Origin: a virus
Direction: 5' to 3' (one strand)
IMG/VR virus record: IMGVR_UViG_3300037041_000889
Location: 1 to 27,176 of that record
Length of the DNA stretch: 27,176 nt
The notes beneath the pieces were generated by a model. It was not told the DNA's origin, ran no database searches, and saw only the letters and a list, made by a program, of their open reading frames with translations. Shown in pieces: positions 1 through 27,176 of the stretch. A program made the position numbers and the translations under genes. Position 1 is the stretch's first letter; each line of letters starts with the position of its first letter.

Positions 1-669
1 GTTCGAGCCTTACAAACTGGAGGCGTTGGTGTTGGTGCGTTCTTTTCAACTACATCCGTTCAGATTAGCCCAATCGATACAGACGTTACATTCGATCTAT
101 TTACACCGTCGTTAACAGTCGGTAACTTTTCAGATTGCAGCGATCAAAAAGGAACTGAATATTTCAAATTAGAAGGGTGTAATGCTGACAACCAATTCGG
201 GATGGTGTTTAGTGGCGTTGATTTTATTCCGGGCGTTCGTGTTCCGGGTAGATTCTTTAGGGCGCAATACGATACAGACGTTGATCTATTCAGATTTAGT
301 TCAGGTAGAAGAACAACGGCTTATGCGGACGTATCAAAGCGAAAGACTTTATACATTCAACAACAACCTGAATACGTATTTGACTTCTTATCCAAGTTGA
401 TTTATTTCGATTCGGTTTATATCAATGGCATCGCACACGCACCAGTTGAAGAAGATTTCCCTGATATTGAATGGAACGACGCGAATCAATTAGGTAACTG
501 TGAAATTGAATTCTATGTACGTGAAGAAAAGATAACTAAGGTAGATTGTAGCGGTGCGACTGCTAATTGCGCTCCGACTGTTTCAAATCCACCAAACACA
601 TTACTACTTCAAGACAATACGAACTTACTGCTGCAAAATAATGAGTTATTGCTTTTACAAAGCGAATAG
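1..669 (+). CDS. Virion-type protein with LLLQ-repeat tail (5' partial)
   Basis: The frame is open from the first base of the window, so the start lies upstream and only the last 222 codons are seen. I recognise no enzyme motif. The visible part is acidic and rich in beta-type residues, and it sits beside other virion genes, which suggests a structural protein (inference). The last about 25 residues are unusual: three short units, LLLQDN, LLLQNN and LLLLQSE, follow a PPNT linker. A closely similar tail is encoded just after the capsid gene stop codon in the -1 frame (8602-8682), so the segment looks like a shared virion tag or assembly motif. ATG codons inside this frame (for example 202) are internal and not starts. 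The promoter for the next gene begins inside the 3' end of this one. Confidence 0.6.
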   Translation, partial: VRALQTGGVGVGAFFSTTSVQISPIDTDVTFDLFTPSLTVGNFSDCSDQKGTEYFKLEGCNADNQFGMVFSGVDFIPGVRVPGRFFRAQYDTDVDLFRFSSGRRTTAYADVSKRKTLYIQQQPEYVFDFLSKLIYFDSVYINGIAHAPVEEDFPDIEWNDANQLGNCEIEFYVREEKITKVDCSGATANCAPTVSNPPNTLLLQDNTNLLLQNNELLLLQSE

Positions 670-678
670 TTATATTTG
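649..678 (+). promoter_or_regulatory. Bacteroidetes-type promoter
   Basis: TTG at 649-651, exactly 19 bases, then TATATTTG at 671-678. This fits the Bacteroidetes primary sigma factor pattern (TTG around -33, TAnnTTTG around -7). It lies at the 3' end of the preceding gene and would drive the gene at 757 with a leader of about 70 bases. The box itself overlaps the start of a small inverted repeat, TTTGCA / TGCAAA. Confidence 0.6.
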
Positions 679-756
679 CAACTATCTTGTGCAAAACGTG
701 GGTGCAACGCTTCCAACCTATCGAATCGAGGCGAAACAATTTAATTCCAAATAATA

Positions 757-1293
757 ATGGGATGCACATCATATTGCGATGATGACTTGTTGCCTCACGG
801 GTTAGTTAACTGTGATGTTTACAGTCTAGGCGGTTCGCCTGCAATGATTGTGGGTGCTTGTGGAACTACATTGGTCGATCCGTCCGATGCTGCTGAAATA
901 AACGCCTTGATCGAAGCGGGAACTGCAACGCTAATCAATAATGTCCGTGTATCGCTTCCTGCGGGTGCGCCCGTTCTTCTTGATTCTCCAGTGGGCTGCG
1001 GCTCACAGATCAGAGTTAACGAAGATCGTACGCTTACCTTGTTTGATGCGAACGTAACGGATGAGAATGTTTTATTCTTTGACGACCTTAACAACCGTAA
1101 ATTAGCTTGGGCTTTAATTTACCTATGCGATTCAAATAAGGTTGTGTTTATCAATCCAACAGCAGGTATTACTTCATCTATTCAATTCGTTATTCCTGAA
1201 CAGAATAATGAATTCCAAAGATTTGAAGGCACTTTGTCTTGGAGGGATAAATCAATTCCAAAGCAATACGACGCACCGACTGGAATATTCTAA
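757..1293 (+). CDS. Virion structural protein, unknown role
   Basis: 178 residues starting at ATG 757, behind the promoter at 649-678 and followed directly by a strong terminator, so it appears to be its own transcription unit. The N-terminus is Cys-rich (GCTSYCDDD, then NCDVYSLGG). A central part (PSDAAEINALIEAGTATLINNVRVSLPAG) and a C-terminal half of predicted beta strands end in DAPTGIF. There is no signal peptide or membrane segment. I do not recognise the family with certainty. Its size, its compact all-beta look and its position next to other structural genes fit a tail-tube or head-decoration type protein, but this is inference from context only. Confidence 0.55.
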   Translation: MGCTSYCDDDLLPHGLVNCDVYSLGGSPAMIVGACGTTLVDPSDAAEINALIEAGTATLINNVRVSLPAGAPVLLDSPVGCGSQIRVNEDRTLTLFDANVTDENVLFFDDLNNRKLAWALIYLCDSNKVVFINPTAGITSSIQFVIPEQNNEFQRFEGTLSWRDKSIPKQYDAPTGIF

Positions 1294-1309
1294 TCGGTCT
1301 AAAAACAAC

Positions 1310-1343
1310 AAAGCCCTAACCGTAATACGTTGGGGCTTTTTTA
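1310..1343 (+). terminator. Intrinsic terminator
   Basis: An 11-bp stem (1310-1320 with 1329-1339, one G-U pair), an 8-base loop, then a run of T. It closes the unit of the 757-1293 gene. Confidence 0.85.
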
Positions 1344-1345
1344 TT

Positions 1346-1353
1346 TACCTTTG
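1346..1353 (+). promoter_or_regulatory. TAnnTTTG box just before ATG 1358
   Basis: TACCTTTG ends 4 bases before the ATG at 1358. No TTG stands at the right distance upstream. If functional, transcription would begin at or next to the start codon and give a leaderless mRNA. The same spacing is seen before ATG 5706 and ATG 13792. Confidence 0.35.
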
Positions 1354-1357
1354 ACCT

Positions 1358-2284
1358 ATGGCAAAGAAACTCGATTCAGGTATTGTTCTTTACGCTTTCG
1401 GTAAATCTGCCTATCTTCAGGCGGCTTATAATTTAGCGTTCACAATTAAATACCACAACCCGTCTATCAACATTACCCTATTCTGCGAATCTGAATCAGC
1501 CTTGCGAAAAGCGGTTTGGAATCCGTCTGTATTTGATCGAGTGATTACGATAAACCCTGAACGAATTAGAACCAACGGTAAGTTTGATCCGGGCAAAGTA
1601 AAGGTGACAATGTACGATTCATTACCGTACCACTACAATCTGTATTTAGACTGTGATGCTGTTGCTTTAAAAGATTTGCAGCCATTGATCGATACATTAA
1701 TTAAAGACGGTAAGCCTTATGTTTCTCACGTTGTAGGCTATCATATGATTTCGCAAGGTTCGGGCATCATTCCTTCGATGCAGTGGGCTAAAGCTGAAAA
1801 GGTTTGGAATCATTGGAAACTATCGAAAGAATCGAAACTACCTGCAATTAATTCGTCGTTACAGTTTATCGTTAAGTCAGACGAATCGGCTAAGATATTC
1901 GGCACGGCATCGGATTACTACCTTAACAATCCTTTGCCGTTAAAAGACCTCAATATGAAGTGGGGCGGTGGTCAACCTGACGAACTGTATATGAACGCTT
2001 CGTTTGCGGTTAACGATTACGATCCTGAACCAACCGTTAAGCCTAATGCAACTATTGGCGAGGGTGGTTATATTCACTTTGCAATGAGGCGACACGCTTC
2101 GATTGAAGAAGTAAAAGAACAATTCTACCTTCAGTCGTATTATGGCGGCACGAGTTTTACATCTTCGTATTACGTAGAATGGTGCGATAGGATGCTAATT
2201 AAAATGCACCAAGAATTCAAACAGAACCACCACTACAAGATCAAATCAATTCAAAAAGACAAACACGCAAACAATAAAAAGTAA
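1358..2284 (+). CDS. Glycosyltransferase-like protein (GT-A fold, GT8-like)
   Basis: 308 residues. The stretch LYLDCDAVALKDL carries a DxD motif at residues 98-100. In GT-A glycosyltransferases this motif binds the metal and the nucleotide-sugar phosphates; the preceding N-terminal part with a strand-helix pattern (IVLYAFGKSAYLQAAYNLA...) fits the same fold. The C-terminal tail is Lys/His-rich. No signal peptide or membrane segment is seen, so the protein should act in the cytoplasm. It starts directly after a terminator and overlaps the next gene, a methyltransferase, by a TAATG junction, so the two are probably co-translated. Lying between virion genes, the pair could decorate a virion protein or host surface sugars; the target cannot be read from sequence. 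Confidence 0.65.
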   Translation: MAKKLDSGIVLYAFGKSAYLQAAYNLAFTIKYHNPSINITLFCESESALRKAVWNPSVFDRVITINPERIRTNGKFDPGKVKVTMYDSLPYHYNLYLDCDAVALKDLQPLIDTLIKDGKPYVSHVVGYHMISQGSGIIPSMQWAKAEKVWNHWKLSKESKLPAINSSLQFIVKSDESAKIFGTASDYYLNNPLPLKDLNMKWGGGQPDELYMNASFAVNDYDPEPTVKPNATIGEGGYIHFAMRRHASIEEVKEQFYLQSYYGGTSFTSSYYVEWCDRMLIKMHQEFKQNHHYKIKSIQKDKHANNKK

Positions 2285-2808
2285 TGGCAAAAGATACATC
2301 ACATCTTGACTTTTGGAATAGTGAAGCTGAAGTTGGTCAGTTTATGGCTGCTTTGATTAAAATGACACGGGCGACATCGGTGTTAGAGGTCGGTGTGTTT
2401 CAGGGCAGAACATCTGTACCAATGATCGAAGCACTACCAAAAGGCGGTTATTATGTAGGTATTGACATCGAGGACTTACGCACCGATGAGAATAAAAAGG
2501 CTTGGACAAATAAAGGCAAAGCGATTGAGTTTATCGAAGGATCAAGCCACGACGTTCTAAAGACATTGCCACGCTATCACTTTGATGTTATATTCATTGA
2601 CGCAGCACATCATTGGGATCACATCTTGCCAGAGTTTAAACTGGTCGAACATTTAAAAGATCACGGTGGCTGTTTGGTTTATCACGATTCAATGCACATC
2701 GACGACGTTAAGCGATTAATGCACTATGCTAAGACTTACGGTTGGGAGGTTGCAACACTGAAAACACCTGAGTTAAGAGGGCTGTCAATACTGACTAAAA
2801 ATCTGTAA
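2284..2808 (+). CDS. Class I SAM-dependent methyltransferase (Methyltransf_24-like)
   Basis: 174 residues. Motif I is VLEVGVFQGRTS (residues 33-44; the EVGVFQG loop binds SAM). D61 in GIDIED is the usual ribose-binding acid of motif II. DVIFIDAAHHWDHILPEF resembles motif IV of the family that includes O-methyltransferases acting on sugars and small molecules. A C-terminal VYHDS follows. The start codon overlaps the stop of the glycosyltransferase-like gene (TAATG). The pairing suggests that the methyl group goes onto a sugar or another moiety handled by the upstream enzyme; this is inference. The protein is clearly different from the DNA methyltransferase at 23531. Confidence 0.7.
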   Translation: MAKDTSHLDFWNSEAEVGQFMAALIKMTRATSVLEVGVFQGRTSVPMIEALPKGGYYVGIDIEDLRTDENKKAWTNKGKAIEFIEGSSHDVLKTLPRYHFDVIFIDAAHHWDHILPEFKLVEHLKDHGGCLVYHDSMHIDDVKRLMHYAKTYGWEVATLKTPELRGLSILTKNL

Positions 2809-2831
2809 TTTTAACAACTAAATCTAAACAG

Positions 2832-2909
2832 ATGAAAACTTTATTCTGCAAGTCAAAAAACTGCGGTTCAAACATAATCGACAAACCATCAACTAAAGCG
2901 GTTGCGTAA
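2832..2909 (+). CDS. 25-residue mini-ORF coupled to portal gene
   Basis: ATG 2832 opens a 25-codon frame with two Cys (LFCKSKNCGSN) whose TAA shares its last base with the portal ATG (TAATG). The 100-base gap between methyltransferase and portal is otherwise unexplained, and the coupled junction is the same as at neighbouring real genes. It could be a tiny Cys-containing peptide or a translational leader that delivers ribosomes to the portal start. With only 25 codons, chance cannot be excluded. Confidence 0.35.
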   Translation: MKTLFCKSKNCGSNIIDKPSTKAVA

Positions 2910-4810
2910 TGGTACTGAACGAACAACAAATTCAAACCATCCTTAAAAACTTCATCGAGGTCTACAAGACACGAATGAATTACAAAGATGGTGGCGACCG
3001 TACTAAGGTCAAAGAATACTGGAATGGCTATCAGTATTCAGTCGATCAGTACGAAGCAATCGAACCACACGCAGTCGGGGCGGTCTATCCTGAAAAGATA
3101 TTCAGAGAACGTGCGCCTAATCAAGATCAGAAACAAGCCAATTACATCAAGGCTAACTACAAACCGATCACATTGCCAGTATTCCAAGACACTGTGAACA
3201 CGGTTAGTCGGGCTTTTACTGAACAGAATTGGTCGTTAAGGGTTGCTGAAGAAAAATCAGATGCGTTTACTCCTGAAGAAAGATTCAGCAAGTATATTGA
3301 AGAAGGCATACCAGTCTATCAGTCTTTTAAAAATTGGGCTAAGTCGATGCTGCCTACCTTGAAACTAAAAGACCCGAACGGCATCATTGCAATCAGACCG
3401 TTAACACTTGACTACCTACGAAACGAATCTAACGAGATTGTAGTGGATCAAGGAGGTCGACCAGTCCTATCAAACGAACTGCTTAAACCTATTCCGATCT
3501 ACTATTCTTGTCGTCATATTGTAGGTCAGGACTTGGGCAATTGGTACTTAGTAAAGACCGATGAAAAGTCAAATGTAAAAGTCGGAAACAAGATCGTTCA
3601 GGACGGTTTGGTTTTAGACCTTTACGATAGTCGTTATGTTTACCGTATCGAACAAACGGGCGACAAGGATAAGTTAAAGTTTGCTGATCCGTATGTATTG
3701 TACGAGCATAACTTGGGCTATGTGCCTTGTATCAAGTTGATGGGTATTCCGTTACTATTTGACGAAACGCTTGTCTACAACTCACCATTTGCAACGGCTG
3801 TCGGATTACTTGACTTGGTTCTATTAGATCAGTCTTACCTTCAGATCAGTAAGGCGACATCGGCTTTTCCATTTATGGTTAGTATTGGCGAGCCGTGTAC
3901 ATTTGAGCAAGGTGAGAACCGATGCAGTGATGGTTTGATTTGGAATGGTGATAAGAACACGACTTGCCCAGCTTGTAATGGTGCGGGTATTCGATCTCGA
4001 TTTAGTCCTACTGGTCAGCTATTGGTTAGACCAAAGACATCGATTTCAGAAGGTGACACGGGATTGACGGGTAAGTATCTTGAATTTGTTTCGCCTTCAA
4101 TGGAAACGCTCGAATTCTTACGACGTGAAATCAACTTCCAAACCGACAAAGCCCGTCAGATTTTACACCTGAATACTTCAGACCAAGCAGTTAATGCTGG
4201 CGAGGCTAAGACCGCAACAGAATCTATCAGCCGAAACAGAGCAACTCACGCTTTCATTCAGCCTATATCAGATCAGATGTTCACTATTATCGACTTCTGT
4301 TTAAAGACGATGGGATTGATTCGGTACGGTGAAGCATTTGGCGGCTATCAATTAAACGCTCCGACCACGTTTGACATTAACACACCTGCGGACTACTTAT
4401 CGATCATTACTGAAGGAGTTAATGCAGGAGTGCCGCCACACGTCACTTATCAGAACCTTTATAACTACGCTTATTCGATTAATAAGTCCAATAGCGAAGT
4501 AGTTAAGATGCTCGACTTAATTTTTGCAGCCGACAAGATACTTACGCTATCTTCTGCCGACATTATCGCTCGACTTGCAAACGGTACAATCGAAAAGTAT
4601 CAGGACGTTCTTCACACTTCAGCACCTCAGTTAATTCAAATGCTTGTCGGTACGTGGACACCTACTGAACTTTATCCGACGTTCTTCGATCAACCGATTG
4701 AATTACAAGTTGCTCAACTCGAAGATGCTGCGGCTGCTGAAATTGCTGAACGAAAAGATCCACTCGAAACAGTGGTTAACAATTTGCTCGGTTTAAATAA
4801 TGGTATTTAA
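2909..4810 (+). CDS. Portal protein with zinc-finger-like insertion
   Basis: 633 residues, the usual length for a portal. It is followed by a minor head protein, a scaffold and the capsid gene, which is the classic head-gene order. The N-terminal part (residues about 1-130) has the helix-rich look of portal clip and wing regions; a long C-terminal helical part begins near FLRREINFQTDKARQIL. An insertion holds four Cys: C330, C339, C353 and C356 (the last two as CPAC), with glycine-rich ends as in DnaJ-type zinc motifs. It should form the dodecameric DNA channel at one capsid vertex. The assignment rests on length, order and general character, since portals have few fixed motifs. The ATG overlaps the stop of the mini-ORF. 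Confidence 0.75.
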   Translation: MVLNEQQIQTILKNFIEVYKTRMNYKDGGDRTKVKEYWNGYQYSVDQYEAIEPHAVGAVYPEKIFRERAPNQDQKQANYIKANYKPITLPVFQDTVNTVSRAFTEQNWSLRVAEEKSDAFTPEERFSKYIEEGIPVYQSFKNWAKSMLPTLKLKDPNGIIAIRPLTLDYLRNESNEIVVDQGGRPVLSNELLKPIPIYYSCRHIVGQDLGNWYLVKTDEKSNVKVGNKIVQDGLVLDLYDSRYVYRIEQTGDKDKLKFADPYVLYEHNLGYVPCIKLMGIPLLFDETLVYNSPFATAVGLLDLVLLDQSYLQISKATSAFPFMVSIGEPCTFEQGENRCSDGLIWNGDKNTTCPACNGAGIRSRFSPTGQLLVRPKTSISEGDTGLTGKYLEFVSPSMETLEFLRREINFQTDKARQILHLNTSDQAVNAGEAKTATESISRNRATHAFIQPISDQMFTIIDFCLKTMGLIRYGEAFGGYQLNAPTTFDINTPADYLSIITEGVNAGVPPHVTYQNLYNYAYSINKSNSEVVKMLDLIFAADKILTLSSADIIARLANGTIEKYQDVLHTSAPQLIQMLVGTWTPTELYPTFFDQPIELQVAQLEDAAAAEIAERKDPLETVVNNLLGLNNGI

Positions 4811-5688
4811 TGGCATCATTCGACGAACTTGTTAGAAGCAAGGTAAAACTATTTGAAGCAACACCTGAGAATCTTGCAACGACCGCAATTAAAGCGCAAC
4901 GTGAGATTTGGAATGGTGTTGCCGATTTAGTCCAATCGCTCGAAGTAGATGAAAACGGTCAGATCGCTCAGACACAAAATAACGTCCGTAAGATTGGTGA
5001 AATTCAGACCGCTTTATCACAAGCCATTGCAGGTAGTGAATACATCGACGGGGTTCGGACATTCTTATCCGACATAGATCAAGGAGTTGAGATCACAAAC
5101 GAACTGGCTAAACAGATACGGGAATCATTTACACCACCTGCCGTCGCGCAACAGATACTTGAAATATCGAAGCAGAACGCTATTAACGCACTTGCTGGTG
5201 TGGCGATGCAGTCACGGGTAACGCTGCCATTTATCGAACAGTTAACCGCTGCCGTTGCTTCACGGGCTACACTATCACAAACCGTTAAAGCATTACGCAC
5301 CGTTATTGAAGGCGACAAAGATGTTGACGGTCGATTACTTGCAAACGTCCGAACTGTTGCCAATACAGCCCAAGCCATTACAGATCGAAACTATGCAGCC
5401 CAAGTTAACGAGGCTGTTGGTGTTGAATGGTATCGCTATGCAGGATCAGAGATCGACACAACACGAGAATTTTGTGCAGATCGACACGGTAAATACTTCC
5501 ATAAAAAAGAGATCGAAGAATGGGCGGGTGAAGATTGGGACGGTAAAATAGCCGAAACCAATTCAAAGACTATCTTTAGTAATGCAGGTGGGTGGAATTG
5601 CCGACACTCAATTATAGCCGTTTCGATTCGTAGAGTACCACCTGAAGTCGTTCAAAGAAACATAGCAAACGGCAACTACACACCGTAA
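4810..5688 (+). CDS. Minor head protein (SPP1 gp7 / Mu F-like)
   Basis: 292 residues, coupled to the portal gene by TAATG. The N-terminal two thirds is helical and low in aromatics. The C-terminal part, from about residue 205, holds the typical head-morphogenesis pattern: WYRYAGSEIDTTREFCADRHGKYF, then WNCRHSIIAVS near the end, with conserved Cys/His-type positions that in this family resemble a metal-binding fold. Members sit in the capsid interior near the portal and help DNA packaging or ejection. Its place immediately downstream of the portal is the standard one. Confidence 0.8.
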   Translation: MASFDELVRSKVKLFEATPENLATTAIKAQREIWNGVADLVQSLEVDENGQIAQTQNNVRKIGEIQTALSQAIAGSEYIDGVRTFLSDIDQGVEITNELAKQIRESFTPPAVAQQILEISKQNAINALAGVAMQSRVTLPFIEQLTAAVASRATLSQTVKALRTVIEGDKDVDGRLLANVRTVANTAQAITDRNYAAQVNEAVGVEWYRYAGSEIDTTREFCADRHGKYFHKKEIEEWAGEDWDGKIAETNSKTIFSNAGGWNCRHSIIAVSIRRVPPEVVQRNIANGNYTP

Positions 5689-5693
5689 TTAAT

Positions 5694-5701
5694 TATCTTT
5701 G
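5694..5701 (+). promoter_or_regulatory. TAnnTTTG box just before ATG 5706
   Basis: TATCTTTG ends 4 bases before ATG 5706, the same geometry as at 1346-1353. No TTG stands about 19 bases upstream. It may give a leaderless transcript of the small gene and scaffold. Confidence 0.35.
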
Positions 5702-5705
5702 TCTT

Positions 5706-5933
5706 ATGAACTTAGTCTTACCCGACGGAACTATCAAACGTAATGTAACCCCATCTGTTGCCGATCTACTTATTCGTAGCGGCGCGAGGGAACTTAAATT
5801 GCAACCAATAAACCTAGAAATAAATGAAACCAGAAGAAGCACTGAAGGTAGTGGAGTACTTGGGACTACACGAATTAGAAGACCACGAGGCAGCAAAATC
5901 AAAGTTCGAGGAAACGTATCTACCGAAAACTGA
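5706..5933 (+). CDS. Small protein overlapping the scaffold gene
   Basis: 75 residues. The first 38 (LPDGTIKRNVTPSVADLLIRS...) resemble the short head-region proteins often found before scaffold genes in Bacteroidetes phages; I know no function for them. The last 37 codons lie inside the scaffold gene in another frame, and this part is basic and repetitive (TRIRRPRGSKIKVRG), so it may be drifting under scaffold constraint or may be a nucleic-acid-binding tail. Its N-terminal region is needed to explain the gap 5689-5823, so I regard the gene as real, with the end less certain. Confidence 0.5.
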   Translation: MNLVLPDGTIKRNVTPSVADLLIRSGARELKLQPINLEINETRRSTEGSGVLGTTRIRRPRGSKIKVRGNVSTEN

Positions 5934-6657
5934 GATAAACAATCAGGTCGGTAAAATCACTTCAACCATAGCGTCTAAAGTTGCTCCAGTTTTACAAGGA
6001 TTCGGACTTGACATCAAAGCCGACGACCTTAAATCAGGACGTATTGAAGACAAGTTAGTTGAATCGATACTTAAATCAAAGGAGCTAACCGACAACAAGA
6101 TCAAAGAACTAACCGAACTAAACGGAAACGGTGGTGCGCAAATCGTAAAGGATTGGGAAGAAAAGTTCGGTAAGGCTGAAAAGAAAATTCAGTTGTACGA
6201 AACGCAGCTAAAAGAAAAAGACCAAGCGATTGAATCTATCAAAACTGAATTTACTCAGAAAGAGGTTCAACGTAAAAAGGATGAATACTTCTTTGGCACT
6301 TTGAATCAGGTTGAACTTGATCCTGAGATTAAGACTAAGGCAAATCCAAAAGCTGAATTGACTTATAACGGGTTTGTGAATACCGTGAAGTCTAAGTACA
6401 AAATCGATACCGATGAAAAGGATCAATTTGTAGTTACTGACTTAGACGGTAATCCAGTAAAAGATCCGAAAAAAGCAAATACAGTATTGTCTTTAAAGGA
6501 CGTTCTACAACTTGAAGCCTCACAACTCGGCATTGCTAAAAAGAATCCGCAAGCAGGACAAGGCAATGGAGGATTTGGTAGTGTTAGAACAATCGATCCT
6601 AACCCAATTCCATCAAAGCCAAGCATTTCACCACGAGCAACTGGCGGTAGATATTAA
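5824..6657 (+). CDS. Capsid scaffolding protein
   Basis: 277 residues, strongly charged, with long helical or coiled-coil stretches (about residues 55-160, rich in K, E and Q with hydrophobics at heptad spacing). The C-terminus is flexible and glycine/proline-rich, ending RATGGRY. Position between the minor head protein and the capsid gene, composition and length fit a scaffold that directs assembly of the procapsid and then leaves. The ATG at 5824 lies 110 bases inside the preceding gene; I keep it because the N-terminal helix MKPEEALKVVEYLGLHELEDHE looks authentic. Confidence 0.75.
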   Translation: MKPEEALKVVEYLGLHELEDHEAAKSKFEETYLPKTEINNQVGKITSTIASKVAPVLQGFGLDIKADDLKSGRIEDKLVESILKSKELTDNKIKELTELNGNGGAQIVKDWEEKFGKAEKKIQLYETQLKEKDQAIESIKTEFTQKEVQRKKDEYFFGTLNQVELDPEIKTKANPKAELTYNGFVNTVKSKYKIDTDEKDQFVVTDLDGNPVKDPKKANTVLSLKDVLQLEASQLGIAKKNPQAGQGNGGFGSVRTIDPNPIPSKPSISPRATGGRY

Positions 6658-6676
6658 GATCGGTTTGTGTGTTGTT

Positions 6677-6716
6677 AAAGCCCGTTTGATTAAGTTCATT
6701 CGGGCTTTTAATTTTT
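6677..6716 (+). terminator. Intrinsic terminator after scaffold gene
   Basis: An 8-bp stem, AAAGCCCG (6677-6684) with CGGGCTTT (6701-6708), then a T-rich tail. It also touches the stop codon of the - strand gene and may end both convergent transcripts, although only the + side has a good T run. Confidence 0.75.
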
Positions 6717-6965
6717 AGTGCAATCCACTACATTCTTATGATAATATGTAGTGTTACCAATTTGTACAACACCGCTATTCTCCATATCTTCTTTAAATGC
6801 TGCGAACTCTTTATCATTACCGCAAAAGTCAACGTAAGAAGTGCTTGATTGGAATTGAACGCCCGGAACAAGTGGCGACGTTTTAACAATTCGACACTCG
6901 TAGCATTTTTTACAGCTTGATAGTGTTGCGATTAAAACAATCGATGTTAAAACAATTTTTTTCAT
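6708..6965 (-). CDS. Small lipoprotein, possible superinfection-exclusion protein
   Basis: 85 residues on the opposite strand to all neighbours. It has a clear lipoprotein signal: MKK, a hydrophobic core, then ATLSSC with the lipidated Cys at 18. The mature part holds four more Cys (KKCYEC..., FCGND, VDCTKN). It would be anchored in a membrane facing the periplasm or the outside. A lone reverse-strand lipoprotein inside a head cluster is typical of a moron. Phages such as T5 use small lipoproteins (Llp) to block their receptor, so exclusion is a reasonable guess, but the family is not recognised. I see no convincing TAnnTTTG promoter upstream. Confidence 0.7.
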   Translation of the reverse strand: MKKIVLTSIVLIATLSSCKKCYECRIVKTSPLVPGVQFQSSTSYVDFCGNDKEFAAFKEDMENSGVVQIGNTTYYHKNVVDCTKN

Positions 6966-7280
6966 GGTTATTTTTTTTGGTTAGAGTTATTTCAATTCTT
7001 AGTTGCTTACGAGTTTAAGGGAGTGAGGCGGTTAGGTCAGCAAAAGTGTTTACCCCTTACCCCTAAAAGGAATAAACATATTCGCTTACCTTTTAATTTG
7101 CTTCCTGAGAATCGGTCGCTCGGAGTCTTTGGCTGTAATCGGAAAGTGTTTCGTCCTGACATTACATTTAACAGCTTTTTGTGCAATCTAATTGCTTCGG
7201 GTTTAACCTTTACGTCTGTTTCATCCTGCACGAATTGACTTCGCAGAAATCTATGTAAGGTTATGTTTCAAAGTGTTTCA
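6966..7280. other. Gene-poor region between lipoprotein gene and small RNA candidate
   Basis: I see no convincing gene. On the - strand, 7231-7037 is a 64-codon frame that opens only with GTG; its content (KPEAIRLHKKLLNVMSG...) is protein-like enough to be a decayed fragment. It has no ATG, no promoter box and no terminator. Nothing else in the stretch stands out. Confidence 0.4.
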
Positions 7281-7281
7281 T

Positions 7282-7370
7282 AAAAAAAGCCCAAACGGTT
7301 GCAGTCGTTCAGGCTTCTGTATTAATCTACCCCACGTAGATAAGTCTTTCTGAAACCTGCAACTGTTTCG
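7282..7370 (-). ncRNA. Small RNA candidate with complementary loops
   Basis: Reading the - strand: promoter (7403 to 7375), then a hairpin GAAAC/GTTTC (7369-7365 with 7356-7352) with an 8-base loop, a middle hairpin (7341-7336 with 7330-7325), and a 10-bp terminator hairpin (7315-7306 with 7297-7288) followed by seven U. The first loop contains GUUGCAG and the terminator loop CUGCAAC, a perfect 7-base match. The terminator stem keeps two G-U pairs only when read on the - strand, which supports that orientation. No ORF fits inside. It runs towards the lipoprotein gene but should stop before it. Function unknown; compare 23409-23527. Confidence 0.5.
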
Positions 7371-7374
7371 ATGA

Positions 7375-7403
7375 CAAACATAGACATTATTTTAATATCC
7401 AAA
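7375..7403 (-). promoter_or_regulatory. Promoter of the - strand small RNA
   Basis: On the - strand, TTTG (7403-7400), 17 bases, then TATGTTTG (7382-7375). It points away from the capsid promoter at 7441. Confidence 0.5.
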
Positions 7404-7440
7404 CAAATCTTACAAATATTTTTTTCGTATCAATTATTAC

Positions 7441-7555
7441 TATATTTGCATCGCACAAGATCAAAGTGGGTGGGCCGACCTGAAACGGCAAACTGTGGGC
7501 GTAATGGTTCGAGCCTATGTAAGCAGAACCAATCAACAATCAAAACACTTTTATC
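7441..7555 (+). promoter_or_regulatory. Capsid promoter box and structured leader
   Basis: TATATTTG at 7441-7448 is followed by a leader of about 100 bases that is much richer in G+C than the surrounding AT-rich DNA. Possible stems are GCCG/CGGC (around 7473-7490) and TGGTTC/GAACCA (around 7505-7532). No open frame begins in the leader. It probably gives the very abundant capsid mRNA a stable 5' end or regulates its translation. No TTG is seen at the ideal distance upstream of the box. Confidence 0.45.
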
Positions 7556-8608
7556 ATGTCAATTTCACGCATTCTATCGGAGTGTCCAGAAATGCAGCGT
7601 CCATTGGGCGAGTTGTTCTTAGAAGCACCTGCACGTGAGCCACTACCTTACTTAGAGTATCTTAACTCTGACCTTAATTCATCTTTAATCAAAACAGAAG
7701 TATCACCGGGCGGTGGTAAACTTCGTAAAGTTCAAGCTCGTTGGATTCAGCGTTTACCTGAATCAATCGCTGTTGAAGGTGCAGACATCAAAAATTGTTC
7801 TGCTACTGAAGAATACGGCGACAACACTCAGACTTACGAATTGTCAACTACTGACACTATCCAAGTAAGCCAAAAGATCGACGCTGAAACAATTGCAACG
7901 CACTGTCAAGAGAACAGCCGTTACGTAGTTGAATCAATCGCTCGTTTGGCTAATGCTTTGGAACGTGCTGTTGCGACTAAGGTAGCAACTGAAACGGCTG
8001 CTGAAATAGGTGCTTGGGGAACTGAGGTTGAAGATTTCTTTACTGTTACTGACAACAAACTTGAAATCGCAACTTTGCTTTCTTCAGGTGACATCGCTCC
8101 GTTTGCACTTCAGAACATCGCACAAGCAACTCAAATGGCTGCTTATCCGGGTGCTTATGTTGGATTCGGTGGTGCTGCTATGAATCAGTACGCTATGCAA
8201 ATTATGGCGGGTTGTTGCGCTCAGTACGGTATCGACTTGTCGGCTGTGCTTGCTCAATACGGATTCGCATTTGCATACGATCAGCGTCTTGCAACTGCAT
8301 TAGGTGGTCAAACTCAAAACTTGATTACTACACCTGGTGCAATTCAGTTGTTATCTTACAATCTTGCTTCTTGGAACGCAGGTCTATCTGATTCGCTTCG
8401 TGGCGGTAACGGATATTCACGCACACAAGTATTCGGTGCAACTGGTTTACCTATCGATTTGACTATGAAAGATGATTGCGGTGACTTGTCTATCGTAATG
8501 ACTTTCACTGGTAAGATCGTAACAATGCCAGACGACTTGTTCGAGGCTTCTGATAAGTACGCAGGTGTTAAATACGTTAACCAAGTTTCAATCGTAAACC
8601 CGTCCTAA
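7556..8608 (+). CDS. Major capsid protein
   Basis: 350 residues from ATG 7556. Identification rests on position (portal, minor head, scaffold, then this), size and expression signs. Arg codons are almost all CGT or CGC, while flanking genes mix in CGA and AGA, as expected for the most highly expressed virion gene. The gene has its own leader and terminator. The protein alternates helices and strands with Ala/Gly-rich parts (AAYPGAYVGFGGAAMNQYAM), in line with an HK97-type fold, which is not provable by eye. The zero-frame end is SIVNPS; a -1 frameshift at 8596-8602 would replace the last residue with a 26-residue tail, giving a 375-residue minor form. Confidence 0.8.
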   Translation: MSISRILSECPEMQRPLGELFLEAPAREPLPYLEYLNSDLNSSLIKTEVSPGGGKLRKVQARWIQRLPESIAVEGADIKNCSATEEYGDNTQTYELSTTDTIQVSQKIDAETIATHCQENSRYVVESIARLANALERAVATKVATETAAEIGAWGTEVEDFFTVTDNKLEIATLLSSGDIAPFALQNIAQATQMAAYPGAYVGFGGAAMNQYAMQIMAGCCAQYGIDLSAVLAQYGFAFAYDQRLATALGGQTQNLITTPGAIQLLSYNLASWNAGLSDSLRGGNGYSRTQVFGATGLPIDLTMKDDCGDLSIVMTFTGKIVTMPDDLFEASDKYAGVKYVNQVSIVNPS

Positions 8609-8632
8609 GTCCTGAGGCTTTACTGCTTCAGG
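8596..8632 (+). promoter_or_regulatory. Probable programmed -1 frameshift signal
   Basis: The heptamer A AAC CCG (8596-8602) has the canonical X XXY YYZ form in the capsid reading frame. It is followed by an 8-base spacer that contains the capsid TAA and then by an 8-bp hairpin (8611-8618 with 8625-8632, one G-U pair, 6-base loop). Spacing and order match known -1 sites. Y = C is less usual than A or T, so efficiency may be low, which would suit a minor tagged capsid form. Confidence 0.6.
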
Positions 8633-8682
8633 ACGGAGAATTTATACTTCTCCAAAATGACGATTTATTGAATCTACAATAA
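8602..8682 (+). other. -1 frame C-terminal extension of the capsid protein
   Basis: After the slip, 26 codons are read to TAA at 8680-8682: VLSPEA, then LLLQDGEF, ILLQNDD and LLNLQ. The frame has stop codons at 8569 and 8578 and no ATG, GTG or TTG between them and the tail, so it cannot be translated on its own. The pattern P-x-x-LLLQD-x3-(L/I)LLQN-x2-LL-x-LQ also ends the protein at 1-669, which argues that this is coding sequence. The extension ends just before the terminator. Confidence 0.6.
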
Positions 8683-8683
8683 G

Positions 8684-8716
8684 ATAAAGGCGGCTCAATG
8701 TCGCCTTTATTTTTTT
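8684..8716 (+). terminator. Intrinsic terminator of the capsid unit
   Basis: A 9-bp stem, ATAAAGGCG (8684-8692) with CGCCTTTAT (8702-8710), a 9-base loop and a run of T. Confidence 0.85.
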
Positions 8717-8718
8717 AT

Positions 8719-8726
8719 TACTTTTG
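8719..8726 (+). promoter_or_regulatory. TAnnTTTG box before the connector genes
   Basis: TACTTTTG ends 17 bases before ATG 8744, just after the capsid terminator. No TTG stands at the ideal distance upstream, so this is a moderate candidate for restarting transcription. Confidence 0.4.
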
Positions 8727-8743
8727 AATCAATCTAAAAGATA

Positions 8744-9784
8744 ATGTGCGAATCAAAACTATTAGGTCTAAAGGGGTGTAATTTACCTGAACCGTCGACT
8801 GGTTTGTATTTAGACGATCTTGGTATTAGCCAAAGTTTGCTCGGTCAATTCATAACTGATTCCTATCAAAACGGGGTGCAGTTGTTCGAAGCAAAACGGT
8901 CGTTAGCTTGGAAGTCGTTACAGTCCAAAATGATGAACGCTATTGCAAGCCACATTAAACCGACGACATTGATCGAAGGTCGACGAGTTGGAATAATTAA
9001 CACACAACCTGCAACGGCTCAGACTGCTTTGGGTGCGGGTAATTGGGTTGGAATACTTTTAAAGGTCAATCCAAACCGTGATAGTTTTTTGCAGTTGTCA
9101 TTAACTCAGTTATTGGTTTACGGTGCGGGTTCAGATACACCGATCAAGATATTTGACACTACTACACGCAAACAGATAGCCACGTTAACGCTTGCTGATG
9201 GTAATATTGACGAAACGATTTACCAAGTATTGAAAGCGGCAAGACGAACCGCTGAGATTGCTATTGTTTACGAATCGACTTTCAATACATTCAGAACCAT
9301 TCCGAAGCACGGCAGTTGTTTAGACTGTGGCGGCAATCCAAAATACAGTCATATGTGTCCTCACGTTGATGCATTGGGGGTTAAGTTGACTATATCGGGC
9401 GACACTATCCAAACTCAATCTTCAACGCCTTATACGTGGGGGATGAGTTTACTTTATTCGCTTAGTTGCGACCGTGAGGCTTGGCTTTGTTCTATTGGTG
9501 CTAACCTTTCAATGGCTTTGGCTTATGCAACTGCGGTTGAAATTTACGACTTTGCTTTAACTCAAAGCCCATCGCAACGAGTTAACACGGCTGTAACAAT
9601 CAATAGAGGACAAAAACCGTTTGCTACTGCCAATGCGGTTGAAGGTGTTGTAGCTGCACGTGATATAGCGGCTCAACGATTCAACGAAGAATTCAATGCG
9701 GTGCTTCAGAATATGAGATTACCGATGGATTCGGCTTGTTTTGAGTGCAGACGTGGTACTATGTTAGTAACAGCGATACCGTAA
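8744..9784 (+). CDS. Virion structural protein, probable head-tail region
   Basis: 346 residues. The N-terminus has GLYLDDLGIS, a phrase I associate with Bacteroidetes phage virion proteins. The middle holds a Cys/His cluster, SCLDCGGN followed by SHMCPHVD (about residues 196-210), which could bind a metal. Near the end come FNAVLQNMRLPMD and CFECRRG. There are no membrane segments. It follows the capsid gene and precedes a neck-type protein, so a connector or other head-tail protein is likely; the exact role is not readable. The TAA overlaps the next ATG by one base. Confidence 0.55.
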   Translation: MCESKLLGLKGCNLPEPSTGLYLDDLGISQSLLGQFITDSYQNGVQLFEAKRSLAWKSLQSKMMNAIASHIKPTTLIEGRRVGIINTQPATAQTALGAGNWVGILLKVNPNRDSFLQLSLTQLLVYGAGSDTPIKIFDTTTRKQIATLTLADGNIDETIYQVLKAARRTAEIAIVYESTFNTFRTIPKHGSCLDCGGNPKYSHMCPHVDALGVKLTISGDTIQTQSSTPYTWGMSLLYSLSCDREAWLCSIGANLSMALAYATAVEIYDFALTQSPSQRVNTAVTINRGQKPFATANAVEGVVAARDIAAQRFNEEFNAVLQNMRLPMDSACFECRRGTMLVTAIP

Positions 9785-10311
9785 TGGCTACAATAGGCGA
9801 ACTTAACGACGATTTAGGGCGTAAAGCTACTGAACTGCAAACGATCTTTGCTCAGTGGTATCTTTGTGCTGCTGATGTTAAGGACGCAATGCAGGAACGG
9901 ATATTTGTACAAAGCCGAGGTGCTGACGGTCAGGAATTACCGAGCAAACCTTACTCGTCTGAACCGATTTATGTCGATGTTGATACATTGCCACGTTCGG
10001 TTAGTTCGTTTCAGGTAGGAAAAACGGGCAAAAAGATCAAATCCGCTTACTTTCCGAGTGGTTACGGTCAGTTAAAACAAGCAATCGGGCGACCACCTTT
10101 GGAATTAACGGGCTATTTGTTTCGTGACTTTGTAAATACGCCACAAGTTGACGACTTCAAAACTGTTACAATCTTAGTCGACGACATTAACGCTGATAAA
10201 ATTGCAGGACTTGAACGGTTATACGGTGAAATATTCTTTCCGACTGAGCAAGAACTTGACGACTTAGTGGATTGCATCGAATCAAACGCTGCTAACACCT
10301 TACTTGACTGA
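9784..10311 (+). CDS. Neck / tail-completion-type protein
   Basis: 175 residues from ATG 9784, chosen because it forms the TAATG junction typical here; an upstream TTG at 9745 in the same frame is less likely. The central segment FPSGYGQLKQAIGRPPLELTGYLFRDFV has the pattern of phage virion-morphogenesis and neck proteins (a GY..L....G.....L..TG.L motif). The C-terminus is acidic. It probably joins head and tail. The stop shares bases with the next ATG. Confidence 0.55.
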   Translation: MATIGELNDDLGRKATELQTIFAQWYLCAADVKDAMQERIFVQSRGADGQELPSKPYSSEPIYVDVDTLPRSVSSFQVGKTGKKIKSAYFPSGYGQLKQAIGRPPLELTGYLFRDFVNTPQVDDFKTVTILVDDINADKIAGLERLYGEIFFPTEQELDDLVDCIESNAANTLLD

Positions 10312-12881
10312 TGAATATCTTAAAAAACATAATTGAACGGCTCAATCAAAAGTTAGACGCTTCAAATATATTCGGTGCGATCTATGGATTGGCTGAACCT
10401 GCACCCGATAACCCTAAACAATTCTTTGTTTACGAGGGATCAGGTCAAGGTAAACCAGTTACAGACTACGACAAGACACAAGGCACTGCATTTTGGCGGT
10501 TTAGATCGGCTGTAACGATGCGACAAACAGACGCACTTAGACCAGTCGGTTGTCAAGAAATGTATGTAGCTACCTATCCGCTTCGATGCTATGCGTTTAT
10601 TCGTAAAAGTTCGATGCCGTGCGATTCAAACGCTGTTGAGGGTTGGGTAATGGATATGTTTTGGAAGTACGTATCGGGTAAAGACACGGCACTTAGAAAC
10701 AGTTTAGGCGTAACGGATGTATTTTTTAGACCAGTATCTGTAACATTAAATACTCCCGACCTACCAAATTCGATTGAGTGGATTCACGCTTATTTCGATT
10801 TGGACGTTGAGGTAACAGCCAAAGCAATTGAATCTTGTTACGATGAATGTGGCGTTAATCCGATACCATTACCGAACGGGCAATGTCCACCGATCAATAG
10901 GGTTCAAAGCGTTACCGGTTTAGATACTGACAATACCGATCCATCAAATCCGATTGTAAAGATTTCGGTTGACGGCATTACTATAACTGGTGAAGGTACA
11001 CCGTCTGATCCTTTAGTTGCGGTTGGTGGTGGCGGTGGTGTTTCTGTTCGTACACAAGACGAAGGAACGACCATTGCGGCTGTAACAACTACATTGAACT
11101 TTACTGGCGGTGGCGTAACGGCTTCGCTTGCTTCGGCTGGGAACGTAACGGTTAACATTCCCGCGGCTTCAGGTGGTGCTGTTGATTCGGTTAACGGTCA
11201 AACTGGTGATGTCGTTTTAGATACTGACGATATTAGCGACACTGCTACGAATCGTTACACTAACGATACCGATATTACTCGCTTGGCAAACACAAGCGGC
11301 ACGAATACGGGCGATCAAGATTTAAGCGGTTTAGCGTTAAAGGCAACGACTATATCGACTAACGCACCGTTAACGGGTGGAGGCGATTTAAGTGCAAACC
11401 GAACCTTATCAATTCCACAAGCAAACGGATCGACTGACGGTTATTTAGATAGTGCTGATTGGAATACGTTTAATTCAAAAGGAAACGGCACAGTTACATC
11501 GGTAGCAGCAACAGTGCCTAACCCGACAAACCCTGCGTTCAGCGTTAACGTGCCGAATAATACCACTACTCCGAGCGTGGACATCACTGCCAACGGAGTA
11601 GTGAGTCAATACGTGCGTGGCGATGGCAGTCTTGCTAACTTTCCGCTTGGCGGCGGTGGCGGCGCATCGGTTAATTACTACCTGAACGGCTCAATCAGTC
11701 AGGGTACTATAGGCGGGAATCAATACTTTGAAATGAGCCGAGTGCCTGTGCTTGGTGGTGGAACGAACTTCACACGAACTAATGCGCAGGGTAATGGCTA
11801 CATTGCGCAATTCCTAACCGATGCAGGCGATCCGAATCTTTTAGCAATCCCTTCAGGGAATTGGAACTTTGAAACCTACTTCAACGCTTCGAGTGGTGGT
11901 GGCAATCCGAGCTTCTACATTGAATTGTACAAGTACGATGGCGCAACCTTTACGCTCATTTCTTCAGGGGCTACAAATCCCGAAGCGATTACAGGCGGCA
12001 CGGTGGTCGATTTGTATGTTAGTGCGCTTGCAGTACCAAGCACGGTTTTGCTTGCAACAGATAGGCTCGCAGTACGCATTTTCGTAACGACATCGGGGCG
12101 AACCATTACGCTTCATACTGAAGACAACAACCTTTGCCAAGTCATTACAACCTTCACCACTGGTCTTAACGCACTAAACGGATTGACCGCGCAAGTTCAA
12201 AACTTCGCAACAGGAACATCGGGAACTGACTTTGGTATAACATCAGCAACAGATACGCATACTTTCAACCTACCAACAGCAAGCGCAAGCAATAGAGGTG
12301 CGCTAAGTTCGGGGGATTGGACTACATTCAATGGCAAATTTAACACGCCATCAGGCACGACTTCTCAGTATGTTCGAGGCGATGGAAGTTTGGCCACCTT
12401 CCCAACTCTGCCATTGATCTACAAGGATGTAAACAATCAAACAGCTGTAACTGGCAACACCAATAATAACAAGGTGGTGAGTGTGCTGATCCCTGCCAAT
12501 ACAATCACAGTTGGTGCAATCGTAGAGATCAAGGCGAGGGCAGGCAAGACGGGTGGTGCAGGGATCAGTACCTTGCGTGTTTATGCGAACACCGCTGATT
12601 CTATTGTAACTCCTGCACCTACGCTATTAACAACAACGGCTTTGGCTTCAATAGCTACAAATTACATCGGAATTGATAGATCTGCTATTGTCAAATCTGC
12701 AACCGTAACACAAACTGCACAAGCCAATGCTTCGATACCAAGTGATGCAGTAGCGGGAACAGCCTCACTGACAAACTCTAACATTGATTGGACGGTTAAC
12801 CAATACATTATTTTTGCCCTTCAGAACGGAGCGAACGGTGATTCAACTGTGCTATCTTACTATCAAATTGAAATAAAATGA
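10311..12881 (+). CDS. Tail fibre protein with an N-terminal virion domain
   Basis: 856 residues in at least four parts. Residues 1 to about 185 look globular, with Cys and aromatic residues, of a size seen in tail-completion proteins, and may be the virion-anchoring domain. A Gly-rich linker (GGGGGV, near 240) follows. Next comes a fibre shaft made of modules found in many phage fibres: VDSVNGQTGDVVLDTDDI, then DSADWNTFNSK and SQYVRGDGSLANFP. A beta-rich globular domain (about residues 450-620) is followed by a second copy of the shaft modules (GDWTTFNGK, SQYVRGDGSLATFP) and a C-terminal domain that probably binds the receptor. Codon use changes near 11500-12500 towards GCG, CGT and GTG, a sign of module exchange. 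Confidence 0.75.
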   Translation: MNILKNIIERLNQKLDASNIFGAIYGLAEPAPDNPKQFFVYEGSGQGKPVTDYDKTQGTAFWRFRSAVTMRQTDALRPVGCQEMYVATYPLRCYAFIRKSSMPCDSNAVEGWVMDMFWKYVSGKDTALRNSLGVTDVFFRPVSVTLNTPDLPNSIEWIHAYFDLDVEVTAKAIESCYDECGVNPIPLPNGQCPPINRVQSVTGLDTDNTDPSNPIVKISVDGITITGEGTPSDPLVAVGGGGGVSVRTQDEGTTIAAVTTTLNFTGGGVTASLASAGNVTVNIPAASGGAVDSVNGQTGDVVLDTDDISDTATNRYTNDTDITRLANTSGTNTGDQDLSGLALKATTISTNAPLTGGGDLSANRTLSIPQANGSTDGYLDSADWNTFNSKGNGTVTSVAATVPNPTNPAFSVNVPNNTTTPSVDITANGVVSQYVRGDGSLANFPLGGGGGASVNYYLNGSISQGTIGGNQYFEMSRVPVLGGGTNFTRTNAQGNGYIAQFLTDAGDPNLLAIPSGNWNFETYFNASSGGGNPSFYIELYKYDGATFTLISSGATNPEAITGGTVVDLYVSALAVPSTVLLATDRLAVRIFVTTSGRTITLHTEDNNLCQVITTFTTGLNALNGLTAQVQNFATGTSGTDFGITSATDTHTFNLPTASASNRGALSSGDWTTFNGKFNTPSGTTSQYVRGDGSLATFPTLPLIYKDVNNQTAVTGNTNNNKVVSVLIPANTITVGAIVEIKARAGKTGGAGISTLRVYANTADSIVTPAPTLLTTTALASIATNYIGIDRSAIVKSATVTQTAQANASIPSDAVAGTASLTNSNIDWTVNQYIIFALQNGANGDSTVLSYYQIEIK
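11603..12404 (+). repeat. Duplicated fibre module
   Basis: The peptide SQYVRGDGSLA(N/T)FP is encoded at 11603-11644 and again at 12363-12404, each time preceded by a related D-W-x-T-F-N-x-K segment. The DNA copies differ at many third positions, so the duplication is old or the copies came from different sources. Confidence 0.7.
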
Positions 12882-13102
12882 TCGACATCACAATAACCGC
12901 AACGCACCTATCTTATCAAGATAGCGTAATAGGCTCAATCGATACAGACTATAACCGTGAAGAAACTGAAATGGTCGATGCTGTTTCGATGCACTTTGTA
13001 ACGGATAGAGGTATCTTGTTAATTAACGTACTTCAGTATAAATTCAACGGCAATTCATTCGGCAACACAACCGAAGCAATCACATACCTTCAAACACTTT
13101 AA
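12878..13102 (+). CDS. Small fibre-associated protein, unknown
   Basis: 74 residues, ATGA overlap with the end of the fibre gene. It consists mainly of predicted strands (MIDITITATHLSYQDSVIGSIDTDYN...) and has no recognised motif. Close coupling to the fibre suggests a chaperone or fibre-tip accessory (inference). Confidence 0.55.
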   Translation: MIDITITATHLSYQDSVIGSIDTDYNREETEMVDAVSMHFVTDRGILLINVLQYKFNGNSFGNTTEAITYLQTL

Positions 13103-13105
13103 ACA

Positions 13106-13648
13106 ATGGCATCAAGAAAACTAACCCAACTACCAACCGCTACGGAGGTAACCGCATCCGATAAGATTTACATCGTTGACGTTTCCGACACGTCCGAATC
13201 ACCACAAGGCACATCGAAGCAAGCCGTAATAAGTAACTTGCCATCAAGCGGTATCACTACCCTAACCTCAACGGACGGCTCAATCGACATCGACCTAACC
13301 GATCCGAGCGCGCCTGATTTGTCGATTGGTTATACTTCTTATGTGGCACAAATTTCACAAGTAGGAACTAATAATCCAACGATTACAGTAATAAAAAACA
13401 CAACCGGAAGAACATTGTCATTAACAAGAGTTGAACAAGGGGTTTATAGTGGAACTTTAAGCGGTTCTATAATAGACCAAAATAAATTGTTTTATTATTT
13501 CCGTCCGTCGCTAAGTGGTTTTATTGAGCTTACAATTGATGGTGGAAACACGGTAACCTTTGGAAGAACTGTAATTGACTTTGATATACTAGCCATAGTT
13601 AATTCAGATGGATTTGATACATATTTTGAAATTCGGATTTACCAATAA
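13106..13648 (+). CDS. Fibre / receptor-binding accessory protein
   Basis: 180 residues. The N-terminus KLTQLPTATEVTASDKIYIVD is a common beginning of phage fibre and baseplate-attached proteins and probably attaches the chain to the virion. After a short repetitive part (TLTSTDGSIDIDLTDPSAPDL) comes an all-beta C-terminal domain (from about residue 80) that becomes more AT-rich in its DNA at about 13320, as if the tip domain had been exchanged. It may be a second receptor-binding protein or a fibre tip. Confidence 0.6.
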   Translation: MASRKLTQLPTATEVTASDKIYIVDVSDTSESPQGTSKQAVISNLPSSGITTLTSTDGSIDIDLTDPSAPDLSIGYTSYVAQISQVGTNNPTITVIKNTTGRTLSLTRVEQGVYSGTLSGSIIDQNKLFYYFRPSLSGFIELTIDGGNTVTFGRTVIDFDILAIVNSDGFDTYFEIRIYQ

Positions 13649-13669
13649 TCAACGCATTAATCAAAAAGC

Positions 13670-13726
13670 ATGAGTAAGATTTTTGAAATAAAAATGAACG
13701 AAGTCGGGCAAACGGAAAAGGTATGA
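13670..13726 (+). CDS. 18-codon frame before the amidase remnant
   Basis: MSKIFEIKMNEVGQTEKV, ending in ATGA that overlaps the start of the amidase remnant. Because of the coupled junction it may be the relic of a gene that stood before the amidase, or a leader peptide. It is very short. Confidence 0.2.
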   Translation: MSKIFEIKMNEVGQTEKV

Positions 13727-13758
13727 GAAAGATAACTCACTTAGTCGTGCATTGTTAG
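13723..13758 (+). pseudogene. N-terminal remnant of an N-acetylmuramoyl-L-alanine amidase
   Basis: ATG 13723 reads MRKITHLVVHC and then stops at TAG. This is a typical beginning of amidase_2 family lysins, where the His in VVHC is the first zinc ligand. Removing one T at the stop would continue as HCSGV, the usual next residues, before a further stop. Nothing of the rest of the enzyme is found downstream. It seems that the original lysin gene was lost when the endonuclease and the M15 peptidase came in. The fragment is short, so the reading is tentative. Confidence 0.45.
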
Positions 13759-13780
13759 TGGAGTGAACTACTAAATACCT

Positions 13781-13788
13781 TATATTTG
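13781..13788 (+). promoter_or_regulatory. TAnnTTTG box of the endonuclease gene
   Basis: TATATTTG ends 3 bases before ATG 13792, again a leaderless-type spacing. It gives this inserted gene its own expression. Confidence 0.4.
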
Positions 13789-13791
13789 TAT

Positions 13792-14559
13792 ATGCAATAT
13801 AAGGTATATCACATTCGGCATATTTCAGATAAACGAGTTGTATATGTAGGCCTTACTAAGGGTTATTTATCGGCTCGTTTTTCTTCTCATTTAAAAGACG
13901 AAAGAAGAAACAAAAAGAAGGTTAACTATTTTAGGTGTCATAAAAAAGACCTTGAAATAGTTTCAGTTTATGATGGTATAGAATCTCTTTCTAAGGCCAA
14001 TCAACTTGAAAAAGACGAAATTAAAAGGTTAAAAGATTTAGGTGTAAGACTTTTAAATGCGACAGAAGGAGGAGATGGGACAAAAGGTTTTACCTCATGG
14101 AACTCAGGAGTAAAATGCTATTACATTGATAAGATAATTAAATCTTCTCCGAATTTAAAAAAGGTTTATTGTTATGATTTAGAGGGTAACTTTATTGAAG
14201 AATTTAGGTCTATAAAATACGCATCAATAAAAACAAAATGCACAAGAGTTGCGATAAGTAACATTGCTAAACAATCGGCAAAATACAAGCAGTCGAAAGG
14301 ATTTCAGTTTCGTTTTTATAAACAAGACAAAATTGATCGCGTTACTTATAATGATGAATATAGAATACAGAAGGCTGTTAAAGCAATAAGGGATAAATCA
14401 AAAAAGATTTTATGCTTAGATTTATTAAGTGGACAAGCAAAAGAGTTTTGTAATATTTTTGAGTGCGAAAAAGAATTATTTATAAAAAAGGGAAGCATTT
14501 ACGCATCAATAAGAGCAGACAGAAATTGTTTTAAAAAATATAAATTTCAATTTGTTTAA
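13792..14559 (+). CDS. GIY-YIG homing endonuclease with NUMOD-like repeats
   Basis: 255 residues from ATG 13792; a TTG six bases upstream lies inside the promoter box and is rejected. The N-terminal GIY-YIG domain shows KVYHIRH (the GIY strand), VVYVGLT (the YIG strand), the catalytic-type Arg in SARFSSH and the Glu in ANQLEKDEI. The C-terminal half has two repeats, KKVYCYDLEGNFIEEFRSI... and KKILCLDLLSGQAKEFCNI..., each like NUMOD1-type DNA-recognition modules. Such enzymes cut DNA lacking the element and spread by repair. The gene is visibly richer in A+T than its neighbours and follows an amidase remnant, both signs of insertion. Confidence 0.8.
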   Translation: MQYKVYHIRHISDKRVVYVGLTKGYLSARFSSHLKDERRNKKKVNYFRCHKKDLEIVSVYDGIESLSKANQLEKDEIKRLKDLGVRLLNATEGGDGTKGFTSWNSGVKCYYIDKIIKSSPNLKKVYCYDLEGNFIEEFRSIKYASIKTKCTRVAISNIAKQSAKYKQSKGFQFRFYKQDKIDRVTYNDEYRIQKAVKAIRDKSKKILCLDLLSGQAKEFCNIFECEKELFIKKGSIYASIRADRNCFKKYKFQFV

Positions 14560-14560
14560 C

Positions 14561-15022
14561 ATGGTAACATCAGCACAAGCACTAAAAAAATACGGTTCGC
14601 CTATTGACGATAAGGCCACAACCGTAAATGAGAATACAAGGTTTGAAGGAACGCACATGACTTTATGGGACGTTCCCGACGATATTAACCGAGCGATTCC
14701 AATTATACCAAACCGAATCTACTGCAACAAGGATATGGTTAGGCCACTTGAAGCGGCCTTTCGTAATATCATTGCTCGAAAGTTAACGGCCGAAATAAAG
14801 ACTTGGGATGGATGCTTTAACATTAGAAATAAACGTGGTCTATCTTCAATGTCTTTACATTCTTGGGGTATAGCAATCGACATCAATGCCGCATGGAATG
14901 GGCTTGGCCGAAAACCTACAATGTCGGCCGCACTTGTTAAATGCTTTACGGATGCTGGGTTTGATTGGGGCGGTACATGGACAAGACAAGACGGTATGCA
15001 CTTTCAGTTGGCCAAAATCTAA
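14561..15022 (+). CDS. M15-family peptidase endolysin (VanY/D,D-carboxypeptidase-like)
   Basis: 153 residues from ATG 14561, two bases after the endonuclease stop; a TTG at 14552 inside the upstream gene is less likely. Zinc-site pattern: H100 and D107 in SLHSWGIAIDIN, and D144 with H147 in DGMHFQL, as in the M15 family. It should cleave peptide bonds in peptidoglycan stem peptides or cross-bridges at lysis. It has no signal peptide, so it needs a holin; a candidate lies at 15874. The gene uses more ATT, AAA and GGC-to-GGT variation than flanking genes, compatible with joint acquisition with the endonuclease. Confidence 0.8.
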   Translation: MVTSAQALKKYGSPIDDKATTVNENTRFEGTHMTLWDVPDDINRAIPIIPNRIYCNKDMVRPLEAAFRNIIARKLTAEIKTWDGCFNIRNKRGLSSMSLHSWGIAIDINAAWNGLGRKPTMSAALVKCFTDAGFDWGGTWTRQDGMHFQLAKI

Positions 15023-15110
15023 AAACCTTACACACCACAGATCGACCTATATTTAGCAAAACCAAACCGACCAACCGAGCGTATAATTGTCAAACCTAAC
15101 CGAGACAGTT

Positions 15111-15872
15111 ATGCGCTTTTTAATTTTACTCTTTCTGCCATTGTTCGCTTCAGGTCAATGCGAAACAACACGCAACGGTCGGGCTTATTTGGGCTTACCA
15201 AGTTTCTTTAGCTTGTACTTTTCCGGTCAATGCGTTGAGGGTAATATGGGCGATACGGTAATATGCGTTAAGTTTCCTCCCCAATCGGTCGGGATGGTAG
15301 CGGGGTTTAGTTATTCAAGCCCAAGCGGTCAACCTGCGTTCGTAACGGCTATAAACCAATACAACGAAGCGTGTGAATTGATAGAAGCAAGTCCGCTTAT
15401 TTACCCAAATTCTGACACAATAACGGTATGTTACACTATCCAAGCCGCTTTAATCGACAACTTTTGCCCGTATGCGATTCTTTCGGCTGGCCTGGCTGTT
15501 GAGTTTTGCGGTGTTGAAGCTCAGTACGAACAGAACTTTATTAGGCTGCATTTCGCCACTTGTAGCAATACTGGAACGCTAAGGTATGAAGTGATTGTTT
15601 CGAGCGATCTAATCAACTGGAGAACGATTTATCAATTACAGCCCGATCAAGTTAATTCAAGCGATCTAACCGATTACAACCTATCAATTCCGTACACGGT
15701 CGGTGGGCTTCAGTATATTGCGGTTCGGGAAGTTGACTACGAAGGCAGAACGACCGTAAGCGATCCGGTGGTTCTAATCGTTCCTGACGTTGTAAGAAAC
15801 TCAATCGGGTTTGATTTACTCGGTAGGTCGGTAAACAATTCAAATTACCTTTACATCGTTCAACCTAAATAA
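15111..15872 (+). CDS. Exported protein resembling T9SS cargo
   Basis: 253 residues from ATG 15111. The start begins a classic signal peptide, MRFLILLFLPLFASG, with probable cleavage before QCETT; an in-frame TTG at 15087 is rejected. The mature part has several Cys. From about residue 150, RYEVIVSSDLINWRTI ... GGLQYIAVREVDYEGRT resembles the beta-sandwich that commonly precedes the type IX secretion sorting domain in Bacteroidetes (there as ERS.DG..F ... YYRL..VD.DG). The end, GFDLLGRSVNNSNYLYIVQPK, keeps the DLLGR and final strand of a T9SS C-terminal domain but is shorter. Either cargo secreted by the host, or a virion or lysis protein using the fold. Confidence 0.55.
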   Translation: MRFLILLFLPLFASGQCETTRNGRAYLGLPSFFSLYFSGQCVEGNMGDTVICVKFPPQSVGMVAGFSYSSPSGQPAFVTAINQYNEACELIEASPLIYPNSDTITVCYTIQAALIDNFCPYAILSAGLAVEFCGVEAQYEQNFIRLHFATCSNTGTLRYEVIVSSDLINWRTIYQLQPDQVNSSDLTDYNLSIPYTVGGLQYIAVREVDYEGRTTVSDPVVLIVPDVVRNSIGFDLLGRSVNNSNYLYIVQPK

Positions 15873-15873
15873 T

Positions 15874-16089
15874 ATGAACCCGAAAAAACTACGCGAACTG
15901 TTTGACGTTGTACTTGATTATTGGGCAAGGACTATCGGGGCGGTGTTGGGCTTAGTAGCTTTAATTCTGCTTATGGCAAAACAGATCGACCTTGATACAT
16001 TTTGGACGTGGATAGGTGCGATGGTAGCGGTCGGGTATATTCCAAAGTTTAACAAACCAAATAACGACAACAATGATGCTGCAAGATAA
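15874..16089 (+). CDS. Holin-like small membrane protein
   Basis: 71 residues with two probable membrane segments, TIGAVLGLVALILLMA (about 21-36) and FWTWIGAMVAVGYI (about 43-56), and a charged, Asn-rich C-terminus. Size, topology and nearness to the M15 lysin fit a class II-type holin that permeabilises the inner membrane. Holins share little sequence, so the call is by context. The next gene starts within its last 17 bases. Confidence 0.55.
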   Translation: MNPKKLRELFDVVLDYWARTIGAVLGLVALILLMAKQIDLDTFWTWIGAMVAVGYIPKFNKPNNDNNDAAR

Positions 16090-16564
16090 TGTGATTCGAT
16101 ACGATACGCTGGTTAGTAAGGCGGTTGTCGATACCGACACCGTATCATTCTACCGTGTCGTTGCAATTGGGAAAGACTACCGATCCTACTTTACCGTTAA
16201 TGATGGTATGGTAACTAAGGTGTACGTTACAGAACGAGGTGATACATTCTATTATCCTGACTATTCTGCATCGATTAAAACGCTTACCTTTAACGTGAAA
16301 TTGCACAACGCTAAACGGTCAATGGAAGCGCACGACACTATACAACCCGCAACGATCAAGCCGCTTGGAGATACTCGGTTAGCTTCTGAGTTTATCGAAT
16401 TGCCACAGCCAGTTAAGATCGTACCGAAAAGCACTGACACGAACCTAATTTGTGATGCTGCATTGATTCCGATTGTGGCGGTTGTAGTGGGTTTGTATAC
16501 GATCAATTCGTTTAAGTGTTGGGTTGAGTTTGGCAGCAGAATGAAAGCCGTACTAAACAGCTAA
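16073..16564 (+). CDS. Unknown protein with C-terminal membrane segment
   Basis: 163 residues (ATG 16073, or 16076 next to it). Most of the chain is soluble with a beta pattern (VSFYRVVAIGKDYRSYFTVNDG...). Near the C-terminus, LIPIVAVVVGLYTINSF is a likely membrane segment. It overlaps the holin-like gene and may therefore act in lysis, for example as an anti-holin or spanin partner, but no lipobox or coiled coil is present. I do not recognise the family. Confidence 0.5.
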   Translation: MMLQDNVIRYDTLVSKAVVDTDTVSFYRVVAIGKDYRSYFTVNDGMVTKVYVTERGDTFYYPDYSASIKTLTFNVKLHNAKRSMEAHDTIQPATIKPLGDTRLASEFIELPQPVKIVPKSTDTNLICDAALIPIVAVVVGLYTINSFKCWVEFGSRMKAVLNS

Positions 16565-16598
16565 AATTCGTTTATATTTACGCTCAAATTTACCGAGC

Positions 16599-17177
16599 GT
16601 GTCCGTTTTGTTTCTGTTGGATAATTCCTCCCAATGCCTTTACGCTAAATGCGACAAGGACGGGCGAATTACCTACCGAAACGAACTGTTTAAATCCACA
16701 TTTAACCACATAAAGCCAACCGAATTTAAACACCTTGTATCGGATAACGAAGATCAAGACGAGGTTGATGCAGCGTTTAAATGGACTGACAAACATAAGA
16801 ACCTATCCAAGCCGTTTAACTGCCGTACAATACAGCGCAATGGCGTATATCGTTGGGTAGGTTGGGAGGTATTTAACTTATCGGGCGAATATCATTTAAC
16901 TGGTGTGCTACTGTTTGACGTGGTTAGTGCTACATCGCATAAGTACGAAAAGATCAAGAAACAACTCGAAGATATTACAGCGTTTATTTCGCACGAGTTT
17001 AGACAGCCGTTAAAGTCAGTAGTCGGACTGATTGGAATACTTCAGCAGATCGACAAGAAATCCGATCCAGTCGAATATGATAAGGTGTTGCAGATGATTA
17101 AGGATTCGGCAAGTCAACTCGACGATGTTTTTATACGTGCAATTGAACGGGGGCAGTTAGGTGAAAATACCTATTGA
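16599..17177 (+). CDS. PAS-HisKA protein lacking the kinase ATPase domain
   Basis: 192 residues with a GTG start at 16599; no ATG lies upstream in frame. Residues about 8-112 form a PAS-like sensor domain (CLYAKCDKDGRITYRNELF ... GVYRWVGWEVFNLSGEYHLTGVLLFDV). Residues about 118-180 form a HisKA dimerisation domain with the H-box ISHEFRQPL, phospho-accepting His at 132. The chain then ends, without N, G1 or G2 boxes of the HATPase domain. There is no membrane segment. It cannot phosphorylate itself alone but could dimerise with, accept phosphate from, or titrate a host kinase or response regulator (inference). Confidence 0.75.
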   Translation: MSVLFLLDNSSQCLYAKCDKDGRITYRNELFKSTFNHIKPTEFKHLVSDNEDQDEVDAAFKWTDKHKNLSKPFNCRTIQRNGVYRWVGWEVFNLSGEYHLTGVLLFDVVSATSHKYEKIKKQLEDITAFISHEFRQPLKSVVGLIGILQQIDKKSDPVEYDKVLQMIKDSASQLDDVFIRAIERGQLGENTY

Positions 17178-17209
17178 CAAATACCCATTAAGTAGTATTT
17201 TTACATCCC

Positions 17210-17401
17210 ATGAAGGCAGCCGAAATAAGACCGATTTGTGAGAGTGATAAGCGGTTGTATGATGCAATAGCGGATCGATTCAGTCGCAGGTTGGTTAGCG
17301 TAAGGCAGGCGGTTGTAATGTTAGAATCGTGCGTATCGGATAAGGAATACTTCGAGCAATTCGGCAAGAATGATTTTTTACGGACGGTTGCGAAAAGTTA
17401 G
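17210..17401 (+). CDS. Small protein, unknown
   Basis: 63 residues, predicted to be mostly helical (KRLYDAIADRFSRRLVSVRQAVVMLE...), basic overall. No family recognised. It ends where a TATATTTG box begins. Confidence 0.5.
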   Translation: MKAAEIRPICESDKRLYDAIADRFSRRLVSVRQAVVMLESCVSDKEYFEQFGKNDFLRTVAKS

Positions 17402-17409
17402 TATATTTG
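17402..17409 (+). promoter_or_regulatory. TAnnTTTG box after the 17210 gene
   Basis: TATATTTG followed within about 50 bases by a strong terminator, with no ORF between. No TTG at the ideal distance. It may drive a very short RNA. Confidence 0.35.
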
Positions 17410-17455
17410 CCCCGTTCGACTTTGTTCATTCAAGTTGATTTCGGGTTAAGACAGC

Positions 17456-17490
17456 AAAAGGCTTGGTACATTGTATCGAGCCTTTTGTGT
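17456..17490 (+). terminator. Strong intrinsic terminator
   Basis: A 14-bp stem (17456-17469 with 17473-17486, two G-U pairs) with a 3-base loop and a T-rich tail. It ends the lysis/kinase region. Confidence 0.85.
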
Positions 17491-17527
17491 TTTAGTAAAA
17501 ATAAATTTTAAAATAATTTGAATTGTG

Positions 17528-17558
17528 TTTGCAAATATCAAAAATGGTTGTATGTTTG
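17528..17558 (+). promoter_or_regulatory. Bacteroidetes-type promoter
   Basis: TTTG at 17528-17531, 19 bases, TATGTTTG at 17551-17558: the best-spaced promoter in this part. It transcribes the small-gene region from 17617, with a leader of about 50 bases. Confidence 0.65.
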
Positions 17559-17619
17559 CAGAGTCATCAGATCGATGACAATGGCTACCCGCCAGTCAGG
17601 GTTAACTCTTTGAGTTATG
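17559..17619 (+). promoter_or_regulatory. Structured leader hiding the start codon of the 17617 gene
   Basis: The leader has a 6-bp hairpin GTCATC/GATGAC right at its 5' end, and a 6-bp hairpin TAACTC (17603-17608) / GAGTTA (17612-17617) that includes the first base of ATG 17617. An alternative pairing AGAGT (17560-17564) with ACTCT (17605-17609) would free the start. The arrangement could regulate translation. Confidence 0.35.
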
Positions 17620-17844
17620 GATTTTTTTTCAGTGTTTTACTTAGTAGGTGGTTCTGCAAATTTTGTTTGCAAGTCTTTGGTTGGTAAGTTTTCTTTTGAG
17701 GATGCTCAAAAAGAAGTTGCTCAACTTGAAAAAATGGGCTATAAATCAATGGCTGTTAAAAATGGTCATGTGATTGGTGGATATTGTTCATATACTGATT
17801 TTGCTAATACACAATTAGCAAAAGAATACTATGTGTCTTTATGA
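17617..17844 (+). CDS. Small protein, unknown
   Basis: 75 residues, AT-rich codons. The N-terminus is hydrophobic (MDFFSVFYLVGG), the middle helical (FEDAQKEVAQLEKMGYKSMAV). No family recognised. It overlaps the next gene by ATGA. Confidence 0.55.
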   Translation: MDFFSVFYLVGGSANFVCKSLVGKFSFEDAQKEVAQLEKMGYKSMAVKNGHVIGGYCSYTDFANTQLAKEYYVSL

Positions 17845-18008
17845 AACAAGGAGGCAAAAGAAAAGGAGCAGGTCGAAAATCTGCTTCTTACAAAACAAAA
17901 ACTATTGCTTTTCGTGTTCGTGCAGAATGGATTGAACATATAAAACAAATAGTAAAAAACGAAGTAGAGAAGCTGTTAAAAAATGCCGATGTAAATAAAT
18001 TAGGATAA
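17841..18008 (+). CDS. Small basic DNA-binding-type protein
   Basis: 55 residues from ATG 17841. It opens with KQGGKRKGAGRKSA, the basic GRK/AT-hook-like beginning found on many small phage DNA-binding proteins, and continues KTIAFRVRAEWIEHIKQIV, a strand-helix as in ribbon-helix-helix regulators. It is therefore a candidate regulator of this early-type region, first in its operon except for one small gene. The coupling ATGA with the upstream gene supports expression. Confidence 0.6.
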   Translation: MKQGGKRKGAGRKSASYKTKTIAFRVRAEWIEHIKQIVKNEVEKLLKNADVNKLG

Positions 18009-18024
18009 TTAAAATATATTTATT

Positions 18025-18032
18025 TACATTTG
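18025..18032 (+). promoter_or_regulatory. TAnnTTTG box before 18055
   Basis: TACATTTG, 22 bases before ATG 18055. There is no TTG at the ideal spacing. Confidence 0.4.
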
Positions 18033-18054
18033 CTCGTCTTAAAACCGAAACACT

Positions 18055-18624
18055 ATGCAAACAACTTTGAACAAAATCAGAAAATTAAACCCGTGCATTG
18101 ACGGATGGGAGAAACTGCTTAACTCATTAGACAAGACAAAAGCTGATGACGATCCGTTACTAATCAAAACAATACTTAAAAGCAATGGATTGTCCGATGC
18201 TTTGTGGGCATTATCGGCAGTTGAAGATAATGAGAAAATAATCATTTTGATTTGTGCTGACATTGCTGAATCTGTTGCTTATATTTATAATGCCAAGAAC
18301 CCAAGCGACAATACCATTAACGATGCGATTCAAGCTAAAAGAGATTACGCAACCGGTATAACTACTTTTTCAGATTATTGCGATGTTTTAAATAAAGGCA
18401 TCAATATTACAAGCGGATTAAAAGGTTCTGACTATGACGCTGCGGCTGCTTGTTGCGATTCGGCATTTTCTCACGTTAGTCCTCAATGGATAGCATCAAG
18501 AGCCTCGGTCGCTTATGCTAAGTATTACTGTGCGTTATTGAATGAATCTACTTCACAAGATTTTGATGATGCATACAAATCGCACGAATATAAACTTACT
18601 AAAATTTTACTCCGCTACCTATGA
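18055..18624 (+). CDS. Helical protein resembling putative immunity-protein family
   Basis: 189 residues, mainly helical. The stretch LSDALWALSAVEDNEKIIILICADIAESVAYIYNA, followed by ... NDAIQAKRDYATGITTFSDYCD and Ala-rich helices with Cys, resembles proteins annotated as putative immunity proteins in phages and polymorphic toxin loci, where the pattern is DALW.LR.......RLFACDCAERVL ... A...YA.G. What the phage member does is unknown; protection against a host or rival factor would be inference. More AT-rich than the recombination genes. Confidence 0.45.
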   Translation: MQTTLNKIRKLNPCIDGWEKLLNSLDKTKADDDPLLIKTILKSNGLSDALWALSAVEDNEKIIILICADIAESVAYIYNAKNPSDNTINDAIQAKRDYATGITTFSDYCDVLNKGINITSGLKGSDYDAAAACCDSAFSHVSPQWIASRASVAYAKYYCALLNESTSQDFDDAYKSHEYKLTKILLRYL

Positions 18625-18821
18625 TCCTTACCCGAACCTCCCCACCTAACCCGACCTATTCAGTCGGAGCGCAACGAATCAATGCAAGGCAATTCCGAAA
18701 GTTCTTAGCCTATGCGATTCAGAACCAAATCGAACCAGTCGAAACCAAGCTGCATACGGTTTGGGACTTGGGCGAAATGAGTAAAACCGATTTGATTAAC
18801 TGCCAAAAAGAAACGGTATGA
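18621..18821 (+). CDS. Small protein, unknown
   Basis: 66 residues, ATGA overlap with the upstream gene. Contains RTSPPNPTYSVGAQRINARQFRKFLAYA. No family recognised; codon use (CGA, AAC, ACC) is like the recombination genes. Confidence 0.5.
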   Translation: MILTRTSPPNPTYSVGAQRINARQFRKFLAYAIQNQIEPVETKLHTVWDLGEMSKTDLINCQKETV

Positions 18822-18973
18822 TACTAATAAGTCTTGTTTTGTATTCAATAAGTCTTGCAGCGTTTTTTTATTTCAAAGACAAAAAACTATATAAAGCGGC
18901 TTCATTCTTTTTCTTTCAAGTTGTTGCCAGCTTTATCTTGTTAATCATAAGTTTTATAAACCAATTTACATGA
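18818..18973 (+). CDS. 51-residue two-helix membrane protein
   Basis: ATG 18818 to TGA 18971-18973, overlapping both neighbours by ATGA. Two hydrophobic segments, ILISLVLYSISLAAFFYF and FFFFQVVASFILLIISFI, are joined by a short basic loop (KDKKLYK). It is an inner-membrane miniprotein of unknown role, possibly a holin-like or exclusion protein. More AT-rich than its two neighbours. Confidence 0.55.
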   Translation: MILISLVLYSISLAAFFYFKDKKLYKAASFFFFQVVASFILLIISFINQFT

Positions 18974-19179
18974 CCACAATCCGACTAATCGACCAATCGA
19001 ACAAAACCGAAGTCGATACAATCCACACTAACCCGCATCAAGCGACCAAACACTTTCTAACACTGACCGACCAACTCAACCTAGACAACCCAATCTTCAC
19101 ACCGTTCGGCTATATCAAAGCGGGTGGGAGCGGTTATAGTCATAAGGTGCTGGTAATTCGGGAGGATAAATTGAGTTGA
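18970..19179 (+). CDS. Small protein, unknown
   Basis: 69 residues, ATGA overlap. Predicted mixed alpha/beta (TTIRLIDQSNKTEVDTIHTN...). No family recognised. Confidence 0.5.
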   Translation: MTTIRLIDQSNKTEVDTIHTNPHQATKHFLTLTDQLNLDNPIFTPFGYIKAGGSGYSHKVLVIREDKLS

Positions 19180-19180
19180 T

Positions 19181-19282
19181 ATGAGTACGTCTAACATAGC
19201 CGCTATTTTGCTTTACATCGGTCTGGCACTGATCGGATCGATTACGGCTTTCTATAACCGAGTTAAAAACAAATTGAAATGA
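19181..19282 (+). CDS. 33-residue single-pass membrane peptide
   Basis: ATG 19181 to TGA 19280-19282, ATGA overlap with the next gene. One membrane segment, IAAILLYIGLALIGSITAFY, then a basic tail NRVKNKLK. It fills a gap between two coupled genes exactly, which supports a real miniprotein. Confidence 0.5.
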   Translation: MSTSNIAAILLYIGLALIGSITAFYNRVKNKLK

Positions 19283-19554
19283 ACCCTATCGACTTCATCC
19301 GAAAGTTACGAAAGCACTACCCACCCGCACCTGAAAGCTTATGTCCTGACAGCCTAACACTGGTCGCAATAGATCACACCTTAGCGACTAAACACGGGCT
19401 AAACATTATGGAACGGGCGCACATACTAAACCAAGCCTACAATCCCGATCTATTCGACCAAAACAGAGTTACACGGCTTGGACTGAAACGCTGCGACCTA
19501 CGCAATGACGAACAATACAAACTAATACAAACCGAAATATCTGAAACATTATGA
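19279..19554 (+). CDS. Small protein, unknown
   Basis: 91 residues with a helical N-terminus (NPIDFIRKLRKHYPPAPE) and Cys at two sites. Overlaps both neighbours by ATGA. No family recognised. Confidence 0.5.
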   Translation: MNPIDFIRKLRKHYPPAPESLCPDSLTLVAIDHTLATKHGLNIMERAHILNQAYNPDLFDQNRVTRLGLKRCDLRNDEQYKLIQTEISETL

Positions 19555-19799
19555 GCAACAACGCACTATTCACTATCGAGCAAGTCGATAACAAACTGAT
19601 TATAACGGTCGAGGCGGTTAAGCCTGAAACGGTAGACTTACCTGAAACAACTGAAGAACCCGAAGCAAGACCGATGAACGCTGATGAGATTGCTGATTGG
19701 GCAACAAATAAATTTAATCTATCAACTTACGATGAAATAAATCTTCGCAACTACATTTTGAATTTATTAGATTACGAACTAAACAAAGCCAAACGATGA
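19551..19799 (+). CDS. Small acidic protein, unknown
   Basis: 82 residues, strongly acidic in the middle (VDLPETTEEPEARP), with a helical C-terminus. ATGA overlaps on both sides. No family recognised. Confidence 0.5.
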   Translation: MSNNALFTIEQVDNKLIITVEAVKPETVDLPETTEEPEARPMNADEIADWATNKFNLSTYDEINLRNYILNLLDYELNKAKR

Positions 19800-20290
19800 A
19801 ACCAACCCTATCAATCCTGATCGCACTAACCTTGCTCACTTCCTGCGTAACCGAAAAGAAGCGAGCCAAGATTTGCCTAAGCTGCCCGACCAAAACCGAA
19901 ACCATCGTACGAGATAGCATCGTTCGGAAAGATTCGACCGTGTATTTTCAGGGCGAACGGATAACCGAATATGTTAGAATCGAATGTCCTGATGGTGCTA
20001 AACCGACCGTAACGACTAAATCCAAATCGGGCAAACGTGGACGGATTGAATCGAAGCTAATCGAACCGAATACATTGCAGTTAGATTGTGTGATCGATTC
20101 GGCTGCGGTCGCTTTCAGTTGGAATGAATCGCACCGAACTACTCAAACCGTTCAAACCCTACCTTGTCCTGAAGTGTGTTATAGCGGGTGGGATATTGTG
20201 TGGGCTGTACTGGCAAGTATCGGGCTGGTTAGTATCGTGGCGTTCTTGGTTTATTTAAGAGATAGGAAACGGCACGGAGCAAGCGAGTAG
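19796..20290 (+). CDS. Probable unimolecular spanin (lipoprotein with C-terminal membrane helix)
   Basis: 164 residues. The N-terminus is a lipoprotein signal ending in LLTSC, lipidated Cys at 17. The C-terminus has a second membrane segment, DIVWAVLASIGLVSIVAFLVYL, followed by a basic tail RDRKRHG. This two-anchor design, outer-membrane lipid at one end and inner-membrane helix at the other, is the mark of unimolecular spanins such as phage T1 gp11, which join the two membranes at the end of lysis. The middle is rich in T, S and R with predicted strands. It is distant from the M15/holin genes, which is unusual but not excluded. Confidence 0.6.
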   Translation: MKPTLSILIALTLLTSCVTEKKRAKICLSCPTKTETIVRDSIVRKDSTVYFQGERITEYVRIECPDGAKPTVTTKSKSGKRGRIESKLIEPNTLQLDCVIDSAAVAFSWNESHRTTQTVQTLPCPEVCYSGWDIVWAVLASIGLVSIVAFLVYLRDRKRHGASE

Positions 20291-20312
20291 AATAATCAAA
20301 CCCAAACTTTTT

Positions 20313-20364
20313 ACGCCTGACAATCAGCATATTAACATAATTGTTAACGCTGAATGTCGGGCGT
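20313..20364 (+). terminator. Long hairpin after the spanin-like gene
   Basis: Nested inverted repeat: 20313-20322 with 20355-20364 (10 bp, one G-U), 20324-20328 with 20349-20353 (5 bp), 20332-20336 with 20343-20347 (5 bp), 6-base loop. A strong U run is missing on either strand, so it could be an inefficient terminator, an mRNA end-stabiliser or an operator. Confidence 0.5.
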
Positions 20365-20378
20365 ATTTAATATATTTA

Positions 20379-20386
20379 TATGTTTG
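20379..20386 (+). promoter_or_regulatory. TAnnTTTG box before 20418
   Basis: TATGTTTG just after the long hairpin, 31 bases before ATG 20418. The 12 bases TATGTTTGTCAT are the same as in the - strand small RNA promoter near 7382-7371. Confidence 0.4.
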
Positions 20387-20417
20387 TCATGTCTTAATAA
20401 CGAAAACAATTCAAGCC

Positions 20418-20645
20418 ATGAACACAGCAACTCAAACAATCACTTTTGGAGAATTAACTCAAGGTACGGTTATTAACTTTTACCGTTCAGTTACCGCAGA
20501 TGACACTAATTATGTAGTGTTAAGACAATACGAAGACAAGTGGGGATTTTTTACTGAGGTATTAAATCTTTCAACTTTCGAAAAAGAAGAATTTACTCAA
20601 CACACAGTAGTACAAAACTTTTGGTCAATAGTTAAATCGAACTAA
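20418..20645 (+). CDS. Small protein, unknown
   Basis: 75 residues, beta-rich (TITFGELTQGTVINFYRS...) with a short C-terminal helix. First gene of the recombination/replication unit. No family recognised. Downstream, GGGCGG/CCGCCC (20653-20671) forms a small hairpin without a T run. Confidence 0.5.
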   Translation: MNTATQTITFGELTQGTVINFYRSVTADDTNYVVLRQYEDKWGFFTEVLNLSTFEKEEFTQHTVVQNFWSIVKSN

Positions 20646-20692
20646 TCAACACGGGCGGCTAACCACCGCCCAACTTAACCCCACCCGAAACA

Positions 20693-20938
20693 ATGGTACA
20701 CTATTTCAAATTAGTCGGGCATAGTCGATTCTATGCCTACTACAACGGTCGAACGATTGAGTTAGCCGTATCGGATTTCAAAACCGAAGTAAGCCTACAC
20801 ACTTACAAACTATTCAGCACGGACGATTACCCGCCAATCTACGAACCAATCGGAGCGGACACATTCAGAGCCGCACTGGATCGAGTTAACGTCAACATCT
20901 TACCCGAATTAAAAACAATCTCAGACCTGACAAAATGA
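20693..20938 (+). CDS. Small protein, unknown
   Basis: 81 residues, rich in Tyr and Phe near the start (VHYFKLVGHSRFYAYYNGRT). Overlaps the next gene by ATGA. No family recognised. Confidence 0.5.
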   Translation: MVHYFKLVGHSRFYAYYNGRTIELAVSDFKTEVSLHTYKLFSTDDYPPIYEPIGADTFRAALDRVNVNILPELKTISDLTK

Positions 20939-21495
20939 GCGAACAACTAACCCACTGGAAACTAATGAAAGATAACGACTACTTAGGCTCTTTTAATATG
21001 CCTCAGAACGGTCAAGAAGTTATCCTAACTATCAAACGTGCCGAATCAAAAGATGTAGGCTCAGGCGATGGTAAAAAGCGAAACCTAATTATCCACTTTG
21101 AAGAACGTGGATGGAAACCAATGATCGTAAATAATACGAACGGTAAGGCAATTACTAAGGTCGCTAAATCCAAATTTATTGAACATTGGGCTGGCGTTAA
21201 AATTCAACTGTATGTTGACCCTAATGTGAAAGCATTTGGTGAAATACACGAAGCGTTACGAATCAGAACTGTTGCGCCACGTATTCAAGAAAAAGAAAAG
21301 CCGCAGCCTAAAATGACAATCACACCTGAAGATATTTCAGATACTATCTTTAAACTCGAAGCAGCCGAAACATTAGAACAACTCGCTGCAACGTGGCAAA
21401 CACTATCGGTCGATATGAAAGCAGTGCCTGAAGTATTAAAGTCTAAAGAAGAGTGTAAAACAAACTTAACGCCACCGACCAATGCGAATTCATAA
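20935..21495 (+). CDS. Recombination-module protein, unknown (next to YqaJ nuclease)
   Basis: 186 residues. The N-terminal 125 (HWKLMKDNDYLGSFNM ... GKKRNLIIHFEERG ... KPMIVNNTNGKAITKV ... IQLYVDPNVKAFGEIHEALRIR) belong to a type I associate with genes before YqaJ-family nucleases in Bacteroidetes phages. The strand-rich layout would suit an OB-like nucleic-acid-binding fold. A helical C-terminal part with low-complexity linkers follows. It probably assists strand annealing or end processing; no specific function can be read. Confidence 0.5.
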   Translation: MSEQLTHWKLMKDNDYLGSFNMPQNGQEVILTIKRAESKDVGSGDGKKRNLIIHFEERGWKPMIVNNTNGKAITKVAKSKFIEHWAGVKIQLYVDPNVKAFGEIHEALRIRTVAPRIQEKEKPQPKMTITPEDISDTIFKLEAAETLEQLAATWQTLSVDMKAVPEVLKSKEECKTNLTPPTNANS

Positions 21496-22096
21496 CATCG
21501 AACAACGCACCCCTGAATGGCATCAGTTACGGATCGGTAAGGTAACGGGGAGCAACCTAAAGAAAGTTATGTCGAAAAACTGGATGGACTACACCGATCG
21601 GATCGTATCGGAGCAACTAACTGGAATGAGTGAAGAAGATGAGGACGGGTTTATTTCATTCGATATGCAGTTAGGCATCGACCGTGAACCACTCGCACTT
21701 GAACAATACGAAATCGAAAACCAGTGCAAAGTAACTCAGGTAGGCTTCATCGAATCGGATGAGTTCCCGCAATTCGGATTTTCACCCGATGCAATTTGCC
21801 CCGAACGAACCTTTGCAGTCGAGATCAAATGCCCGAAAGTATCAACACATATCCGATACATTCGACACGGTAAAGTACCAGCCGCTTATGCCGAACAGAT
21901 ACTATCCTATTTCGTAGCGGGTGAATCGTTTGAGTACGTTGATTTCGTTTCGTATTGCCCCGACTTAGAACAATACCCGTACTTTCAAATTAGAACGCTT
22001 AGAACCGATCTAACCGAGCAAATCGAGCAAGCCAAAACAGCACTAACCAAATTCTTCAACCAAGTCGAAACAACTAAACAAATTTTGAACCGATGA
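21482..22096 (+). CDS. YqaJ-like viral recombinase / lambda-type exonuclease
   Basis: 204 residues. Characteristic N-terminal QRTPEWHQLRIGKVTGS (residues 8-24), E69 in DREPLALEQYE, D103 in GFSPDAI and the E114-x-K116 pair in AVEIKCPK together make the PD-(D/E)XK active site of this family. The enzyme degrades one strand from DNA ends to give single strands for annealing or recombination. Full length for the family. It overlaps the upstream gene by 14 bases and the next by ATGA. Confidence 0.85.
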   Translation: MRIHNIEQRTPEWHQLRIGKVTGSNLKKVMSKNWMDYTDRIVSEQLTGMSEEDEDGFISFDMQLGIDREPLALEQYEIENQCKVTQVGFIESDEFPQFGFSPDAICPERTFAVEIKCPKVSTHIRYIRHGKVPAAYAEQILSYFVAGESFEYVDFVSYCPDLEQYPYFQIRTLRTDLTEQIEQAKTALTKFFNQVETTKQILNR

Positions 22097-22494
22097 AAAC
22101 CGAACAACTCACACTCGAATATCTTGATGCAATGACCGATCCGACTAAATTCAAGTCGTTTAAGGTTGTACTAAAAAGTTACGCAACGCCTAAGATCAAA
22201 CTAAGAAAGACTGCAATATACACCGTTAAGAATGTTTATAAGCCGTCTAAATTTTATAAAACACATAAGCTAACAATTGGAAATAATTCGTACAACGCGG
22301 ATATGTTTAGGATTGTATCGGAGCAACCCGACCACAGCGTTACAGATCAATTCCAACCCGAACCAATCCACCCCGACAACAAAACCGTAGCGACACTGAT
22401 TCAATACGTTTCAGACCACCGCGAAGCAATGTCGAAAGATTCAATTCTACACTTTGCCAACCTAATCGGACTAATTAAACTCGGAGCGTTATGA
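22093..22494 (+). CDS. Unknown protein in recombination operon
   Basis: 133 residues. The first 75 are basic with strands (KSYATPKIKLRKTAIYTVKNVYKPS...), the rest helical (TLIQYVSDHREAMSKDSILHFANLIGLI). Coupled to both neighbours by ATGA. No family recognised. Confidence 0.5.
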   Translation: MKTEQLTLEYLDAMTDPTKFKSFKVVLKSYATPKIKLRKTAIYTVKNVYKPSKFYKTHKLTIGNNSYNADMFRIVSEQPDHSVTDQFQPEPIHPDNKTVATLIQYVSDHREAMSKDSILHFANLIGLIKLGAL

Positions 22495-22754
22495 GTACAT
22501 TAAGATCAGGACGCACCGGTACGAAAGAAACCGTGTTCGTCAAATTCGGAGAGATTAAACTAAACATTTTCGGCTATTACATCGAAGGCGATAAGGGCGA
22601 TAATTGGACAGCACCGACCGCATCGGACTTAGAGATCAGCACAATCGGTTACAACGGTACGGACGTTACAGACCTGCTAACCGAACTACTGCCCGAATCA
22701 TCCTACCAAGACATCGTTAACAAAGCAATCGAACAAATCGAATCGGAACTATGA
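22491..22754 (+). CDS. Unknown small protein
   Basis: 87 residues with a strand-rich N-terminal half (KETVFVKFGEIKLNIFGYYIEGDKGDNWTAP) and an acidic C-terminal helix. ATGA overlaps on both sides. The opening resembles small phage proteins next to recombination genes, function unknown. Confidence 0.5.
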   Translation: MSTLRSGRTGTKETVFVKFGEIKLNIFGYYIEGDKGDNWTAPTASDLEISTIGYNGTDVTDLLTELLPESSYQDIVNKAIEQIESEL

Positions 22755-23392
22755 CACCACAATCCAGCTACAAGATAATCAAGGAGAAACTACCAGAACC
22801 GTATTTGAGTTTGATTAAGAAGTACGTGAGGCGAAATAACTTAGCCAAAGACTTACCACAGGCACTACTTCAGACTAAATTGTGGCATCCAAAGTCGACC
22901 GATGAAGGCTATTACTTTTGGGAGGCGGTCTATCACTGGTCGATTGGTGAGCGTAAAAGATTGCCCCGTGTCGCAGCGGATTCAGTTATCCGACCGTCAT
23001 CAAGCTACGACAACCGTTACCGATTCTGTTTATCCGAAATTGCCAAAGCGGTTGAGGTTGTTGAGGACTTGTTCGGTAAGATCGGATTAAGCCGAGGTAA
23101 TGCGTGTACGGGTGAGTTTAATGTGTATAAGCGATACTTGGTTATATCGCATATCCTATCGATCAAAGAGGACATATTCACGCTGCAAATGATCGGGGAG
23201 GCATTTGCGGAACAGTTGGGACGGTCGAATAAGTTTGACCACGCAACGATCTTACACGCTAAACGAAACGATCAGATGCTAATTGAAACGAACGATCCGA
23301 CTTATTGCGGAATGAAGCGGGCGTTTGAGAGTGCAATGAATGGTAATAATGACAACAATGTTGATAAAGTGGAATTGACCAAACCTAATTAA
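22751..23392 (+). CDS. DnaA domain IV-like DNA-binding protein, possible replication initiator
   Basis: 213 residues. The N-terminal about 75 residues, with WHPKSTDEGYYFWEAVYHWSIGE, are not recognised. The C-terminal half has the helix pattern of DnaA domain IV: YLVISHILSIKEDIFTLQMIGEAFAEQLGRSNKFDHATILHA, where D163-H164-x4-H169 corresponds to the DnaA signature RDHTTVxHA that reads DnaA boxes. It has no AAA+ ATPase. It sits at the end of the recombination genes and before the helicase genes, so a role in origin recognition or regulation is likely (inference). Confidence 0.65.
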   Translation: MTPQSSYKIIKEKLPEPYLSLIKKYVRRNNLAKDLPQALLQTKLWHPKSTDEGYYFWEAVYHWSIGERKRLPRVAADSVIRPSSSYDNRYRFCLSEIAKAVEVVEDLFGKIGLSRGNACTGEFNVYKRYLVISHILSIKEDIFTLQMIGEAFAEQLGRSNKFDHATILHAKRNDQMLIETNDPTYCGMKRAFESAMNGNNDNNVDKVELTKPN

Positions 23393-23404
23393 TCCCTATC
23401 TTTA
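23375..23404 (+). promoter_or_regulatory. Promoter of the structured RNA
   Basis: TTG (23375-23377), 19 bases, TATCTTTA (23397-23404). Only the last base of the -7 box differs from TAnnTTTG. It overlaps the end of the 22751 gene. Confidence 0.5.
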
Positions 23405-23408
23405 CAGC

Positions 23409-23527
23409 ACGTTCAGAGGTCGAAGCCTGAATCGAAAGAAATTAAACCGCCCAATACGGGCTGCGAGGTAAGGTAGTTAAGACTACTAAACCGCTTCGAC
23501 CGCAGCTTGTATTGGGCTTTTTGTTTT
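23409..23527 (+). ncRNA. Structured RNA with complementary loops, ending before the methyltransferase gene
   Basis: A 5-bp hairpin TTCAG/CTGAA (23412-23416, 23427-23431) presents a 10-base loop. A 17-bp helix (23449-23465 with 23501-23517, two G-U pairs) is followed by a T run and is a strong terminator. Inside its 35-base loop is a second hairpin, GGTAGT (23472-23477)/ACTACT (23482-23487), extended by GGT/ACC across an AA/AA internal loop. GGTCGAAGC (23418-23426) in the first loop is the exact complement of GCTTCGACC (23493-23501) in the terminator loop, making a 9-bp pseudoknot. No ORF lies inside. It may be a free regulatory RNA or an attenuator for the gene at 23531. Confidence 0.6.
23449..23526 (+). 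terminator. Terminator of the structured RNA
   Basis: 17-bp stem with a large structured loop and TTTTTGTTTT; the T run ends 4 bases before the methyltransferase ATG, so it stands in the position of an attenuator. Confidence 0.7.
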
Positions 23528-23530
23528 GGA

Positions 23531-24724
23531 ATGAAGCACGGATCATTATTTTCAGGAATTGGCGGCTTTGATTTAGCTGCCGAATGGATGGGTTGGCAAA
23601 ATGTATTTCACTGTGAGTGGAATGAGTTTGGACAAAAAGTTTTACATCATCACTTCCCTAATTCAATAAGTTACAATGACATCACACAAACAGACTTCAC
23701 TATTCACAGAGGACACATTGACATCCTTACCGGAGGATTTCCTTGCCAACCATATTCAGCCGCAGGAAAACGACTTGGAAAGGAAGATGACCGCCACCTT
23801 TGGCCGGAAATGCTTAGAGCGATTCGAGAAATTCAACCGACATGGGTCGTGGGCGAAAACGTTCTCGGCCTTGTTAATTGGAACGGGGGGCTGGTATTCG
23901 ACGAAGTGCAGACTGATCTGGAAGCTCAAGGGTACGAAGTACAACCGTATGTACTTCCAGCTTGTGCCGTCAACGCTCCCCACCGAAGGGATCGAGTTTG
24001 GTTTGTTGCCTACCGCAACGGCATCGGACGCGACGAGCGGAGCGGTGATCGGGAAAAACGACACTTTTCACTTGACGAAAAACGGAACGCCTCGCAAAGT
24101 GAATCAGAACGGAGTGAATGGATCAGTGGGGCTGGGGAGATATGCAGCGATGGATCTGCTTCCAACTCCCAAACTCCTGAAAACACCTTGCGCAGCGGAT
24201 GCTCACTCGGAGAATCTGAGCAAGAAGGAGCAGAAATTTGGGAATTCGGGGACATTAGCTCAGGAGGTTCAGACGGGATTTATTTATCAGAGGGGGATGC
24301 TTCCAACCCCGCGAGCAAATCAGGTGAACGGCTGCGACCTGAACAGCGAGAACTTAGCCAACAGGAACAAGGGGAACTTGGAGGAAACAGTAGCGAGTTG
24401 GGTGGTGAATCAGATGCTTCCTACACCAGTAGCAGGGGAATACAGGGACACGGGAGAGAAAGTATCAACAGGAAATTTCAAACAAATGAATTTGACAAGA
24501 ACAATAGCAAAGGGAAACAGCGAATGGACTGGCGAGAATTCCCAACTCAATCCCCGATTTGTAGCAGAAATGATGGGGTTTCCTTCAAACTGGACGGAAT
24601 TACCTTTCCAAAGTGGCGAAATGAATCAATAAAGGCCTATGGTAATGCAGTCGTGCCACAAGTCGTTTATCAAATCTTTAAAGCTATTGAACAATACAAT
24701 AAAAAAATGAACGATGGAAAGTAG
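23531..24724 (+). CDS. DNA (cytosine-5) methyltransferase
   Basis: 397 residues from ATG 23531; an in-frame TTG at 23507 lies inside the terminator stem and is rejected. Motif I is LFSGIGGFDLA (6-16). Motif IV GGFPCQPYS carries the catalytic C72. Motif VI is ENV (E109). Motif VIII-like APHRRDRVWFVA follows. The end has motif X-like ESIKAYGNAVVPQV. It transfers a methyl group from SAM to C5 of cytosine in a DNA target, probably to escape host restriction. No restriction enzyme is nearby. The variable region between VIII and X is hydrophilic and low in complexity (S, G, E, R), most likely because a second ORF occupies the same DNA. No promoter is seen between the upstream terminator and ATG. 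Confidence 0.85.
   Translation: MKHGSLFSGIGGFDLAAEWMGWQNVFHCEWNEFGQKVLHHHFPNSISYNDITQTDFTIHRGHIDILTGGFPCQPYSAAGKRLGKEDDRHLWPEMLRAIREIQPTWVVGENVLGLVNWNGGLVFDEVQTDLEAQGYEVQPYVLPACAVNAPHRRDRVWFVAYRNGIGRDERSGDREKRHFSLDEKRNASQSESERSEWISGAGEICSDGSASNSQTPENTLRSGCSLGESEQEGAEIWEFGDISSGGSDGIYLSEGDASNPASKSGERLRPEQRELSQQEQGELGGNSSELGGESDASYTSSRGIQGHGRESINRKFQTNEFDKNNSKGKQRMDWREFPTQSPICSRNDGVSFKLDGITFPKWRNESIKAYGNAVVPQVVYQIFKAIEQYNKKMNDGK
23676..24632 (+). CDS. Overlapping ORF inside the methyltransferase gene
   Basis: 318 codons in the +1 frame relative to the methyltransferase. The protein looks genuine: hydrophobic and aromatic residues are evenly placed (SWAKTFSALLIGTGGW, STKCRLIWKLKGTKYNRMYF), the phrase LLPT recurs several times, and near the end stands LNPRFVAEMMGFPSNW. 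From memory this ending and the repeated LLPTP are shared by a family of phage proteins found with cytosine methyltransferases. ATG 23676 lies after methyltransferase codon 48, and the ORF covers motifs IV to VIII and the target-recognition region. Function unknown; a partner or specificity protein of the methyltransferase is possible. It has no obvious ribosome-binding site. Confidence 0.55.
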   Translation: MTSHKQTSLFTEDTLTSLPEDFLANHIQPQENDLERKMTATFGRKCLERFEKFNRHGSWAKTFSALLIGTGGWYSTKCRLIWKLKGTKYNRMYFQLVPSTLPTEGIEFGLLPTATASDATSGAVIGKNDTFHLTKNGTPRKVNQNGVNGSVGLGRYAAMDLLPTPKLLKTPCAADAHSENLSKKEQKFGNSGTLAQEVQTGFIYQRGMLPTPRANQVNGCDLNSENLANRNKGNLEETVASWVVNQMLPTPVAGEYRDTGEKVSTGNFKQMNLTRTIAKGNSEWTGENSQLNPRFVAEMMGFPSNWTELPFQSGEMNQ

Positions 24725-25334
24725 AGATACCTGCATATTTTACCGATCAATGTTTGAGGCAATTCAAGGACTGCCAAAAGAAACACAAGCCGAAGTTTAC
24801 AACGCTATCTTTGACTATTCGCTTAACTTTAAAGAACCTGAATTGCAAGGGATTAGCCAAGTGATTTGGAAGTTAGTCGAACCCGTTTTAACTAAAGGTA
24901 ACACGAACTTTATAAATGGAAAGCAACCGAAGCAGAAGCGAAACGGAAGCGAAACCGAAGCGACTGACAAGCCAAACGAAAGCCAACCCGAAGCCTATAA
25001 GGATAAGGATAAGGATGAATATAAGGATAAGGATAAAAATATAGATAGGTCTGTTTCTAACGAAACCAAACCAAAGTCATTTAAGCAATGGTCAATAGAT
25101 GAATTTAAACAGTCAATAGCAGACAATAGACTTGACTACCCTAAAGAAATGTTAAACGCTTTCTTTGGATATTGGACTGAATTAAACGCATCAGGTAAAC
25201 CGAGATACTCAACCGAAAAAACTTGGGAAACACCGAAACGTCTTAAACGGTGGCACGACAATAACAACAAATTCACACCGTCCAAACCTCAACCAACTCA
25301 ATTTAACCGATCTTCAGCCAATCACTACAAATGA
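24714..25334 (+). CDS. DUF6291-type replication protein
   Basis: 206 residues. The N-terminal part FYRSMFEAIQGLPKETQAEVYNAIFDYSLN ... PVL matches the DUF6291 pattern found at the start of phage replication proteins. A charged Lys/Asp linker is encoded by AAGGAT repeats. The C-terminal part (KPKSFKQWSIDEFKQSIADN ... WTELNASGKPRYSTEKTWETPKRLKRW) is typical of phage proteins placed before DnaB and may load the helicase or bind the origin (inference). It overlaps the methyltransferase end by 11 bases and the helicase by ATGA. Confidence 0.65.
   Translation: MESRDTCIFYRSMFEAIQGLPKETQAEVYNAIFDYSLNFKEPELQGISQVIWKLVEPVLTKGNTNFINGKQPKQKRNGSETEATDKPNESQPEAYKDKDKDEYKDKDKNIDRSVSNETKPKSFKQWSIDEFKQSIADNRLDYPKEMLNAFFGYWTELNASGKPRYSTEKTWETPKRLKRWHDNNNKFTPSKPQPTQFNRSSANHYK
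24999..25034 (+). repeat. AAGGAT hexanucleotide repeat
   Basis: Three units at 24999-25016 and two at 25023-25034, separated by GAATAT, in frame as Lys-Asp pairs within a linker. The unit length is a multiple of three, so changes in copy number keep the frame. Confidence 0.75.
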
Positions 25335-26734
25335 TAACATCACAAGAACTCGAAGAAAAGATCATAGCGATCCTTTTATCTTCAAATCAATTCAAAGACG
25401 AAATAATCGTTCAACTCAAATACGAATACTTCACAGTCGATAGGTACAAGAAAGCCTTTGAAGTCATTAAACGGCTACACAAGAAACAGCAACCAATCGA
25501 CATAGCATTTCTAAACCAAGAAAACAAACTCGCTAAACTTCTTGAACGGTCTGACATAATCACAATCAGTCAATCGCTCGATAAAATCGGTTCTTCTTTC
25601 TTTGAACCACACGAAGCGGTCATACTCGAACTTCGAAACATCTACCTCAAATCGCAAATACACCAAATCATTACAGAAGAATCAATCGGGCTATACGACC
25701 GCCACGATGCGACTGTAACCGCAACTGAAATGGTCAAGAGATTGAACGAATTGATGGATACGGGAATGACTGTATCGAACATTATCACAACAGCCGAATT
25801 AGTCAAAGACGAACGGGAGGCTTATTTCAGACGGCAAGAACTCAACCGACAAGGCAAAACCAGTGGAGTTGATACGGGACTAAAAGCACTAAACCGATTC
25901 ACTGGAGGTTGGCAGCCCGAATTTATAATTTTAGCAGGTAGACCGTCCATGGGTAAAACCGCTCTTGCATTATTTCACGGGATTCAATCGAACGAAGCGG
26001 GTATCTATTTTAATCTCGAAATGAATCCGTCCCAACTTTGCCAACGTCTAATACTTCAGAACGCAACGGGCAGCATAGATTCAAAACGGTTACGGGACGG
26101 CAATCTTAACCAACTAGAACTGCACGTCTTTGAATCGACAATAGGTGAAGTCGAAAAGATGCCGTTTACCATTTACGATAAGCCTCGGTGCGGTGTTCAC
26201 GAAGCAATCAGAATCATTCGGGCGCAAGTTAGAAAAGGGCAATGTAAGTGGGTTATAATTGACTATTTACAGTTAATGACATCAGAAGGCTTCAGAGGCG
26301 GTAACAGAGAAGCCGAAGTATCTGAGATTAGCCGAACGCTTAAAGCCGCACAAAAAGAGCTTAAAATACCTATAATCGCACTATGCCAACTTAACCGACA
26401 AGTCGAGCAACGAGCCGATAAAAAACCGATGCTATCCGATCTTCGTGAATCAGGATCGCTCGAACAGGATGCAGATACGGTTTGCTTCGTTTGGAGACCG
26501 TCTTACTACAACTTATCAAACGATGAAGGTAGACCATACACGAACGAAACATTCTACCTATTTGAAAAGCATAGACAAGGATCAACTGGAACGGTTGAGT
26601 TTAGGAATAACGAAACGGTAACACAGTTTTACGATGCCGACCAAGAGCCGATGACTTCACACCTACCCGTTCAAATTGAATCTTCACCGTTTAGTTACCA
26701 ATCAAAAGAATTTAATGAAGTTGATCCATTCTAA
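25331..26734 (+). CDS. dnaB: Replicative DNA helicase, DnaB type
   Basis: 467 residues, full length for DnaB. The N-terminal helical domain (QELEEKIIAILLSSNQFKDEIIVQLKYEYF..., 1 to about 100) mediates ring assembly and primase contact. The RecA-like domain follows: SGVDTGLKALNRFTGGWQPEFIILAGRPSMGKTALAL with Walker A at 203-210, Walker B-like KWVIIDYLQLM, then ISRTLKAAQKELKIPIIALCQLNRQVEQRADKKPMLSDLRESGSLEQDADTVCFVWR. It unwinds phage DNA ahead of the fork. The following gene starts inside its last 20 bases. Confidence 0.9.
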   Translation: MITSQELEEKIIAILLSSNQFKDEIIVQLKYEYFTVDRYKKAFEVIKRLHKKQQPIDIAFLNQENKLAKLLERSDIITISQSLDKIGSSFFEPHEAVILELRNIYLKSQIHQIITEESIGLYDRHDATVTATEMVKRLNELMDTGMTVSNIITTAELVKDEREAYFRRQELNRQGKTSGVDTGLKALNRFTGGWQPEFIILAGRPSMGKTALALFHGIQSNEAGIYFNLEMNPSQLCQRLILQNATGSIDSKRLRDGNLNQLELHVFESTIGEVEKMPFTIYDKPRCGVHEAIRIIRAQVRKGQCKWVIIDYLQLMTSEGFRGGNREAEVSEISRTLKAAQKELKIPIIALCQLNRQVEQRADKKPMLSDLRESGSLEQDADTVCFVWRPSYYNLSNDEGRPYTNETFYLFEKHRQGSTGTVEFRNNETVTQFYDADQEPMTSHLPVQIESSPFSYQSKEFNEVDPF

Positions 26735-26888
26735 CAAGTCGGTTGAGGTAACCGAAAAGAAGCTAATGTTCTTGATAAAACTGAACACCCTAACCGATGC
26801 CGAACTATCACACCACTTTCCGAAGCTGGATAAAATGACACGGGATGAAAAAATTAAGTGGATTGTGTTTGGAATTAAAAATATTTAA
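26715..26888 (+). CDS. Small protein after the helicase, unknown
   Basis: 57 residues from ATG 26715, 20 bases inside the helicase gene in another frame; an upstream TTG (26676) is less likely. Helical and Lys-rich (VEVTEKKLMFLIKLNTLTDAELSHHFPKLDKMTRDEK). No family recognised. Confidence 0.5.
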   Translation: MKLIHSNKSVEVTEKKLMFLIKLNTLTDAELSHHFPKLDKMTRDEKIKWIVFGIKNI

Positions 26889-26896
26889 TATATTTG
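26869..26896 (+). promoter_or_regulatory. Bacteroidetes-type promoter
   Basis: TTG (26869-26871), 17 bases, TATATTTG (26889-26896), 22 bases before ATG 26919. Confidence 0.5.
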
Positions 26897-26918
26897 TCGA
26901 AACTTAAAACAACTCGAA

Positions 26919-27176
26919 ATGGAACAAATGAATTGGGAACAAAAATACGAATCGCTTTATGCTAGATTTTTTGAATTGACTAACAATACAGAACTTACCT
27001 TAAAGTGTATTATTGAATTGTGTAATTCACACATTTACGATTTAGTTGAGGTTATGGAAAACGATTCTGACGATTGGTCAAGTGAGTACTGGCAAAAAAT
27101 AATTAATACTTGCAATGATAAATTACACGGATTAATGCCTGAATTTGAACAAGGCAATTTTGAAGATTTTAGTAAG
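26919..27176 (+). CDS. Unknown protein (3' partial)
   Basis: Open from ATG 26919 to the window edge, 86 codons without a stop. Acidic and helical (NWEQKYESLYARFFELTNN ... DDWSSEYWQKIINTCNDK). AT-rich codon use. No family recognised in the visible part. Confidence 0.55.
   Translation, partial: MEQMNWEQKYESLYARFFELTNNTELTLKCIIELCNSHIYDLVEVMENDSDDWSSEYWQKIINTCNDKLHGLMPEFEQGNFEDFSK

Follow-up and report, generated by a model that had tools for sequence, protein, structure and literature searches.

A probable programmed -1 frameshift in the last codons of the capsid gene in a large family of uncultivated phages

Does the major capsid gene of this virus give rise to one product or to two? The question is raised by the 3' end of the gene in the DNA analysed here (termed the window, i.e., all 27,176 nucleotides of IMG/VR record IMGVR_UViG_3300037041_000889), where the capsid frame overlaps a second open frame displaced by -1. 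The initial annotation proposed that programmed frameshifting would tag a fraction of the capsid protein with the product of the second frame. We consider programmed -1 ribosomal frameshifting at the end of this gene to be very probable from the comparative evidence: the joint change of heptamer and tail, the selection acting on the tail, the covariation of the hairpin and the HK97 fold predicted for the capsid protein all support such a reading. The occurrence of the shift, its efficiency and the incorporation of the tailed form into virions are matters that we infer from sequence.

The capsid gene and the anatomy of its 3' end

The features of the junction are listed in Table 1. The capsid ORF ends in ATC GTA AAC CCG TCC TAA, and the heptamer A_AAC_CCG lies in register two codons before the stop, as originally described. 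The -1 frame is open from position 8581 to 8682, and no ATG, GTG or TTG occurs upstream of the repeats in this frame of the window, in keeping with the earlier description of 26 open codons devoid of a start codon of their own. The 6-base loop of the hairpin was likewise confirmed, whereas the reported 8-base spacer and 8-bp stem are in fact 6 nt and 10 bp; the earlier figures differ because only the inner 8 pairs had been counted. The folding z-score is -4.8 for the window hairpin(s) and -6.3 for the 60 nt that follow the heptamer. The terminator-like hairpin and T run are located directly after the tail stop, and the capsid mRNA may therefore end there.

Table 1. Features of the capsid gene junction and of the related tail in the window
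Feature	Position	Strand	Basis
Predicted major capsid protein ORF, 350 aa, zero frame, stop TAA at 8606-8608	7556-8608	+	HK97-fold model, gene order
Candidate slippery heptamer A_AAC_CCG; zero-frame codons AAC CCG, -1 codons AAA CCC	8596-8602	+	Kept in relatives
Spacer TCCTAA, 6 nt, containing the zero-frame stop	8603-8608	+	Stem spacing across tail families
Putative stimulatory hairpin, 10 bp including one G-U, 6-nt loop TTTACT	8609-8634	+	Folding, covariation and synonymous-shuffle tests
Second hairpin GGAGAA/TTCTCC, 6 bp, in the window clade, inside the tail codons; role uncertain	8635-8653	+	
-1 frame tail, 26 codons plus TAA, VLSPEALLLQDGEFILLQNDDLLNLQ	8602-8682	+	Family-wide conservation, selection
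C-terminal tail NTLLLQDNTNLLLQNNELLLLQSE in the zero frame of ORF 1-669, which encodes the (truncated) ~550-aa carbohydrate-binding-like protein	595-669	+	
Terminator-like hairpin AAAGGCG...CGCCTTT plus T run, directly 3' of the tail stop	8687-8711	+	Read off the sequence

The computed mass of the unshifted product (350 aa) is 37.65 kDa, and that of the slip product (375 aa) is 40.47 kDa, the predicted sequence after the slip being VLSPEALLLQDGEFILLQNDDLLNLQ. The predicted tailed form would be distinguished by peptides beginning YVNQVSIVNPVLSPE and YVNQVSIVNPVLSPEALLLQDG and by the junction ...VNPV..., while YVNQVSIVNPS is a peptide of the zero-frame end of the capsid protein.

The capsid protein found no match in sequence-family searches, and none by tblastn against 50,697 GenBank phage records, where sequence homology to T7-like capsids was thus not encountered; searches of GenBank phages with the capsid protein, the ~550-aa protein, the portal and the tail alone were equally without match. 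The AlphaFold model of the 350-aa protein (pLDDT 75.5, pTM 0.76) has as its top PDB fold matches HK97-fold capsids and encapsulins (8zdk/8zdh; best E 1e-10). The gene order agrees with such an assignment, as a portal gene (phrog_7376) and a MuF-like gene (weak PF04233) precede the ORF. On its predicted structure, the 350-aa product is an HK97-fold major capsid protein.

Several other ORFs of the window were noted. A 192-aa ORF (16599-17177) contains a HisKA phospho-acceptor domain (PF00512, E 7.7e-7, HEFRQP box) but gave no match to an ATPase domain, and its product appears to be a truncated histidine-kinase-like phage protein; similar HELRQP stretches occur in L109 and L138. An ORF at 13786-14559 resembles a homing endonuclease (GIY-YIG and NUMOD1), and one at 23507-24724 a C5 cytosine DNA methylase (PF00145), the latter overlapped by a putative 318-aa ORF (23676-24632) on the same strand in another frame. 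Between the structural genes (1358-2808) lie an unassigned 308-aa ORF and an O-methyltransferase-like ORF (PF01596), and sugar modification is possible. Two scans of bacterial and archaeal genomes found no provirus relatives. The Bacteroidota promoter motif TANNTTTG showed no enrichment over shuffles in the window and was therefore not used as evidence.

Conservation of the heptamer, the tail and the hairpin

The family of uncultivated phages to which the window belongs is large, a single IMG/VR scan having yielded 226 matching contigs, and relatives were assessed as 172 distinct capsid 3' junctions obtained from IMG/VR scans. A -1 tail composed of (L/I)(L/I)x(E/Q)-like repeats is present in 127 of the 172; among these tail-bearers AAACCCR occurs in 122 and only C_CCR in the remaining 5. 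One of the 122 (L029) carries an FQ-type tail that the motif of our script missed; it was assigned on visual inspection. Outside this site, in-register AAACCC appears 8 times in 46,346 codons of the capsid ORFs. The last zero-frame codons of the tail-bearers are NNA, AAC and CCG/CCA (the five C_CCR-only sequences aside), and the tail-less relatives additionally use GTT, AAT and CCT at the capsid end, mostly in the forms GTT AAC CCT, GTA AAT CCT, GTA AAC GCT or GTT AAC TCA; AAACCCR is retained in 7 distinct tail-less relatives. Heptamer, spacing, hairpin and -1 tail are all kept in related capsid genes, and these features are conserved across capsids that are only 58-62% identical. The initial annotation had regarded the lack of a conserved tail in related phages as fatal to its proposal; the tail proved to be conserved, and the lineages without it are mostly without the heptamer too. 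Its judgement that chance is unlikely also holds, because many independent assemblies share the arrangement.

On a tree of the capsid proteins, constructed without their last residues, the -1 tail changes about 17-18 times. Among 13 supported independent pairs that differ in the tail, the slippery core (AAACCCR or CCCR) changes in the same direction in 10.3 on average and in the opposite direction in 0 (median p ~0.002). A direct natural experiment on heptamer and tail is provided by the near twins L001 and L002, one of which has AAACCCA and a tail and the other GTTAACTCA and no tail.

Read in the -1 frame, the tail bears the mark of purifying selection. Differences in 38 non-overlapping sequence pairs are distributed over -1-frame codon positions 1, 2 and 3 as 43/29/68, as against an even 139/127/139 directly 3' of the tail stop. 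The rough dN/dS of the tail is 0.31 in the -1 frame, 0.88 in the zero frame and 1.84 in the +1 frame, and for comparison the last 30 codons of the capsid gene give 0.22. A sequencing error, the other objection anticipated at the outset, is excluded because many independent contigs show purifying selection in the -1 frame.

Across 51 tail families, the distance from CCCR to the first stem of at least 4 bp is 5-6 nt in 43 and 3-4 nt in the other 8. In an ungapped alignment of 52 sequences, 99 cells of a 13-pair stem have both sides changed (33.6 +/- 4.6 in shuffled alignments; 11-36 in slid registers), and the base of the stem was also chosen by RNAalifold on its own. Scores against dinucleotide shuffles proved non-discriminating, since tail-less junctions reach a similar mean z (-3.5), probably due to terminators, and were therefore replaced by a synonymous-shuffle test, which preserves the amino acids, with an in-frame tail as control. 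By this test the tail hairpin has a mean z of -4.4 (p<=0.05 in 49 of 51), whereas the in-frame tail of the ~550-aa gene, at which no hairpin was detected, has z = -0.19 (5 of 38; p 1.4e-15 for the difference by the Mann-Whitney test). Such a small value in the control shows that the need to encode repeats of this kind does not by itself produce the hairpin.

Proposed mechanism, alternatives and probable changes of decoding route

The junction combines an in-register X_XXY_YYZ heptamer in the frame overlap, a 3' structure at a suitable distance (about 5-9 nt being expected of a frameshift cassette) and a conserved -1 frame under protein-level selection. By analogy with established -1 frameshifting, some ribosomes would shift one base back at A_AAC_CCR by tandem slippage, in which AAC-CCR re-pairs as AAA-CCC. 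The shift would be aided by the stop at, or one codon past, the site and by the hairpin starting 5-6 nt downstream, both of which would slow the ribosome. Shifted ribosomes would bypass the zero-frame stop and add ~24-30 residues, i.e., three short (L/I)(L/I)x(E/Q) repeats, and the outcome would be a major untailed capsid protein (350 aa) together with a minor tailed form (375 aa in the window). To our knowledge, A_AAC_CCG is not one of the slippery heptamers usually described from bacteria, and five sequences (L375, L382, L225, L192, L228) have AAY_GTC_CCG_TAA in place of A_AAC_CCR, without the AAA part, so that the tRNA movements given above are tentative in detail.

These five sequences, whose tails and hairpins are intact and which retain only C_CCG beside the stop, also favor a variant of the mechanism in which only C_CCR near the stop matters: peptidyl-tRNA-Pro alone would slip by -1, and AAA would be a mere enhancer. 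Similarly, L237 has GCC_CCG_TAA at the proper hairpin distance. Such C_CCR-only lineages suggest that the proline codon may be the core of the slip site. On the other hand, AAA is retained in 122 of the 127 tail-bearers, and the stop of the window is one codon further on and is consequently not adjacent to CCG, so that we regard a single-tRNA slip as the general route as rather unlikely, with some appreciable weight left to it.

It is far less probable that the -1 stretch encodes a separate small protein, made by termination and reinitiation from a non-AUG codon after the capsid stop. The capsid stop and the tail do overlap closely, and an ATG, GTG or TTG is found within -30 to +12 of the stop in 30 of 85 relatives, but no start codon is conserved: the -1 frame contains none in that interval in the other 55, and the window has none before the repeats. 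Moreover, reinitiation would leave the retention of AAACCCR inside the capsid ORF of the tail-bearers unexplained. As general mechanisms, readthrough and reinitiation were both rejected, given that the zero frame of the tail-bearers mostly closes within six codons of the stop (median 3) and that a conserved start is missing.

An unexpressed relic, left when an indel displaced an ancestral in-frame tail, is highly improbable: tails have been lost repeatedly, and the state of L449/L227 (AAACTCG with a +1-frame tail) resembles decay, but a relic is contradicted by -1-frame purifying selection, by the excess of third-position differences, by compensatory changes in the hairpin and by conservation across divergent capsids. 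Transcriptional slippage or sequencing error could in principle yield the same fused protein and merits equally little credence, as polymerase slippage usually needs a homopolymer run longer than any in AAACCC, the hairpin spacing is tight at 5-6 nt, and many independent assemblies agree.

Programmed -1 frameshifting, as the predominant route, appears to have been exchanged for another in one clade. Six sequences (L369-L373 and L386) lack the heptamer; their capsid frame closes with AAY GCN TGA, and behind this stop the zero frame reads (I/M)(T/A)ELNLL(T/A)ED(G/D)SDLTTE...NLL(V/A). They possess the only TGA stops among the 172 junctions, always as TGA-A, and the tree, which includes four of them, places those four together as a single clade (support 99) within the -1 group. 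TGA serves as an ordinary stop of neighbouring genes in this clade and does not occur internally. The hairpin is retained, 4 nt behind the stop. In the deeper splits the tail differs by 7-15% and the DNA directly behind it by 25-43%, with too few differences for synonymous and nonsynonymous counts. Reinitiation is conceivable in L369, where ATG directly follows the stop, but the corresponding codon is ATA in 5 of the 6. From these sequence features, UGA readthrough has probably replaced -1 frameshifting in the clade. The tail may be the ancestral one in a new frame or may have been gained anew, e.g., from the ~550-aa gene, whose tail style (TTE..INL) it resembles. L069 and L238 were noted alongside the TGA junctions of this clade. 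The coat/A1 system of RNA phage Q-beta, in which a minor coat extension is produced via UGA readthrough, would work like this clade; Q-beta is nevertheless an unrelated ssRNA phage with a long extension domain and unrelated proteins.

In L449 (same contig as L227) the heptamer is broken (AAACTCG), the tail is found only in the +1 frame and the hairpin is intact (-25 kcal/mol), a state that possibly reflects decay, an assembly error or indel, or a +1 frameshift site.

The tail of the ~550-aa protein and the meaning of the proposed capsid recoding

The protein encoded at 1-669 ends in frame with a similar tail, NTLLLQDNTNLLLQNNELLLLQSE, as stated in the initial annotation. This ORF is the C-terminal part of a ~550-aa protein whose gene was found in 37 of 39 records searched; all 37 copies close in frame with a similarly styled tail, such that a frameshift is never needed, and the tail is present even in genomes with a tail-less capsid. 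Among six near-complete relatives, no other protein with a recognisable tail was found. The description of this tail as one used also by another virion protein thus stands with respect to the tail, while the assignment of the protein to the virion is deduced solely from its fold and its neighbouring genes. The ~550-aa protein is modelled as beta-rich, with parts that resemble carbohydrate-binding modules (CBM22; CenC-like phage proteins), but the TM-scores are low and a role assigned from the predicted fold would therefore be a guess. Its last 48 residues are modelled with very low confidence and are probably disordered. In Polaribacter phage P12002S, a fold match of the ~550-aa protein, there is no capsid match to the present family.

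In the G007/G011 lineage both tails are of an unusual, FQ-rich type (capsid, FQDGFAFQFQSGEDFDFQ; ~550-aa protein, IFQDTNPFIFQDGEYFGFN), which, together with the window clade, suggests that the two tails may evolve together. As a similar tail is always in frame on the ~550-aa protein, the capsid tail may be a small docking or assembly tag, placing the capsid and the ~550-aa protein against the same partner or against each other. We advance this role tentatively, and any partner would be speculative; a simple model of docking between the two proteins is weakened by the evolutionary dispensability of the capsid tail, given that the ~550-aa protein has kept its own.

Recoding near the end of a head protein gene has precedents. 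As proposed for the present gene, ribosomes shift by -1 towards the end of the major capsid gene 10 (10A/10B) of T7 and T3, and a minor longer form results (PMC5009743); C-terminally extended head proteins arise by recoding in Lactobacillus phage A2 (gp5), in Listeria phages A118 and A500 (-1) and in PSA (+1), the site of which also includes a proline codon, CCC (PMC5009743). T7 and T3 differ from the present family in slippery site and tail, the extension being an Ig-like domain in T3 though not in T7, whereas here the tail consists of ~26 aa in three repeats and is common to another protein of the same phage. The A2 extension is also Ig-like and PSA shifts by +1, whereas the present family combines a hairpin and a tail of short repeats with a predicted -1 shift at A_AAC_CCR. 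By fold search, the putatively recoded gene is of the same type as those of T7 gp10B and A2 gp5, an HK97-fold major capsid gene, and on sequence the present recoding would work like that of T7 gene 10 or A2 gp5 and is not a member of those gene families. According to Fraser et al. 2006 as cited in PMC5009743, phage proteins have gained Ig-like domains through in-frame fusion as well as through -1 and +1 shifts. To the extent of that citation, one type of extension follows different decoding routes in different phages, as here; Ig-like domains, however, move between unrelated phages, whereas here the route (-1, UGA) appears to change within one capsid family.

The overall picture, to which we would assign nearly even chances, is that of one family in which the tag is kept as a minor form while its decoding changes: most lineages would shift by -1 at A_AAC_CCR, some at C_CCR alone, one clade would read through UGA, and L449 might shift by +1. 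The repeat module, which is also permanently fused to the carbohydrate-binding-like protein, would then be a docking motif of controlled dose that ties this protein, or its partner, to a few capsid positions. Knowledge of capsid-gene recoding has been based on few cultured phages; here the site, the hairpin, the tail and their repeated joint loss can be traced on a tree, and A_AAC_CCR may be added to the candidate -1 sites. A tailed capsid protein of this kind would be overlooked by standard annotation. Finally, the probable exchange of frameshifting for readthrough of a stop codon in one clade, with the product kept, would amount to a natural test of what selects for a minor tailed fraction of the capsid.
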